DNA of 64,000 bases from Pseudoalteromonas sp. XMcav2-N. GTDB taxonomy: Bacteria; Pseudomonadota; Gammaproteobacteria; Enterobacterales; Alteromonadaceae. A model generated the notes under the pieces. That model worked only from the letters and a program-made list of their open reading frames with translations, made no database searches and was not told the origin of the DNA. Where the stretch lies: assembly GCF_024124545.1 (NCBI RefSeq), contig NZ_JAMXSF010000001.1, forward strand, positions 310,001-374,000, given 5' to 3'. Shown here piece after piece: positions 1-64,000 of the stretch. The first letter of the stretch is position 1, and every line of letters starts with the position of its first letter. Both the position numbers and the translations under genes were made by a program.

Positions 1-111
1 CTTGTTAGCAGCATTGCAGTGAAGCGTCGTGGTGCAGTTCGCCGCGCGAAACTTTACTATCTGCGTGAGCGTTCTGGTAAGTCTGCACGTATTAAAGAAA
101 AACTTAACTAA
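1..111 (+). CDS. rplS: Ribosomal protein L19, C-terminal end (partial)
   Basis: The first 36 codons of the window read in frame to a TAA stop and give the basic C-terminus typical of L19 ([20 protein letters not shown], then ARIKEKLN). L19 sits at the 30S-50S interface of the ribosome. The start lies before the window. In this group rplS normally closes the rpsP-rimM-trmD-rplS operon, which fits the strong terminator directly behind it. Confidence 0.93.
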
Positions 112-134
112 TACGTCGCATTTACCAATGCTTA

Positions 135-170
135 AAAACGGGCCACTCTTTGAGTGGCCCGTTTTGGTTT
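135..170 (+). terminator. Rho-independent terminator after rplS
   Basis: A perfect 14-bp stem (AAAACGGGCCACTC pairing with GAGTGGCCCGTTTT) with a 3-nt loop, followed by T-rich sequence. It lies 23 bases after the rplS stop. Confidence 0.9.
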
Positions 171-332
171 TGGGCCACAATCATCTGACTTCGTCAATTG
201 CCTACCTATACGTCTACGACTTTTAATATTGATCCGCTTTAATTCAATGATCAACCTGCTTTAGGTGGACTATGATGAGATTTAATCGCGGTAAAAGAGC
301 TTGCCAATCTGAGTGAGTTGGCATTAGACTGG

Positions 333-370
333 TGTACCTTTTGGTTTACTAAAGTAAATAATAGTTTACA
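333..370. promoter_or_regulatory. Two adjacent TyrR-like boxes upstream of tyrA
   Basis: Box 1 (333-350) reads TGTACC-N6-TTTACT and box 2 (353-370) reads AGTAAA-N6-TTTACA. The TyrR consensus is TGTAAA-N6-TTTACA; box 2 matches 11 of 12 fixed positions and box 1 matches 9. Their centres are 20 bp apart, about two helical turns, the strong-plus-weak arrangement known from Escherichia coli TyrR targets. Box 2 ends 2 bp before the tyrA start codon, so a bound regulator would block the promoter or the start of transcription. Assignment to TyrR is by motif only. Confidence 0.6.
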
Positions 371-372
371 GT

Positions 373-1512
373 ATGGGAATGAGTCAAACATCTGAACTAA
401 CTTTGCTCAGGGAAAAAATTGATGCCTGCGACAGTGCGTTGGTTGACCTGCTGGCACAACGTCGAGAGCTCACTGAGCAGGTTGGAAAAATCAAGCAAGT
501 CACCGGGGCACCGCTGCATGTGCCGCAAAGAGAGGCGGACCTGATTGAGGCAAGGCGAGCGCAAGCAGATAAAAAGGGAGTCAACCCGGATCTCGTTGAA
601 GACATATTACGCCGAATGATGCGCGAAGCCTATGAGAATCAGCAAAGTGAGCTGGCTTGCGCAGCCCCTCAGTTATCACCCGTGGTGATAGTGGGTGGTG
701 CAGGCGCCATGGGCCAATTGTTTACCCGCCAGCTAGAGCGCTCAGGGTATGAAGTACGTATTTTGGATAAAGCACAGCAAGCAGATCAGGGCGCGATGCT
801 CTCAGATGCTAAGCTGGTGCTGTTGAGTGTGCCTATTAATGCGCTGGAGCAAGTGATCAGTGAATTACCGCCACTTCCCGACGATTGCGTGCTGGCAGAT
901 ATCACCTCTGTTAAACAAGCGCCCTTGCAAGCGATGATGAAAAAGCATCCAGGGCCTGTTGTGGGGTTACACCCCATGTTTGGACCAGATATTTCACATT
1001 GGGTGAAGCAGACTGTGGTGGTGTGTGACGGGCGCAACAGTGAGGCGTATCAGGGATTGCTTGAGCAACTCAAAATCTGGGGATGCCATTTGGCTAGTAT
1101 GGCTGCTAAGAAGCACGATCAGGCTATGCAAATCATTCAGGTTATGCGCCACCTCACGACGTTTGTCTATGGTCAGTTTCTGGCTCGTCAGTGCCACACG
1201 CTGGAAGAGTTAAAAGGGTGTTCTTCACCGATTTATCAGCTTGAGCTGATGATGGTTGGGCGGCTGTTTGCGCAGTCGGGTGAGCTTTATGCCGATATTA
1301 TGCTGGCGCAGTTTGATGAAGTGGAAGGACTGCTTGCAAGCTACCAGGATACCTTTGAACAGACGCTTAATCGTTTGCAGTCGGGTGACAAAGCGGCTCT
1401 GATGAGCGCCTTTGACGAGGCAAAAAATTACTTTTCGGACAGTGCACAAACCTTTTTACGTCAAAGCCGGGGTTTGCTCAATAAGGCCAACGACGCTAAG
1501 GTTATTTCTTAG
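373..1512 (+). CDS. tyrA: Bifunctional chorismate mutase / prephenate dehydrogenase (T-protein)
   Basis: Converts chorismate to prephenate and oxidises it with NAD+ to 4-hydroxyphenylpyruvate, the committed route to tyrosine, in the cytosol. Residues about 7-90 are the AroQ-type chorismate mutase helices. A dinucleotide-binding loop GGAGAMG sits at 108-114, and the prephenate dehydrogenase motif GLHPMFGPD follows near residue 198. The length of 379 residues agrees with E. coli TyrA. The start may be ATG 373 or ATG 379; neither has a clear Shine-Dalgarno, because the TyrR-like box occupies that stretch. It stands alone without an aroF partner and is convergent with pheA. Confidence 0.95.
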   Translation: MGMSQTSELTLLREKIDACDSALVDLLAQRRELTEQVGKIKQVTGAPLHVPQREADLIEARRAQADKKGVNPDLVEDILRRMMREAYENQQSELACAAPQLSPVVIVGGAGAMGQLFTRQLERSGYEVRILDKAQQADQGAMLSDAKLVLLSVPINALEQVISELPPLPDDCVLADITSVKQAPLQAMMKKHPGPVVGLHPMFGPDISHWVKQTVVVCDGRNSEAYQGLLEQLKIWGCHLASMAAKKHDQAMQIIQVMRHLTTFVYGQFLARQCHTLEELKGCSSPIYQLELMMVGRLFAQSGELYADIMLAQFDEVEGLLASYQDTFEQTLNRLQSGDKAALMSAFDEAKNYFSDSAQTFLRQSRGLLNKANDAKVIS

Positions 1513-1525
1513 CATTTTGATAGTA

Positions 1526-1555
1526 GAGCGAGGCAAGCCTCGCTCTCATTCTTTT
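1526..1555 (+). terminator. Terminator after tyrA
   Basis: Perfect 9-bp stem GAGCGAGGC / GCCTCGCTC with an AA loop, followed by a T-rich tail, 13 bp after the tyrA stop. Confidence 0.85.
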
Positions 1556-1767
1556 ATACCAATTTGCTTAATTAAGTGTTCTATTTTGAGGCGAGAAAAT
1601 ATCGTCGATAACACCGCTCACGCGTCCTGCTATCGCTGAGGCACCTACGTCCATGTAGGCGAGGCAAAAATTTCGTTATTTAGTTGCTCTAAATGAGAAA
1701 TTTTTAACACCGTTACCGGCATATTTGCTCCTTCAAATTGAACAGGTATTAAGTGAAATTGGTATTA
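1556..1767. repeat. MITE-like interspersed repeat, longer copy, ending in the pheA stop codon
   Basis: Bounded by 10-bp perfect inverted ends ATACCAATTT (1556-1565) and AAATTGGTAT (1756-1765). Inside are a near-palindrome CCTACGTCCATGTAGG (1644-1659) and a long hairpin: AAAAATTTC (1666) pairs with GAAATTTTT (1697), enclosing ATTTAG/CTAAAT. There is no coding potential. The last bases TTA (1765-1767) are the pheA stop codon on the minus strand. A shorter copy sharing both ends lies at 38964-39048. Non-autonomous elements of this kind are common in Alteromonadales and Vibrionales genomes, but the family is not named here. Confidence 0.75.
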
Positions 1768-2919
1768 TACCACCTCTACTGCCTGCAGAGATTCGCTTTG
1801 GTAACAACCCAGAATACGTACATACTGGGTATGTTCTTTCAAGGATTCCAGGGCGCTTTGCACTTGTTTATCCGCGACATTCGCTTGTAGGTCAACATAA
1901 AACACTTCTTCCCATGGATTACCCGGCACCGGGCGTGACTCCAGTTTGGTCATATTGATATTGTGTTCTTTGAACACCATCAGCGCGTCGGCCAGAGAGC
2001 CGACTTGTTGTTTGGTGGCCATGATCAGGCTGGTTTTGGTTGGGATCTGAGTCGACACTTGCAGTGGCTGGCGCGCAACGACAATAAAGCGACTGTGATT
2101 TTCCGCTTGATTAGCCAGACCACTTTTCAGAACTGCCAGACCAAACCCTTTACCGGCTTGTGCAGAGCCTATCGCGGCACTGTTTGGGGTGTCTGCGGCC
2201 AGTTTCAGAGCGCTGGACGTGGAGTCGCAGGTTTCTTGTGTCAGGTCGCCCAGCCCTTCCAGGAAGCGGCTGCACTGAGCGAAGGGTTGATGATGGGCGA
2301 AGATTTTATTGATGTCTTTGAGGGTTGTCCCTTCTTTTGCCAGCAAACAGTGTTCAACACTGTGTGTCACCTCACCAATAATAGAAACCTGAGCATGCTG
2401 AAGTAAATCAAAGACTTCATTGATACTCCCTGAGCTGGTATTTTCAATTGGCAGTATACCGTAGTCGGCCTGGCCTTTTTCAACAGACTGGGTTATGTCT
2501 GAAAACGTCTGACATCCCAGCTCAACCAGCGTACCGGGGCGACGGCTGAAATATTTGTGACAGGCAAGCTGGCTGTAGGACCCCTGCCCACCCAGGTAGG
2601 CGACTTTATGAGTATCACTCAGGGACTCGGGATTCAGGCTCTTCTGAAGGAGTGCTTGCTGATTCAATACTGAGTCTTCCAGGATCACCTGGAAAACGTT
2701 GTTAATATAGAAAGGGTCCAGCCCCAGTGATTTGCCGTAGCTGATGAGCTTTTCCAGCAGTGCCAGCTCGCGGGCTTCATCCCTGATAGGTTTGTTGTTG
2801 GTGATCTTGTATTCCAGTACGCTGTGGCTTAATCTGCGGCGTTTTGCCAGCAGGATCAACAGCTCAGAATCAATTTCATTGATGTCCTTACGCAGCGCAT
2901 CCAAAGTATCTTGTGTCAT
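1765..2919 (-). CDS. pheA: Bifunctional chorismate mutase / prephenate dehydratase (P-protein)
   Basis: Makes phenylpyruvate from chorismate through prephenate, the branch to phenylalanine. Domains in order: AroQ chorismate mutase (about 1-90), prephenate dehydratase starting at VAYLGGQGSYSQ near residue 107, and a C-terminal ACT regulatory domain with the ESRP phenylalanine-binding motif. The dehydratase TRF motif reads SRF here (NHSRFIVVAR), a conservative change. The ACT motif GALV reads GSLA. Length 384 is normal. Expression is probably controlled by the leader and attenuator just upstream. The stop codon is formed by the end of an interspersed repeat. Confidence 0.95.
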   Translation of the reverse strand: MTQDTLDALRKDINEIDSELLILLAKRRRLSHSVLEYKITNNKPIRDEARELALLEKLISYGKSLGLDPFYINNVFQVILEDSVLNQQALLQKSLNPESLSDTHKVAYLGGQGSYSQLACHKYFSRRPGTLVELGCQTFSDITQSVEKGQADYGILPIENTSSGSINEVFDLLQHAQVSIIGEVTHSVEHCLLAKEGTTLKDINKIFAHHQPFAQCSRFLEGLGDLTQETCDSTSSALKLAADTPNSAAIGSAQAGKGFGLAVLKSGLANQAENHSRFIVVARQPLQVSTQIPTKTSLIMATKQQVGSLADALMVFKEHNINMTKLESRPVPGNPWEEVFYVDLQANVADKQVQSALESLKEHTQYVRILGCYQSESLQAVEVV

Positions 2920-2941
2920 AGGTCCTCACTCCCATTTTGCC

Positions 2942-2970
2942 AAAAAAAAGCCTCCCAGTGTGGGAGGCTT
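2942..2970 (-). terminator. pheA attenuator terminator
   Basis: On the minus strand, a 10-bp stem AAGCCTCCCA / TGGGAGGCTT with a 3-nt loop runs into a run of eight T, 23 bp before the pheA start and 38 bp after the leader peptide stop. Upstream, GAGGCTTA near the end of the leader can pair with TAAGCCTC and so break the terminator. A further pairing, ACACGCAA (within the leader coding sequence) with TTGCGTGT (about 2986-2995), would free the terminator again. Confidence 0.88.
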
Positions 2971-3007
2971 AGCTATCTGATTTTTACACGCAAACAGTTA
3001 AGCCTCT

Positions 3008-3058
3008 TCACCTAAAGAAGCTAAAAAAGAAAAAGTAGTTGCGTGTCGTTAAAGTCAT
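3008..3058 (-). CDS. pheL: Phe leader peptide
   Basis: A 16-residue open frame, MTLTTRNYFFFFSFFR, with six Phe and one Tyr in nine consecutive codons (Tyr-Phe4-Ser-Phe2 within them). It precedes an attenuator and pheA. A stalled ribosome at the Phe codons when charged tRNA-Phe is scarce would cover the ACACGCAA segment, let the antiterminator form and allow pheA transcription. This is the classic pheL mechanism. It is too short for ordinary gene callers. Confidence 0.9.
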   Translation of the reverse strand: MTLTTRNYFFFFSFFR

Positions 3059-3234
3059 AAATCTGTCTAAAATATGGTTCTTAATCTAATTAACCCTATT
3101 ATTAGCACAGATCATTTTAACTATACAAGCCCGAATTGAGACATATCTGGCAAAGTGTTTGGCGAGGTTCTCCGTGATCTGGTATATTCTGCCCATATAC
3201 TGTTGAAAAACGACAACTAGCTAAAAGGTTTATC

Positions 3235-6228
3235 GTGGGCTATCGACGACCTGTGTCTCGCTTTGGTTTTAATTCACTCAGTGTCAAACTCCCGGTGTTA
3301 ACGGCAGCCGTTTGTTTGATTGCCGGCGTCATTGCCGCCGCGCTGATGTTGAAAACTAAAGAAACGCAACTTGTGTATGAAGAATTTCATGAGTTACAGC
3401 AAAAAAGCGAGCAAACGCTCACACATTTCTCCGAATTCTTAACACTGAAGAAAAAATTGGCTCAGCAAGCCAATATGGTTGTTGGCAGAACACTGTTTTC
3501 TGGTCAGGTTAAACGGAGTGCATCAGAGTCACAGGTACAAATTAATCGAACGGATGAGCGAATTAACAGCATCGCAGCCAATGGTATTTCGGCAGCCTAT
3601 CTGCCTGCAAAAAATTTAAACCCACAAAGTCAGGCCCTGCTTAGCGAATCTGAGTATGTCTGGAATTCATTATCTCCGCTGCTCCTTCAGGACTTTTTTA
3701 ACTTTTACCTCTATACCACTGACGATTTTGTACGGATATCTCCGCCAAACTCCTTGTTGATTGACGGCAAAGGAGGTAATCATTTCAGCATTCATGCTTT
3801 ACCGCTATTGAGGGAAGAGCTGAACCCGACCCGTCAGGCACTCTGGTCGGGGATCCACTTCGACGAAGTCTGGAGTAAGTGGGTGGTCAGTGTGCTTGTC
3901 CCTCTGTATGTGGATGATACGTATCAAGGCTTTACAGGCAGCGACTTGGAGTTAGATGTGCTGTTGAGGCGCCTTCCTGAAGCTTCCGATACCCTCAGTT
4001 ATCTTGTATTTGATAAGCAGGGCAGAGTTTTGTCTGCACCTAATCTGGGTATTGTTGCGCATAATAATGAATTGGCAGATAAATCGTCTTTGCCGGTGGC
4101 GTTTCAGGAGATGATCGAGAGCACGTTACGGGTCAATTTACCCAGCTTGCAAAGTGAGTTTGGGTTTAAACAGGAATCTTATCTCGCTAATGTGGTTCAT
4201 TTGACAGAGTTGGACTGGTACATCGGTTATTACAAGAAGCGTGATGCTGCGCTGTTTGCACTCAATGATCTTAAATGGAAGTTCTCTGGTCTATTTATTC
4301 TGTACGGGCTCTTTGTTTCCTTACTGCTGCATCAGGTTATCTATCACCTGATTTTAAAGCGTATCAATCAGTCGGTGAATGCGCTGGTTTCGTTCGGTAA
4401 AGGTCAGCTTGATCATCCCGAGCTGCCTGATGCCAATGATGAGCTAGGTGTACTGAACGCATCAATTAATGATATGAGCGGCGAAACTCGCAAGCTTATC
4501 CAGGGCCTCAATACTCGGGTATCCGAGCGAGAATCCGCCCAGAAACAAGCAAATCGTCTTGGTAAAGCCGTGGAGTTTTCTGGTACTGGCGTGCTGATCA
4601 CCAATGACAGGTTTAAAGTAGAATATGTCAATCCAAAAATGCTGGAGATGACCGGCTTTGATGAAGCGCATTTTATTGGTGCACCTTTGTTAGGAATTGT
4701 CTCTAAAGAAATGGCGATTATCGTTGACGATATCGATTTTGACCTGCGCAGCCGCAACTATTGGCGTGGAGACACGTTGCTGCAAGGCGTCTCTGATGAG
4801 CAGATCTGGGTGAGCCTGAGCATTTCTCCGATTCGCGAAGAAAGTGGCAGAATATCCAGCTATGTAGCATCGGCGCAGGATATCTCATTTGTTAAAGAAA
4901 GCCAGCGTAAAATGGAAGAGCTGGCTTATTTTGACACGCTGACCGGGTTGGCAAATAGAACCTTTTTCCGAATGCAGTTACGCAAGTCGATGGCACTGGC
5001 CGAGCGGGGGCATTATGCTTTTGCGTTATTTTATTTCGACCTCGATGAGTTCAAGCGTATCAATGATACCTTGGGTCACGATGCCGGGGACCGATTGTTA
5101 GTTGAAGTGGCCGATCGCTTGAAACAGCGGCTGCGAGCTGAAGATACGATAGCACGTCTTGGCGGTGATGAGTTTGCTGTACTTCTTAGTGGCATAGAGA
5201 GCCGGGAAAATGCCATGGATGTGGCCAACACCATTCAACGGACATTGGCTAAGCCAATCCGGCTTGGCAATAATGAAGTGATTGTCAGTGCCAGCATTGG
5301 CATCACGCTGGCGCCTTTTGACAGCAAAGAAGAAGAGCAGCTACTAAAACATGCTGATCTTGCAATGTATGAAGCCAAAGCGAAGGGAAGAAATACCTTT
5401 CACTTTTATTCTCAGGAACTGGACGCTGCGGCCAATGAACGCTTGTATATTGAAAACGAGCTCCGTCAGGCTATCAAAGAGGGTCAGTTCAGTTTGCGCT
5501 ACCAACCTCAGATTGACAGCATTACGGAGCAAGTGGTGGGGTATGAGGCATTGGTCCGCTGGTATCACCCAGAAAAAGGGTTTATTGCGCCAACCAAATT
5601 TATTCCCATCGCAGAAGCGACCGGCATGATCGTTGAACTAGGTGCCTGGGTATTACGAGAAGCCTGTCAGTTCTCTGCAAGATTGCGCCGCAGTGGCCGT
5701 ACCGCGGATATTTCTATCAACCTGTCTGCACGGCAATTCAAAGATGCAGAGCTGATAGAGTACATCTCAACCACCTTGAAAGAAACTGGCCTGTCTCCCG
5801 ATATGCTGCATCTTGAGCTAACAGAAAGTATGTTGATGGGGGATGTTGAGGCGGCGATAGAGCAGCTGCTGGAAATGAAAAAGTTAGGTGTGTCTTTGTC
5901 GATTGATGATTTTGGTACGGGTTACTCTTCGCTTAGTTATCTGAAGCGTTTTCCGGTCGATGTGCTAAAAGTGGATCGCTCATTCGTCAAGGATATTCCG
6001 CAAGACTCGAATGACATGGAGATCACGGCGGCCATCATAGCGATGGCACAGAAGTTGAGCATGAAAGTGATTGCTGAAGGCGTGGAGACTCAGGAGCAGG
6101 TGGCGTTTTTACAAAGAAATAACTGCTTTATCGTACAAGGTTACTATTACAGTGCGCCTTTAACTGAACACGAAATTCTGATGCAAAGCCAACACCCAGA
6201 TATAGGGCAGGGCAATCAGGCACATTAA
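3235..6228 (+). CDS. Membrane PAS-GGDEF-EAL cyclic-di-GMP protein
   Basis: A 997-residue inner-membrane signalling protein. One membrane segment near residues 19-41, a periplasmic sensor region of about 300 residues (dCACHE-like by position), a second membrane segment near 350-372, a HAMP-like linker, a PAS domain from about 442, then GGDEF and EAL domains. GGDEF (643-647) is intact with an RxxD inhibitory site (RAED) five residues before it. The EAL motif (771-773), NLSARQF, DDFGTGYSS and the late AEGVE glutamate are all present. It could therefore make and break c-di-GMP. It starts at GTG with AAAGG seven bases upstream. It is monocistronic; the ligand is unknown. Confidence 0.9.
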   Translation: MGYRRPVSRFGFNSLSVKLPVLTAAVCLIAGVIAAALMLKTKETQLVYEEFHELQQKSEQTLTHFSEFLTLKKKLAQQANMVVGRTLFSGQVKRSASESQVQINRTDERINSIAANGISAAYLPAKNLNPQSQALLSESEYVWNSLSPLLLQDFFNFYLYTTDDFVRISPPNSLLIDGKGGNHFSIHALPLLREELNPTRQALWSGIHFDEVWSKWVVSVLVPLYVDDTYQGFTGSDLELDVLLRRLPEASDTLSYLVFDKQGRVLSAPNLGIVAHNNELADKSSLPVAFQEMIESTLRVNLPSLQSEFGFKQESYLANVVHLTELDWYIGYYKKRDAALFALNDLKWKFSGLFILYGLFVSLLLHQVIYHLILKRINQSVNALVSFGKGQLDHPELPDANDELGVLNASINDMSGETRKLIQGLNTRVSERESAQKQANRLGKAVEFSGTGVLITNDRFKVEYVNPKMLEMTGFDEAHFIGAPLLGIVSKEMAIIVDDIDFDLRSRNYWRGDTLLQGVSDEQIWVSLSISPIREESGRISSYVASAQDISFVKESQRKMEELAYFDTLTGLANRTFFRMQLRKSMALAERGHYAFALFYFDLDEFKRINDTLGHDAGDRLLVEVADRLKQRLRAEDTIARLGGDEFAVLLSGIESRENAMDVANTIQRTLAKPIRLGNNEVIVSASIGITLAPFDSKEEEQLLKHADLAMYEAKAKGRNTFHFYSQELDAAANERLYIENELRQAIKEGQFSLRYQPQIDSITEQVVGYEALVRWYHPEKGFIAPTKFIPIAEATGMIVELGAWVLREACQFSARLRRSGRTADISINLSARQFKDAELIEYISTTLKETGLSPDMLHLELTESMLMGDVEAAIEQLLEMKKLGVSLSIDDFGTGYSSLSYLKRFPVDVLKVDRSFVKDIPQDSNDMEITAAIIAMAQKLSMKVIAEGVETQEQVAFLQRNNCFIVQGYYYSAPLTEHEILMQSQHPDIGQGNQAH

Positions 6229-6275
6229 GCCTGTTTGACGAGCTTGACGATGTCAGGCTCGCCTCTATGCTGAGA

Positions 6276-6605
6276 TCAGCCTCCAGCGATTTTAACTTTG
6301 AAACCTTGTGCTTCGAGCAGAGTTTTGAGCTTATTTCTGTCATCTCCCTGAATTTCTATCACATTATCTTTGAGCGCGCCGCCCTGGCCCATTTTACTTT
6401 TTAAGGTTTTCGCCAGTTTTTTCATATCGTGTTCTGCCGGGTCAATGCCAACAACCAACATGACGCCCTTACCCTTGCGGCCTTTGGTTTGGCGTTCGAT
6501 TCGTACCGCGCCATCTTTAAACAACTTTGCTTGTGGCTCTGGCTTAGATTCTGTGTGCTTTATGCGGCCAGACTCGGTTGAGTACACTAAACGACTCTCT
6601 GACAT
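6276..6605 (-). CDS. yciH: SUI1/eIF1-like protein YciH
   Basis: A 109-residue protein of the SUI1 (translation initiation factor 1) family. In E. coli YciH affects initiation fidelity on unusual start codons. The basic loop KGRKGKGVMLV and the alpha-beta core with KLKSKMGQGG are recognisable. The frame is open for 14 more codons upstream, but ATG 6605 has AGGAG at the right distance, so this start is preferred. It converges on the GGDEF-EAL gene 47 bp away. Confidence 0.9.
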   Translation of the reverse strand: MSESRLVYSTESGRIKHTESKPEPQAKLFKDGAVRIERQTKGRKGKGVMLVVGIDPAEHDMKKLAKTLKSKMGQGGALKDNVIEIQGDDRNKLKTLLEAQGFKVKIAGG

Positions 6606-6750
6606 TTTGACTCTCCTGTTTGAGGCTGAATGCCGCCATGGTAACAAAAAGCGTTTTGAAGCGAGATAATTTTTTGGCTAATTTCACTTATCGGTTTATA
6701 TTTAAAACAACATCATGGATACCAAAATTCAACCAAAGTAGGAGCTTGCG

Positions 6751-7056
6751 ATGAGCCTGAGCAAAAATGCTTCAGCGGACGGAAAAACTTTAACGATACA
6801 AATCAAAGGAAAGTTTGACTTTAACTTGGTCCAATCTTTTCGTCAGGCCTATGCCGAAGTAGGCAATCAAACTGAGAAAGTCGTCGTTGATTTGCGTGAC
6901 ACAGACTATATGGATAGTTCAGCGTTAGGTATGTTGCTCAATATGAAGAAAACCTTGGGTGATTCGGTGTCGAGCATACAGATCAGTAATTGTCGGCCTC
7001 AGCTGAAAAAGATTTTGCAAATTTCACGGTTCGATAAAAAGTTCGATATTGATTGA
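6751..7056 (+). CDS. STAS-domain anti-sigma factor antagonist
   Basis: A 101-residue stand-alone STAS domain of the SpoIIAA/RsbV type. The motif YMDSSALGMLLNMKK places the phosphorylatable serine at about S57. Partner-switching proteins of this type bind or release a kinase/anti-sigma partner depending on phosphorylation. The next gene, 18 bp downstream on the same strand, encodes a phosphatase plus a HATPase kinase-like domain, exactly the enzymes expected to act on this serine. ATG 6751 follows a good AGGAG. Confidence 0.9.
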   Translation: MSLSKNASADGKTLTIQIKGKFDFNLVQSFRQAYAEVGNQTEKVVVDLRDTDYMDSSALGMLLNMKKTLGDSVSSIQISNCRPQLKKILQISRFDKKFDID

Positions 7057-7074
7057 ACCATTAGGGATTAGTGC

Positions 7075-8721
7075 ATGCTAATTTTGGTTGTAGACGATCA
7101 GCCTCTCAACTGTCGATTACTGCAAACTATGCTCGAACACCAGCACTACGAGGTGTTAGTTGCTAATAATGGGCAGGAAGCGTTGGACTTGCTCCAAGAC
7201 CATGATGTAGATATCGTTCTGTTGGACGTGATGATGCCCGTGATGGATGGTTTCGAAACTGCACCCAAAATCAAAGAGCATGCAGGCGATGTCTACTTAC
7301 CTGTTATCTTTATTACCGCTTTAGAAGACCATGCCAGCTTTGAAAAGTGCCTCCATGTAGGGGGCGACGACTTCATTCATAAACCCTTTGACCGGATCAT
7401 ATTGTCTGCCAAGATCCGAGCGCACGCTCGAACAAGAAAGTTGAGTAAAGAGGCTTATGAACAAAAAAAGCAGCTTGAGTATCATTACAATCAGATTGAA
7501 CGTGAGCACGAGATTGTAGAACATATATTTCGCAATGCGTTGTCGGGTCAGGAAGATTTTGCCGACCTGTGTGATTATCATTTGTCCCCCGCGTCCATGT
7601 TCAACGGCGACATGTTCTTAATGGCTAAAAGCCCCATCGGTGGCTTTTATTGCCTGCTTGGGGATTTTACAGGGCACGGTTTGGCGGCTGCGGTGGGCGC
7701 ATTACCCGCATCAAAGATATTTTATACTATGGTGCAAAAAGGCATGGCGGTGAATGACATTGCAGCCGAACTTAACAGCTCACTGAACACCTTATTGCCC
7801 GGACATATGTTCTGCGCAGCAGCCATTGTTGAAATTAGCAGTTCAGGCAGAAACGTGTCAGCCTGGCTTGGCGGGTTTCCGGATATTTATCTGATAGACA
7901 GCGATGGGCAGATGCTCAAGACCATAGAATCTCAGCACATGTCACTGGGGATCCTGGACGAGGACGAGTTTGAGCGTAACACCTTGCACTTTGAAGTCGA
8001 GGTGGGTACTCGCATTGTCATGGCAACGGATGGCATCATTGAAAGCGAGGCGCCTGACGGGACGTTATTTGGTGAGCAACGGCTGATCGATGTATTGAGC
8101 TGCAAGGTGGATATTTCAACCAGGGATATTATCCAGCAAGTCAGGGAGTACAGTGGTCATAAAGAGCAACAAGATGACTTAAGCATCGCTATCATAAACT
8201 GTCTGCCTGACTGCTCAACGGAAGCATTACCACCAGAATACTCCACTTTGCCTTTCAATATCAGCATTTCACTCAATGCTGAGCAAATGCGATATACAGA
8301 TCCGGTATTGGAGTTGGTTGATATTTTATCGAAAGTGGAAGGGCTTCATGCTCACAGATCGAATGTCTTTTTACTGCTGTCGGAAGCCTATAATAATTCG
8401 CTTGACCATGGTGTTTTGGGATTAAAATCTGATTTAAAAAACCAGGACGATGGCTTCATAGAATATTATCACCAGAGGGCGCGTGCATTGGAAAACCTTA
8501 AAGATGCCCTGATCATTATTAACGTGCGTTTTAGTCCTGAAGAGTACCGTATTATTTTTAATATTTGCGATTCCGGTAACGGATTCGATCAAAATACGAA
8601 TACACAGCATCAATCTCAGCAGGAACATGGCAGGGGCGTCGAACTGCTCTCTGAAATAGCGCAAAGTGTGACGTATAATCAGGTCGGTAACGAGGTTGAG
8701 CTGGTTTACTCGCTTCGCTAA
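7075..8721 (+). CDS. Response regulator with PP2C phosphatase and HATPase (partner-switching) domains
   Basis: 548 residues, three domains: an N-terminal receiver (acidic pair D7/D8, phosphoacceptor D51, conserved Lys in FIHKPFD), a SpoIIE/RsbU-type PP2C phosphatase (metal motifs FNGDMF, LGDFTGHGLAAA, MATDGIIES and QQDDLS), and a C-terminal GHKL ATPase (N-box SEAYNNSLDHG, G1 box DSGNGFD). The arrangement resembles HsbR-type regulators. Phosphorylation of the receiver probably gates dephosphorylation of the upstream STAS protein, while the ATPase domain may phosphorylate it. The cognate histidine kinase is not in the window. Confidence 0.9.
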   Translation: MLILVVDDQPLNCRLLQTMLEHQHYEVLVANNGQEALDLLQDHDVDIVLLDVMMPVMDGFETAPKIKEHAGDVYLPVIFITALEDHASFEKCLHVGGDDFIHKPFDRIILSAKIRAHARTRKLSKEAYEQKKQLEYHYNQIEREHEIVEHIFRNALSGQEDFADLCDYHLSPASMFNGDMFLMAKSPIGGFYCLLGDFTGHGLAAAVGALPASKIFYTMVQKGMAVNDIAAELNSSLNTLLPGHMFCAAAIVEISSSGRNVSAWLGGFPDIYLIDSDGQMLKTIESQHMSLGILDEDEFERNTLHFEVEVGTRIVMATDGIIESEAPDGTLFGEQRLIDVLSCKVDISTRDIIQQVREYSGHKEQQDDLSIAIINCLPDCSTEALPPEYSTLPFNISISLNAEQMRYTDPVLELVDILSKVEGLHAHRSNVFLLLSEAYNNSLDHGVLGLKSDLKNQDDGFIEYYHQRARALENLKDALIIINVRFSPEEYRIIFNICDSGNGFDQNTNTQHQSQQEHGRGVELLSEIAQSVTYNQVGNEVELVYSLR

Positions 8722-8823
8722 CTGCATGCTGCCTATCTTAAAATAAAATATTCTGACAACACGCTGGCATAGCACAGCCTTCCGTGTTAAATTCAATGGA
8801 TATTTAGATGTTTGGATGGCCAA

Positions 8824-9483
8824 ATGATTTCTGCTTATCTATCTCATAGTAATTTATCCATTAGTGAAAGCGCCGTAGCGGGTCAGTTTGCGGAGCTGGA
8901 TGCGTATATTGAAACCCATACCTTTGATGCAATATGGTCGTATCAAATCCCTGAACTGGGCGAGGGAGGCAGTTGCAGCCTGTTTGGCCATTTGCAGGAA
9001 GCGCCTTTTCTACTTGCGCAATATGTCAGCCAAAATCGCGAAAGTGAGCACAATTTATCCCGATTACAGGCAATAGCTGAATACGTTAAAACGGCCACAG
9101 GAGTCGACTGGTTCGGTATTTATCAAGCCAGGGAGGCCGATGGTTTACAGCAGCTACTGAAGCTGGCTTACTATGGTGCACCAAGTCGACCTCTGTTCCC
9201 GATTACAGACGCTTTTGCAGTAACTTCAAATAATATTCAAACCTTTTTGTCTGAAAAAGCTCGAGTGATCAATAACATTCCAGATTATGTCGCCAATGGC
9301 GGTGAGTATTACACCTGCGATCCAAAAGTGCAGGCTGAGGTGTGTTTGCCATTATTAGACGCGCAAGGCCGGTGCCTTGGGATCATTGATGCAGAAGCTT
9401 TTGAGCAAGAGTGCTTTGATGAATACAAACTGGCAGTTTTAGTTGCCGCTTGTCTTCGTGCGATTGAGTATCTTCCACGCTAA
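8824..9483 (+). CDS. GAF-domain protein, fRMsr-like
   Basis: 219 residues with one GAF domain. The segment DWFGIYQAR ... TCDPKVQAEVCLPL ... LGIIDAEAF aligns by eye with free methionine-(R)-sulfoxide reductases, including the Cys in the CD motif that is catalytic there. The second Cys positions are less clear, so it may be a sensor and not an enzyme. The frame can begin at TTG 8812, but ATG 8824 with GGATGG upstream is preferred. It follows the partner-switch regulator by 102 bp on the same strand and may belong to that module. Confidence 0.65.
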   Translation: MISAYLSHSNLSISESAVAGQFAELDAYIETHTFDAIWSYQIPELGEGGSCSLFGHLQEAPFLLAQYVSQNRESEHNLSRLQAIAEYVKTATGVDWFGIYQAREADGLQQLLKLAYYGAPSRPLFPITDAFAVTSNNIQTFLSEKARVINNIPDYVANGGEYYTCDPKVQAEVCLPLLDAQGRCLGIIDAEAFEQECFDEYKLAVLVAACLRAIEYLPR

Positions 9484-9540
9484 GCAGGCTCGTCTTCATT
9501 ACAACTTATGTTAATATGAGCCCAGAGTTAACCCCGTGAC

Positions 9541-9563
9541 AAACGAGCCAGAAAACCTCGTTT
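9541..9563 (+). promoter_or_regulatory. Inverted repeat in the leader of the aminotransferase gene
   Basis: AAACGAG (9541-9547) and CTCGTTT (9557-9563) form a perfect 7-bp dyad 25 bp before the start codon. It may be an operator or an mRNA hairpin. I could not match it to a known regulator; it is not a good TyrR box. Confidence 0.35.
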
Positions 9564-9588
9564 ACGTTAATTAGGAAAAGAGAGAACC

Positions 9589-10782
9589 ATGTTTTCAGAA
9601 CTAAAACCACTTCCGACGGATCCAATCCTGGGCCTGATGGCCGCCTATAAAAAAGATACTAACCCGAATAAGATTGACCTAGGGGTTGGGGTGTACAAAG
9701 ACGAGCAGGGTCATACCCCGGTTCTGAAGGCGGTAAAAAAGGCTGAAGCGTTTCGTCTGGAGAATGAAACAACTAAATCTTACATTGGTTTAGCGGGTAA
9801 CCTGGATTACTGCGATAAAATGGAAAAGTTGCTACTGGGTAATGATCACCCTGCATTGCTGGCAAATCGTGTCAGAACAGCGCAGGCGCCGGGCGGCACA
9901 GGTGCTTTGCGCGTTGCGGCTGAATTTATCAAGCGTTGTAATACCAATGCCACGGTATGGGTGACAACTCCTACCTGGGCAAACCATATTAGCTTGTTTG
10001 AGGCAGCCGGCTTACAGGTTAAAGAGTATCCATACTATGATTATGAGAACAAAGGGTTATTGTTCGATGAAATGATAGATGCACTGAAGCAAGTACCGAA
10101 AGGTGATGTAGTACTGCTTCATGCATGTTGTCATAACCCAAGCGGGATGGATTTAAACGCAGAACAATGGAAGACAGTTGCAGAGCTGGCCAAAGACGTG
10201 GGCTTTACACCACTGATTGATATCGCCTACCAAGGCTTTGGCAGTGGTCTGGAAGAAGATGCGCAGGGGCTACGCCTGTTGGCCGCAACCGTTGACGAGC
10301 TGTTAATCTGTTCTTCCTGTTCTAAGAATTTTGGTTTATACCGTGAGCGTATTGGGGCTTGTTCATTTATCGCTAAAGATGCTGCGGTTGCGGATGTGTC
10401 TAACTCAGTGTTACTGAGTGTTGTGCGCAGTATTTACTCTATGCCACCGGCACATGGTGCAGACATTGTGAATACCATCCTGGGCAGTGAGGAATTGACT
10501 CAGGAATGGCACCAGGAACTGGCTGAAATGCGTGATCGAATTAACGGTCTACGCAGCTTGATCAAAGACAACCTGAATGCAAAAGGCACAGCGCAGGACT
10601 TCTCATTCATTGAGCGCCAAAATGGTATGTTCTCATTCCTTGGTATAGATAAAGCACAAATTGACAGACTACGCGAAGAGTATTCAATTTACATTGTCGG
10701 CTCGAGCCGCGTAAACGTTGCAGGTGTAAGCAAAGACAACATCGATTACTTTGCAGATGCCGTTGCGACCGTGCTTAAATAA
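9589..10782 (+). CDS. Aspartate/aromatic amino acid aminotransferase (class I)
   Basis: A 397-residue pyridoxal-phosphate enzyme of the AspC/TyrB branch. The motif SSCSKNFGLYRERIGA holds the PLP-binding lysine; HNPSGMD and DIAYQGFG are the family's conserved cofactor motifs. It would transaminate aspartate, or phenylalanine and tyrosine with 2-oxoglutarate. By sequence alone I cannot separate AspC from TyrB specificity, although the nearby aromatic genes suit the latter. ATG 9589 is preceded by AGGAAAAGAGAG. Closed by a strong terminator. Confidence 0.9.
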   Translation: MFSELKPLPTDPILGLMAAYKKDTNPNKIDLGVGVYKDEQGHTPVLKAVKKAEAFRLENETTKSYIGLAGNLDYCDKMEKLLLGNDHPALLANRVRTAQAPGGTGALRVAAEFIKRCNTNATVWVTTPTWANHISLFEAAGLQVKEYPYYDYENKGLLFDEMIDALKQVPKGDVVLLHACCHNPSGMDLNAEQWKTVAELAKDVGFTPLIDIAYQGFGSGLEEDAQGLRLLAATVDELLICSSCSKNFGLYRERIGACSFIAKDAAVADVSNSVLLSVVRSIYSMPPAHGADIVNTILGSEELTQEWHQELAEMRDRINGLRSLIKDNLNAKGTAQDFSFIERQNGMFSFLGIDKAQIDRLREEYSIYIVGSSRVNVAGVSKDNIDYFADAVATVLK

Positions 10783-10797
10783 ATTCAACTGAATTTA

Positions 10798-10833
10798 AAA
10801 AGCCAGTATTCTGTGAGAATACTGGCTTTTTTT
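10798..10833 (+). terminator. Terminator between aminotransferase gene and yebG
   Basis: A 12-bp perfect stem AGCCAGTATTCT / AGAATACTGGCT with GTG loop, T-run behind and A-run in front, so it can serve both converging genes. Confidence 0.9.
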
Positions 10834-10857
10834 GTGACCTAATTAAGTCATTTGGTA

Positions 10858-11169
10858 TCAGGCTTGTTTGATTGCCGTGACCTTATCATCGTCACCTTTT
10901 TTACCGGCTGGCTTTTCTTCGTTGTCTTTCTTTGACGGCACTTTAGTGCCTTTTAGAATAGCCATAAAGTCGTCTTTTTGTTTGGCAATTTCAAGTGCCA
11001 GCGATTCAACTTGCTGCTCACTAAGCGGAACGTCCACTTTCTCTAACATGCCTTCAAGCGCTTCTGCAACATCCAGCATTTTATCATAAGCATCTGCCTC
11101 TTTCTTGCTGGTAAATGTCATACGCTCTACTCCATTTCTTTCTACCACATACTTTACGATAACCGCCAT
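10858..11169 (-). CDS. yebG: DNA-damage-inducible protein YebG
   Basis: A 103-residue YebG family protein: MAVIVKYVVERNGVERMTF and TSKKEADAYDKMLD are diagnostic, followed by an acidic-basic tail rich in Lys and Asp. Its biochemical role is not established; it is part of the SOS response in E. coli. ATG 11169 has GGAGAG upstream; a GTG two codons earlier is less likely. A LexA box sits 17 bp before the start. Confidence 0.92.
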   Translation of the reverse strand: MAVIVKYVVERNGVERMTFTSKKEADAYDKMLDVAEALEGMLEKVDVPLSEQQVESLALEIAKQKDDFMAILKGTKVPSKKDNEEKPAGKKGDDDKVTAIKQA

Positions 11170-11185
11170 GATCACTCTCCACGAA

Positions 11186-11205
11186 CACTGTTTTTATATA
11201 CAGTA
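11186..11205. promoter_or_regulatory. LexA (SOS) box of yebG
   Basis: CACTGTTTTTATATACAGTA contains a perfect CTGT-N8-ACAG core with AT-rich centre, the LexA consensus of gammaproteobacteria. Its position just upstream of yebG fits the known SOS control of that gene. Confidence 0.9.
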
Positions 11206-11553
11206 ACTTGTCTCGTTAATAATTACAACTGATAAAGCACTATTATGCATTAGTATGGCCCATCTGTACCTAGGCATCCTTCATTTACATTCTTTAGTTG
11301 CTGGCATAAATACCTGAACTCTGAGAATGTGGGCTGCTCAACTCGTACAGCCATATTACGACTAGGTCGCCAGCAAAAAGTTCGTGTTCGTTCAGAGGTT
11401 GAGTTGCTATTTTTAGTTCTGTATGAAAAAAAAGCAACTGAAAAACGCAGACATAATTTTGACATAATTGATGATGTTTACTTTATTTTAACTGTGCATA
11501 TACATTGATGTGAACGCACAAAGAAATGGAATCTGAACTTGAGGGATCTGATT
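11206..11553. other. Intergenic region without a convincing gene
   Basis: About 350 bp between yebG and the ComEA-like gene. Both strands carry moderately long open frames (minus 11250-11465; a plus frame from about 11249 to 11510 that lacks an ATG), neither with a clear ribosome site or recognisable product. The stretch must hold the promoter of the ComEA-like gene. It could be a decayed gene. Confidence 0.4.
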
Positions 11554-11847
11554 ATGAATATCAAAACACTTTTAGCTACATTGGCATTGTCCGCCGCACT
11601 TCCGGTTATGGCTCAACCAGAGCAAGCACCTGCAGAGACACAACAAGTTGTTGATGCTGTGGTGAATGTAAACCGTGCCACCGTTGAGGAGTTGATACGC
11701 TTACCTGGTATTGGCCAGAAAAAAGCCGAAGCCATTATTCGCTCACGAGAGGAAGCGGGTGATTTTCAGGATATGGACGCGCTTTTACGGGTTAACGGGA
11801 TAGGTGTCAACATGCTTGCTAAGCTAAAAGGAAAGGTCGCATTTTAG
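11554..11847 (+). CDS. ComEA-like helix-hairpin-helix DNA-binding protein, exported
   Basis: 97 residues: a signal peptide (cleavage likely after PVMA, about residue 20), a short linker, then a tandem helix-hairpin-helix unit (VNRATVEELIRLPGIGQKKA and LLRVNGIGVNMLAKLKG). Small periplasmic ComEA proteins bind incoming DNA during natural transformation. GAGGGA lies seven bases before ATG 11554, so this start is chosen over one five codons earlier. No other competence gene is in the window. Confidence 0.85.
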   Translation: MNIKTLLATLALSAALPVMAQPEQAPAETQQVVDAVVNVNRATVEELIRLPGIGQKKAEAIIRSREEAGDFQDMDALLRVNGIGVNMLAKLKGKVAF

Positions 11848-11878
11848 CATAGACTCAGTGTTGTTTGTTCATCTCCAG

Positions 11879-11902
11879 GAGCGGCCCAGGCTGCTCTTTT
11901 TT
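11879..11902 (+). terminator. Terminator after the ComEA-like gene
   Basis: Stem GAGCGGC / GCTGCTC (one G-T pair) with a short loop, followed by a run of T. Confidence 0.7.
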
Positions 11903-12815
11903 ATTGTCCATTATTTTGTATCGCCAGATCCTGAGCAAGCGCTTTGGTGATCTGTTGCTCTATTTGCTCCCTGAAATAAGCTCTTTCCGCGTTTGGCAAG
12001 TAACGCAGGTGCAGGGCTAAAAAGTCCTCTTGTTGGTACAAATGACTCAGTGCTTCATTGACGGTTTTAAGGAACTGCCTGGACTCTGGGGTGTCGGAGC
12101 ATGCTATGTGGCCGAGAACAAACGGCGGGTTGTTGGCGACTTCCAGACTATGTAACTGATTTAGCGTCAACTGGCTGGCATAGCGTTGAATCGTCGTTGG
12201 ATAGGTAAGAATAAAGCTGGCCCTGCCTCGTTCGAACATAGTCACAGTGGCTTTGTAACTGTCACCGCCTGGGCGTCGGATCAATTGTGTTTTGCTAATG
12301 CGACTCAGTTGCACATCAAGATAATCTCCATAAGAGCGCTGAGCTTCCGTCAGTAAAGTGGTTCTCGGATGAGCTTTTAATAACGCATTGAGATCGGTTA
12401 GCTGTCCCTGAGCATTGAGAAAAGGAGATAACTCAATGTTTAATGGCAAAAAATACAGCCGATGACTGGGGTATAGGTGTACGGGTAAACTGAACAGGTA
12501 CTGTTTTGCTCTGCGTTGTGTTTTAATCCGGTTTAGTGCACAAAAAGGCAAGGTACTTTGCAGTAACTGATCAATACGAGTACCCGGTGCCAGCAACAGA
12601 GGCGGACGGATAAACCCCGGTGTTTTTTGCGCAATGTAGTCAAAAACCAGGTTATTGGAATCAGTTGATATATCCAGCGCCTGATCTGAAAACATCATCT
12701 TGATATCTAATGGATCATCACTGAGCAACTGAAGCTGAGCCGCTGCTGTAGAGCACAGGCTGATGCTCAAGAACATCACAGTGATAAACAGAAGGGGTTT
12801 AGTATTTGTCATCAT
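11901..12815 (-). CDS. Periplasmic solute-binding-like protein (SBP family 3 type)
   Basis: 304 residues with an N-terminal signal peptide (cleaved near TAAA-QLQLL). The body has the look of family-3 extracellular solute-binding proteins (segments GTRIDQLLQS, LTYPTTIQRYA, HIACSDTPESRQFLKTVNEAL). No permease or ATPase is adjacent, so it may be a sensor-type or orphan binding protein. It starts 9 bp after the TonB-dependent receptor gene, so both are probably co-transcribed and handle the same ligand. The ligand is unknown. Confidence 0.6.
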   Translation of the reverse strand: MMTNTKPLLFITVMFLSISLCSTAAAQLQLLSDDPLDIKMMFSDQALDISTDSNNLVFDYIAQKTPGFIRPPLLLAPGTRIDQLLQSTLPFCALNRIKTQRRAKQYLFSLPVHLYPSHRLYFLPLNIELSPFLNAQGQLTDLNALLKAHPRTTLLTEAQRSYGDYLDVQLSRISKTQLIRRPGGDSYKATVTMFERGRASFILTYPTTIQRYASQLTLNQLHSLEVANNPPFVLGHIACSDTPESRQFLKTVNEALSHLYQQEDFLALHLRYLPNAERAYFREQIEQQITKALAQDLAIQNNGQ

Positions 12816-12824
12816 ATTTGGTCT

Positions 12825-15170
12825 TTAAAACTGATATCTCAGGGACATGCCCCACTCTCTGGGTGGAGCCAGGTAATGCTCTGCGACACCAAATACTTCA
12901 GTGAAGTCATTACCGCCGATGAGTATGCGCTTATCCAAAAGATTGCGAACAAACAGGGCAACCTCCATCTGCTCAGTGACTGCATGGCTGATACGAGTAT
13001 TAACTAAAGCAAAGCTACCCTGTGCACCAAGCTCTGTATTAAAGACATCGTTATAGGTTTTACTGCGAAATGCCCAGTCCAGACCAAATTTAATCGGAGC
13101 ACTAAGACTGGCATTCGACCACTGGTAACGCACCCCCAATGCTGCTGTCCAGAGAGGTGAGCGCATGAGTTTACTGTCTGTGGTAACTTGTGTGGCCGTA
13201 CCTACAGAGTCAAATTGTGCATCGGTGTAAGACAGATTACCTGAAAAACGCCAGTCGTGTGCGGGAAGCGCCTCGAAACTGACTTCAATGCCCTGAATAC
13301 TGGTTTCGCCCACGTTGTCGATGAAGATCTCAAGCCCCGCGTCGGTAGACTGACCACCTCGCAGCTGCATGGCTTTGTGTTGCATATCAAACGCTGCCAG
13401 ACTGAGCTGTAAAGTGTCATCAAACAGAGTGGTTTTATATCCCAGTTCATACGCTGTAAGGTATTCAGGGTCAAAGGGTTGAGCTGAGGTCGGCGAGTTC
13501 GGAATGCCGTTAAAGCCACCAGATTTAAATCCCCGGGAGGCGCTCAGATAAACGAATTGTCTGTCATCGAAATGATATTCTACTCCGCCTTGTGGAGAAA
13601 ATACCCGCCAGCTGCGAGTAATGGGGCCGCCATGTTTTTGACCCAGGGTCTGGTATGTTCTGTCGATTAAGATAACACCGGCATTATCGGCGTCACTTTG
13701 GACCTGTTGCATCTTGTCCTCAAATGTCAATCTGCCTCCGAGGTGGAAGGCCCAGTGTTGTGTTAAGGCGTATTTGGCATGAGTAAAAATCGCTGTGCTT
13801 TGGATCTCGACCTGATTATCAAAGCCACTATCTATATCCAGCCCGATGTTGAACGGGTTGCCCGGACCACCTATGCTGGTGGGGTTACTGAGCGGTGAGC
13901 CATCCAGCGGGCCCGGTACACTTTCCAGCGCCTGATAAAGGCCCCCGATGAATACAAGATCAGTCAAGTGTTTAATGGATTCATCAAAATGGAATAAGCC
14001 CACTAACCATTGCATCCGGTCGTTTAAGGTACTGCCGCTGATATGCAGCTCCTGACTAAATTGAAACTGACGCTGAAAATCCTGAGTATCGCCTATGACT
14101 GCTGGGTTGTTATCAAAGTCCCGACCATATGTCGCATAGAACTCTCGATAGGCTGTCAGAGATTTAAGCTGCCAGTGTTGCGGTGTTTGCCATTCGACAG
14201 AAAGCTGTGCGCCTGATTGATCCAGGGAATTAAAGTTTGTGCCCAAAGAAGCGCTTTGGTGTGCACCGTCAAATATCTGCAATGCAGGGTAGGGCTCAGA
14301 GATACTACTTTGGGTAACCAAATCATTGTATAGCACAAGCAAGTCGGCCTGATCGTTTTTGGCAGCGAGTATCGAAGGCGCTGACCCTGAATTGATCCGA
14401 CGTTGATCCAAAGACAGCTGGGCGGTTAACTTAGGGCTGATTTGGTAGCGAAACTTGGCGGTAGCTGCCCACTCGTCTTGCCCTCCTTCAAATTCACCAT
14501 TGGCACGTTTGACAAAACCATCCCGGTTGAGGTGGGTAAAGGTGAAGCGACTGGTCAGCGACTTGTTCAATGCGACGTTGGCACGCAAACGCGCATCCCG
14601 GCGCTGAAACCCGCCAAAAGTGACCTCTCCATCAGCAAATGTGTCAGGAGCGGGGTCGTGGGTGTAAATTGTGACGGCACCACCTATGGTGTTTTTGCCG
14701 AAAATTGCGCCCTGTGGTCCTCTTAATACTTCTATCTGCCGGACATCATACAGGTCAAAGATCCCGCCAGCTGAGCGAGCGTAATAGACACCATCAAGAT
14801 AGAGGCCCACACTGGGGTCGACCGTGGGTAAAGGGTCCACCTGGCCGATCCCCCGGATTGTAATGTTCGCGCAGTGTGTGCAGCCGGAGTTTTCGCCTAC
14901 GGTGGTGACATCAATATTAGGGATAAAGTAAGCGGCCTCAAGCAGGGTATTAAGATTACGCTCACGCAAAAGTTGCTCCGACATCACAGAAATCGAAATC
15001 GGTATGGTCAGTGCGTTTTCTTTGACTTTACGTGCCTCAACGGTCACTTCCATTAGCTCGTCAATAGACAGCGCGAATACATCATTGTCACTGTCTGGTG
15101 CCGTGTGAGCACCCGGGGCGGCGCTAATCAGTGCACAGAAGCTTGCGATACAAGGGAGTCTGTTTTTCAT
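12825..15170 (-). CDS. TonB-dependent outer-membrane receptor
   Basis: 781 residues. Signal peptide, then a plug domain (LYLDGVYYARSAGGIFDLYD, RQIEVLRGPQGAIFGKNTIG are the classic plug motifs), then a 22-strand barrel ending REWGMSLRYQF with the terminal aromatic residue needed for BAM recognition. A possible TonB box is MEVTVEARK near residue 40. Unusual: the plug carries a CTHC pair (C97 and C100) just before NITIRGIG. It takes up an unidentified ligand with energy from TonB-ExbBD. First gene of a two-gene operon with the binding protein downstream; a stem-loop lies in its leader. Confidence 0.92.
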   Translation of the reverse strand: MKNRLPCIASFCALISAAPGAHTAPDSDNDVFALSIDELMEVTVEARKVKENALTIPISISVMSEQLLRERNLNTLLEAAYFIPNIDVTTVGENSGCTHCANITIRGIGQVDPLPTVDPSVGLYLDGVYYARSAGGIFDLYDVRQIEVLRGPQGAIFGKNTIGGAVTIYTHDPAPDTFADGEVTFGGFQRRDARLRANVALNKSLTSRFTFTHLNRDGFVKRANGEFEGGQDEWAATAKFRYQISPKLTAQLSLDQRRINSGSAPSILAAKNDQADLLVLYNDLVTQSSISEPYPALQIFDGAHQSASLGTNFNSLDQSGAQLSVEWQTPQHWQLKSLTAYREFYATYGRDFDNNPAVIGDTQDFQRQFQFSQELHISGSTLNDRMQWLVGLFHFDESIKHLTDLVFIGGLYQALESVPGPLDGSPLSNPTSIGGPGNPFNIGLDIDSGFDNQVEIQSTAIFTHAKYALTQHWAFHLGGRLTFEDKMQQVQSDADNAGVILIDRTYQTLGQKHGGPITRSWRVFSPQGGVEYHFDDRQFVYLSASRGFKSGGFNGIPNSPTSAQPFDPEYLTAYELGYKTTLFDDTLQLSLAAFDMQHKAMQLRGGQSTDAGLEIFIDNVGETSIQGIEVSFEALPAHDWRFSGNLSYTDAQFDSVGTATQVTTDSKLMRSPLWTAALGVRYQWSNASLSAPIKFGLDWAFRSKTYNDVFNTELGAQGSFALVNTRISHAVTEQMEVALFVRNLLDKRILIGGNDFTEVFGVAEHYLAPPREWGMSLRYQF

Positions 15171-15226
15171 TGAGTACCCAAATGATGGCGTTTATTCCAA
15201 CTCCCTGGAGGAACAAGCAGCTCTGG

Positions 15227-15246
15227 TGACCCAAACGGGTGGGTCA
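15227..15246. other. Stem-loop in the leader between the receptor and the GG peptide gene
   Basis: TGACCCA (15227-15233) and TGGGTCA (15240-15246) form a perfect 7-bp stem with a 6-nt loop, 57 bp before the TonB receptor start on the minus strand. It has no T-run. It could be an operator or an mRNA structure. The rest of 15171-15452 shows no gene. Confidence 0.4.
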
Positions 15247-15452
15247 TTGCACTTGATTATAGCAGCAATAAACCAGCTCGTTGGATTGTTTGCTGACTTC
15301 AAGGTCCAAGGGGGATAGTAGATCGCAATAATGTGAAAGGAATATGTCAGTAGCATCACCTTGTAACATTTGTCTGTTTTTTGAACTTGCGGCTAACGAA
15401 AGCTTTGTGATTTTATGGTGTTGAAACAATAACCAAAAAAGGAAGCGAAATA

Positions 15453-15611
15453 ATGAAACTACAATTAAAAACCAGCAAACTAAAACGCCTTAATGAACAA
15501 CACCAACAGTTGGCGATGGCTAACACCCCGCAGGTGGGCGGCGGCTATACAACAAAACCCTGGACGGTTTGGTGTGAAGAGTTAAGCAAAGGGCCGGATT
15601 GTCGCGCTTAA
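15453..15611 (+). CDS. GG-leader small peptide, RiPP or bacteriocin precursor candidate
   Basis: A 52-residue open frame, too short for standard calling. ATG 15453 is preceded by AGGAAG at a good distance. The first 28 residues form a basic, Gln/Lys/Leu-rich leader starting MKLQLKTSKLKRLNEQHQQL, then a Gly-Gly-Gly cleavage-like site (PQVGGG, residues 26-31). The last 21 residues (YTTKPWTVWCEELSKGPDCR and a final A) form a core with two Trp and two Cys. This matches the layout of ribosomally made, post-translationally modified peptides with double-glycine leaders that are frequent in Pseudoalteromonas. No modifying enzyme or peptidase-ABC exporter is in the window. The product and function are inference. 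Confidence 0.7.
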   Translation: MKLQLKTSKLKRLNEQHQQLAMANTPQVGGGYTTKPWTVWCEELSKGPDCRA

Positions 15612-15656
15612 TCTGTATGACTGACGAGTAGAGAAGTGGTGCTGTGCACCACTTTG

Positions 15657-15959
15657 TTATGCCTGCCCTTTGTTAAACTCTGCAATAGCCTGACGCAGGT
15701 AGGGTTTGGCAAACTGGATCTCCAGCGGCACGGTCAGTAGCGGATAAGCCAGCCCACACAGGAGTAAAACGGGTAACAACAGCCAGCCATGGATAAACGC
15801 CAGCGCCATAAACAGCGGGGTGAGTAACATCAGCTTGGCAATGTTGAGCAGGACCTTTTGCGAAGAGGGTAAATGCGCCAGTGCCAGCGCTTTAATACGT
15901 TGTTTATCGCGCAGTGCAAAGCCATCTAATTCGGCCAGTTTACTCAGTCTGAAAACCAT
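15657..15959 (-). CDS. Small membrane protein of unknown function
   Basis: 100 residues. The N-terminus is soluble and charged (SKLAELDGFALRDKQRIKAL), then come two hydrophobic stretches in tandem (LLTPLFMALAFIHGWLLLPV and LLLCGLAYPLLTV) and an amphipathic tail. It starts 7 bp downstream of dsbB on the same strand and is probably co-transcribed with it. I do not recognise a named family with certainty. Confidence 0.75.
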   Translation of the reverse strand: MVFRLSKLAELDGFALRDKQRIKALALAHLPSSQKVLLNIAKLMLLTPLFMALAFIHGWLLLPVLLLCGLAYPLLTVPLEIQFAKPYLRQAIAEFNKGQA

Positions 15960-15966
15960 TTATCTC

Positions 15967-16479
15967 TCATCTTTTAACAACAAATACGGCGGCAAACGCG
16001 ATAAAGCTGATGCTGTAAAGTGCAAAAATCACTTCCATCCAGCCCGGCATCGAAAGTCCCGCAAAAAACCAGTCAATATTACCACAATCTCCGGTCGCAG
16101 CGAAGAAGGCAGGCAGCCACTCATGTAAGGGCATAAAGCTTGGGAAGTTAGGTACAAAGTCACAGGTAAACGCAAACGGATCTGTGGTGGTCTGCATAGC
16201 GATATGTTCTTTCGCTAACAGCCAGCCCCAAATGGCTGAAACGCCCCAACAACTCATGGCCAGAAGTCTCACAGGCAGGCTCGTCGGTGATGTCAGACCG
16301 ATCAGGCCAGCTGCAGCAATGCCCAGTACCGCAGTGCGCTGGTAAATACACATGATGCAAGGCTCCAGCCCCATCGCATATTGGAAATACAAGGCGATCA
16401 CTTCAAGCACGAAAGCCGAGAAAAACAGTGCACCCCAGGCAAGGCGGGTGCGAGAAAATTCAGCAAGTTTATTTAACAT
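15967..16479 (-). CDS. dsbB: Disulfide bond formation protein DsbB
   Basis: A 170-residue inner-membrane protein with four membrane segments that reoxidises DsbA and passes electrons to quinone. Both redox pairs are visible: CIMC near residue 41 (EPCIMCIYQR) and the second periplasmic pair in FTCDFVP and TGDCGN. QYAMGLEPC is the family signature. A small membrane protein gene follows directly. Confidence 0.95.
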   Translation of the reverse strand: MLNKLAEFSRTRLAWGALFFSAFVLEVIALYFQYAMGLEPCIMCIYQRTAVLGIAAAGLIGLTSPTSLPVRLLAMSCWGVSAIWGWLLAKEHIAMQTTTDPFAFTCDFVPNFPSFMPLHEWLPAFFAATGDCGNIDWFFAGLSMPGWMEVIFALYSISFIAFAAVFVVKR

Positions 16480-16650
16480 AGGTGTTCCTTTTTTTGCCCA
16501 CTATTATGGCTGTGTCGATGCATCCGGGCAACTGGTTTCAGATTAGTCGTGCGGTTTGACTGCTGAACAGAATATAAGTTTCCGGAACAGACGCGTTTTG
16601 GGCACAAAGTATGGTATCTTCACGCCAACCGATAAGTGAGGGAGAAAGTA

Positions 16651-17073
16651 ATGCAGTCAGTTGTGCGTGTAGGTGTCGCCGTGGTGATTAAGCGTCAGGG
16701 GAAAATTTTACTGGGTGAGCGTATTGGGTCGCACGGGGCACATACCTGGGCAACACCAGGAGGTCATCTTGAAATGGGAGAAAGCGTAGAGCAGTGTGCG
16801 CGCCGCGAAGTATTAGAAGAAACCGGCCTGACGCTGGCTCAGGTGACCAAGCTTGATTACACCAATGATGTATTTGAATCTGACGGCAAACATTACATCA
16901 CCTTGTTTGTGACGGGCGAGTGCGTGAATGGAGAGCCGCAATTGCTGGAGCCGGGCAAATGCCTGCAGTGGCGCTGGTTTTCTCCGGATTCACTGCCTGA
17001 GCCGCTGTTTTTGTCATTGCAGAATCTGTTACGTGATAATCCACACAGCTTAGAACGGGCACAGAGTATTTAA
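16651..17073 (+). CDS. NUDIX hydrolase, NUDT15-like
   Basis: 140 residues with a perfect NUDIX box, GGHLEMGESVEQCARREVLE followed by ETGL (G-x5-E-x7-REVxEExG). The flanking segments (LLGERIGSHGAHTWATPGG, HYITLFVTGE, LEPGKCLQWRWF) resemble the NUDT15/MTH2 type that hydrolyses nucleoside triphosphates to monophosphates. The actual substrate cannot be read. ATG 16651 with GAGGGAGA upstream is preferred over a start five codons earlier. Confidence 0.88.
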   Translation: MQSVVRVGVAVVIKRQGKILLGERIGSHGAHTWATPGGHLEMGESVEQCARREVLEETGLTLAQVTKLDYTNDVFESDGKHYITLFVTGECVNGEPQLLEPGKCLQWRWFSPDSLPEPLFLSLQNLLRDNPHSLERAQSI

Positions 17074-17100
17074 GAAGGCAGAACAAAAGCGCAAAGGTTT

Positions 17101-17304
17101 ATGTCTGTATTCATGGTAAATATCACTAGCCTGGTTATTGTTGTTCTCTATTTCCAGACTGTGGTTACTTTGTCTAAACTCCTTAGTCTGAGAAACGTTG
17201 CGCAGAGTGTTAGCCCGCTGAAAGCGGCACCAGAGTCATCTGCAAGTATGTTATTGATGTCATTCGCTACTACCAGTCGAGGAGGGGAAGGTGCTTCTGT
17301 ATGA
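17101..17304 (+). CDS. Possible small membrane peptide preceding the AraC-type regulator
   Basis: 67 codons with one hydrophobic stretch (VNITSLVIVVLYFQTVVTL) and a Ser-rich tail. It overlaps the start of the downstream regulator by 14 bases, which would allow coupled translation. The ribosome site is weak (AAAGG, 3-nt spacing) and I know no homologue. It may be non-coding leader. Confidence 0.3.
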   Translation: MSVFMVNITSLVIVVLYFQTVVTLSKLLSLRNVAQSVSPLKAAPESSASMLLMSFATTSRGGEGASV

Positions 17305-18400
17305 GTTAGTGCTGGTGAGTAGTGCGACAACCAGTTTGTTATTCGTCTTTATCTCTTTGTCCTTACCATTTAAGCAGCGCAACAGCACTCATTACCTGCT
17401 TGGCTATTTTGCGTTAATTGGGATGGTGCAACTGGTGGATATGGCCACGGGTCCCGGTGACACTTTGCATCAGTTTATTGTGCCACTGGCGCTGATGCTT
17501 GGTCCGCTCTTCTACCTTTATGTGACGGCTCAGATACCCCACCGGCAGGCACGCCCAATCCAGCTCGCCTTGATGTTCATGCCAGCCGGGCTGCTATTGC
17601 TGCATGTGTTGCTGGTGGAAGGTGAAGTAATTATGGCACCGCTAATAAGCAGAACAGATGCTTACAGGTTGATTGCACCAGTTGAACTGGGGTTTGTCAT
17701 TGTGGCCAGCCTGCAGTTACGGCGGGCGACAGTTAAGCTTAGTCGGGTTAGCAATGAGCCACAACCCGCGTTACTTGTCTGGTTGCATCGTTTGTGTTGG
17801 CTTAACATGACCATTTTGCTGGTGGAAGTGACTTACTATATTGCTCTGGCAACAACACACCTGCAAGTGACACATCACCGAGCTTTTCTCAATGCGGCTC
17901 TGCAGCTATTTTTACTTTTGGTAGCCTGGTGTGTGATCCGCTCACCCAGGGTATTCTATACTGAGCGGCAAAAGCAGGCGGTGGCTGACAAGTATCAAAA
18001 GTCTGGTTTGACGCCAGAGCTGTCGAACTACTATGCGCGCAAGCTTGATAAGCTGATCCGTGATGAGCAACCCTATTTAAGCAATGAACTGACGCTGTCT
18101 GCGCTAGCACGGCAAGTTGGCCTCAATACCCATAATTTATCACAATTGCTTAATGAGCATTTAGGCACCAGTTATCATGATTATATCAATCGCTTTCGGG
18201 TCACCCATGCCACACAATTGCTGGAAGAGACGACTCAGTCAGTAGAGGAAATTGCCTACCAATCGGGGTTTGGCACTCGAGCCGCGTTTTATGCGGCATT
18301 TAAAAAGTTTCGCCAGACCACTCCGGCGAAATGGCGAGTGGGCGTCAATCAGCACTTAGACAGCCAACGCCACAATCGCTCTATGGGCCCGGATGAATGA
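17291..18400 (+). CDS. Membrane-anchored AraC-family transcriptional regulator
   Basis: 369 residues. The N-terminal half (about 1-220) has six to seven hydrophobic segments; the C-terminal about 100 residues are a double helix-turn-helix of the AraC type (LTLSALARQVGLNTHNLSQL and VEEIAYQSGFGTRAAFYAAF, closing with TTPAKWR). Regulators of this architecture sense signals at the membrane and act on DNA directly. GTG 17291 with GGAGG five bases upstream is the start. Its 3' end overlaps the convergent DUF418 gene by 52 bases. Confidence 0.85.
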   Translation: MLLYELVLVSSATTSLLFVFISLSLPFKQRNSTHYLLGYFALIGMVQLVDMATGPGDTLHQFIVPLALMLGPLFYLYVTAQIPHRQARPIQLALMFMPAGLLLLHVLLVEGEVIMAPLISRTDAYRLIAPVELGFVIVASLQLRRATVKLSRVSNEPQPALLVWLHRLCWLNMTILLVEVTYYIALATTHLQVTHHRAFLNAALQLFLLLVAWCVIRSPRVFYTERQKQAVADKYQKSGLTPELSNYYARKLDKLIRDEQPYLSNELTLSALARQVGLNTHNLSQLLNEHLGTSYHDYINRFRVTHATQLLEETTQSVEEIAYQSGFGTRAAFYAAFKKFRQTTPAKWRVGVNQHLDSQRHNRSMGPDE

Positions 18401-19521
18401 TGTTTTAACCATAGGCGAGAGGCCTGTAATTGTATCACCCAGATAACTACAGTGACACTCATGGCCTCCCAGGCCCGCGTTGCGGCAAAGCCTCCCAGTC
18501 CATAAAACCACACTGTACATAACAGGCTTTGCAGCAAATAGTTGCTTAACGCCATGCGTCCAACCTGGCTCAAAGCATGACGTAATGTCCTCAGCCACTG
18601 TCTTTGGCTGATCCAAGTCAGTAAAGCGATGTAGCCACACCCTGTTACAATAGCACCCCAGTAATTCCAAAGAGCGTGCTTAAAGAAGAAGTGAGGGAAC
18701 GACCAATGCTGCTGGTGATTCAGCCACAAACCAATCAGTGACAAAGTGGTGCCAACAGGTATAGTGCACAGCGCAAACCAGCCATAAAAGCGATCACCCA
18801 GCTTGCCACAGAGAAATCCAGAACGATACAGGGCAAGGCCAATAAGCATCAGGCCGGATACCCTGAAAATTCCCCAGCTGGGAAAAGTTGAAAGATGAAG
18901 CTCGCTGGCCAACGCCATCCGCATGTTCAACTGTGCATACCAGTTGCCGGTAAAGGCGTCGATCTCAGGCTGGCTGACGAGCGCCGAATGGGCAAAATGC
19001 TCAGTAATAACCTGAGTTAATATTGGTTCGGGTAACGCCAGAAGTACGTTATACGTTGCCAGGCTCTTGGCACTCCCTATCGTCAGCAATATCAGCCCCG
19101 AGAGCAAAGTTAAACTAGCCGGCAACCGAATAAACAGTAGAGGAAAAACTCCACACAGTGCGTAGTAGACCAGGATGTCGCCATGCCAGATCAGATAGGC
19201 ATGTACCAGGCCAATAGTCAGTAAGACTAATAGCCGCCTGAGATAATACCCATATGGAGAGTAACCGGCCTGTCTCATTTTATCGCAGATAAGGGCTGTG
19301 CTGGCCCCAAACAGCATAGAGAAAATAGCCATAAACTTCTGATCAGCAAACAAGTATTGAGCGCACCACCAGATATACCCCAAAGGTGACTGATCCGAAT
19401 ATGCCAGCGGTGAAAAATAAGCCGCGTAAGGCTCGGAGAAAAGACGAATATTCATCAGCAAAATGCCGAGCAGGGCGGTACCTCTGATAACGTCGAGCAA
19501 AGTGTGTCTGGATTGTGTCAT
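18349..19521 (-). CDS. DUF418-family multi-pass membrane protein
   Basis: 390 residues with about ten membrane segments. The N-terminus LLDVIRGTALLGILLMN and the C-terminal block SQVGRMALSNYLLQSLLCT are hallmarks of DUF418 proteins (often near acyltransferase-like YeiB). Function is unknown. ATG 19521 is preferred to a TTG seven codons upstream. It is convergent with, and overlaps, the AraC-type regulator, so expression of the two may interfere. Confidence 0.85.
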   Translation of the reverse strand: MTQSRHTLLDVIRGTALLGILLMNIRLFSEPYAAYFSPLAYSDQSPLGYIWWCAQYLFADQKFMAIFSMLFGASTALICDKMRQAGYSPYGYYLRRLLVLLTIGLVHAYLIWHGDILVYYALCGVFPLLFIRLPASLTLLSGLILLTIGSAKSLATYNVLLALPEPILTQVITEHFAHSALVSQPEIDAFTGNWYAQLNMRMALASELHLSTFPSWGIFRVSGLMLIGLALYRSGFLCGKLGDRFYGWFALCTIPVGTTLSLIGLWLNHQQHWSFPHFFFKHALWNYWGAIVTGCGYIALLTWISQRQWLRTLRHALSQVGRMALSNYLLQSLLCTVWFYGLGGFAATRAWEAMSVTVVIWVIQLQASRLWLKHHSSGPIERLWRWLSKC

Positions 19522-19700
19522 GATGACATCTTTTATAAACAAGTGATGTCACAACGCTATCATGGTTTATTTTGTCAGCCGCCTAATCTGGCCGGAATTG
19601 ACAGTTTTTAATGCCAGCGTGCTGCATGATTTTAGGCTAACTTATTGATAATAAATGCAAGAAATGTTTTTCTTTTCGTTTAGACTCCTTTGTAAAGATG

Positions 19701-20105
19701 CTAAAGCTTACTCTGTTGCGGTTTCAGGCGCTTACCTGCCAGCTTAAGCAGGCGCTGAAAGGTAGGGCAGGCAAGGTGGTTAGGGGCCGGGCAATTCGCT
19801 GCATGGTGAAGGCCCTCTCTGATGGCTTGCATCGTCGCTATTTGCTTATCCATTTCGGCGGTTTTTTGGCGCAACAGGGCTCGGTCTACGTCCACTCCGT
19901 TTGGCAGCAACATATGGCGAATTTCTTCCAGAGAAAGACCAACATAGCGCCCGAGGTTGATCAGCGCTAATCTCTCCAGCACTGTGGTGTCGTAGTAACG
20001 TCGCAGTCCATGGCGCCCGGCACTGCGGATCAACCCTTTTTGTTCATAGTATCTGAGGGTGGAAGGTTTGAGCCCGGAGGCCCTGGCAACATCTGCGATA
20101 TCCAT
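19701..20105 (-). CDS. MerR-family transcriptional regulator
   Basis: 134 residues. The N-terminal winged helix-turn-helix (IADVARASGLKPSTLRYYEQ, KGLIRSAGRHGLRRYYD) is followed by a dimerisation helix and a C-terminal loop CPAPNHLACP. The C-x7-C-P spacing equals the metal-binding loop of CueR, so a metal or thiol signal is possible; this is inference. It is divergent from a methyltransferase gene whose promoter has the long MerR-type spacer, and most likely controls it. Confidence 0.88.
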   Translation of the reverse strand: MDIADVARASGLKPSTLRYYEQKGLIRSAGRHGLRRYYDTTVLERLALINLGRYVGLSLEEIRHMLLPNGVDVDRALLRQKTAEMDKQIATMQAIREGLHHAANCPAPNHLACPTFQRLLKLAGKRLKPQQSKL

Positions 20106-20144
20106 GTGTTTCTCTTTTATGTGAACTCATTTGATTATAGGGTC

Positions 20145-20175
20145 TTGACCTAAAGTCGACTTTAAGTTGTAGCAT
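20145..20175 (+). promoter_or_regulatory. MerR-type promoter with 19-bp spacer and palindromic operator
   Basis: A -35 element TTGACC (20145-20150) and a -10-like TAGCAT (20170-20175) are separated by 19 bp. Within the spacer lies the perfect palindrome TAAAGTCGACTTTA (20151-20164). Over-long spacers carrying the operator are the hallmark of MerR-activated promoters, which are untwisted on activation. It points at the methyltransferase gene. Confidence 0.72.
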
Positions 20176-20206
20176 GGTTTGTATCACTTGACGAGAGGAG
20201 ACTGTG

Positions 20207-20815
20207 ATGAATTTTGATCCGATGTGGGACACGCGCTTTGCTGAATCTGATTATGCTTATGGCACAGAGCCAAACGACTTTCTAAAGGCACAGGTAAAAC
20301 AACTGAAAGGCAAGCGAGTGCTGAGCCTGGCCGAAGGAGAAGGTCGTAATGCGGTTTATCTGGCAAAACTGGGTTTTAACGTAACGGCAGTGGATGCCTC
20401 GATTAAAGGCATAGAAAAAGCGCAACAGTTAGCTCAGGCATCCGGCGTATCTATCAATTTTATTCAGGCAGATCTGGCAAGCTTTGACCTCGGTCGTGAA
20501 CAATGGGACAACATCATCGCTATTTTTGCGCCGTTTGGTCAGGGATTGCGAGCGAAACTGCACCAGCGAGTAGTACAGGCTCTGGTACCGGGTGGGGTGT
20601 TTTTGACAGAAGCTTACTCACCAGAGCAAATTCAATTTGGTACGGGTGGTGGAAAGGATGTTGATACCATGCTCACTGCGGCTCAGTTGGCCCAAGAGTT
20701 AAGGGGAGTAAAGTGGACTCTCCTTGAGCAACTGGAACGTTCGGTAGTGGAAGGTCGCTACCACACTGGAATGGCTGCTGTGGTTCAGGGAGTAGGAGTT
20801 AAACCGAACTTCTGA
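20207..20815 (+). CDS. SAM-dependent methyltransferase (class I, TehB-like)
   Basis: About 202 residues: the SAM-binding motif I reads VLSLAEGEGRNAVYLAKLG with the acidic end of strand 2 in VTAVDAS; motif GGVFLTEAY follows. It resembles small thiol/tellurite-type methyltransferases. The preceding N-terminus (WDTRFAESDYAYGTEPNDFL) is typical for that group. ATG 20207 has GAGAGGAG upstream. Controlled in all likelihood by the divergent MerR protein. Substrate unknown. Confidence 0.85.
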   Translation: MNFDPMWDTRFAESDYAYGTEPNDFLKAQVKQLKGKRVLSLAEGEGRNAVYLAKLGFNVTAVDASIKGIEKAQQLAQASGVSINFIQADLASFDLGREQWDNIIAIFAPFGQGLRAKLHQRVVQALVPGGVFLTEAYSPEQIQFGTGGGKDVDTMLTAAQLAQELRGVKWTLLEQLERSVVEGRYHTGMAAVVQGVGVKPNF

Positions 20816-20880
20816 TACAAATCCCACATGGCTTAAGCAGGGGCATACTATACAAGTAAGACCCTGATAACAGAGCACTG

Positions 20881-22641
20881 TTACAGTTGCTCAAGTACTT
20901 CAAGCGCCTTGCGAAGAATGATATCGTCATTTTGCGCAATGGATACCTGTGTTTGACTGACTTTGACATCGGGTTGGATCCCTACGCCAATGAGCTTATC
21001 GCCATTCAGCTGATCCGCCCGAAGGCCTGTGTATTTATATGAGATCCCGCCATTCTGAAAGCCACCAAAAACTGATCCCACCATGATATCTCCGTTAATT
21101 CCCATGGTAACTTCCCCTACAATAGGGATATTCATACCCTGGATCCACTGGAGTACATGCTCACCGGCACTGATGTTGGTTCTATCGGAAAGTGCCACGA
21201 CAGGTGCGTCAATTAGTTTCGGTGTGTCCTCAAGTGTTAAGGGAATATCTTCCTGATAAGGCAGTGCCCGATGAGGTAATCGTTGTGTTTCGATCACAAA
21301 CGGACCTGTACGTGTATAACGGTCAGTAAATAGAGACAATGCACTGCGCGTAAACCACAGGTTACTCGGATAGCCGCGCATATCCAGTACAATGGCGTGC
21401 GCATTTTGTAAAACGTCACGTGCTTGTTGCAGCTGTTCCTGGGTTGTCACATCCACGGCTCGAAAAACGACGACACCATTGTCCAAATGCCTCAACAGTG
21501 GACCATATGTATCATCACGATCGTATGGGCCCATGACGTCTCTGTGAATTGACGCTGTCGTAGTATTAATTACCCGGCCTTGTGTAGTTCTGAATGTTAG
21601 ATCGACTAACTTAGGTTCACCGTACATAAACGGCAACCTGCGTGCAGCGGCACTGTTGGCGATGTGCTCACTGGTGAATGTTTTATCCCTCAGGTTATTG
21701 ACCAATTGACGTGCATCTGTTCCTTCGATTGCAAGCAACTCATCCCCGATATTGATTTGCAGCGTAAGGTAAGGGGTTCTGTTGGTTACAATGACTTTGT
21801 CATCGATATAGTCAAGTGAAATTGGCAAGCTGTAACCCTGAACATCGCGATATTGCTTTGGCTGTCCAATCCAGAGATGATTGTCCTGTAGCTTGGTGAA
21901 TGTTTGTCTCATAATGCGGGTTCTTTGCTGGCTGTCTTTGAGACAAGCGCCGAGCAGGCGTGGATGGCTGTTGGCCCAGTCAACATCAACTTGCTCGAAA
22001 TAAGGCCAGAAGTGTGTTAGCTCGGCCCAAATTGAACTGAGTGCTGCCATACATGTTGCAGGGTCTTCAAGGGATACTTGTTCTTTTTGCTGAGAATAAG
22101 CACTGCCAGAGTTCGCCTGCTCCTGGGGGAGGTATAGCGGCCAGTACAGGGGGATGCCGTCATAGCGATCGGTATAAACAGGTGTAGGAGGGAAAAAGCC
22201 CTCATTACTGAGTGTCTGATAGTCGCCACTTATCAGGCGACGGGTATAGAAGCGATAATCCCGGGCACCGAAATTATACCAGGTGTTCACAGAGTCCGTT
22301 AGCCTTGGCACTGGCAAGCTCGATTGGTTGGTGGTTAAAAGCGGTGTTACTGTTTTTAGCTGTTGCAGGGCAAAACTGAGTTGAAGTGCCTCAGGCTGTT
22401 TAACCATCTCACGGATACTGTGTCGTAAGAAATAGTCCCATTGTGTTTCGCTATTTGCTGCATTTGGGTAAAAGTAGCGTACCCTATGCACAAGCTCCGA
22501 AAACTCTTGTATATTTGGCAGTGCTTGCTGATAGCGTTCTTTGAGAAGAGTCGTTTCATCATTTGCTTTTGCCAGAGGGGCTGAAAGTACACTGAGTAGA
22601 AGTGCCGCAGGCAACATTTTCTTGCGGATGTTGTATGTCAT
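20881..22641 (-). CDS. Periplasmic S41-family serine peptidase
   Basis: 586 residues with a signal peptide (ending PLAKA). A PDZ-like segment (INIGDELLAIEGTDARQLV) precedes the S41 core, in which the catalytic serine is S491 in NISAGEH; AHAIVLDMRGYPSN is the strand before the active site. This resembles the tail-specific/C-terminal processing protease family. The N-terminal 200 residues are not assigned. It is monocistronic and its substrates are unknown. Confidence 0.82.
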   Translation of the reverse strand: MTYNIRKKMLPAALLLSVLSAPLAKANDETTLLKERYQQALPNIQEFSELVHRVRYFYPNAANSETQWDYFLRHSIREMVKQPEALQLSFALQQLKTVTPLLTTNQSSLPVPRLTDSVNTWYNFGARDYRFYTRRLISGDYQTLSNEGFFPPTPVYTDRYDGIPLYWPLYLPQEQANSGSAYSQQKEQVSLEDPATCMAALSSIWAELTHFWPYFEQVDVDWANSHPRLLGACLKDSQQRTRIMRQTFTKLQDNHLWIGQPKQYRDVQGYSLPISLDYIDDKVIVTNRTPYLTLQINIGDELLAIEGTDARQLVNNLRDKTFTSEHIANSAAARRLPFMYGEPKLVDLTFRTTQGRVINTTTASIHRDVMGPYDRDDTYGPLLRHLDNGVVVFRAVDVTTQEQLQQARDVLQNAHAIVLDMRGYPSNLWFTRSALSLFTDRYTRTGPFVIETQRLPHRALPYQEDIPLTLEDTPKLIDAPVVALSDRTNISAGEHVLQWIQGMNIPIVGEVTMGINGDIMVGSVFGGFQNGGISYKYTGLRADQLNGDKLIGVGIQPDVKVSQTQVSIAQNDDIILRKALEVLEQL

Positions 22642-22944
22642 GCTTATTCCTTAGCGCTTTATTATTTGTATTTATAATTGGTCCATACAGATTGTTATGT
22701 CAATATGTTACATAATATTATTCATGGATTAATAAAGTCGTGAAGTATTTAGTGTTTGCGACGGCTAAAATACCGGGGGTGCGCCTATTATTGGGAAGCA
22801 CTTAGCTTGCTTTCAGATATGCCTTGTTAGTTGCAAATCATCTGGTACAATCAGTGGATTATTGAGTTGCAGAAGCCTGTTGGTGTGCTACGCACATAAG
22901 CGCAGGCTTGTCGACGTACCTTATGTTGTCAAAAGTGGTGCTAA
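22642..22944. promoter_or_regulatory. Intergenic region with a FadR-like operator (22840-22856)
   Basis: About 300 bp between the divergent S41 peptidase and fadR genes. ATCTGGTACAATCAGTG (22840-22856) fits FadR sites of the ATCTGGTACGACCAGAT type at 13 or more of 17 positions and lies 89 bp before fadR. It suggests autoregulation. No gene is visible in the remainder. Confidence 0.55.
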
Positions 22945-23658
22945 ATGAGAATCTTTAAAGCCAAGAGCCCAGCAGGTTTTGCTGAGGAGTACATTGTAGA
23001 GTCGATTTGGAATGGCGAATTTCCTCCGGGCTCCATTTTACCAGCCGAACGCGAGCTGTCAGAGCTTATTGGTGTCACTCGCACCACATTACGAGAAGTT
23101 TTACAACGCCTTGCGCGTGATGGTTGGTTGACCATCCAGCATGGTAAACCTACACGGGTTAATAACTTCTGGGAAACGTCTGGTCTGAATATTCTAGAGA
23201 CCCTGGCACGCCTGGATGAAGACAAAGTGCCTGAGTTAACCGATCAACTTCTGTCTGCACGTACTAACATCAGTGCAATCTATACCCGTGCCGCGATTAA
23301 GTTTAACCCGCAGTCTGTGATTGATATTCTGTCTAAGCACGCGGAAGTGGCCGATACGGCGGAAGCTTTTGCTGAATATGATTATCGGGTTCATCATCAA
23401 CTTGCCAGCGCCGGCAACAACAAAATTTATGTACTGATCCTCAATGGGTTTAAAGGATTGTACTCTAAGATTGGTTGTCACTATTTCTCAGATCCGCGCA
23501 CCCGTGAACTGGCACGTGAATTCTACGCTGAACTCACTGCGCTGGCAGAAAAAGGCGAACACGATGGAGCAATCACGCTGATGCGTCGTTATGGTCACCG
23601 TTCTGGTGAAATCTGGCAGCAATTACGTGGCGACATGCCTGACGATATTATGGACTAA
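22945..23658 (+). CDS. fadR: Fatty acid metabolism regulator FadR
   Basis: 237 residues, very similar to E. coli FadR: winged-helix DNA-binding domain ([40 protein letters not shown]) and a C-terminal acyl-CoA-binding domain ([25 protein letters not shown]). FadR represses beta-oxidation genes and activates unsaturated fatty-acid synthesis genes; long-chain acyl-CoA releases it from DNA. A FadR-like site lies in its own upstream region, and a terminator follows. Confidence 0.95.
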
Positions 23659-23678
23659 GTTTGATTGTCCGACGATAG

Positions 23679-23702
23679 AAAGCACCTCAGGGTGCTTTTT
23701 TT
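23679..23702 (+). terminator. Terminator after fadR
   Basis: Perfect stem AAAGCACC / GGTGCTTT with TCAG loop and a T-run. The 265 bp to the next gene contain no further gene that I can support. Confidence 0.88.
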
Positions 23703-23968
23703 GTGTCTGCAAGGGCGGCATATCGGCTATTTACTGCGTCATCAATTTATTAGATGGCTGCTATCGGATAATTCGATTGTATCCTTTTGAAGGAACAGCA
23801 TAAACTGAGCGCCAAATAATACCATCTGGTATAGGGGTTGTTTTTTTATAAAACGCCTCAATAATAAGTGACAATTCGCAGTGATACAAAAATGCATAAC
23901 CTGACAGGGGACGTAGCTTTGTGTGATTGTGAGACTTTGGAACTCAAACTAACTATTTGGAGATAACA

Positions 23969-24574
23969 ATGGGTGTATTAGTAGGCCGCAAGGCACCTGA
24001 CTTTACAGCAGCTGCAGTTTTAGGTAACGGTGAAATCGTAGATGGTTACAATCTACATGAGCGTATCAAAGGTAAGAAAGCGGTTATTTTCTTCTACCCA
24101 CTAGACTTCACTTTCGTTTGTCCTTCTGAGCTAATCGCATTTGACAAGCGTTACGAAGAATTCCAAAAGCGTGGTGTTGAAGTGATCGGTGTATCTATCG
24201 ATTCTCAGTTCTCTCACAACGCATGGCGTAACACCCCAGTAAACGAAGGTGGTATCGGTCCGGTTAAATATGACCTGGTTGCTGACGTGAAGCACGAAAT
24301 CTGTCAGGCATATGACGTTGAGCACCCAGAAGCAGGTGTTGCTTTCCGTGGTTCTTTCCTGATTGACTCTGAAGGTAACGTACGCCACCAGGTAGTAAAC
24401 GATCTACCTCTTGGCCGTAACATCGATGAAATGCTGCGCATGGTTGACGCGCTGGCGTTCCACGAAGAGCACGGTGAAGTATGTCCAGCTGGTTGGACTG
24501 AAGGTAAAAAAGGTATGGACGCAAGCCCTGAAGGTGTTGCTAAGTTCCTGTCTGAAAACGAAGGCGACCTGTAA
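23969..24574 (+). CDS. 2-Cys peroxiredoxin (AhpC/Prx1 type)
   Basis: 201 residues. Reduces hydrogen and organic peroxides in the cytosol. The peroxidatic cysteine is in FTFVCPSEL (about residue 50), the resolving one in GEVCPAGW (about 169), and GGIG is the loop associated with over-oxidation sensitivity. The eukaryotic YF C-terminal motif is absent. The body FYPLDFTFVCPSELIAFD is typical of the family. ATG 23969 with GGAG is chosen over a start four codons upstream. Monocistronic with its own terminator. Codon use is strongly biased, as in highly expressed genes. Confidence 0.93.
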   Translation: MGVLVGRKAPDFTAAAVLGNGEIVDGYNLHERIKGKKAVIFFYPLDFTFVCPSELIAFDKRYEEFQKRGVEVIGVSIDSQFSHNAWRNTPVNEGGIGPVKYDLVADVKHEICQAYDVEHPEAGVAFRGSFLIDSEGNVRHQVVNDLPLGRNIDEMLRMVDALAFHEEHGEVCPAGWTEGKKGMDASPEGVAKFLSENEGDL

Positions 24575-24595
24575 GTCCAGCGTTGTTTAGTTAAG

Positions 24596-24620
24596 AAACC
24601 CGCCTTGTGCGGGTTTTTTT
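24596..24620 (+). terminator. Terminator after the peroxiredoxin gene
   Basis: AAACCCGC / GCGGGTTT stem with a 5-nt loop and seven T. Confidence 0.88.
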
Positions 24621-24801
24621 ATGTCACTCCGCTTGTTCATGCCGCCCTTGTAGAGGCAAGGTAATGTCGTGGATAGAAAAGCACCATAGCTGGCATTGCG
24701 CAGTGCTGAGCGAGTGACCTTCAAGACCGTTGGAGGGTGTGCCAATCCCCAAGTCTGGTCATGAGTTACTGCAGGTTGATACCATTCCCAGTCTCGCTCA
24801 A

Positions 24802-24927
24802 TCACGATGCACGCCCCATCGACCACTTGTGGTTGATCAGTCTAATCAATTCAACTGAACCATATGCCAGTACTAAACTGATAACGGGTGTAACCAGCAA
24901 GCTCAACAGTGTTATTTCATTCAGCAT
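24802..24927 (-). CDS. 41-residue single-span membrane protein
   Basis: A short frame below the usual length cut-off: MLNEITLLSLLVTPVISLVL, then AYGSVELIRLINHKWSMGRA and a final S. One membrane helix followed by a basic C-terminus. Its start codon comes one base after the stop of the upstream exported-protein gene, and AAGGA at the end of that gene serves as ribosome site, so translation is coupled. The function is unknown; the operon arrangement suggests a partner of the exported protein. Confidence 0.65.
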   Translation of the reverse strand: MLNEITLLSLLVTPVISLVLAYGSVELIRLINHKWSMGRAS

Positions 24928-24928
24928 C

Positions 24929-25240
24929 TTATTGTCCTTTATCTTTTTCTTGACGTGTTTCTTTGTGCTCTGGCGTGAAAGACTTTATCAGTGTGGCTTT
25001 GGTGCTTTCTTTAAGCTCAATCAGGTTTGCCTTAATCGCTTTGCTGACATGAGATTTAATGTCGCTGAGTACTTCCTGAGTGACTGAGCCACTGTCTGTG
25101 CTTACAGTCGCCATAGAGCTAAGGCTGGCTGCAGTACTTGCGTTGACACTTGCTGTGACGCTGGTGTTGCCCGCTGCAAATGAACTGGCGCTCATGCCAA
25201 GGGTAAAAACTAGGATGCTGAGTTGGGTGGCAGTTTTCAT
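24929..25240 (-). CDS. Small exported protein of unknown function
   Basis: 103 residues with a clear signal peptide (cleavage after SSFA, about residue 22), then a Ser/Thr/Ala/Val-rich low-complexity stretch (TSVTASVNASTAASLSSMAT) and a charged helical C-terminus. I know no family. ATG 25240 has AAGGAA upstream. First gene of a two-gene operon with the 41-residue membrane protein. Confidence 0.75.
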   Translation of the reverse strand: MKTATQLSILVFTLGMSASSFAAGNTSVTASVNASTAASLSSMATVSTDSGSVTQEVLSDIKSHVSKAIKANLIELKESTKATLIKSFTPEHKETRQEKDKGQ

Positions 25241-25431
25241 GATCTGGTTCCTTTTGGGTTAGTAACGATACTTTAATGAGTTAGTCGTTCTAACTATTAC
25301 AAAGGTTGTGCCAGCTTCGGAAAGAATTTTATGGTTTTGAATATTAAAGGTTTTTATTTTCTTGTGGTGTACTGGTCAAAATGCAAATTGTAATTTTGAC
25401 CAGTGGAGTGGTTATCTTAACCAACTTTTGG

Positions 25432-26232
25432 TTAATTTTGTTCAAGCAACTGATAGATCAATTGTTTCACGACCTGGGGCTCGAACGGCTTGTCGCATAA
25501 TGCATTCACTCCGGACTGCGCAATATTTGCCAGGTGGGTTTCGTTCGCTTCTGAAGAGACCATCAGTATTGGGACATGATTATGCTCATTCGAGTTACGA
25601 ATGGCTTCAGCAAGCTCCTGACCATTGACCTCTGGCATATTGTAGTCCGTAATGATCAAGTCAAACATGGTGTCCTCAAGGATAGACAGGGCTTCTGCGC
25701 CATGTTCCGCTTCGCTGATCCGCGTTGCCCCCAGATTGTTGAGTACCCTGCGAATGTGATTACGTGCCAGACGAGAATCATCTACGACCAGGATCCGTAA
25801 CTCCTGAATGTCATACAAGTCCAGCTCGAGCTCTTCCGGAGACAAAATATCCAAAGTGGCATTGATGGCTTTACCCAGGTGGGTTTTGTTGAATGGCTTG
25901 GGCAGAATCGCAACCACCCCGGACTGCTTGAATGCTTCCAGCTGCAGTCTTCGGGTTTCACTGGATACCAGCATAAAGGGCAAATGGTGGTCAGACAGGG
26001 TCGTTTGGATATGCTGCAATAACGTCAGTGCTTCGCCATCAGGCAGATACAAAGCGCTGATCACCAAATCAGGTTTACTGTCATTCAGGCTTTCCATGGC
26101 AGCAGCAAGTGTATCTACACACTCGATATTTTGGATCCCTTCTTCCTGAAGTTCGTTACTGATGATCCGCCTTTGTGTCTGGGACGGCTCCAGGAGTAGG
26201 ATGCTCAAATCTGAGCTTAAAAGTTCATTCAT
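25432..26232 (-). CDS. Tandem receiver-domain protein with one degenerate receiver
   Basis: 266 residues made of two CheY-like receivers and no output domain. The second (about 144-266) is complete: DD at 151-152, phosphoacceptor D196 in IITDYNMP, Lys in CDKPF. The first (about 9-130) has lost the phosphoacceptor: the strand reads VISALYLPDG with A60 in the Asp position, and the acidic pair is reduced to a Glu (LLLEPSQ); its Lys (LPKPF, K112) remains. Likely the first half is a structural or protein-binding domain. Possibly a chemotaxis- or c-di-GMP-linked adaptor. No kinase is adjacent. Confidence 0.88.
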   Translation of the reverse strand: MNELLSSDLSILLLEPSQTQRRIISNELQEEGIQNIECVDTLAAAMESLNDSKPDLVISALYLPDGEALTLLQHIQTTLSDHHLPFMLVSSETRRLQLEAFKQSGVVAILPKPFNKTHLGKAINATLDILSPEELELDLYDIQELRILVVDDSRLARNHIRRVLNNLGATRISEAEHGAEALSILEDTMFDLIITDYNMPEVNGQELAEAIRNSNEHNHVPILMVSSEANETHLANIAQSGVNALCDKPFEPQVVKQLIYQLLEQN

Positions 26233-26483
26233 GGTATGAGAGTAAGTGTTGCAATATAAATAGTCAGATTAACTGGCAATATAACGTATTTGTTACCGTG
26301 TCGCTAGCTTGGTGAGCAGGGTGTTAAAACAAACTATCGATGGTGTGTTGTCGGTTGGATGATAGAGCAGGAGGAAAGAGCGCTCAGAACACAGATGGCG
26401 CAGGGAAGCGCCAATACCGCCATCAGCGATAGATCTGGTGTAATGGACAGCGGCGTGTCTGTGGCCTGCTGCCCTTATTGCGA

Positions 26484-27038
26484 TTAGCGGCGAAACTCCA
26501 TACTTTGTGGCAGGTCCACCAGTATCAGCACAGCGCCTTTGCCGCCATACTCAAGCGGAGCCTGATGCATAGCCAGTATATCCGGATGCTGGACCAGGTA
26601 CTGAGGTACTTTGTGTTTTAGTACGCGCTCACCAATACCATGTACCACGCAGGCGCAGGCAACATGCTGTTTTTTACAGGCATGGATCAAGGCTGCCAGC
26701 TCGTCTTTAGCCGTTTCTTTGTTCATGCCATGCATATCAAGAATAAGCTCTGGTGCATAATCACCGCGGCGCAGTTGCTTGGCGAGGTACTTGTCGGCGC
26801 CCGGACGCACGTAATTTACCGTGCCATGGGTGTCTATGTCCGGGACATATTCGTCCGAAAAGTAGAATTCGGCCTGATGCTGCTTCTTTTGCTCGGCGAT
26901 TACTTCACCCTTGAAGCGTGTCTGGCGTCTTGCTTGCTGCACTGTATCTTGTTTGAACTGACTGGTACCTGATATTGCTTCTCGAAACAGAGCAAAATCG
27001 TCGTCTGGCAGTTGTGAGTTTGGTTTATCTGTGTTCAT
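26484..27038 (-). CDS. smrB: Smr-domain endonuclease SmrB
   Basis: 184 residues. An N-terminal helical part (FREAISGTSQFKQDT) and the C-terminal Smr domain with ILDMHGMNKETAKDEL and VVHGIGERVLKHKVP. In E. coli SmrB cleaves mRNA at collided ribosomes. Divergent from prmB with about 85 bp between them, the same arrangement as yfcN-prmB in E. coli. Confidence 0.92.
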   Translation of the reverse strand: MNTDKPNSQLPDDDFALFREAISGTSQFKQDTVQQARRQTRFKGEVIAEQKKQHQAEFYFSDEYVPDIDTHGTVNYVRPGADKYLAKQLRRGDYAPELILDMHGMNKETAKDELAALIHACKKQHVACACVVHGIGERVLKHKVPQYLVQHPDILAMHQAPLEYGGKGAVLILVDLPQSMEFRR

Positions 27039-27123
27039 GGCGACATTTTAAAGAAAAAAAGCGTAAAAACCTAGCTTAAAAACCGTTACAATGCCGCCAT
27101 GCAATTAGTAGTGAGAACAACTC

Positions 27124-28059
27124 ATGAGTGACTCTGTTATTTCTCAGGCGATGGCTGAAGAAGCCTATCAGGATTTAGTAACCATTCAGGATTGGTTACG
27201 CTGGACGGTCAGTCAGTTTGCTGGCAATGGTGTGTTTTTTGGCCATGGTACCGACAACCCGTGGGATGAAGCGGTAAGTTTGGTATTACCTTTGCTCAAT
27301 TTGCCCGTTGACGCGCCCAGAGAGCTCACCAGCGCACGGCTCACACACAGCGAAAAAGTCAGGCTGGTCGAGTACCTTCGACTGCGTATCGATGAGCGCA
27401 TTCCCGTTGCTTACCTGACAAATCAGGCCTGGTTCTCTGGGCTGCCTTTCTATGTCGATGAGCGCGTATTGGTACCACGTTCGCCTTTTGCTGAACTGAT
27501 CGAAGCTCAGTTCAGACCCTGGCTCGCGTCGCCGGAAAAAGTCACTCGTATTCTGGACATGTGTACTGGCTCCGGGTGTATTGCAATTGCACTTGCAAAA
27601 GCATTTGAACAGGCTCAGGTTGACGCGGTGGACATTTCTTTTGATGCTTTGGCCGTTGCAGAAATAAACATCAACGATCATCAGGTTCAGGATCAGGTAT
27701 TTGCTATCCAGTCCGATGTGTTTAGTGGTGTGCCTGGCCAACAGTATGACCTGATTGTTGCGAACCCGCCTTATGTCGATGCCGAAGATATGGCCGACCT
27801 GCCAGAAGAGTTTCATCATGAGCCAGAGTTGGGTCTGGCTTCTGGAGAAGATGGTCTGGATGTGACACGTACCTTGTTACAAGAAGCGGCTGCACACCTT
27901 ACCGAGGACGGCCTGTTATTTGTCGAGGTGGGTAATTCTATGGTACATATGGAAGCGCTTTATCCCGGCGCGCCGTTTACCTGGCTGGAATTCGAACGCG
28001 GCGGACTGGGCGTGTTTGTGATCAGTAAAAAACAGTTACTGGATTACTTCAACGACTAA
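27124..28059 (+). CDS. prmB: Ribosomal protein L3 glutamine methyltransferase PrmB
   Basis: 311 residues. Methylates a glutamine of ribosomal protein L3 using SAM. The catalytic NPPY motif reads IVANPPYVD; the SAM-binding loop is [15 protein letters not shown]; the N-terminal substrate-binding part ([20 protein letters not shown]) is PrmB-specific and separates it from PrmC. Followed 55 bp later by aroC in the same direction. Confidence 0.95.
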
Positions 28060-28114
28060 GCGTTTTCCTGTGGTCAGGGAAGCGTAATGGTGTTTTTTGG
28101 AATGAGGAAAATCA

Positions 28115-29215
28115 ATGGCAGGCAATAGCATAGGCCAACTATTCAGGGTAACGACCTTTGGAGAAAGCCACGGCGTCGCACTGGGTGGCGTAGTGGATGG
28201 TGTCCCGGCAGGGCTTGAACTGGACGAAGCGGATTTACAGGTTGATCTGGACAGACGCAAACCCGGGCAGAGCCGTTATACGACTCAACGCCGAGAGGGA
28301 GATGAAATCAAAATACTCTCTGGGGTGTTTGAAGGGAAAACAACCGGAACCAGTATTGGTTTGTTGATTGAGAATACCGATCAACGTTCCAAAGATTACA
28401 GTAAAATCAAAGATGTTTTCCGCCCTGGTCATGGTGACTATAGCTACTGGCATAAATATGGCCATCGTGATTATCGCGGGGGCGGACGTTCTTCAGCCAG
28501 AGAGACGGCGATCCGCGTTGCAGCTGGGGGGATTGCCAAAAAATACCTGAAGCAAGTGCATGGCGTTGAGATCCATGCCTGTCTTTCTCAATTGGGGCCA
28601 ATCAAAGCTGAGCAATTTGACTGGCAGCAAGTTGAGCAAAACCCGTTCTTTTTCCCCGATGCCTCTAAGCTGGACGCGCTGGATGACTATATGCGCGATC
28701 TTAAAAAGCAAGGGGACTCTGTGGGTGCAAAAGTGAAAGTGGTTGCAAAAGGCGTCCCCGTCGGTCTGGGCGAACCGGTTTTCGACAGACTGGATGCGGA
28801 GCTCGCACATTCTCTGATGAGTATCAATGCTGTAAAAGGCGTGGAGATTGGTGACGGGTTTGATGTGGTTGAGCAGAAGGGCTCAGAGCACCGTGATGAG
28901 CTTACCCCTGAGGGGTTTACCAGCAATCACGCTGGAGGTGTGCTGGCGGGGATATCAACCGGGCAGGATATCATTGCCTCTATCGCACTCAAGCCGACCT
29001 CAAGTATCACTATACCGGGTCAGAGTATTAATACCCAGAATGAGTCGGTAGAAATGATCACCAAAGGCCGTCACGATCCGTGTGTTGGGATCCGAGCTAT
29101 TCCCATTGCAGAAGCCATGATGGCAATCACATTGATGGATCATCTGCTCAGGCAGCGCGGGCAGAACCCGCATGTTGATTTGTCGTACGGGCCAATTGCG
29201 GCGCAAAAACCTTAA
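28115..29215 (+). CDS. aroC: Chorismate synthase
   Basis: 366 residues. Last step of the shikimate pathway, converting EPSP to chorismate with reduced FMN; chorismate feeds the tyrA and pheA products seen at the window start. Motifs [38 protein letters not shown] and [14 protein letters not shown] are diagnostic. GAGG precedes ATG 28115. A terminator follows. Confidence 0.97.
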
Positions 29216-29228
29216 CTGCGCCACCGGT

Positions 29229-29260
29229 AAAAAAGCCAGCGTTCTTACGTTGGCTTTTTT
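29229..29260 (+). terminator. Terminator between aroC and sodA
   Basis: AAAAGCCAGCG / CGTTGGCTTTT stem (one G-T pair) with a T-run. The A-run on the other side lets it serve the convergent sodA as well. Confidence 0.85.
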
Positions 29261-29271
29261 GTCTATGTGGC

Positions 29272-29883
29272 TTATTCAACGGCGGCGATAAAGCGGCGTT
29301 CCACTTCCTGCCAGTGGATCACTTTATAAAATGCTTCAATATACTCAGGTCTGCGGTTTTGATATTTCAGATAATATGCGTGTTCCCAGACATCCAAGCC
29401 CAAAATAGGCGTCAGCCCGTCCATGAACGGACTGTCCTGATTCAGTGAACTGGTTACCTCAAGGCGCTTCTGATCGTTTACCACCAGCCAGGCCCAGCCA
29501 CTGCCAAAGCGGCTGACAGCGGCCTGTGTAAACTGGGCTTTAAAGGCCTCAAAGTCACCAAATGCATGGTTAATCGCGTCGGATAGCGTGCCCTGATGCA
29601 AGTGTCCACCCTGTGGTGACATGATCTCCCAGAATAGTGAGTGGTTATTGTGACCGCCGACGTGGTCACGCACGGCGCTGCGCAGCGGTTCGGGCAGATC
29701 GCGAATATGGGTGAGCAATTCGATGCTTGATTGACCCTCAAACTCGCTCCCTGCGAGTGCAGCATTGGCTTTGCTGACATACGTCTGATGATGCAAGGTA
29801 TGATGAATTTCCATCGTTTTACTATCGATATGCGGTTCGAGTGCCCCATAGGCATAAGGTAATGCAGGCAGAGTAAACGCCAT
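29272..29883 (-). CDS. sodA: Superoxide dismutase, manganese type
   Basis: 203 residues. The metal ligands are visible: His in [11 protein letters not shown], His in [11 protein letters not shown], and [15 protein letters not shown] (Asp and His). NQDSPFM supplies the Gln typical of MnSOD rather than FeSOD. It lies 16 bp downstream of an OrfX-type gene with a Fur box, the iron-repressed arrangement known from Pseudomonas fagA-fumC-orfX-sodA. ATG 29883 with AGGAG is chosen; the frame runs 16 codons further upstream. Confidence 0.9.
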
Positions 29884-29899
29884 ACTTCTCTCCTTTTGG

Positions 29900-30403
29900 T
29901 TAATGAAAATGAGTCGTTGAATGTGGTGCATCCAGTACCTGAGTAGCCCGGCTAACTAAGGTGGTGTGCGCCTCATGGGAAGAAATAAATCGCATTAATT
30001 CCGCGCGTGTTCTCAGGCAATGGCGCATTGCAATCAGCGCTATCTGAGGATTGGCATGATCACAAAGCCGGGTAAGACTGAGGTGCGCATTGATAAGCTG
30101 TTCACAAGCTTTGTGTGGTTCTGAGAGGGCGAGATAGCAGTCGGCCAGATTATGTGCAGCCACAACAAAAGCTGGACAGCAGTGTGCCAGTGCTTCTTCC
30201 TGAAGCTGGCTATCGTATTGATGAGTAAAATACTCAATTAAATTGCTAACCAGATAGAGGGCACTGTGATACTGATCTCTTGCTAAATAAAATGACTGGT
30301 TTTCAAAAGCCTGGTTGCCTTGGGTGATTGCTGTTTGCCATGGGGTGAGTGCATTTTCAAGCAAGCTGGTGGTGTCATTCAATGCAGGATAAGATTGCAG
30401 CAT
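29900..30403 (-). CDS. OrfX-like protein of the sodA operon
   Basis: 167 residues, all-helical with TPR-like character ([40 protein letters not shown]). Position, size and character match the uncharacterised OrfX found just before sodA in Fur-regulated operons of pseudomonads. ATG 30403 has GAGGAG; the frame extends 14 codons upstream without support. Function unknown. Confidence 0.7.
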
Positions 30404-30476
30404 AAAGGGCTCCTCGTCAGTAACGTATGGTACGGCCACGGGCATAGGTATTTAATCAATACATGAAAACACAAAT

Positions 30477-30495
30477 AAAAATGATTGTCATTTAT
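30477..30495. promoter_or_regulatory. Fur box upstream of orfX-sodA
   Basis: AAAAATGATTGTCATTTAT matches the 19-bp Fur consensus GATAATGATAATCATTATC at 12 positions, including the ATGAT..TCATT core. It lies about 75 bp before the orfX start. Iron-replete repression of MnSOD is the expected effect. Confidence 0.72.
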
Positions 30496-30589
30496 ATTTG
30501 ATTGCTGGGGGTTGTCACGTACTCTGAGGGATTGCTTTTATTACATTGCACGTCAGGAGCCGGCGCATCCGGAAAAAGGGATGGCAAGG

Positions 30590-30627
30590 GATTAAAAAGG
30601 CAAGGGCGCGAGAGTCCCGCGCTTGCC
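30590..30627 (-). terminator. Terminator of yghU
   Basis: On the minus strand GGCAAGCGCG pairs with CGCGCCCTTGCC (one bulge), followed by a T-run (30594-30598 as A on the plus strand). It is 13 bp after the yghU stop. The 90 bp beyond it up to the Fur box hold nothing recognisable. Confidence 0.65.
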
Positions 30628-30639
30628 CTGAAAATACGT

Positions 30640-31494
30640 TTACTGGTTCAGTACTGCGTCAATATCTGCTGCACTGTGGCGCTCGGGGAGTTGCTCTTGT
30701 GGTTCGCCAAAGGTCCGGTTGACTATTCTGCCACGTTGTACGGCCGGGCGAGATTCAATCTGTTTAGCCCAGCGTACCACATGCGTATACTGCTCAACCT
30801 GTAAAAACTCGCCGGCATCATAGAGTTTGCCCAGGGCAAGATTGCCATACCAGGGCCAGATAGCCATATCGGCAATACTGTAGTGATCGCCTGCAACATA
30901 TTGGTGGTGTGCCAGCTGTTTGTCTAATACATCCAGCTGGCGCTTGACTTCCATAGCAAAGCGGTTGATGGGGTATTCCTGTTTGTCGTCCGCATAGGCG
31001 TAAAAGTGGCCAAACCCGCCGCCCAAAAATGGGGCTGAGCCTTGTGCCCAGAATAACCAGTTCAGGGTGTCTGTTCTTTGTACTCCTGAAGACGGGAGAA
31101 ACTGACCAAACTTTTCGGCCAAATAAACGAGGATAGATGCAGATTCAAAGACATTGACCTCTGTTTCACCTGATTTATCGACCAGAGCGGGAATTTTAGA
31201 GTTTGGATTGACGGCAACAAAACCAGACGAGAATTGTTCAGCCTCTCCAATATTGACCAGGTGTGCATCGTATTCGGCTTCGGCTACCCCAAGGGCCAGC
31301 AATTCTTCCAGCAAAATAGTCACCTTTTGGCCGTTTGGTGTACCAAGCGAGTAAAGCTGTAAAGGGTGTGTGCCGACAGGCAGTGCCTGTTCATATCTGG
31401 CACCTGATTCAGGGCTATTAATATTGGCCCATTTATTATCGCTACTGGGCTGGTGTGTCCACACCTTGGGAGGCGTATAGGTGTTGTTACTCAT
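30640..31494 (-). CDS. yghU: Glutathione-dependent disulfide-bond oxidoreductase YghU
   Basis: 284 residues of the Ure2p/YghU class of glutathione transferases: N-terminal thioredoxin fold (LQLYSLGTPNGQKVTILLEE, NPNSKIPALVDKSG, NVFESASILVYLAEKFG) and helical C-terminal domain (HYSIADMAIWPWYGN). E. coli YghU has disulfide reductase activity with glutathione bound in a double mode. Monocistronic. Confidence 0.92.
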   Translation of the reverse strand: MSNNTYTPPKVWTHQPSSDNKWANINSPESGARYEQALPVGTHPLQLYSLGTPNGQKVTILLEELLALGVAEAEYDAHLVNIGEAEQFSSGFVAVNPNSKIPALVDKSGETEVNVFESASILVYLAEKFGQFLPSSGVQRTDTLNWLFWAQGSAPFLGGGFGHFYAYADDKQEYPINRFAMEVKRQLDVLDKQLAHHQYVAGDHYSIADMAIWPWYGNLALGKLYDAGEFLQVEQYTHVVRWAKQIESRPAVQRGRIVNRTFGEPQEQLPERHSAADIDAVLNQ

Positions 31495-31597
31495 GTGATC
31501 TCCTTGACTAAAATGGGTGCTAATCGGATAACCCTCACCTTAGCGTTAATTATGCCACTCTGCCAGCGGCAAAATGCCAAGAAAAAAAACGGAAGGA

Positions 31598-31626
31598 GGG
31601 TAACGGGCAGGAGGTCGCCGTTACCC
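31598..31626 (-). terminator. Inverted repeat behind the chitinase gene
   Basis: GGGTAACGG / CCGTTACCC, 9 bp perfect, with an 11-nt loop; on the minus strand T-rich sequence follows after a short gap (31582-31589). Probably the terminator of the chitinase gene, though the U-tract is set back. Confidence 0.6.
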
Positions 31627-31639
31627 TGTGATTAGGTGT

Positions 31640-34204
31640 TTATCGACCCTGATTCATTTCAGTGAGCTTGTTACCAACAGGCACTGAGAAGTTGTAGCCA
31701 TCGAATTTATCCCAGTTGATAGACCAGGTCATAACGCCCCCAAAAGCAGGGTAGTTATGACTGGGCACTATGGTACCGCATTGGGTGCCTTTGGTGAGGC
31801 AATCCAGCGCCGCGATGATATTGGCAATGGGAGCCTGACCAGAATTGGCGGATTGCGGGCCGGATGGCAGGCCAATGGCAACCTGATCATCCCTAAGCGG
31901 CATAAAGCGGCTACCATCGGCCAGGTCGAACCCTTCAATCAGCATTTTGGCGTGTGCGACCATCATATTGACTGAGCCTTCCGGTGCGCTGCCTGGCTCG
32001 TATGGGTTGGGCAGTCCTCCATTGTTGTAGAGCTGCACATGCAGTAAGTCCAGCGTGTCTCTGAGTTCGTTGATCAATGGAATGTATGCGCCCCAAATGC
32101 CGGAGTAGGCTATCATGCCGCCATGAACGTAAGGATGTTCCGGCGCCATGGTGAGCACCATATCACCACCGATATTCTGCTCTATCTGCTTAATTGCTCT
32201 GGGCAGGCGGGCTTGTATTTGTGAGCCATGCAACAAATTAGAGCCACTTTCCAGGTCAATATCCAGACCATCAAACCCCCACTCCTGAATGATTGCAGTA
32301 AGACTGCTGACAAAGTTGGCTTCATCGGCGTCGGTGTTTAATGTGATAGTCCCTTCGGCACCACCCAGACTGAGGACAAACACTTTGCCCTGCGCCTGTA
32401 ATGCTTGCATATCGGTTTTAAATTTAACCGGTTCAATGGGAGGGCAATTGGAGCGAATGTCTTTTTCAAATGGTTTGAAGTGCACTGTACCGTTAGAAGA
32501 CCGGTCGTTTTCTGCAAAGGCAATGTCAATGATGTCCCAAGCGTCGGAGATCTGATCCAATGGAATAGGGCAGCCAGCCGGATTAACAAAGTTGTGCCAG
32601 TAGCCTATGAGTTTATGGGTTTTGCCAACCGGTGGTGTAATGACAGTGACAGTGGCGGCCGGGCTGCTTGCTGTATCTCCCGATGTGCTGGTCGCGGTTG
32701 CATAGATACTGTGTTGTCCAACTGTTGCTGGCGCGTAGTTAAACTCATAAGGTGCCTGGGTATCACTGCCAACTTTTACCCCGTTGGCATAAAAATCGAT
32801 TATCGAGATCTGACCGCTGAGCGCCTGAGCATTGGCTTTGATAGTGATTATATTACCCAGTACATATTGAGTTCCCGCAGTCGGGGCGGTTAAATCAACG
32901 ACCAATGGTTGATCTGTGACCGTGACCTGGATAGTTTGTTGGCTCTGATTGCTCTCGTTATCGGTTGCAACGGCACTGAGAGTAACGGGCCCGGTGTTGC
33001 CTGGGGTCCACTCAACAGTCAGTGTATTTTGTGCGGTGCTGCCAAGTAAGGTTTGACCAGCAAATAATTCTAATTGCGAGATAGTCCCGTCGGCATCGGA
33101 GGCACTGACAGCAATCTGTGTAGGCTGGTTACGCAGCAAAGTGGCATTATCGTTAGGCTGAGTAAAGCTAATGTCGGGCGCGATCGCACAGATCCCCAAA
33201 TCGCTCCAGGCGTCCTGCCAGTGTTGACCTGTGCCGGGCTCGTAGGCCCAGGCAGCACTGGAGCTGCACCAGCCAGCGATGTCGCAGCGATATTTGCGAT
33301 TATTGTGTGCTACCTGCTCACCACTTTGATAGCTTTGACCAGCTCGATAAGTGCTCAGACCTGCGCAGCCACCTGAGCTTGCAGCGCTCACCTCAATGGT
33401 CACACTGGCTTCTGCGGTTGCGCCTTTGTCATCTTGTGCAATGACTCTGAGCTGTTTGTTGCCGGCACTCACGGTCACAAAATCATGGCGAAAAGGTGGG
33501 GTACTGAGTGTTGTCAAACGCTGAGCATCTCGCCACATTTCGACCTGCACAACCTGGCCATCGGTGTCAGTGGCCTGCACAGCAAGGCTAACTGTATCGC
33601 CAACTTTAAATGCTTGGTTGTTTGTCGGTGTATCAATGGTGAGAGCGGGTGGTACATTGCCGTTGTCATCTCGCACCGTAATACCAGCTGTTGCAGGTGT
33701 ACTGAGGTTTCCTTTGGCGTCTACTGCCACTGCGCTCACTGTGTGCATGCCCAGCTGTGCAGACCAGGTAAGCTGATAAGGAGGCTGGCTGAGTATACCG
33801 ACGCTGATGTCGTTGACAAAAAACTCAACCTGGGCGAGATCGCCATCCTGATCACTGGCATTTGCAGAAAAAACAGCGCTGTCATTTTTGTTCAGCACAG
33901 CACCATCCTGGGGGCTTACCAGGGTAACCACCGGGGCGTTGCCGCTGATGCACTGGCCAAGTTGTCGCCATACGTCAAAGGTATCGGAATTATTCGCGGG
34001 TCGCTCATTTTGATTGAACCATTTTGCCTCATAAGCTTGAGCCTGAGCACGCACCTGATCCCCTTTGCGGTACACCGTTGAACTGGACCATTCGGCGAGC
34101 GCGCTGCAGTCATAGTTGGCGGTATCGGCCTGCGCCCAGCTGTGCACAGCGATGAGCTGCAGACCAGCGGCACAGCATAGTGTCACTAATTTTTTTGTGT
34201 TCAT
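31640..34204 (-). CDS. Secreted modular chitinase, GH18
   Basis: 854 residues. Signal peptide (cleaved near HSWAQA), a first chitin-binding module of the CBM5/12 type (about 33-87), two Ig-like domains, a second chitin-binding module (about 277-340; YRCDIAGWCSSSAAWAYEPG), two more Ig-like domains (SPQDG/TPTNN/QPNDN/APTAG starts), and the GH18 catalytic domain from about 535. The catalytic motif DGLDIDLE ends in E652, the acid/base residue. TMAPEHPYVHGG and GGVMTWSINWD are further GH18 motifs. The enzyme cleaves chitin outside the cell. No other chitin gene is near. Confidence 0.93.
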   Translation of the reverse strand: MNTKKLVTLCCAAGLQLIAVHSWAQADTANYDCSALAEWSSSTVYRKGDQVRAQAQAYEAKWFNQNERPANNSDTFDVWRQLGQCISGNAPVVTLVSPQDGAVLNKNDSAVFSANASDQDGDLAQVEFFVNDISVGILSQPPYQLTWSAQLGMHTVSAVAVDAKGNLSTPATAGITVRDDNGNVPPALTIDTPTNNQAFKVGDTVSLAVQATDTDGQVVQVEMWRDAQRLTTLSTPPFRHDFVTVSAGNKQLRVIAQDDKGATAEASVTIEVSAASSGGCAGLSTYRAGQSYQSGEQVAHNNRKYRCDIAGWCSSSAAWAYEPGTGQHWQDAWSDLGICAIAPDISFTQPNDNATLLRNQPTQIAVSASDADGTISQLELFAGQTLLGSTAQNTLTVEWTPGNTGPVTLSAVATDNESNQSQQTIQVTVTDQPLVVDLTAPTAGTQYVLGNIITIKANAQALSGQISIIDFYANGVKVGSDTQAPYEFNYAPATVGQHSIYATATSTSGDTASSPAATVTVITPPVGKTHKLIGYWHNFVNPAGCPIPLDQISDAWDIIDIAFAENDRSSNGTVHFKPFEKDIRSNCPPIEPVKFKTDMQALQAQGKVFVLSLGGAEGTITLNTDADEANFVSSLTAIIQEWGFDGLDIDLESGSNLLHGSQIQARLPRAIKQIEQNIGGDMVLTMAPEHPYVHGGMIAYSGIWGAYIPLINELRDTLDLLHVQLYNNGGLPNPYEPGSAPEGSVNMMVAHAKMLIEGFDLADGSRFMPLRDDQVAIGLPSGPQSANSGQAPIANIIAALDCLTKGTQCGTIVPSHNYPAFGGVMTWSINWDKFDGYNFSVPVGNKLTEMNQGR

Positions 34205-34282
34205 AAATCACTCCGTTCTACATGTTGTGTTGTATGTTTTGTAAACAAAACATTGACAGCATAGAGTGAAAAACAACCAGGA

Positions 34283-35122
34283 TCAATCTGCGGAAGCAGG
34301 CTTCTCTTTGAGGGTGACGACCCGCTGTGGGAACGGAATGTCTATGTCAGCAGCCTGGATCGCGGCATAAATAGCGCCATTAATAGCCAGTTTATGTTCG
34401 ATTATCTGTGTCGTGGGTACCCAGTAGCGGTAGCTAATGATAACGGCACTGTCGCCAAACGCTTCTATGCCAACCTGAGCTTGCGGGGTGTCGGCCACAG
34501 CGTCGTTATGCGATAAAATTTCATTGATGATGGTTATGGCTCTGTCTGTGCTGGCGCTGTAAGCGATACCAATTTCTCCTTTGACCAGTGAGTGCGCAAA
34601 GGAATTTTGCATTATTTCGCCAATAATATGCTTGTTAGGAATGGTGATCTCGACCTTTTCTTCATTGACCAGGATTGTGTGGCCCAGCTCGATACTTTTT
34701 ACCTGACCGCAGACCCCTTTGACGGCAATGGTGTCACCGACTACAAACGGACGAGTGGCAATAATCGCTAATCCAGAACCATAATTAGATAACATCCCCT
34801 GGACAGCCAGGCCGGCACCGAGTGAGGCGGCACCGATTGCTGCTACAAATGGGGTAACACTGATGCCAATTTTACCCAGTGCAATGATGGTAAACATTAT
34901 AATAATCAGCACCTTGACTACATTGCTGACGAAATTTGTCAGGGTAACGTCGATATTGTGTCTGAGCATCAGGCTCTCTGTGCCTTTCGCCAGCTTTTTC
35001 GCGAGCCATAAGCCAAGGAGCAGGATCACTAAGGCGCCTAACAATTGCATACTATAAGTCACCAGATAATCCCGGATCAGCACATAGTAATGTTCGATTT
35101 GTGCTATTTCTTGCTCTATCAT
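34283..35122 (-). CDS. Small-conductance mechanosensitive channel, MscS type
   Basis: 279 residues with three membrane helices and a soluble C-terminal beta/alpha domain. The pore-lining TM3 is FVAAIGAASLGAGLAVQGML with its Gly/Ala packing, followed by the MscS beta domain (RPFVVGDTIAVKG, IPNKHIIGEIMQN). It opens on membrane tension to release solutes in hypo-osmotic shock. ATG 35122 with CAGGAG is preferred to one five codons upstream. Length matches E. coli MscS. Confidence 0.92.
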   Translation of the reverse strand: MIEQEIAQIEHYYVLIRDYLVTYSMQLLGALVILLLGLWLAKKLAKGTESLMLRHNIDVTLTNFVSNVVKVLIIIMFTIIALGKIGISVTPFVAAIGAASLGAGLAVQGMLSNYGSGLAIIATRPFVVGDTIAVKGVCGQVKSIELGHTILVNEEKVEITIPNKHIIGEIMQNSFAHSLVKGEIGIAYSASTDRAITIINEILSHNDAVADTPQAQVGIEAFGDSAVIISYRYWVPTTQIIEHKLAINGAIYAAIQAADIDIPFPQRVVTLKEKPASAD

Positions 35123-35197
35123 ACTGTGCTCCTGCATTGCTGAAACGAGGCGGGCATTTCAGCTTATTTTTTGATGATTGTTATCATTTGTCTCAGT

Positions 35198-35890
35198 TTA
35201 GCTGATTATGCCTTGTAACAGTGTAAAAAGCATTGGTACCCAGCTTGCGGTGATGACCGCACTGATTATCATCGCGGCAGAAGCAAAGGCACCTGCTGCC
35301 GGGTGATGTTCCATGGCTGCAGCGGTACCAATTGCATGGCAGGCCACGCCCAAAGCTATGCCTTTAGCCTGCGGTTTGGTTACGCCTGCAAGGGTGAACA
35401 ACGACAAGCCGAAAACGCCTCCCAGCACACCAATCAGGATCACCATGATGGCGGCTATCCCGGGAAAACCACTGAGTGAATCAGTCACAATAAGCGTGAT
35501 AGGTGTGGTGACTGACAGGGCCATTAAAGACGCTGTGAGTGTACCGGGGGCGCTAAATAACTGACAAAGGCAAAAGGCAATCAGTGTTGCACAGGTGATC
35601 CCGATAAAGCTACTGAGACTAATGAGCAACAGGTATGGACGAATGGTGTGGAGTTGTTGGTAAAGGGGCAGAGCAAGTGCAACCACCGCGACTTCAAGAA
35701 AGAAGCTGACAGGCTTAGTGGCATTACGATAGTCAATGTAATCGATATCGCCAGATAGCAGCGTAGTGCTGATAATCAAAATGCATAACAACACGGGATT
35801 AAACAGGGGAGAGTGCCAGCTTTGATTTACCCGTCGCATAAGGGCAAATAACACCAGAGTAAAAGTGCAACCCAAAAGTAGATTAATCAT
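35198..35890 (-). CDS. lrgB: LrgB/CidB-family membrane protein
   Basis: 230 residues, about eight membrane segments. GIALGVACHAIGTAAAMEHH and SVTTPITLIVTDSLSGFPGI are the family signature (YohK/LrgB). Linked to murein hydrolase control or glycolate/pyruvate export in other bacteria. Its ATGATTAA start overlaps the lrgA stop by 8 bases, so the two are translated together. Confidence 0.9.
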   Translation of the reverse strand: MINLLLGCTFTLVLFALMRRVNQSWHSPLFNPVLLCILIISTTLLSGDIDYIDYRNATKPVSFFLEVAVVALALPLYQQLHTIRPYLLLISLSSFIGITCATLIAFCLCQLFSAPGTLTASLMALSVTTPITLIVTDSLSGFPGIAAIMVILIGVLGGVFGLSLFTLAGVTKPQAKGIALGVACHAIGTAAAMEHHPAAGAFASAAMIISAVITASWVPMLFTLLQGIIS

Positions 35891-36239
35891 GGTATCTGCC
35901 CAGACTTGCCAGTTTACCTGTCAGTAAGAGGCCCAGTACGGGTACCAGGATCAGGACACTCACCAGCAGCCAGGCATTTTGGCTAAACACCTCCAGATAA
36001 CTGATAAGGCCGACCCCTGCGGGTATAAAAAATAGTGCCATGTATTTTAATATTGGGCCGCAAGATGGAAGTAAGTATTTACTTTTAAGTATGCCTGATT
36101 GCAATAAACCAAATAACAGCAACATGCCCAACAGAGGAGCAGGTAAACTTAAAGCCAGTGCAGCTGTGAGCAGCCTGGCAGCCCAGAGGCACCCGATAAG
36201 AATGCTAAGGGATGCGATAAATCGCAGAGTAATCATCAT
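35883..36239 (-). CDS. lrgA: LrgA/CidA-family holin-like membrane protein
   Basis: 118 residues with four membrane helices; LPAPLLGMLLLFGLLQSG and FFIPAGVGLISYLEVF are typical of LrgA/YohJ. Holin-like partner of LrgB. The frame can begin at GTG 36248, but ATG 36239 or 36236 is more likely. Confidence 0.88.
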   Translation of the reverse strand: MMITLRFIASLSILIGCLWAARLLTAALALSLPAPLLGMLLLFGLLQSGILKSKYLLPSCGPILKYMALFFIPAGVGLISYLEVFSQNAWLLVSVLILVPVLGLLLTGKLASLGRYHD

Positions 36240-36309
36240 AAGGGACACTCAAGAGATTAAATCTAATGTCATTCTCGGTGGCAATTGTATCGCTCACAAT
36301 GCGACTTTC

Positions 36310-37104
36310 TTACCATTTTTTGCGCTGGTCAAATGGCCTGGGCTGCTCCGTATGACGACCGTTGTGCATGGCAATTCGTGTGTTTTTTGACAGTAGCAAC
36401 TTAATCTGAAACCAGGTCTCCTGCCACAGCAGTTTTCGGCGCCGGGGATGATAGGCGGTGTTATATAAGTGTTTGATGGCGGCCAGAGCATCCGGAGAAA
36501 TAGCCCTCACCTGGGTGAGACGTTGTTGGATGGCGAGCAATGGATCGTCGCTGACTTGTGTGATTAACCCCAACTCGCGGGCTTGTTCGGCATCAATGCG
36601 TTGTGGGTTAGAAGCCAGCCAAAGCGCCTGATCATGATTTAATATACCCGGCAGCAGTATGCTAGTACTCATATCCGGACACAGGCCCCAGCGTGATTCC
36701 ATAATGGCAAATCGAGCATCTGGCGCTGCAATGCGGTAATCGGCGCCGAGTGCAATATGCAATCCGCCGCCCAGACAATTCCCACGCACCAGGGCAAACA
36801 CGGGCACCGGCAGTGCACGCCACCCCAGTGCGACTCGTTGCACAAGATTGGCATTGCCTGGTAACCATTTAAACAATAGCGATAAAATGTTAGCTGGCTT
36901 GTTCATGACAGCGCCCACATCCAGGCCAGAACAAAAGTGCTGCCCCTGACCTTGGAGTACAACAGCACGCAATTGACGATTGCGTTTTAGTTTGCGGATG
37001 ATGTTATCCAACTGTTTGAACATGTCATAAGACAAAGCATTCTGTTTTTCGGGTCTGTCGAGGGTAACCCAGGCGATACCATCAATTGTCTCTAACTGGA
37101 CCAT
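36310..37104 (-). CDS. Crotonase-family enoyl-CoA hydratase/isomerase
   Basis: 264 residues. The oxyanion-hole segments QHFCSGLDVGAVM and NCLGGGLHIALGADYRIA and the core RWGLCPDM mark the crotonase fold. The glutamates that serve as acid/base in true hydratases are not clearly in place (ESRWGLCPDMS), so the reaction is uncertain. ATG 37104 with AAGGA is used. Not part of a fatty-acid operon here. Confidence 0.8.
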   Translation of the reverse strand: MVQLETIDGIAWVTLDRPEKQNALSYDMFKQLDNIIRKLKRNRQLRAVVLQGQGQHFCSGLDVGAVMNKPANILSLLFKWLPGNANLVQRVALGWRALPVPVFALVRGNCLGGGLHIALGADYRIAAPDARFAIMESRWGLCPDMSTSILLPGILNHDQALWLASNPQRIDAEQARELGLITQVSDDPLLAIQQRLTQVRAISPDALAAIKHLYNTAYHPRRRKLLWQETWFQIKLLLSKNTRIAMHNGRHTEQPRPFDQRKKW

Positions 37105-37330
37105 GTGTTTTTCCTTCTTTCGCACATCATTATTATTCTGACAGCTTGCAGGGCAAGCATAGAGTAATTACTTTAGCGGTGCCAGTGGTAATTAGTGTGC
37201 AGACTGGATAGCAAATTGGCTATTTTCATGTAACTGAGCGGTATTTTTGTTAAAACTAACTAAAAGCCGTAGCTTTGCAAATTTGCAATTTGCTACTATA
37301 CCCCTCAATTTTGACAGGCGAGGTGATGTA

Positions 37331-37648
37331 ATGTCTGCACGTTTAAGTTCCATCGAAGAAGTGAGCCAGCAAGCCTATGATATTTTCTTAGAGCTTGCCC
37401 CTGATAATCTTACAGTCGAGGACATTGAGCTATTCAATGCCCACAGTGAAGAGCTGGGATATATTGAAGACAGTGTTCCTGATGAGAGTTGGGCGTCGCT
37501 GGTGGCGTATGAACAGGAGACGGAAGCCGAACATTTTGTTCAGGTTGCCGTAGGTCTGGAAACGGAGCAAGGTGATGTGATGTTTGCCAAAATACTGATC
37601 AGCCGTGATTTAGATGCCCCGTTTTGCCACATAGTTTGGAAGCAGTAA
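37331..37648 (+). CDS. DUF440 dsDNA-mimic family protein (YciU/HI1450)
   Basis: 105 residues, strongly acidic. The core QQAYDIFLELAPDNLTVEDI and the end CHIVWKQ match HI1450/YciU, whose surface charges imitate double-stranded DNA and which may bind HU. The real start is ATG 37331 with GAGGTGA; the frame continues 28 codons upstream without support. Confidence 0.85.
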   Translation: MSARLSSIEEVSQQAYDIFLELAPDNLTVEDIELFNAHSEELGYIEDSVPDESWASLVAYEQETEAEHFVQVAVGLETEQGDVMFAKILISRDLDAPFCHIVWKQ

Positions 37649-37662
37649 GAGAAACCAGCTCA

Positions 37663-38490
37663 GTGAAGTACACCCTTTTTTTCCTATACTGCGCTGGATT
37701 CTTGTTCAGCGTGAACGCACTTGCTGTCGATCCATTCGAAGATTTTCATAAATATGGTGAGCTGTCAGATGAAGAGATCCACGCTCTGCACGAAGGTGAG
37801 TTTTTATATGGTGATGTAGAGTTTGGTGTGTTGCTCAATCGCGGTAATACCAGTAATACCGCGTTTAAACTTAAGAGCAATCTGTATCAGGATTTTAAGT
37901 ACTGGCGCAACCAGTTTAAGGTCGATGGCATGTATCGCCGTGAAGTTGATCCGGACACCAACCTTGAAGATGAAACAGCTTCTCGTTACTTCCTGTCAGC
38001 GCAGGGCAATTATAAAATAGGGCAGAAGAATACTTCGCTATTTGTTTATGGGGATTACGAGGTCGACAAGTTTAACGGTCGAGAATATACCACAACATTT
38101 GCAGTTGGTTATGGTAATCGCATCTTTGAAGGACGAAAGAATACGGTCGACTTAGACATCGGACCGGGTCTGTCTATGTATCGACGCGAAGATGAGACGG
38201 AGCTAGAACCAGATCAAGAACGCGTTGAAAGAGGTCATTTGCTGCGAGCCGCATTGCAGTGGGAGCGAACTGTATCTAAGCGCACTCGTTTTAATCAGGA
38301 TGTTAGCTATGAAAGATCACTGTCGGGTCTCGGGGCGCGTATTTTATCTGAAACAGCACTGATCAGTCAGGTAATGGGCGGTGTGTCCATGAAGGTGGCC
38401 TATACCTTTCGATATCACTCTCAGCCAGAAGAAGACAAAGAGAAAGTGGATAGCGAAGTTGGTGTCACACTTGTTTATAGTTTTAATTAA
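37663..38490 (+). CDS. DUF481-family outer-membrane protein
   Basis: 275 residues with a signal peptide (cleaved after VNALA) and a beta-barrel of the DUF481/YdiY group (GDVEFGVLLNRGNTSNTAFK, VGVTLVYSFN with terminal Asn after Phe). Related proteins are induced by salt. It probably starts at GTG 37663, where the signal peptide begins. Followed 13 bp later by a membrane protein gene in one operon. Confidence 0.82.
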   Translation: MKYTLFFLYCAGFLFSVNALAVDPFEDFHKYGELSDEEIHALHEGEFLYGDVEFGVLLNRGNTSNTAFKLKSNLYQDFKYWRNQFKVDGMYRREVDPDTNLEDETASRYFLSAQGNYKIGQKNTSLFVYGDYEVDKFNGREYTTTFAVGYGNRIFEGRKNTVDLDIGPGLSMYRREDETELEPDQERVERGHLLRAALQWERTVSKRTRFNQDVSYERSLSGLGARILSETALISQVMGGVSMKVAYTFRYHSQPEEDKEKVDSEVGVTLVYSFN

Positions 38491-38503
38491 GGTGGTTTAG
38501 CTG

Positions 38504-38944
38504 ATGTACAAAAAGACCCAATGGTCCTGGATAATTTGGATGTTTCTTACGTGGTTTGCCACTTTTGTCGCACTTGCGATATTTTTGTTGGGCCATAACA
38601 CACTGCTGTATGGTTTCATCGGCATACTCGCCCTGATCGGCTATTTGTTTTATGGATTAACGCTTGAAGTCAACAAAGAACAGCGGACGGTCAGCTGGTG
38701 GTTTGGCCCGGGGATCCTGAAAAAGACAGTCAAAGTGAATGAGCTGCAATCATTTTCCGCGGTAACAAATTCATTCCGCCATGGGATTGGCGTAAAGATC
38801 ACTCATGATGGCTGGGTGTACGCTGCACATGGTTTTAAAGCCATTGAGTTTGTACTGGCCGATGGGTCTAAATATCGCATTGGTACGAATGATCAGAGTG
38901 GTATACTTGCAGCCCTTGAGGAAGTTGAAAAAAGCGCCAAGTAG
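38504..38944 (+). CDS. Membrane protein of unknown function with PH-like tail
   Basis: 146 residues: two membrane helices near 9-30 and 34-55, then a soluble part of beta character (RTVSWWFGPGILKKTVKVNE, GIGVKITHDGWVYA, EFVLADGSKYRIGT) resembling a short bacterial PH-like domain. Its stop codon lies in the loop of its own terminator hairpin. Function unknown. Confidence 0.75.
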   Translation: MYKKTQWSWIIWMFLTWFATFVALAIFLLGHNTLLYGFIGILALIGYLFYGLTLEVNKEQRTVSWWFGPGILKKTVKVNELQSFSAVTNSFRHGIGVKITHDGWVYAAHGFKAIEFVLADGSKYRIGTNDQSGILAALEEVEKSAK

Positions 38945-38955
38945 GCGCTTTTTTG
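38929..38955 (+). terminator. Terminator overlapping the stop of the preceding gene
   Basis: AAAAGCGCC / GGCGCTTTT stem with the TAG stop in the loop and a T-run; last sense codons form the 5' arm. Confidence 0.85.
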
Positions 38956-38963
38956 TAGTCAAA

Positions 38964-39048
38964 TTCCAATCGTCTAAATTAAGTGTTCCTTCAAATTGAA
39001 CAAGTATTCTGGTCTTAATGCCGATTGGTACAAGTAAAATTGGTATTA
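38964..39048. repeat. MITE-like repeat, short copy, ending in the slyD stop codon
   Basis: Shares both ends with the repeat at 1556-1767: left part TTCCAAT...AATTAAGTGTTC and right part TCCTTCAAATTGAACA.GTATT ... AAATTGGTATTA. The roughly 150-bp middle of the longer copy is missing, so this looks like an internal-deletion derivative (with a 24-bp segment of its own before the right end). As in the other copy, its last TTA is the stop codon of the gene on the minus strand. Confidence 0.7.
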
Positions 39049-39531
39049 GTGCTGGTGGCCGCAGTCGCCCTCGCTGTGAACATGCCCATGGGCCAGTTCT
39101 TCTGATGTCGCCTCACGCACTTCCAGAATTTCAACATCAAAGTTCAGTGTGATACCTGCAAGGGGATGGTTACCATCAACGATGACGTCTTCACCTTCAA
39201 CACCAATTACAATGACAGTTTGCTCGCCTTCGTCTGTGGTAGCACGAAATTGCATACCTACTTCAACTTCCATATCCTCAAACATGCTTTTTGGTACCGC
39301 CTGCATCAGGTTATCGTGGCGTTCGCCGTAGCCATTTTGTGGTTCAACGGTAACGCTGAATTTGTCACCCGTTTGTTTGTTGATCAGGGCTTCTTCCAGA
39401 CCCGAGATTAAGTAACCCGTGCCGATGATAAACTCGAGTGGTTCATCATCGAAGGTGTTGTCTATGCTATTGTCGTCGTTGTCCAGCACCGCATAATGCA
39501 TTTTCACAACGGTATTTGGGGCAATTTTCAT
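39046..39531 (-). CDS. slyD: FKBP-type peptidyl-prolyl isomerase SlyD
   Basis: 161 residues. FKBP core (PLEFIIGTGYLISGLEEALI, VEPQNGYGERHDNLMQAVPK), an inserted IF domain and a His/Cys-rich metal-binding tail (HGHVHSEGDCGHQH). SlyD is a folding helper and nickel-binding factor in the cytosol. It lies 11 bp after ygfZ on the same strand. The stop codon is donated by the end of the adjacent repeat. Confidence 0.92.
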   Translation of the reverse strand: MKIAPNTVVKMHYAVLDNDDNSIDNTFDDEPLEFIIGTGYLISGLEEALINKQTGDKFSVTVEPQNGYGERHDNLMQAVPKSMFEDMEVEVGMQFRATTDEGEQTVIVIGVEGEDVIVDGNHPLAGITLNFDVEILEVREATSEELAHGHVHSEGDCGHQH

Positions 39532-39542
39532 AATCTATCCGC

Positions 39543-40460
39543 TTAATTGTCTTCTAAAGAGTACGGAAGTGGCTGCAATGTCAGCTGGACTTCCGGGTGC
39601 GTTTTAGCACGCAAAACTGATGATTCAGTTAAATCATTGGCCATCACTGCCAGCGCATAATAGTCCTGGCTTGCACTGTCGTAGGCCTGATGAAGTACTT
39701 TGCCTGCACGACGCCAGTTATCTCCATCTAATTGTATTTCCAACTCAGATTCTTGTGGGTGAGCTGCAGCCTGGCCTTTTACAATATACAAAGCTCGCTT
39801 GTTTTTGCCCAAATAACGCATCCGGGCTACTGTCTCCTGCCCAGTATAGCAGCCTTTTTTGAAGCTGATTGCGCCCAGTGCCTGAAGGTTAACCATTTGC
39901 GGCACATATTCATCAATACTGCTCTCACTTAGTTGTGGCTCACCGGCCAAAATTGACGCGGCTTCAAATGGCGTTGGGTCTGTGTGCAGGGCAATACCCT
40001 GTGGCAGCGCATAGCCATGTTCAACAATCAGGATTAAACGCTGATTGTCTAGCTTTAGCGCCTTATTTTTGCCATCAAACGTACAAGCATTAGCCTGCTG
40101 CGCAAACGTCAGCCCCAACAGCTCACAGGTTTCTGTCATCTCATCGGTTAACACGCCAATGACTTGGTGGTGTGTAATATCAATATCGACCTTCGCGAAT
40201 ACGCCGTATTTTTTCAGCTCCCGGCAGGATGCTTCTGTCTCCGCTTTTGAACCCAACAGCAGATATTGGTCATCTAACTTACTTAGCCTGAGTGTCGCCC
40301 ACAATTTGCCTTTAGGACTGCAGTGTCCGGCCCACAGGAAAGTATCATCCGTCAGCAGATTGAGATCCTGGGTGACCTGACCGTGCAGGTAACTCAACTT
40401 TTCGGAGCCGCTCACAGAGATCAATTGTAAAGAAAGAGGATATGCATTTGCTTGTGCCAT
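39543..40460 (-). CDS. ygfZ: tRNA-modifying folate-binding protein YgfZ
   Basis: 305 residues with the signature KGCYTGQETVARMRYLGKNK. YgfZ binds tetrahydrofolate and supports iron-sulfur proteins such as MiaB. It is divergent from sdhE (about 160 bp between them), as in E. coli, and likely forms an operon with slyD. Confidence 0.95.
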   Translation of the reverse strand: MAQANAYPLSLQLISVSGSEKLSYLHGQVTQDLNLLTDDTFLWAGHCSPKGKLWATLRLSKLDDQYLLLGSKAETEASCRELKKYGVFAKVDIDITHHQVIGVLTDEMTETCELLGLTFAQQANACTFDGKNKALKLDNQRLILIVEHGYALPQGIALHTDPTPFEAASILAGEPQLSESSIDEYVPQMVNLQALGAISFKKGCYTGQETVARMRYLGKNKRALYIVKGQAAAHPQESELEIQLDGDNWRRAGKVLHQAYDSASQDYYALAVMANDLTESSVLRAKTHPEVQLTLQPLPYSLEDN

Positions 40461-40621
40461 CTTATTGATCCTTGTTGAAGAAATTACCTAATGTTACCGT
40501 AAATATCGCATTCGAGATAGGCGCGAAAGACACGATTATTGTTTATTCGAACAGTTAACGGGCACCTCAGGATACGTTATAATTGCTGTGACATAATAAA
40601 ATTTAGGGGTATGTGGAAATT

Positions 40622-40873
40622 ATGGCTGAGTTGTATTCAAAGGCCCGCACAAAATGGGCATGTCGCCGTGGCATGCTGGAGCTGGATATTTTGCTGGAGC
40701 CTTTTGTTGATGAGGCGTATGATCAGCTATCAGAGCAGGATAAGCTGGTGTTCCAAAGATTATTGGAAGTCGAAGATCCCGATTTGTTTGCCTGGTTTAT
40801 GGGTCATGAAGCATGTCCGTATCCCGAGCTGGATGCTATGGTGAAATTCGTTCTTGACCGAGTCCGCGCTTAG
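40622..40873 (+). CDS. sdhE: FAD assembly factor SdhE
   Basis: 83 residues; RRGMLELDILLEPF includes the RGxxE motif that binds SdhA and promotes covalent flavinylation. Needed for succinate dehydrogenase and fumarate reductase. ATG 40622 is preferred; a GTG three codons earlier also opens the frame. It overlaps the next gene by 20 bases. Confidence 0.93.
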   Translation: MAELYSKARTKWACRRGMLELDILLEPFVDEAYDQLSEQDKLVFQRLLEVEDPDLFAWFMGHEACPYPELDAMVKFVLDRVRA

Positions 40874-41264
40874 CTTTTATTTCGAACACAATACACCTGA
40901 CCACAAAGTCTTTGTGGTCTTCTTTTGCTGTCTGGCGCTGGCTTTGAGTGTGGTCGCGCCAGCACTGTGGTGGTGGCATATCGGGACTTGCTTGTTAGGA
41001 TATGCCTGTGCCAGGCATCGTGCACATCAATACTTCATTTCAACAGGCCATCTGGGACTGTTGCCTGAGCATATGACAGTGATAGTGTCCGGAGGCCAGC
41101 AACAATGGCAGGGGCAGGTAAAAGCTGCACAGGTCTATTTTCATTGCGCGCTATTATTAACCGTTAAAACTGAGCAGCGAACCCGGCATATCGGCATTAT
41201 GCGCCATGCAATGAAAGAAGAGCATTGGCGACACTTGTGCCGGCATGTATTTGAGATGGCCTGA
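40854..41264 (+). CDS. ygfX: YgfX-like membrane protein
   Basis: 136 residues with two adjacent membrane helices (VFVVFFCCLALALSVVAPAL and WWWHIGTCLLGY) and a soluble C-terminal part. Size, topology and tight overlap with sdhE agree with YgfX (CptA). Sequence identity to E. coli YgfX is not obvious by eye. It starts at TTG 40854, inside sdhE. Confidence 0.65.
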   Translation: MTESALSFYFEHNTPDHKVFVVFFCCLALALSVVAPALWWWHIGTCLLGYACARHRAHQYFISTGHLGLLPEHMTVIVSGGQQQWQGQVKAAQVYFHCALLLTVKTEQRTRHIGIMRHAMKEEHWRHLCRHVFEMA

Positions 41265-41300
41265 GTCATTGGTGCAAGGCGATATCCTCAGGCATCAATA

Positions 41301-42911
41301 TCAACGTTTGATTTTACTGGGAGTCAATATCGTTGGTTTGGTTGTGTCTGCGCTTTGCGGAAAATCCAGTGTGTAATGCAGCCCTCTGCTTTCCTTTCTG
41401 TTCAGTGCACTACGAATAATTAACTCTGCTACCTGCACCAGATTTCGAAGCTCTAGCAGGTTATTACTGACTCTGAAGTGGGAGTAGTACTCCTGGATTT
41501 CCTGTTGTAATAATTCCACTCTGCGAAGTGCACGTTCCAGTCGCTTGGTTGAGCGTACAATGCCGACATAATCCCACATAAACAGTCTAAGTTCGTGCCA
41601 GTTATGGGTGATCACCACTTCTTCGTCTGAATCACTGACCTGACTTTCATCCCAGTCTGGCTGTGCAGGTGGCAACGGTTGTGTATCCAGCTTAGCAAGG
41701 ATGTCTTTCGCTGCAGCATGGGCAAATACAATGCACTCCAACAATGAATTACTCGCCATTCGATTGGCCCCATGTAATCCAGTGTAGGCCACTTCCCCGA
41801 TAGCGTAGAGGTTGCTAATGTCCGTCAGACCGTTGAAGTCGGTCATGACGCCACCGCAGGTGTAATGTGCGGCAGGAACGACTGGGATAGGCTCTTTGGT
41901 GATATCCAGCCCTACACTGAGGCACTTGGCGTATATGGTCGGAAAGTGTTCAATGATAAAGTCTTTGTCTTTATGAGAGATATCCAGATAGACGCAGTTG
42001 GCCCCCAGACGCTTCATTTCATAGTCGATCGCTCGGGCAACAACGTCACGAGGGGCCAGCTCTTCCCTGTCATCGAAATCCGGCATAAAGCGTGTGCCAT
42101 CCGGGCGCCTCAGTAATGCTCCTTCGCCACGCATAGCTTCGGTGATAAGGAAGTTCTGTAATTCAGGGTGATAAAGACTGGTTGGATGAAATTGATTGAA
42201 TTCCATATTCGCAACCCGGCAACCCGCTCGCCAAGCCATCGCAATGCCATCGCCACTGGAAACGTCCGGGTTCGATGTATAGAGGTACACTTTACTGGCA
42301 CCGCCCGTCGCAAGGGCGACAAACTTAGCGGTGACGGTTTCGACCTGGTTAGCGCGGCGATTGTAGACATAGAGCCCATGCGCGACTTTTTGCTCTTGTG
42401 CGCCATGCGTGATCAGGTCAATTGCATTGTATTGTTCCAGCAGGAGTATGTTGGGGTGCTCCTGAACACGTTCGATCAGTGTCGACTGCACGGCTTTACC
42501 CGTTGCATCAGCTGCATGAAGTATACGTCGATGGCTATGGCCTCCTTCGCGTGTCAGGTGGAAACGTTCCCGCCCTTTACTATCGAACTCCATGTCAAAC
42601 GGAACGCCCTGTTCAATCAACCACTTCAGGCATTGCTTCGCATTTGAGGCGGTGTAATGAACGGCTTCTCTGTCACACAGGCCCGCGCCTGCAGCCAGGG
42701 TGTCATCAACGTGAGACTCTATACTGTCGTTTTTCTTGTCAAACACCGCAGCAATGCCGCCCTGAGCATACAAGGTGGAGCCTTCACGAAGGTCGCCTTT
42801 ACTGAGTACCGTGACGCGGCAGGTGTTTGCCAAAGACAGAGCCAGGCTCAGCCCGGCTGCGCCGCTACCGACAATAATGACATCGGTTTGATGTTGAACT
42901 TGTTCTTTCAT
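41301..42911 (-). CDS. nadB: L-aspartate oxidase
   Basis: 536 residues. Oxidises aspartate to iminoaspartate for NAD synthesis. FAD-binding [14 protein letters not shown] at the N-terminus; [20 protein letters not shown], GHVxx-like [10 protein letters not shown] and [20 protein letters not shown] are diagnostic of NadB and related flavoproteins. Divergent from rpoE, the arrangement found in many gammaproteobacteria. Confidence 0.96.
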
Positions 42912-43065
42912 GTTAGTGGGTCTTAGCTAATTAAACCTTTTATTCTGCGTGTTCTGATAAGTCTGCTATGCTTAGCGCAGGGTTGCAGGTACTTGGAATA
43001 TTCCACACTGAATACGTTTATGACGTGTCAATACGGGGTATTTTAAAAAAAATATCAAAAAAACA

Positions 43066-43092
43066 GAACTTTTTATTCAGCACTTAGTCAGA
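43066..43092 (+). promoter_or_regulatory. Sigma-E-type promoter of rpoE
   Basis: GAACTT (43066-43071), 16-bp spacer, TCAGA (43088-43092), against the sigma-E consensus GAACTT-N16-TCTGA; one mismatch. It is about 80 bp before rpoE and gives positive autoregulation. Confidence 0.8.
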
Positions 43093-43169
43093 GTAGCTGT
43101 AAAAGATGGCAACAATGCGCGACAATGTGTGTGAAAAACAAGTAATAACAAAGAGGAGTACCGGCTCGA

Positions 43170-43751
43170 ATGAGCGAGCAGGATTTAGATTTAGAAATAG
43201 TTCGGCGTGTTCAGCAAGGAGATAAAAATGCGTTCAATTTGTTGGTTGCCAAATATCAGAACAAAGTAGCCGCATTAATCTCGCGATATGTGTCTAATTC
43301 AGGTGATGTAGCTGACGTAGCGCAAGAAGCGTTTATTAAGGCATATCGAGCTTTACCCAATTTTCGGGGAGACAGCGCATTTTATACCTGGCTGTATCGG
43401 ATTGCGGTTAACTGCTCAAAGAACTATTTAGTAGCCCAGGGGCGTAAGCCACCGGCAAATGATGTTGATGCTGAAGAGGCCGAATTTTACGACGGAGCTG
43501 ACCAGCTCAGGTCCAACGCTTCTCCGGAGAGCTTATTGCTAAGCGATGAGATTAAGGCGGTGATTTTCAGAACCATCGAGTCTTTACCCGATGATCTTAA
43601 AACCGCGATCACATTGCGAGAGATCGAGGGCATGAGCTATGAAGAAATTGCTGTTGTGATGGATTGTCCGGTAGGAACAGTCAGATCTCGGATTTTCAGG
43701 GCACGAGAAGCCATTGACAATAATATTAACCCACTCATAGGTAATAAGTAG
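43170..43751 (+). CDS. rpoE: RNA polymerase sigma factor RpoE (sigma-E)
   Basis: 193 residues with region 2 (DVADVAQEAFIKAYRALPNF, FYTWLYRIAVNCSKNYL) and region 4 (LREIEGMSYEEIAVVMDCPV, GTVRSRIFRAREAI) typical of ECF sigma factors; length and sequence match RpoE. Directs the envelope-stress response to misfolded outer-membrane proteins. GAGGAG precedes ATG 43170. First gene of rpoE-rseA-rseB-rseC. Confidence 0.96.
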   Translation: MSEQDLDLEIVRRVQQGDKNAFNLLVAKYQNKVAALISRYVSNSGDVADVAQEAFIKAYRALPNFRGDSAFYTWLYRIAVNCSKNYLVAQGRKPPANDVDAEEAEFYDGADQLRSNASPESLLLSDEIKAVIFRTIESLPDDLKTAITLREIEGMSYEEIAVVMDCPVGTVRSRIFRAREAIDNNINPLIGNK

Positions 43752-44351
43752 ATGACGCAATCAAACTTTAATGTCAAAGACGGGCAAGTGACATCCAGTA
43801 TACTTGATGCCGAACAGGCACTGGATAATGCCAGTCAGGCGCAGTTCGATGCAGAAAAGTTTGCCCGTTATGCTCTGATTGGCGACGCGATGCGTAGCCA
43901 GCAAAATCAGGCGCCTTGTATTGATATCACTGCCAGCCTGGCTGATGCACTTGCTGATGAGCCGACCTATGGCGAAAAGACCTCAGGACAGGAATTCCGG
44001 CAGGAGAATGCTGAGAATAAGGTAGTTGCGCTGTCCAGTTGGCGTAAACCTCTGGCTCAGGTGGCAATTGCCGCCAGTGTATCTCTGGTTGCTGTACTGG
44101 GCGTAAGTAATTATAGCCCTCAGGAACAAGCAAATAGTGATTTTCCTGTGTTACAATCAACGCCATTAACAGGTTCAGTTTCGCCAGTTAGCTTGTCGTC
44201 AGAGCCAGCTTTGGAAAGTGCAGAAAAAGGCCTGAGAGAACTGCAACAGCAACGTATTGGTGCGTTGGTACTTGAGCATCAGCGACAGTCCAGAATGGCG
44301 CATGCTCTGGCCCAACAAGCACAGGAAGAAAAAGAGGAACAAAAGAAGTAG
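43752..44351 (+). CDS. rseA: Anti-sigma-E factor RseA
   Basis: 199 residues. Cytoplasmic sigma-binding N-domain (about 1-95; KFARYALIGDAMRSQ), one membrane helix (VAIAASVSLVAVLGVSNY) and a periplasmic C-part where RseB and DegS act, ending in a Gln/Glu/Lys-rich coil. Its start follows the rpoE stop directly, which keeps their amounts matched. Confidence 0.9.
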   Translation: MTQSNFNVKDGQVTSSILDAEQALDNASQAQFDAEKFARYALIGDAMRSQQNQAPCIDITASLADALADEPTYGEKTSGQEFRQENAENKVVALSSWRKPLAQVAIAASVSLVAVLGVSNYSPQEQANSDFPVLQSTPLTGSVSPVSLSSEPALESAEKGLRELQQQRIGALVLEHQRQSRMAHALAQQAQEEKEEQKK

Positions 44352-45305
44352 ATGAAGTGGCTTGCGTTACTACTTGGAGTGGGCTTGAGTGCCCAAGTTG
44401 TTGCCAGCGATATTATTAATGCAAAGCAGCTGCTAACGGATATGTCGTCTGCCATACAGGAGCGTAACTTTGACGCATCATTTGTGGTAGTGAAAGGCAA
44501 GGGTATGGAACCTTACCGCTGGCTCCATGGTAAAGTCGACAACAGCGAACTCGAAATACTGAGCCGCCAGAATGGCGCTGGCCTTGAGGTGGTGCGTGTT
44601 GATAACAAGGTCACCTACTTTGAACCTCAAACGCAACCCTATTCTATCGAGACAGATGCGATTGCCGGGCCGATTCCGGAAATTCTGTTCGGCGAAGTGG
44701 GTACGCTCGCCAGTAGCTATGATTTTGTCCTGGGTGGCAAAGAGCGTATTGCTGACAGGGCGGCACAGTTGGTGCGCCTGGTCTCTAAGGATGAGCACAA
44801 ATACAACTATTGGTTGTGGATTGATATTCAATCTGCATTGCTGTTAAAAGCTGCCTACGTAACTCAACAGGGCGAAGTGCTTGAACAGCTTCAGCTGACA
44901 CACATTAGCGTTACTGAGCAACCTGCTCAGCCGCTTGTCGAGCTTAGCAGTAAAGATTTTCCGATGCCGCTGGCTTCTCTGGCTCAAAATGACACCGCAC
45001 AAAAACTGCAAAACAATTGGCGAATTGGCTGGTTGCCTGACGGCTTCAAGCTACTGAAGTCAGACCGGCATAAGCTTGATTTGAATAATGAACTGGCAGA
45101 CTACTTTTTGTTTTCTGATGGCCTGGTAGAGTTTTCGGTATTTGTCCAAAGGCCTCTGTCTGGTCAAAGAGCCAGCGGTGCTCTAAGTTCGGGTGCTACG
45201 ACAGTGTATGTACATAATTCAGGTGCATTTGATGTGTCGGTGGTTGGCAAGATCCCAACGATGACAGCAAAGGCCATCGCAGAGTCGGTAACCCGACCGT
45301 TATGA
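44352..45305 (+). CDS. rseB: Sigma-E regulatory protein RseB
   Basis: 317 residues with a signal peptide (cleaved after VVASD start). Two-domain periplasmic protein that shields RseA; YRWLHGKVDNSELEILSRQN and GKERIADRAAQLVRL belong to the lipoprotein-like N-domain. Adjacent to rseA; ends with 4-base overlap with rseC. Confidence 0.93.
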   Translation: MKWLALLLGVGLSAQVVASDIINAKQLLTDMSSAIQERNFDASFVVVKGKGMEPYRWLHGKVDNSELEILSRQNGAGLEVVRVDNKVTYFEPQTQPYSIETDAIAGPIPEILFGEVGTLASSYDFVLGGKERIADRAAQLVRLVSKDEHKYNYWLWIDIQSALLLKAAYVTQQGEVLEQLQLTHISVTEQPAQPLVELSSKDFPMPLASLAQNDTAQKLQNNWRIGWLPDGFKLLKSDRHKLDLNNELADYFLFSDGLVEFSVFVQRPLSGQRASGALSSGATTVYVHNSGAFDVSVVGKIPTMTAKAIAESVTRPL

Positions 45306-45760
45306 TAGAACAAACACTCACCGTTTCCCGTGTTGAGCACGGCACAGTCTGGCTGGTTGCCGAGGAAAAACCAGCCTGTGCTGGCTGCAATGGCAAATGC
45401 GGCTCGCAAATTTTTAGTAAACTATTTGGCAGTAACAAAAAGGCGTTACCGATAGAGTGCAAAGAATCAGTTCAGGTAGGCCAGAAAATGACCCTGGCAC
45501 TGGATGACAGCAAAGTGGTCGAGAACGCACTTTGGGTTTACCTGTTACCTCTGGTAATGGCGTTTATCGCCACGTTTACCTCACACCTTATATTGGGCGC
45601 GTCAGAGCCCTGGCAGATCCTGTCCGCAGTGATTGGTGGTTTGGTTGGCTTTAAATTTGCCAAACAACGCACGAAAGCACTGCGTCATGACATTAAAGTG
45701 ATAAAAATTTATCCAATTAGCCTTCCCCTAACGCAAATAGATGGTGATTGCGCCAAATAA
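45302..45760 (+). CDS. rseC: RseC/MucC-type membrane protein
   Basis: 152 residues. Cys-rich N-terminus (CAGCNGKCGSQIF) and two membrane helices. Members act as redox-sensitive or positive modulators of sigma-E and SoxR reduction. ATGA overlap with rseB (4 bases). Confidence 0.9.
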   Translation: MIEQTLTVSRVEHGTVWLVAEEKPACAGCNGKCGSQIFSKLFGSNKKALPIECKESVQVGQKMTLALDDSKVVENALWVYLLPLVMAFIATFTSHLILGASEPWQILSAVIGGLVGFKFAKQRTKALRHDIKVIKIYPISLPLTQIDGDCAK

Positions 45761-45818
45761 ATTGTAAAATCGGCGTTTAATCTCTATTTGTGAAAAACAG
45801 AAGTTTAGAATCCAGTAT

Positions 45819-47606
45819 ATGAAGCACATCCGTAACTTTTCAATTATTGCCCACATCGACCACGGGAAATCGACCCTTTCGGACCGCTTAATCCAGGTAT
45901 GCGGCGGCTTAACAGATCGCGAGATGCAGCAGCAGGTGCTGGATTCGATGGACCTTGAGCGAGAGCGTGGGATCACCATCAAAGCGCAGAGCGTGACACT
46001 GAACTATAAGGCTAATGATGGCGAAACGTATCAATTGAACTTTATCGATACGCCGGGACACGTAGACTTCAGCTACGAAGTATCTCGCTCACTGGCTGCC
46101 TGTGAAGGTGCCTTGTTGGTCGTTGACGCAGGCCAGGGGGTAGAAGCTCAGACGTTGGCAAACTGTTATACCGCCATCGAAATGGACCTGGAAGTTCTCC
46201 CGGTGTTGAACAAAATCGATTTGCCACAAGCGGATCCTCTGCGCGTTGCTGAAGAGATTGAAGAAATCGTCGGCATTGAAGCGCTTGAAGCGGTGCAATG
46301 TAGTGCTAAAACCGGTATCGGTATCGATGAGGTACTGGAAATGATCGTGCGTGACGTGCCGCCGCCTGAGGGTGAGCCAGAGCAACCACTGCAGGCGCTG
46401 ATCATTGATTCCTGGTTTGATTCTTATCAGGGCGTTGTCTCATTGGTACGTATCAAGCATGGTGAGTTACGCCGTGGCGACAAGATTAAGATTATGTCGA
46501 CTGATCAGACACACATTGCTGATAAAGTCGGTATTTTCACGCCAAAACAAACAGAAACCGGTGTACTGAAAACCGGTGAAGTAGGCTTCGTTATTGCGGG
46601 TATCAAGGATATTCATGGTGCCCCGGTGGGTGACACTATCACCCTGACCAAAGAGCCAGCGAAAGAGCGTCTGCCTGGCTTTAAGCGTGTTAAACCACAG
46701 GTTTATGCGGGTATGTTCCCAATCTCCTCTGACGATTATGAGAACTTCCGTGATGCACTGAACAAGCTGAGCCTCAATGATGCGTCCTTGTTCTTCGAGC
46801 CGGAGAACTCAACCGCACTGGGCTTTGGTTTCCGTTGTGGCTTCCTGGGCATGCTCCACATGGAGATTATTCAGGAACGTCTGGAACGTGAATATGATAT
46901 GGATCTGATCACAACGGCCCCGACGGTTGTCTACGAAGTAGAAACCAAGGACGGCGTGATCCAAATTGATAATCCGTCAGATCTGCCACCGGTGAACGAC
47001 ATCATTGAGATCCGCGAGCCGATTGTAGAGGCGAATATTCTTGTGCCACAAGAATATCTGGGCAATGTCATTACTCTGTGTGTTGAAAAGCGCGGCGTAC
47101 AGACCAAGATGAGCTACCACGGTAAGCAAGTTGCGGTGACGTATGAATTGCCAATGGCAGAAGTGGTAATGGACTTCTTTGATAAGCTTAAGTCGACCAG
47201 CCGGGGATTTGCTTCTCTGGACTACAACTTTAAGCGTTTCCAGACCTCCGACATGGTACGTGTGGACATTCTGATCAATGGCGATCGGGTTGATGCTCTG
47301 GCGATTATTGCACACCGTGAGAACTCGCAAGGGCGCGGACGTCAGTTGGCAGACGCATTGCGTGAGCTTATTCCACGCCAAATGTTTGATATTGCGATTC
47401 AGGCGGCGATAGGTAACCACGTGATTGCGCGTACAACCGTGAAACAGTTACGTAAAAACGTCATCGCGAAGTGTTATGGTGGTGACGTCAGTCGTAAGAA
47501 AAAACTACTGCAAAAGCAAAAAGAAGGTAAGAAACGTATGAAGCAGCTGGGTAACGTTGAAGTGCCACAAGATGCTTTCCTTGCGATTCTTAAAGTAGGT
47601 AAGTAA
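45819..47606 (+). CDS. lepA: Elongation factor 4 (LepA)
   Basis: 595 residues, full length. GTPase motifs: P-loop [10 protein letters not shown], switch [15 protein letters not shown]-terminal signature ([39 protein letters not shown]). Acts on stalled ribosomes and initiation. 11 bp before lepB. Confidence 0.97.
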
Positions 47607-47617
47607 CAGGAATTATT

Positions 47618-48553
47618 ATGGCAGGTTATTTTTCAGTATTTTTGGTGTTGTTGACGCTTGGTTCAGGCCTGATCTGGCTAATCGATCACTTGCTGTATGC
47701 GCCTAAGCGCAAAGAGCGTATCGCTCTGGCACAAGGCGCATCTGAGCAGCCGCTTGATCAGGAAGTCATTGAGCAGATAGCACCCGTGCCTGCCATCACT
47801 GAAAGCGCAAAATCTATCTTTCCGATGATTGCTGCAATTACAGTGTTCCGTTCATTTATTTTTGAACCCTTCCAGATCCCGTCTGGTTCAATGATGCCAA
47901 CCCTGCTGGACGGTGACTTTATATTAGTACAGAAATACGCGTACGGTATTAAAGACCCGGTTTGGCGCAGTCAGCTGGTAGAAGTGAATGATCCTCAGCG
48001 CGGTGATATCGCGGTCTTTAAGTTTCCGCTGGATGAGCGCATCGACTTCATCAAGCGCATTGTCGGCTTACCAGGAGACCGTATCGTTTACCGTGACCGC
48101 CAGCTTTATATCAAGCCGCACTGTGATGATGGCGAACAGCAACGTGATGGTCTGGCATGCGGGGAATTCAACAAAATTAATTTAGATATCGTGAATCGCG
48201 ATGAGTTCAAACATGGCGCAATGCAAATGGTGCGTCTGACAGAGAGCCTGCCGGGTGTGACTCACGATGTACTTGTGACGCCTCAATTACCCGAATTGAC
48301 CGAGCGCTATTATCAACAGCCAGGCACTCGACGTGACGAATGGGTTGTACCAGAGGGCAGCTACTTCGCCATGGGTGACAACCGTAACAACAGTCAGGAC
48401 AGCCGTATGTGGGGCTTTGTACCAAAAGAAAACCTGGTTGGTAAAGCCGTATTTATTTGGATGAGTTTCGATTTTGAAAATGGCCCGAACAGCATTTTGC
48501 CTGGTTGGGTTCCAACAGGAGTTCGTTTTGAACGCCTAGGTAATATTCAGTAG
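47618..48553 (+). CDS. lepB: Signal peptidase I
   Basis: 311 residues. Two membrane helices at the N-terminus, then the periplasmic catalytic domain: nucleophile in [14 protein letters not shown], general base Lys in [13 protein letters not shown], and [12 protein letters not shown]. Removes signal peptides from exported proteins such as the chitinase and receptor above. Ends 1 bp before rnc. Confidence 0.97.
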
Positions 48554-48554
48554 C

Positions 48555-49232
48555 ATGAAAAAAAACGTCACAGAATTATATAAAAAGATTGGTTACGAGT
48601 TTTCGGATCAAAGCCTGCTTGAGCAGGCAATGACTCATCGTAGCCACAAAGGGCAGCACAACGAACGTCTGGAGTTTTTAGGCGACTCGATACTAAGCTT
48701 TGTCATTGCCAATGCCTTGTATAAGCAGTTCCCTAAAGCGCGCGAAGGTGATCTTAGCCGCATGCGTTCTACGCTGGTACGAGGTCAGACTCTGGCAGAG
48801 TTCGGTGTTGAGTTTGGCTTAGGCGATTATCTCAGACTAGGTCCGGGTGAATTGAAAAGCGGCGGTTATCGTCGTGAGTCAACTCTGGCAGACGCGGTCG
48901 AAGCGATTATTGGCGCGGTGTTTTTAGATTCAGACATCGAGACCTGTAAGACGCTGGTATTAAAATGGTACGACATGCGTTTGGCTGCGATTTCTCCTGG
49001 TCACAACCAAAAAGACCCAAAAACCCTGTTGCAAGAGTACTTGCAGGCACGCAAGTTGCCCTTACCCGGTTATACTGTAATAGATACCAAGGGACAGGCA
49101 CACAATCAGACCTTTACGGTTGAGTGTATTGTGGAAGGGATGGAAAGTATTATCTCAGTAGGCAGCTCTCGTCGTAAGGCCGAGCAAAAAGCCGCTGAAA
49201 AAGCACTAAAGATTTTAAAGAATGACTCCTAA
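48555..49232 (+). CDS. rnc: Ribonuclease III
   Basis: 225 residues: catalytic domain with the signature [15 protein letters not shown] and a C-terminal double-stranded RNA-binding domain ([20 protein letters not shown]). Cleaves rRNA precursors and structured mRNAs. Overlaps era by 11 bases. Confidence 0.97.
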
Positions 49233-50124
49233 TACCCATTGTGGCATGGTCGCGATTGTCGGGCGACCAAACGTTGGTAAATCCACGTTACTGAATAAGC
49301 TGGTTGAACAAAAGGTCAGCATCACTTCACGTAAACCACAAACTACCCGGCACCGTATCATGGGTATCCACACTGAGGATAACTATCAGGCGGTCTACGT
49401 CGATACACCAGGACTCCACAGTGAGGAAAAGCGTGCCATTAACCGATTGATGAACCGTGCAGCGTCCAGCTCCATTGGTGACGTTGAATTGGTGATTTTC
49501 GTTGTTGAGGGCACTTTGTGGACCAAAGATGATGAAATGGTGCTGAACAAGGTTAAGGACAGTGGCCGTCCGGTTTTGGTTGTGATCAATAAAAGTGATC
49601 AGGTCAAAGACAAAAGTGAAGCACTGATGCCACACCTTCAATGGTTGTCCGAGCAGGGCCAGTTTGTCGGGATCATTCCAATTTCGGCGAAGCAAAACCG
49701 CAATGTCGATATGGTCAAAGCAGAAGTACATAAACATCTGCCAGCATGCGAGTTTTTCTTTCCTGATGATTATGTTACAGACCGCTCAATGCGCTTTTTG
49801 GCCGCTGAGATTGTCCGCGAGAAACTGATGCGTTTTATGGGCGACGAGTTGCCATATTCCGTGACCGTTGAAATTGAGCAATTTAAGTGGCTCGACAACG
49901 GGGTGTGGCAGATCAATGCATTGATCCTGGTTGAGCGTGAATCGCAAAAGCGTATGGTGATCGGTAATAAGGGTGAGAAGCTTAAGGTGATCGGTCGCGA
50001 AGCACGTCGTGATTTGGAAGAGATGCTGGACAACAAAGTATTTCTGGAATGCTGGGTAAAAGTGAAGTCTGGCTGGGCAGATGATGAGAGGGCGCTGCGT
50101 AGTCTTGGCTACGGGGAAGACTAA
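49222..50124 (+). CDS. era: GTPase Era
   Basis: 300 residues. G1 [13 protein letters not shown]3 DTPGLH, G4 NKSD; C-terminal KH domain with [19 protein letters not shown]. Binds the 3' end of 16S rRNA in 30S assembly. Starts inside rnc. Confidence 0.97.
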
Positions 50125-50832
50125 TTGAACAACGACTTTCGACAAGCCTATTTGTTGCATCGCCGACCACATAGTGATTCTCAGGTGATGCTTAATATGC
50201 TTGTCGAGGGAGTGGGCCAGCTGATGATGCTGGCCCGTATAAAAGGGCGTCAGGCACTCAGGCACAACGCAAACCTTCAACCTTTCAGCCTGCTCTTAGT
50301 CCGTTATAGCGGTCGTCATGATCTAAAGTACCTCAACGATATTGAACTGCACACTCAGCCTTTAGCAATGAAAGGGCAAGTCTTGTATTGTGGCTTTTAC
50401 CTTAACGAGCTAAGTACTCGGGTAATCCCGGTTAATGAGCCGCTTGAAGAGATATTTTCACTGTATCATCACCATCTGCAGCAGTTACACAAGCAGACTG
50501 AAAATGCACGCAGGAGCGCGTTTGAGCTCACGTTACGCAGTTTTGAGTTCCAATTGCTGGAGCAGTTGGGGTTTGGTGTTGAGTTTGACTGTGATGCCGA
50601 TGGTGAGGCGATTGTCGAGGGGGCTTACTACCAATATACTCGGGAATTGGGGTTTGTCAGAACAGATGATCCGCATATTGGCTTTTCAGGCCGAGTGCTT
50701 CACCACATTGCCCAGCGCGATTTTACTGACGATCAGGTACGGCGTCAGGCGAAGGGTCTTAGCAGATATTTATTCAGGCCATTACTTGGCCATAAACCGC
50801 TGAAAAGCAGAGAGCTATTTCAATCAAGGTAA
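50125..50832 (+). CDS. recO: DNA repair protein RecO
   Basis: 235 residues: N-terminal OB fold ([19 protein letters not shown]) and helical C-part ([19 protein letters not shown]). With RecR it loads RecA onto SSB-coated DNA. It probably starts at TTG 50125, directly after the era stop. Confidence 0.93.
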
Positions 50833-50837
50833 TAACA

Positions 50838-51569
50838 ATGAAAGAGATATTATTGGGCGTAAACGTCGATCATATTGCCACATTGCGCCAAGCGAGAGGC
50901 ACCAGTTATCCGGATCCTGCACATGCTGCGGCTGTTGCTGAACATGCCGGGGCAGATGGTATTACCATCCACTTGCGTGAGGATCGTCGTCATATTCAGG
51001 ACCGCGATGTGTATGTGATGGCAAAAACCGTTCAGACCCGTATGAACCTGGAAATTGCCGTGACAGACGAGATGCTGGATATAGCCTGTGAAGTAAAGCC
51101 TGCATACGTTTGCCTGGTCCCTGAAAAACGCGAAGAGCTGACCACAGAAGGTGGCCTTGACGTCGTTGCGAATAAAGAAAAGGTCACTCAAGCTGTGACT
51201 CGGCTGGCAAATGCAGGTATTAAAGTATCTCTGTTTATCGATGCAGATCCCCAGCAAATCGATGCTGCTAAAGACACTGGCGCACCGTATATCGAGATCC
51301 ACACTGGTGCCTACGCTGATGCAGAGTCAGACGCTGCGATGCATGCTGAACTGGAGCGGATCCGCACTGGTGTTAAATACGCGCATGGTCTGGGTATTGT
51401 GGTCAACGCAGGGCATGGTCTGCATTATCATAACGTAAAACCCATTGCCGAGATCCCGGAAATTTATGAGCTCAACATTGGCCATGCGATTATTGCCAGA
51501 GCAGCCATTGACGGGCTGGAAAAAGCGGTAAGAGACATGAAACGCTTAATGCTGGATGCGCGCAGCTAA
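50838..51569 (+). CDS. pdxJ: Pyridoxine 5'-phosphate synthase
   Basis: 243 residues. Forms pyridoxine 5'-phosphate, the precursor of the PLP used by the aminotransferase in this window. [40 protein letters not shown] and [10 protein letters not shown] are diagnostic. Last gene of the block; a two-way terminator follows. Confidence 0.97.
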
Positions 51570-51590
51570 GGTTTAGGCGCGAAGAATGTA

Positions 51591-51620
51591 AAAAAGGGGC
51601 TCAATACAGCCCCTTTTTTT
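51591..51620. terminator. Bidirectional terminator between pdxJ and bcp
   Basis: AAAAAGGGGCT / AGCCCCTTTTT perfect stem with a 6-nt loop; A-run on one side and T-run on the other serve both convergent transcripts. Confidence 0.92.
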
Positions 51621-51621
51621 G

Positions 51622-52092
51622 TTATTGTGTAGCCAGATAGTCAATCACGACCTGGTGATGTTCTTTGGTTTTAAACTTGTTGAAAACGTGTTTGACGGTG
51701 CCATCCTGACCTATCAGGAAGCTGATACGGTGGATCCCGTCATATTCTTTACCCATGAACTTTTTTAATCCCCACACACCAAATGCGTCAGCAATAGCGT
51801 GATCTTCATCGGATAGCAGATCAAAGTTCAGCTCTTTTTTGGTTTCGAAGTTTTTTAGCTTTTTGACCGGATCAGGACTGATACCCACAGCCACAGTATT
51901 GTACTGTGCCAATTGTTCTTTGTGATCTCTGAGTTGTTCTGCCTGTACCGTGCAACCTGGTGTCAGTGCCTTTGGATAGAAATAGACCAGCACTTGCTTG
52001 GATTCCAGCAATGCACTGAGTGAAATGCTTTCACCGTTTTGGTTTTCCAGGGTAAATTGCGGGGCTTGAGCGCCTGCTTGTAGCGTATTCAT
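51622..52092 (-). CDS. bcp: Thioredoxin-dependent peroxiredoxin BCP/PrxQ
   Basis: 156 residues. Peroxidatic Cys in YPKALTPGCTVQAEQLRDH; the second, four residues on in many PrxQ, is replaced by Ala here (GCTVQAEQ), so it behaves as a one-Cys form. Reduces hydroperoxides. 10 bp downstream of gcvR. Confidence 0.92.
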   Translation of the reverse strand: MNTLQAGAQAPQFTLENQNGESISLSALLESKQVLVYFYPKALTPGCTVQAEQLRDHKEQLAQYNTVAVGISPDPVKKLKNFETKKELNFDLLSDEDHAIADAFGVWGLKKFMGKEYDGIHRISFLIGQDGTVKHVFNKFKTKEHHQVVIDYLATQ

Positions 52093-52102
52093 AGGATGCT
52101 CC

Positions 52103-52636
52103 TTAACGAATGCGTCGAAAAATATAATCCAGATTTAGTGAGTTTGAGAGATGCTCAAATTGTATTTTAAACGCGTCGGCATCTACTTCAATGGGAATAT
52201 TGACTTCGATTTCACAGCGCATATGTAATGCTTCATTCTCTTCATAAGTATCTGACTTCAATGAACAAATACTGATGTTTTGGTCTGCAAAAAAGCGTGT
52301 AACTTTACTCAGGGTACCGGGCGCATCGAGGCCATTGTATTCGAGGGTGTATCCGGCGCTGAATTCATTCTGTTGATGGCTGGCTGTACGTTTCATCATG
52401 GTAAGCAAGCCCAATTCCATCCCTTTTGTAGGTAGGGTGTGCTCGACCCGGCTAATGGCTGCCATATCGCCGGATAGTAACATAATGAAGGTAAATTCAT
52501 TCCCAAGAATCGCAATGCGGCTATCAATAATGTTGCAATTACACTCACTGACCAGCTTAGTTAGTTCGCTGACGATCCCAGATCGGTCTTCTCCGATTGC
52601 GGTCAAAACCAATTGTTGGTTGGTAAATGTGGTCAT
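52103..52636 (-). CDS. gcvR: Glycine cleavage regulator GcvR
   Basis: 177 residues made of two ACT domains (QLVLTAIGEDRSGIVSELTK and DAPGTLSKVTRFFADQNIS). In E. coli GcvR binds GcvA and glycine, repressing gcvTHP. In operon with bcp, as usual. Confidence 0.93.
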   Translation of the reverse strand: MTTFTNQQLVLTAIGEDRSGIVSELTKLVSECNCNIIDSRIAILGNEFTFIMLLSGDMAAISRVEHTLPTKGMELGLLTMMKRTASHQQNEFSAGYTLEYNGLDAPGTLSKVTRFFADQNISICSLKSDTYEENEALHMRCEIEVNIPIEVDADAFKIQFEHLSNSLNLDYIFRRIR

Positions 52637-52972
52637 TCAAGAGCACCCTATACGCTGAGAATAATGGTAATGCCTGACGGCAAGTTTTGGATGTATAGCC
52701 GTAAATACTAACATAAGTTAGTTGGTTGGGATACTGGCAGAGGGTCGCTTTGCTACTTTGTGGTGAGCTGATATCGGAGTCAGGTGGCTCACGGCTTGTG
52801 TTTACTGGGCGAGGCAAGTAACATAGGGCAAATTTTGCAAGTTGTTTAGGCTCGCCGGGTGAATATAAAAAGTTGCTCCGGCAGTGAACCAAATCGGCAA
52901 TCCTCACTCATATAAAGACGATATTCGTTTACCGTAAATAAATATAACAGGGCTTGCTAAGGAGTTTTATTC
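52637..52972. other. Intergenic region where dapA is usually found
   Basis: 336 bp between gcvR and bamC. In E. coli and many relatives dapA lies here (gcvR-dapA-bamC). I could find no DapA-like residue pattern in any frame. The region must hold promoters for gcvR and bamC. A 116-codon minus-strand frame overlaps gcvR and is not convincing. Confidence 0.6.
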
Positions 52973-54040
52973 GTGCAGTATTGGGTTCCAAAAGCACTAA
53001 CTTTAGGTGTTTTACTTGGTTTAACGGGATGTAGTGTATTTCCAAATGATGCACATCACAGCAAAAACTACCGCGTTAATGAGGCCATTAGCGCGCCTTC
53101 TGGGCTTGAGCAGCCATACCAGGATCCGGAATATAAGATGGTGGTTGCTGTTTATGACAACGATCCGGATGGGAAAAATAAATTATATCGGCCACCTCAG
53201 CAGGTCCTGACACTGGCTCAGGGCAGTTGGGCCGAAAATAAAGATAAAGTCGCTCGCGTCTATTTTGATAAAAATGACGGAATTGAAGACCTGTCAGCAT
53301 TTATCTGGCAGTCGCTCGATGGAGTGATGGCAAACCACAATACTCAGGTTGCGAGGGATGCGCGTCAGGAAGGCACAGTGGAAACTGGCTGGTATTCGTT
53401 GATCAAGAAGGACGAAGGCTGGTTTTGGGAAGACATTGTTGAAGTATCGCGTCAGCGCTTTGAATTTAAAGTTGAACAAAAAGAGCACCAGCGTACGGCT
53501 TCTCTGAGCGCTAAATTACTTGATTACCAAAGTGATCAGACGCCTCTAAATGACTTGCTCAGGCAGCAGCTAGAAGTGCGTGCATTGAACGAAGTGATTG
53601 CGGAGTTTGATTATCGCTACAGATTATTGGCGGTCGAATTGCGCAAACAGCAGGGCCTGCTGTCTCTGGAAAGCGGGTTTGACAGTGACGGCAACGCAGC
53701 AATGCTGACACTGGTTGAAAAGAGTGCCGTAATGGATCGCTTGTCTAATTTCCTTGAACGTGTGAACTTTACCGTGATTCGGTTAGACAGAGATAATGAT
53801 CAGGTGAAAATTCGCTATGAAGCGCCCGAACAAAGTGTCTGGGACTCTATTTGGGGTGAAGAAGCAACAATATTACCGATTGCCGACGGTGATTATGTCG
53901 TGAAAGTGTCGACAACCGATGATGGTCAGACGGCGCTAACTTGGCTGGATGGTGAGGAACAAGTGCTGGATGCACAGACTATGGAGCTGTTGTTGCAATC
54001 TCTGTTAGAGGTGTTACGCAGTCGAGGTCTGCAAATATAA
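52973..54040 (+). CDS. bamC: Outer membrane assembly lipoprotein BamC (NlpB)
   Basis: 355 residues. Lipoprotein signal with lipobox LTGC (C20), then a flexible BamD-binding stretch and two helix-grip domains. Subunit of the BAM complex. GTG 52973 follows AAGGAG. Without dapA upstream it needs its own promoter. Confidence 0.93.
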   Translation: MQYWVPKALTLGVLLGLTGCSVFPNDAHHSKNYRVNEAISAPSGLEQPYQDPEYKMVVAVYDNDPDGKNKLYRPPQQVLTLAQGSWAENKDKVARVYFDKNDGIEDLSAFIWQSLDGVMANHNTQVARDARQEGTVETGWYSLIKKDEGWFWEDIVEVSRQRFEFKVEQKEHQRTASLSAKLLDYQSDQTPLNDLLRQQLEVRALNEVIAEFDYRYRLLAVELRKQQGLLSLESGFDSDGNAAMLTLVEKSAVMDRLSNFLERVNFTVIRLDRDNDQVKIRYEAPEQSVWDSIWGEEATILPIADGDYVVKVSTTDDGQTALTWLDGEEQVLDAQTMELLLQSLLEVLRSRGLQI

Positions 54041-54092
54041 TATTTTAAATAAATCAAAATATTAAAATAAAAACAATGAGTTGAAGTAACAT

Positions 54093-54122
54093 GAAAAAGA
54101 GCCTTACGCTCTTTTTCTTTTT
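54093..54122 (+). terminator. Terminator after bamC
   Basis: GAAAAAGAGC / GCTCTTTTTC perfect 10-bp stem with a 5-nt loop and T-run. It falsely extends the downstream open frame. Confidence 0.9.
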
Positions 54123-54135
54123 AGTGGGTAATCAT

Positions 54136-55509
54136 ATGATGTCAGAATCTACGGGCTCAGCGTCGCCAAACTGGCGCACGCTATTTGCGTTTATCGTGCC
54201 TTCCCTGATCGGGGTGTTTTTATTTATGACACCTGTTGCAATCGGGGAAGCAATGACTATTCCGATCGCTGTTATGGCAAAGTCACTGCAAGGCTGGATA
54301 GCACCCTTTGCACAGGCTATGATAGTGGCCATAGTGTGTATCACCGGGCTGATGAGTGCATTTGTGGCGCTGGTTAAGCCCAGACAGCTGCTAAAAAACC
54401 ATTTATTCAGACATTTGTTTGCAGTGAGTCCAATCTGGTTGGTTACCCGCCTTGCTGGTATGGCGTTTATTCTCATGACCTACTTTAAAGTAGGACCAGA
54501 AGCTATTCACTCTGCACATACGGGATCATTGGTGCTTAATGACCTATTACCTGTGCTGTTTTCAGTTTTTGTCTTAGCCGGTCTGCTGCTACCATTGCTA
54601 CTGAACTTTGGCCTGCTGGAACTAGTGGGTACTTTACTGACTAAAGTGATGCGTCCCTTGTTTGGTGTGCCCGGTCGCAGTGCCGTAAACTGCGTGGCAT
54701 CCTGGCTAGGGGATGGTAGCGTGGGTATTCTGATGACGTCTCGTCAATACGAAGACAAGCATTATACGCAAAGAGAAGCGGCTATTATAGGCACGACTTT
54801 CTCGGCGGTCTCTATTACCTTCTGTCTGGTCGTGATTGGTCAGGTTAAATTAGAGCACTTGTTTGCACCATTTTACTTAACCGTGTGTGCCGCGGGGATT
54901 GCGGCTGCGATTATTGTCCCGCGTTTACCACCTCTGCGATGGAAAAAAGACTGTTACGTTGATGGCAGTGATGCGAACCCTGGTGCCGAACTGGTGCCTG
55001 AAGGTAAAACGTTATTTGGCCATGCGTTGGATGTTGCCCTTGCAAAAGCGGAAAAGGCGCCGGGAGTAAAAGGTACGTTGAAAGAAGGCGTGCACAATGC
55101 GCTGGACATGGTGTTTGCAGTGTTACCTGTGGTCATGGCCGTCGGTACGTTCGCGCTCATCATTGCAGAGCATACGCCAGTATTCCAGATCCTGGGTAAG
55201 CCATTTGTGCCTTATCTCGAATTACTTCAGGTGCCTGAGGCGGCCAAAGCGGCTGAAACGATAGTGGTTGGGTTTGCGGATATGTTTATTCCTTCAATTT
55301 TGGCTGCAGGAAACATAGAAAGTGACGTGACACGCTTTATTGTTGCTGCATTGAGTGTGACTCAATTGATTTATATGTCTGAGGTGGGCGCGCTGTTGCT
55401 GGGCAGTAAAATACCGGTCAACCTGTTTGAGCTATTCTGTATCTTTATTTTGCGCACTTTGGTCACACTGCCTGTGATTGCATTGATGGCGCATTGGTTG
55501 GTAGGCTAA
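54136..55509 (+). CDS. YjiH-family nucleoside-recognition-type membrane protein
   Basis: About 457 residues with some ten membrane segments; the two gate-like halves (LFGVPGRSAVNCVASWLGDG and FADMFIPSILAAGNIESDV) mark the YjiH family. Function not established. The frame begins at 54091, but its first 15 codons are the bamC terminator hairpin; ATG 54136 or 54139 is the likelier start. Confidence 0.85.
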   Translation: MMSESTGSASPNWRTLFAFIVPSLIGVFLFMTPVAIGEAMTIPIAVMAKSLQGWIAPFAQAMIVAIVCITGLMSAFVALVKPRQLLKNHLFRHLFAVSPIWLVTRLAGMAFILMTYFKVGPEAIHSAHTGSLVLNDLLPVLFSVFVLAGLLLPLLLNFGLLELVGTLLTKVMRPLFGVPGRSAVNCVASWLGDGSVGILMTSRQYEDKHYTQREAAIIGTTFSAVSITFCLVVIGQVKLEHLFAPFYLTVCAAGIAAAIIVPRLPPLRWKKDCYVDGSDANPGAELVPEGKTLFGHALDVALAKAEKAPGVKGTLKEGVHNALDMVFAVLPVVMAVGTFALIIAEHTPVFQILGKPFVPYLELLQVPEAAKAAETIVVGFADMFIPSILAAGNIESDVTRFIVAALSVTQLIYMSEVGALLLGSKIPVNLFELFCIFILRTLVTLPVIALMAHWLVG

Positions 55510-55517
55510 TCTCTGAG

Positions 55518-55550
55518 GTAGGGCAGGTAAGTGCCGGCCCTACTTTTCTT
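55518..55550 (+). terminator. Terminator after the YjiH gene
   Basis: GTAGGGC / GCCCTAC stem with a 12-nt loop, then CTTTTCTTT. It overlaps the stop of the convergent small gene. Confidence 0.65.
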
Positions 55551-55716
55551 TCTCTTCTTCACTCTCGGTCTTTGAGTCTGGCTTAGTTTGTTTATCGAGT
55601 TTGCCTTTCACATCAAAGCGGGTCATATATTTTAGCAGCATAATATTGCTAATGATGAACCCAAGTACCATCACAATAATCAGTATTACGTGCCAGGTGG
55701 GTAAGGTATTTTCCAT
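55540..55716 (-). CDS. Small DUF2897-type membrane protein
   Basis: 58 residues: one membrane helix (VILIIVMVLGFIISNIMLLK) and a Lys/Glu-rich cytoplasmic tail ending EEEKEK. Size and the SNIMLLKY pattern fit DUF2897 proteins of gammaproteobacteria. GGGAGC lies before ATG 55716. Function unknown. Confidence 0.75.
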   Translation of the reverse strand: MENTLPTWHVILIIVMVLGFIISNIMLLKYMTRFDVKGKLDKQTKPDSKTESEEEKEK

Positions 55717-56090
55717 CTTGACTTGCTCCCTATCACAGGGCCTTCATTGGACGTTCACTTCTATTGTATATCTTAATCATTCCTGACCTCAAGCCCAGAG
55801 CTGAGTATCTTAATCGACGCAGAAGAGTGAGGTGAGAGCAGCAACATCTACTCAATCGATAACGATAGATCAACGTAAGTAGCCGACAGGCTTGAATAGA
55901 GGACATCAGGGGGGCTATGGTGATTCGGATTGGTGCGCAGTGAGCATATTGACTTTGTCTTATTGCGATTTTGTTTTCATATTAGGTAAAGTGGTGTGAT
56001 TCTTGAGATCAGCAGCAGCTTTTTCATGATGCAATTGGTATCATTCCGCTAACAGCACTGCGACAATATTAATGGCATTAAGTGCGCGAT
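55717..56090. other. Intergenic region without a gene
   Basis: About 370 bp. It must include promoters for the DUF2897 gene and for the ankyrin gene (candidate -35 TTGACT near 55950). A partial match to the repeat end, AATTGGTAT, lies near 56034-56042. Otherwise nothing visible. Confidence 0.4.
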
Positions 56091-57452
56091 ATGACAAATA
56101 AGGTGGTTAATTCTTTAATGGAGCATGTTTTAATTTGGCCGGCTCAATATCCTTTGCTACTCAAAGGGCTGGTTGAAAATAATGGGGCTTTTATTCTGGA
56201 TGCGCTTGAGGCCTGGCCAGAGTGTGAAACCGTGACGGATCAGCAAGGCGTACGTTCGTCGGTCTTACCACCGCTGATGTATATTCTATGGCTTAAACCC
56301 CTGGAGCCGTTCGAATCTTGTCGCTACCAGCATATTGATGATTATGATCAAGCGCATCAGACATACTGCGATGAGTTATTACTTCATATCGCAGACGCCG
56401 GCGTCAGTCAGGATGAATTGATTGCCAAGTTACTAGGCGTTTTTGCTCAGTACGCTGATATTAAGGCACAGCTCACCTACCAAATGGAAACCTCCCCAGC
56501 CTCACTTTTGTTGGGCAAATCTTATACCCGTGCTCTGAGTGTCTTATTGCAGCACGGTTTACGATTAACGGCTGAGGAAGCGTGTGACTTATGGAAAATT
56601 GCAGATGAAAACATGCAGTTAGACCTGAGCCGCATGCTTGAAGACGTGTTACAGGATACCGTTGCAACTTTACAATTGGCGGTTGAGCGATTGCAGGCGG
56701 ATGACAGCTATGTGGGACTGCTGAAGCACTTGTGTAGTGGTGAAGAGGTCGAGCGATTGTTAGACCAGGCTTTGCTGGCCCATCTAATGTCTAAAAATGC
56801 CAAGCAATCTATCGCCTTAAAGTTGATTGAGCAGGGCGCAACAGGTCAAAGCAAAGATCCAACAGGGAAATCTGCCATGATGTGGCTGGTCGAGCAGGGG
56901 TTTGTCAGTGCCGCTCAGGCGCTAACTGACTATCATTGTCATCAGTCTCTGGATGACCTGGGCCGGAATTTGATGCATTATGCGGTCATGTCAAACTCTG
57001 TGGCGATGCTTGAATTGGTCGAGTCTATGGATGTGGATCCCAGGCTGGCAGATGCCACTGGCATGACCCCATATCGCCTGGCTAATCAGGCACAGGCAGT
57101 CGCTGCAAAGAAGTTTTTGGAACAACGCGGGATCATTGAGCTGTCATTTGCAGCAAAATATGAAAAAGTAGCACGTGTTTACAGCCTGTATGCACTGGTC
57201 GCAATTCTGATGCCCGTGCAGTTAAACTTCTTTTTTAATGAGACGCACAGTAACAAACTGTCTGCAACGATTATGATCTCGAGTCTGACTTTATTGTTTT
57301 TTGCATTGGCACGCTGGCAAAAACGCAGTCCACTCTATCCTCAGGACTCTTCCCCATGGAGTTTAGTCGGGGTCAACGTACTCGCCTGGTTGAGCATGTC
57401 GCTCCAGATATTGTTTAGTGTCGTGGTATTAATTGCGGTGATGGGAAGTTAA
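56091..57452 (+). CDS. Ankyrin-repeat membrane protein
   Basis: 453 residues. The N-terminal half is helical and unassigned. Ankyrin-like repeats lie around 255-365 (GKSAMMWLVEQGFVSAAQAL, GRNLMHYAVMSNSVAMLELV, GMTPYRLANQ). Three hydrophobic helices fill the C-terminal 90 residues. A membrane-tethered protein-binding scaffold is the best reading. Start at ATG 56091 or GTG 56082; both have weak ribosome sites. No known partner. Confidence 0.8.
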   Translation: MTNKVVNSLMEHVLIWPAQYPLLLKGLVENNGAFILDALEAWPECETVTDQQGVRSSVLPPLMYILWLKPLEPFESCRYQHIDDYDQAHQTYCDELLLHIADAGVSQDELIAKLLGVFAQYADIKAQLTYQMETSPASLLLGKSYTRALSVLLQHGLRLTAEEACDLWKIADENMQLDLSRMLEDVLQDTVATLQLAVERLQADDSYVGLLKHLCSGEEVERLLDQALLAHLMSKNAKQSIALKLIEQGATGQSKDPTGKSAMMWLVEQGFVSAAQALTDYHCHQSLDDLGRNLMHYAVMSNSVAMLELVESMDVDPRLADATGMTPYRLANQAQAVAAKKFLEQRGIIELSFAAKYEKVARVYSLYALVAILMPVQLNFFFNETHSNKLSATIMISSLTLLFFALARWQKRSPLYPQDSSPWSLVGVNVLAWLSMSLQILFSVVVLIAVMGS

Positions 57453-57477
57453 AAGCAGAGCCAAGGCTCTGCTTTTT
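57452..57477 (+). terminator. Terminator after the ankyrin gene
   Basis: AAAGCAGAGCC / GGCTCTGCTTT perfect stem with AA loop and T-run, starting in the stop codon. Confidence 0.9.
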
Positions 57478-57503
57478 CAGGAGAGTGAAGCTAAGAGTTA
57501 CGC

Positions 57504-57863
57504 TCACTCCGAGAGCGGTGTACTGAAATCTGCAGGTTTATCAAAGTCTCCAGAGATATCGCTCAGGTTATCATTTTTGAAATAAACGATTAACTCACGG
57601 CGTTGCTCTGAGTCTCGACCCAGGTTGAACACATAAGAGTAATGCCAGATTTCACTGTTAAACGCGTCTTTAGCCACCGGAGTGCCCAATACATATAAAA
57701 CTTGCTCTTTTGTCATAGCGATTCTGAGCTTATCGACATCGGACTGCTCCAGGAAGTTACCCTGAGGGATGTTTATCCGGTATACCCAGCTGGAGCAAGC
57801 GGATAGCATGGTCGTCGCAAGAATAATACTAAGCCAAACAAAAAGGCGCTTTTTTAACTGCAT
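57504..57863 (-). CDS. bamE: Outer membrane assembly lipoprotein BamE
   Basis: 119 residues. Lipobox LSAC (C23), then the BamE fold: YRINIPQGNFLEQSDVDKLR, MTKEQVLYVLGTPVAKDAF, WHYSYVF. BAM-complex subunit that binds BamD and phosphatidylglycerol. Monocistronic. Confidence 0.95.
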   Translation of the reverse strand: MQLKKRLFVWLSIILATTMLSACSSWVYRINIPQGNFLEQSDVDKLRIAMTKEQVLYVLGTPVAKDAFNSEIWHYSYVFNLGRDSEQRRELIVYFKNDNLSDISGDFDKPADFSTPLSE

Positions 57864-57993
57864 GTATGTGTATCCTTATTTTTGGTTGTATGAATGATAC
57901 AGAATGGATAAAGAAGGTAAAGTAGAATTATTGGTAAGTTTCGACCATTCGCAGTTAAAATAGTTCCATTCGATCTAAAGAGTAGTCACGGGC

Positions 57994-58302
57994 ATGAGTA
58001 ACGCACGGTCACCTTGGCACCTGTATGTAATTGAAAATAAATTTGGTCATTGGTATACCGGGATCACCAACGATGTCACAAAGCGCTTTTCAGCGCATGT
58101 TGCCGGTAAAGGCGCTAAAAGCTTACGAGGAAAGGGCCCGCTTAAACTAGTTTATACATTGGCTGTTGAAGACAAGCGTACAGCTGCCAGACTGGAATGG
58201 CAATTTAAGCGGTTATCTAAAGCTCGCAAAAGGGCTCTGGTTCAGGGGGCTGCCGACACTGATAATGCGGAAATAAAAGCGTTAATATGTGCCGAGACCT
58301 GA
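57994..58302 (+). CDS. GIY-YIG family endonuclease-like protein
   Basis: 102 residues of the YhbQ/UPF0213 type: HLYVIENKFGHWYTGITNDV (the GIY...YIG elements are reduced to LYV...YTG), KRFSAHVAGKGAKSLRGKGP, then LEWQFKRLSK with the catalytic Glu. Related proteins have weak nuclease activity; role unknown. Its end overlaps the convergent M28 peptidase by 61 bases. Confidence 0.85.
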   Translation: MSNARSPWHLYVIENKFGHWYTGITNDVTKRFSAHVAGKGAKSLRGKGPLKLVYTLAVEDKRTAARLEWQFKRLSKARKRALVQGAADTDNAEIKALICAET

Positions 58303-59132
58303 GCTAATTTAGGTATGTCCACTTTATCGAATTGATCCTTGTGCGTGTGATGAAAGGGATCTGTGCCAACCCCAAAGTAAGCAAAGGGGATACCGACCTT
58401 ATGAAAAGCGTAATGGTCACTGGCTCTCAACCAGTCAACTCTTGGGGTATCGAGGCGATGTGACATACGTGCTGTTGAGGTAAATACCAGAGCGCGGATC
58501 TCTTGATTAAATGCTTGCGTAATGGTTTGGGTATAAGCCTTTGCTTGTTTTGAGGTCAGAACATACAGACGGTTTTTTCTATTCACTGCGAGCATGTCCA
58601 GGTTAACATTTAAAGCAACACGCTCGGGGCTAAGGGTTGCAGCAAAGAAGTGTGCCCCATACAAGCCTTTTTCTTCGGCATCGGTTGCGACAAAAAGAAT
58701 ATCTCTGTGTCGTGTTTGTGTTATTAACTGGCGTGCTATATCCAGCATGACGACAACCCCTGACGCATTATCATTGGCACCTGGATAATAACGCGTCCCC
58801 TTACTACCCAAATGGTCGTAATGAGCACTGATAACGATTGCAGGCTCACAGGACGGGGTATTGCATGGTAAGGTTGCGACAACATTGTGCCCGTATCCCA
58901 GTTTTCCGAAGCCTTGGCGAAAGCGGAATGACTGGTAATAGACGTCTACGCCGGTTTCAGCAAAACGTGAATGTATGTAACGTGCACTTTTGTTAATATC
59001 AGCATAGCCAGATTCCCGACCAGCGTGCGATTTACTGGTAAGCGTCTTAAGATCGATTTCAAGCTCGCTGGCAGCCTGCGCAACTGAAGTAACACAACTC
59101 AACCAGAGTAGGCTAATTCTTAGCAGTTGCAC
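58242..59132 (-). CDS. Exported M28-family zinc metallopeptidase
   Basis: 296 residues with a signal peptide (ending AQAA). Zinc ligands are visible: His and Asp in ISAHYDHLGS and PGANDNASG, Glu pair in ATDAEEKGLYG, Asp in NLDMLAVN and His in THKDQFDKVD. An aminopeptidase-type enzyme. It overlaps the upstream TPR lipoprotein gene by 20 bases, so the two are translated together. Confidence 0.88.
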   Translation of the reverse strand: MQLLRISLLWLSCVTSVAQAASELEIDLKTLTSKSHAGRESGYADINKSARYIHSRFAETGVDVYYQSFRFRQGFGKLGYGHNVVATLPCNTPSCEPAIVISAHYDHLGSKGTRYYPGANDNASGVVVMLDIARQLITQTRHRDILFVATDAEEKGLYGAHFFAATLSPERVALNVNLDMLAVNRKNRLYVLTSKQAKAYTQTITQAFNQEIRALVFTSTARMSHRLDTPRVDWLRASDHYAFHKVGIPFAYFGVGTDPFHHTHKDQFDKVDIPKLAQVSAHINAFISALSVSAAP

Positions 59133-60318
59133 TCAACCACTCCAGTTTGTTCCGGTAGCGCTTCTTGTCATGAGTAAAACTTGCGTGATTCAGAGCGCGA
59201 TTCAGATATGTTCTGCTCAGCTCCAGCTCCCCCTGAATATAATAAACCTTAGCTAATCCAAAGTAGCCTTCATGCAGGGAGTTAGACAGTTTATTTGCTG
59301 TGCGATAGTGTTTCAGCGCTTTGTCGTAGTCTTCATTTGCAAACGCCTCATCGCCAAGTGCTATCTGATAGTAAGGGTTGTCTTTACGCAGGGAATGGAG
59401 TTGAGCTCTGATATCCTTTGCCTGTTGTTGTCTGTCTGTAATCTCGTACAACAGCGCAAGATTACCCATAGCTGTCTTATTTTCGTCATTGATCAGCAAT
59501 GCCTGCTTATAAAGCGCTTCAGCCTGAGTCATGTGATCATTGATCCGAAATAGCACTGCTAAATTTCCCCATGCTGCGGAATAGAGGGGATCGATGTCGA
59601 TGGCCGCCCTGAAATAGCTAAATGCTAAGTCCATCTCCTTGTTGATCATATGCATCGCGCCTTTGTTGCTGTAAAACATTGCGGTGATACGATCTTTGCT
59701 GATTTTTGAAGTCGAAAACTTTTGAGCACGGCTGTTGGGGTCAAAATCTATAATTACGCTTGCAGGTCGTGTATACACGACTTCGCGGTTGTCACTGTTC
59801 TTCCTGGCACCAGAGTTATCCTGTGTAACCACCAAATTAACGTGGCCAGTCAGCAGACTATAACCTCTGGTTTGTGCCCAGTACTCAGGGATATGAACAC
59901 GCTGGAACTGACCTTTGAAGCCCAGGTGCTCTGACAAGCTGTAGGCGAGAATAGAAAGCGACAGACAGTTTGCGTTCAGGTCGTAAAATGTTTCTGTTGC
60001 GCTGAGGTTCGCCCCGCGCATGTAAGACAAACTTGAGTCGCCATTTTCTACTAAAAACTGAAGTAACTGTTCAGCAACCTTAATATTGGAGCCATTGTGG
60101 CGAGCCAGGTAGCGGTCCAAAGTCGCCCGAATGTTTGCATCCAATGCAAAAATAGCGTGTTGTGATTCAACCTCTCGCTGAGTGAAAGGAGCGTTGTCGA
60201 GTAGTAGCATTTCGACTTCAGGCTGAACCCGGGTTGATTGACACCCACCGAGCAGCAAAGCAGAGACGGTCAGAATAGGGCAAAGATAACGTCGTGCGAA
60301 GTGAGTGTAACAGGTCAT
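59113..60318 (-). CDS. TPR lipoprotein with transglutaminase-like N-terminal region
   Basis: About 401 residues. Lipobox LLGGC (C26). The N-terminal half resembles transglutaminase/cysteine-protease folds: Cys in NANCLSLSILAYSLSEHLG, His in LLTGHVNLVV, Asp in IIDFDPNS in the right order. The C-terminal half has at least four TPR repeats (AAWGNLAVLFRINDHMTQAE, ALYKQALLINDENKTAMGNL, DEDYDKALKHYRTA-like). A possible periplasmic cofactor of the M28 peptidase. Start ATG 60318 or 60327. Confidence 0.8.
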   Translation of the reverse strand: MTCYTHFARRYLCPILTVSALLLGGCQSTRVQPEVEMLLLDNAPFTQREVESQHAIFALDANIRATLDRYLARHNGSNIKVAEQLLQFLVENGDSSLSYMRGANLSATETFYDLNANCLSLSILAYSLSEHLGFKGQFQRVHIPEYWAQTRGYSLLTGHVNLVVTQDNSGARKNSDNREVVYTRPASVIIDFDPNSRAQKFSTSKISKDRITAMFYSNKGAMHMINKEMDLAFSYFRAAIDIDPLYSAAWGNLAVLFRINDHMTQAEALYKQALLINDENKTAMGNLALLYEITDRQQQAKDIRAQLHSLRKDNPYYQIALGDEAFANEDYDKALKHYRTANKLSNSLHEGYFGLAKVYYIQGELELSRTYLNRALNHASFTHDKKRYRNKLEWLSATAKN

Positions 60319-60467
60319 AGGGGCCATTCCTAAATTCTACAGCTTTCTTTTAGTGTAGCTATTTTGACCGGTTAATGAAGCGAAAATTGTTACAATCCAT
60401 TGCAAATAAACACAGGTGAGAGCGCCTCTACGGGTTAACATGGTCGCGCAGTGGAAGGTATCTAATT

Positions 60468-60506
60468 GGGGGGGGGCAGGGCGGCTACACGCGGTTAGCC
60501 ACCCTG
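60468..60506 (-). other. Hairpin and poly-G tract behind the chemoreceptor gene
   Basis: On the minus strand GGGTGGCTA pairs with TAGCCGCCC (one G-T pair) and is followed by C's, seen as nine G at 60468-60476 on the plus strand. It looks like a terminator without a U-tract. A 9-base G run can slip in replication. Confidence 0.5.
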
Positions 60507-60512
60507 GTTAAG

Positions 60513-62420
60513 TTAGAAGCTGGCGACTAGTTTGTCGAGTGCTTTGGCTGAATTGGCTAATTGCTGAATAGCTTGTTCTGTATCGAGTTGTTCACCCATC
60601 ACGCCGTCACTGATCACGCTGATCTGCTCGATGCTGCGTCCAACATCTGCAACAACATTACTTTGCTGCTCCGTTGCGGTGGCTATCAGGGTCGTCATAT
60701 CATTGATCTGATCCGCTGTTTCTGTGATGGTGTTCATTAATTCGACCGATGTCTGCATGTTATCAACACTTTGCTGCGCTTGCTCAGAAGATTGAGCAAT
60801 TTGTGTCACGATTGAATCTGATGCAGCAGTCAGCTCCTGAATGGTTGCCTGAATTTCATCAGTTGACTGAGAAGTTCTGCTGGCGAGCGCCCGCACTTCA
60901 TCGGCTACAACAGCAAAACCCCGGCCATGTTCACCTGCACGTGCTGACTCGATAGCAGCATTGAGCGCCAGTAAGTTGGTTTGCTCCGATATACCCCGAA
61001 TAACGTCTAAAATACTGGCAATTGACTGAGTTTTGCTGGCCAATGTCGCCACCTGATCTGCCATTTGCTGAATATCCAGAGCGAGCTGATGCAGGGTCGT
61101 CTGACTTTGCTGTACACAGCTGTGACTGTGTTTCGTATGCTCGCGGCTTTCGTCGGTAAGTTTTGCGGTATTGTTAGCACTTCCGGCTATTTCCTGCACG
61201 GTGGCAGCCATCTGATTTATAGCTGCGGCCACAGATAAAGTCTGGGATTTTTGTTCATCCAGTGATGATGAGTTTTTCTTCGCCTGAGCAAATACATGCT
61301 CACTGGCAACACGTATATCATGACTTTCTTTTGCGACATTACAAATTGCCGCTTCAATTTTTTCGATAAACTGATTAAAGCCCTGACCCAGCGCTTGCAA
61401 TTCTGGCTGCTCTGCATTAGGAACGCGATAATTCAGTTTTGCGTCGCCGCTGCCCAGTTGGCGGAACACGTCGGCCATTTTGAGTAACGGTGCACTGAGG
61501 TTACGTGCCATAAGCATGCTGGCAATACATACCACTATCACCACGATCAGTGCCCAGAAGATAATTTGCCATTGTAACGAAGACACCTGAGCAAATACCT
61601 CAGCTTTGGGTACCTGTGCAATGACCAATAGCTCAGTACCCTCGATAGGGCTGGCTGCGACCAGGGAAGAGACGCCATCAGCGTCTAGATCAAGTACCAC
61701 AAAGTCCCGGCTATTACGCAACTGCCCGGCAGCTTGTGTGCCGTAAAGATCTGCAAGTTTTGTTTTGGCAACCTTGCTGGCATCGGGGTGAAGCTGGACA
61801 ACACCCTGAGATTTTTCAACGACGAATACAAATCCGCTCTGCTCAATTTTCATATTGGCCAACATGGTTTGCATCGCGTCGATACTTTTTGCCAGCCCGG
61901 CCAAGCCAATACCATTGGTTTGCTGATGATTGACGAACATTTTCACATCACCAGGTGCTTCCTGATAGATGCTGATGGAGTATTCTTCGCTACTTTGGGT
62001 AAACTGGAAAAACCAACCATCTTGTTGTTGATTGAGTACCCGCAAGAATCCGTTCTGATTCCAGTATTGTCGCGTCTCCCTGTTGGCCCAGGAAGCGGTG
62101 ACCAGTGCGTATTGATTTTGTACGCGGGCCAACTCCCTGAGCAGCACCTGCTCATTTAGCTGGCCTTTGTTGACCGAATCAAGCAAAAACTGATTGCTTG
62201 AAAGTTGCTTTGCTGCACTCTTAAGCTGGCCAATTTGTTGGCTAATCGACTTGTTGATGCTCTCAACCTTGCTGGGTAGCTCAGATCCCAGCATGCGGGT
62301 TTCGATCATAGACTTGGCCTGATAGGTAGAAATAAAGCCGATCAGACAAGCGACAACAACCGCGATTAAACTGCCCAGCAGAGTAATTCGTTGTGTAATT
62401 GTTAAACCAGTGTTATGCAT
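60513..62420 (-). CDS. Methyl-accepting chemotaxis protein
   Basis: 635 residues. Membrane helix near 12-33, a large periplasmic sensing region (dCACHE-like) to about 275, second helix ([17 protein letters not shown]), HAMP, then a long signalling coil whose hairpin tip is [20 protein letters not shown] with [17 protein letters not shown]. Couples ligand sensing to CheA. No che genes nearby. Confidence 0.93.
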
Positions 62421-62525
62421 TAAACTTACTACTTTTTGATCCCGTGACTCATAATTTTAGCATGGTCAATAATTAACACCTATAGGTATAAAGTCACTGT
62501 CATAATACTGTCATACTTCAGGGGG

Positions 62526-62555
62526 CAAAAAAGCCCACTGCATAGCAGGTGGGCC
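62526..62555 (-). terminator. Terminator of ilvC
   Basis: On the minus strand GCCCACCTGC / GCAGTGGGC with one bulge, followed by a T-run, 86 bp after the ilvC stop. Confidence 0.8.
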
Positions 62556-62640
62556 TTGGTTTCTAACAAGCGAACTAAAATGGCAAATTTGCTTGGTTAA
62601 CAACTTTTGAATTAATAAAAGATTGTTAATATTTAATGGG

Positions 62641-64000
62641 TTAGATTATTTTCTTCATGGCAGACATATAACCACGCAAAGTATTGCCAACTATTTCAAC
62701 CGGGTGATTTCGGATGGCATCGTTTACGCTTATCAGTGCCTGATTGTCTACCTCATTTGAGCTTTGTGACAACCCTTTACCAATAACATCTGTACCGATT
62801 TTCTCCATAAACGGCTTGAGTAATGGCAAACAGGCGTGGTTGTACAGGTAGCAACCGTATTCCGCTGTATCTGAAATGGTGCGGTTCATTTCGAAAAGCT
62901 TTTTACGGGCAATAGTGTTGGCAATCAATGGCGTTTCATGCAAAGACTCATAGTATGCAGACTCTTCGATAATGCCAGCGGCAGTCATGGTTTCAAACGC
63001 CAGTTCTACACCAGCTTTGACCATAGCAACCATTAAAATGCCATTGTCAAAAAATTCCTGCTCTGCAATTTCTTGTTCACAATTGGCCTGTTTTTCAAAC
63101 GCCGTTTCTGCAGTTTCAGCACGCCAGCTCAGCAGCTTGGCATCGTCTTCATGCCAGTCTGCCATCATCCCCTGAGAAAACTCACCACTGATAATGTCAT
63201 CCATATGCTTGTTGTACAGCGGACGCATAATGGTTTTGAGCTCTTCGCTCAGTGTAAATGCTTTGATTTTGGCCGGGTTCGACAGGCGATCCATCATGTT
63301 GGTAATGCCACCATGCTTGAGTGCTTCGGTGATCACTTCCCAGCCGTACTGGATGAGTTTTGAGGCATAACCGGGCTCAATACCCTGCTCGACCATTTTG
63401 TCGTAGCACAGCAAAGAACCAGTTTGCAGCATGCCACACAAAATGGTCTGTTCGCCCATCAAATCAGACTTCACTTCAGCAATGAAGGATGAATGTAGTA
63501 CTCCTGCGCGGTGTCCGCCTGTGCCTGCTGCATAGGCTTTTGCCTGAGCGAGACCATGTCCCTGAGGATCATTTTCAGGGTGAACAGCGATAAGCGTTGG
63601 CACACCAAAGCCCCGCTTATATTCTTCACGTACTTCGGTACCCGGGCACTTAGGTGCGACCATGATGACGGTGATATCATCACGGATCTGCATCCCTTCT
63701 TCGACAATATTGAAGCCGTGTGAATATGCTAGTGTGGCACCTTGCTTCATTAGCGGCATGACCGCTTCAACAACCGCTGAATGTTGCTTGTCGGGTGTCA
63801 GATTCAGTACCAGATCAGCCTGTGGGATCAGTGTTTCATAGGTACCGACCTCAAAGCCATTGTCACTGGCGTTGAGGAATGACTGACGCTTTTCATCTAT
63901 AGCTGACTGACGTAGCGCATAGCTTACATTCAGACCTGAATCACGTAAGTTGAGGCCCTGATTGAGACCTTGAGCACCACACCCAACAATTACCAGCTTT
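62641..64000 (-). CDS. ilvC: Ketol-acid reductoisomerase, long type (partial)
   Basis: The visible 453 residues cover the Rossmann loop ([18 protein letters not shown]) and both C-terminal domains ([61 protein letters not shown]). Class II, about 490 residues, as in E. coli. Makes dihydroxy-isovalerate and dihydroxy-methylvalerate in branched-chain amino acid synthesis with NADPH. The N-terminus lies beyond the window. Confidence 0.96.

Follow-up and report, generated by a model that had tools for sequence, protein, structure and literature searches.

The P0001 gene and its conservation

The question raised by P0001, a 52-residue frame in the window (the whole 64,000-nucleotide stretch of DNA that was analysed), is whether it encodes a genuine peptide precursor and, if so, which enzymes would modify and export its product. 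A sequence-only reading had proposed an orphan double-glycine-leader peptide that would need a distant exporter. The gene, a LanA-like precursor gene backed by orthologues and constraint, occupies positions 15453..15611 of the forward strand, stop included. It starts with the ATG at 15453, ends with the stop codon at 15609-15611 and is preceded by the ribosome-binding site AGGAAG (15440..15445, same strand). Its translation joins the leader MKLQLKTSKLKRLNEQHQQLAMANTPQVGGG to the core YTTKPWTVWCEELSKGPDCRA. The leader (residues 1-31, 15453..15545, forward strand) is matched by the leader profile A1 described below and ends in TPQVGGG, the GGG being residues 29-31. The core (residues 32-52, 15546..15608, forward strand), whose start follows from aligning the cut site to the family consensus TPQVAGG, holds two Cys, three Thr and one Ser. 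Frame, ribosome site, GGG junction and residue content, all read directly, are as that first reading had described them.

Just 3' of the gene lies a hairpin (15633..15655, forward strand) found by folding 15612-15665 (-18.6 kcal/mol, z -3.44). It is possibly a terminator common to P0001 and a convergent gene ending at 15657; a terminator scan made no call there. A simple scan found no sigma-70-like promoter upstream of P0001, and no NCBIfam or Pfam family model matches the peptide. Elsewhere in the window, the 304-residue gene at 11901-12815 is also without a Pfam match.

Searching 108 genomes of the same genus with P0001 at E<=1e-5 gave a match in 16, comprising its own copy, eight close orthologues (83-98% identical) and seven remote relatives (45-47%). 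All eight close orthologues lie between a TonB receptor gene and genes for DUF6170-like, DsbB and NUDIX proteins, so that the TonB receptor and dsbB pointed out earlier as neighbours are conserved in 8/8. Both were considered as partners of P0001 and rejected; they are conserved neighbours only. The seven remote relatives have similar core beginnings, and none of the neighbours just named was found within 1.5 kb on each side of them. Constraint on the gene is strong: in seven gap-free comparisons with our copy, which are not independent of one another, NG86 dN/dS was 0.026-0.121 (dN 0.016-0.100, dS 0.206-1.52). Summed over these same non-independent comparisons, 21/24 non-synonymous codon differences fell in the leader and 3/24 in the 21-residue core, and no core Ser, Thr or Cys varies among the close orthologues. 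In the eighth close orthologue (L112) the start of the leader is disrupted. The syntenic orthologues and the dN/dS values establish P0001 as a real conserved gene and led us to reject a chance frame.

One leader, many cores

A search with the single P0001 peptide hit 31 places in its own genome at E<=10, mostly over the leader. Profile A1 was built from 28 leaders, P0001 among them (E 2.2e-13 for P0001 against A1), and recovered 64 peptides, these 28 included, with 59 at E<=2.2e-4. P0001 is thus not the orphan that had been supposed; by its leader it is one of about 60 paralogues. In this marine bacterium the family occupies 48 loci on 20 contigs, and 36/48 loci hold one peptide alone. AGGA or GGAG was found within 18 bases upstream of 54/64 members. 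Mean pairwise identity among the 64 peptides is 44.9% in the leaders; in the cores it is 19.0%, against 17.6% in 500 shuffled-core pairs. Taken together, the orthologue and paralogue comparisons mean that cores are near random among paralogues and nearly frozen among the orthologues of P0001.

The LxLxKx5L motif is present strictly in 31/64 members and in 53/64 when other hydrophobic residues are allowed; in P0001 the Lys of the motif is replaced by Thr (leader position 7). NCBIfam NF038153 (class I lanthipeptide leader) did not match P0001 and matched 1/26 members weakly; TIGR04149 (rSAM-modified RiPP) weakly matched 2/26 (best E 0.0048). No Pfam family, the Nif11-type leader included, matched P0001 or the 26 members. 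No clear shared regulatory motif was found upstream of the 64 genes in a scan that excluded the 16 bases adjoining the start, ribosome site included, some AT-rich k-mers reaching or slightly exceeding the maximum of the Markov control. Within 2.5 kb of the peptides (45 regions, 224 frames), any one protein group recurred in four regions at most, and so neither a common partner nor a mobile element came to light.

A distant LanB-LanC-C39 hub

The genome encodes two C39 exporters, two LANC-domain proteins and one PF04738 dehydratase. Four genes in one direction on contig C5 form what we call the hub: an HlyD-type membrane fusion protein, a C39-ABC exporter, LanC and LanB. The hub LanB (1049 residues) carries both Lant_dehydr domains, N and C, and is related by sequence to solved dehydratases, NisB included; the hub LanC is likewise related to solved LanC-like proteins, including NisC. 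In class I systems, clustering of the precursor with LanB and LanC is usual, not defining. P0001 is on contig C11, not clustered with LanB/LanC, and no leader match was found on C5 at E<=1, nor in the 19 kb around the hub. The earlier statement that no processing gene lies near P0001 was right, and the LanB-LanC-C39 hub on another contig supports the view that this leader would depend on a distant exporter.

Beside LanB lies a gene for a 190-residue protein (L037:7919-8491) without Pfam or NCBIfam match, relatives of which are found in 21/26 LanB regions; it may serve immunity or some other function.

The second LANC protein is on contig C25 and passes the NCBIfam cut-off for class III LanKC. 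There (L038:401-4724) LanKC is followed by an ABC transporter, with four leader-type peptides farther along the contig. The second C39-ABC exporter is on contig C24 (L036:1554-10021) together with two Cys-less leader-type peptides; the same region encodes a winged-helix regulator-like protein, a relative of which adjoins a Cys-less peptide on C25. The Cys-less peptides of C24 and C25 possibly form a separate Cys-less branch.

Co-occurrence of the leader and LanB

The leader and PF04738 LanB were found in the identical 25/79 relatives, all of one genus, and both were absent from the 31 genomes of other genera (0/31 each). In the same-genus set the two again occupied the identical 51/108 genomes, as raw genome counts that ignore kinship, and the agreement may reflect few events. 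Homologues with the leader/GG pattern are thus present both in the own genome and across the genus. Two of the three outcomes named as refuting the first reading, the absence of such homologues and a lack of constraint, are therefore not what the sequences show. In a class-wide sample the leader was found in 2/369 genomes, our own among them; 22/76 own candidates were scored in that sample, which makes its per-genome counts lower bounds. Positive genomes of the genus hold from 1 to at least 69 leader matches at E<=1e-4 (at least 55 in our own), the candidates of the richest genomes having been scored in part, and 47/51 hold exactly one PF04738 match.

LanC exceeded the cut-off in 50/51 LanB-positive genomes. 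The exception, G032 (L140), has kept LanB, beside which the other three hub genes are missing; no LANC match was found in its genome and one degenerate precursor remains, the picture that a decaying system would give. Among the LanB-negative genomes, one (G086) gave a LANC match that falls short of the cut-off. At L141 (G046) a single hub carries two different LanC genes next to each other. LANC frames of LanKC size occur in 10/108 genomes, against 51/108 with the leader. C39 exporters were found in 25/25 LanB-positive and in 12/23 LanB-negative genomes of the genus. As the latter 12 have no leader, C39 does not mark the leader; the leader follows LanB.

Core composition

The 64 cores contain 10.8% Cys, 10.7% Thr and 7.3% Ser, in counts that keep five matches with E above 1e-3 and in which peptide C44:98655 is cut eight residues early. 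We then analysed the spacing of Ser/Thr by holding the Cys positions fixed and shuffling the other residues within each core, using a cut pattern that differs from that of the composition count. Positions 3-7 before Cys held more Ser/Thr than the shuffled cores (235 against 180.7 expected, z 6.75), and positions 3-7 after Cys held fewer (110 against 132.5, z -2.98). In the same test, six other residue classes showed no enrichment before Cys. Overall, the cores look like lanthionine substrates. The fact that 3/64 cores have no Cys means that the leader is not limited to lanthionine-type cores.

In the same 64 cores, Ser/Thr was also enriched two residues after Cys (CPT or CxT; 66 seen, z 6.0), and depleted directly after Cys and two residues before it.

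Proposed processing of P0001 and alternatives

Our preferred reading, which we hold to be likely, is that P0001 is a class I lanthipeptide precursor (LanA) that would be modified and exported in trans by the distant hub. Several features of a LanA are in place: LanB and LanC in the genome, a core with Cys and Ser/Thr, the GGG, and a C39-ABC exporter beside LanC. The P0001 peptide would be made from its own small gene, and the single LanB dehydratase and LanC cyclase encoded on C5 would recognise the shared leader, dehydrate Ser/Thr residues and close thioether rings onto Cys, in P0001 probably Thr38-Cys41 and Ser45-Cys50. The exporter of the hub would then cut after the glycines, and the core would be exported with the membrane fusion protein. 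Most of the about 60 scattered precursors, with their unrelated cores, would be served by the same hub. Some observations count against this reading: the Thr of P0001 in place of the motif Lys, the poor fit of NF038153 to P0001 and its relatives, the three cores that lack Cys, the second C39 exporter and the LanKC of the genome, and the Ser/Thr enrichment two residues after Cys, for which the reading offers no explanation.

The same peptide could instead be an unmodified, disulfide-bonded bacteriocin of the class II or microcin-like type, cut by C39 at the GGG without LanB or LanC and joined through a Cys-Cys bond in the periplasm. The GG leader, the two Cys, the C39-ABC exporters of the genome and the dsbB gene beside P0001 in 8/8 close orthologues would all fit. 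However, the leader tracks LanB, while 12/23 LanB-negative genomes of the genus have C39 and no leader, and the placement of Ser/Thr around Cys is directional, for which a disulfide has no need. We regard this reading as improbable. Of the earlier proposal that the core is disulfide-linked or modified, the second half is the more probable, with thioether (lanthionine) rings the likeliest core chemistry and a disulfide less likely. A chemistry of another kind, for example by radical SAM enzymes, with which related Bacteroidetes GG leaders also occur, could be argued from the weak TIGR04149 matches (2/26 members, best E 0.0048), but the coincidence of leader and LanB in 51/51 positive genomes makes it very improbable.

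A partner other than the hub was also considered, either the C25 protein (class III LanKC) or the C39-ABC exporter of C24, as leader-type peptides lie on these contigs (four on C25, two on C24) and the C25 protein passes the class III cut-off. This is quite improbable, if marginally less so than radical SAM chemistry: LanKC-sized LANC frames are found in 10/108 genomes and the leader in 51/108, and both C24 peptides have Cys-less cores. That P0001 is a spurious open reading frame could be suspected from its short length, the lack of a sigma-70-like promoter in the scan and the disrupted leader start in L112, but dN/dS of 0.026-0.121, the nearly invariant core and the syntenic orthologues in eight other genomes leave this reading hardly any probability at all.

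If P0001 is the class I precursor that we propose, its product might, as a guess, be secreted to interact with other bacteria, either as an antibacterial or as a signal; since the core is so constrained, one could also guess at a fixed target.

Position of precursors relative to LanB

LanB regions of 16-20 kb (26 regions from 25 genomes) contained all four hub genes in 24/26, and 9/26 had no leader match at E<=1. The LanB search gave 36 named loci, of which 33 are from Pseudoalteromonas, two from Colwellia MAGs and one from a Psychrobium MAG; at 10/36 a search for leader peptides at E<=1e-3 came up empty, and contig ends cut two of these loci short. Our own LanB is closest to that of P. rubra (97%).

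A LanB tree was built from 33/37 loci, leaving out two cut by contig ends and two missed by the motif filter. We called a locus "cis" when a Cys-bearing leader peptide lies within about 3 kb of LanB/LanC, as assigned by eye, and this state changes three times on the midpoint-rooted tree. A Cys-bearing precursor lies near LanC in the Colwellia, P. denitrificans/NBT06-2, P. flavipulchra/piscicida and P. phenolica branches, and none was found near LanC in the P. rubra/P. luteoviolacea branch (16 sequences, our own included). That such a precursor lies beside LanC at the Colwellia and early-branching Pseudoalteromonas loci speaks for the preferred reading. On this tree, midpoint-rooted only, the simplest history starts from an ordinary cluster: its precursor gave rise to many copies across the genome, and some lineages later lost the one in the cluster.

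At several loci (L148, L149, L151, L153, L155, L163 and L173) leader-type peptides without Cys stand in tandem close to the hub, and their cores repeat motifs such as NTDTVTQ or SSDTSVT.

Comparison with known systems

Class I lanthipeptides are already published for this genus. Pseudorosins A-C, of the same genus as P0001 and of the class proposed for it, come from P. flavipulchra S16 and its dehydratase PsfB (Wang et al. 2023, doi 10.1021/acschembio.3c00135, as cited in PMC12819058). The P. flavipulchra LanB locus L167, which we infer to be the psf cluster, encodes a LanB 63% identical to ours and the same four hub genes; unlike our genome and its P. rubra relatives, it has leader-type precursors beside the hub. 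PciA of Pseudoalteromonas citrea DSM 8771, another class I peptide of the genus, is encoded in a cluster with LanC (PciC) and was modified on heterologous expression in E. coli; the account consulted deals with the cluster of a single precursor, with no word of scattered ones (PMC9993889).

The leader layout and the GG/C39 logic of the P0001 family resemble those of class I LanA leaders of Bacteroidetes, which show LxLxKx5L plus GG (Walker et al. 2020, PMC7268733; NF038153), although these belong to another phylum and P0001 has Thr for the motif Lys. That survey sought precursors around LanC, and names 10 in one cluster as a notable class I case (PMC7268733).

A parallel to the scatter is found in the prochlorosins and synechococsins (ProcM, SyncM), where one enzyme set serves many dispersed precursors that share a conserved GG leader but differ in their cores, SyncM being associated with 79 precursors (PMC10783134). 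Our genome agrees with this in the number and scatter of its precursors, in their single leader type and in the divergence of their cores. The differences are that the prochlorosin system is cyanobacterial, with class II LanM and Nif11-type leaders, whereas that proposed for P0001 has separate LanB and LanC; of the two PF05147 matches in our genome, one is a stand-alone LanC and the other a class III LanKC, and neither qualifies as a LanM synthetase. By analogy, the P0001 system would work like the prochlorosins, and it is not one.

Natural promiscuity at such a scale is described, in the literature searched, for the class II LanM enzymes ProcM and SyncM (PMC10783134). A term search of a 2025 review of lanthipeptide enzyme promiscuity found neither Pseudoalteromonas nor PsfB named (PMC12328550). 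No report of scattered class I precursors in Pseudoalteromonas was found in literature searched by title and abstract opening, a body from which subscription papers are largely absent. Within the literature searched, neither the genome-wide scatter of precursors nor the precursor-free hub was encountered.

A possible class I library

We lean towards a class I library in which one LanB-LanC-C39 hub, its own precursor gone, serves dozens of precursors with unrelated cores, each placed independently in the genome. If this is true, the library would be a convergent two-enzyme counterpart of ProcM in a culturable Gram-negative genus. Should LanB and LanC indeed handle about 60 unrelated cores, they would provide a second, chemically different route to multi-peptide ring formation, and the hub would be a possible tool for making peptide libraries. 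It would also follow that cluster-based genome mining overlooks most lanthipeptides of these bacteria, since nearly all of the precursors lie far from the hub.
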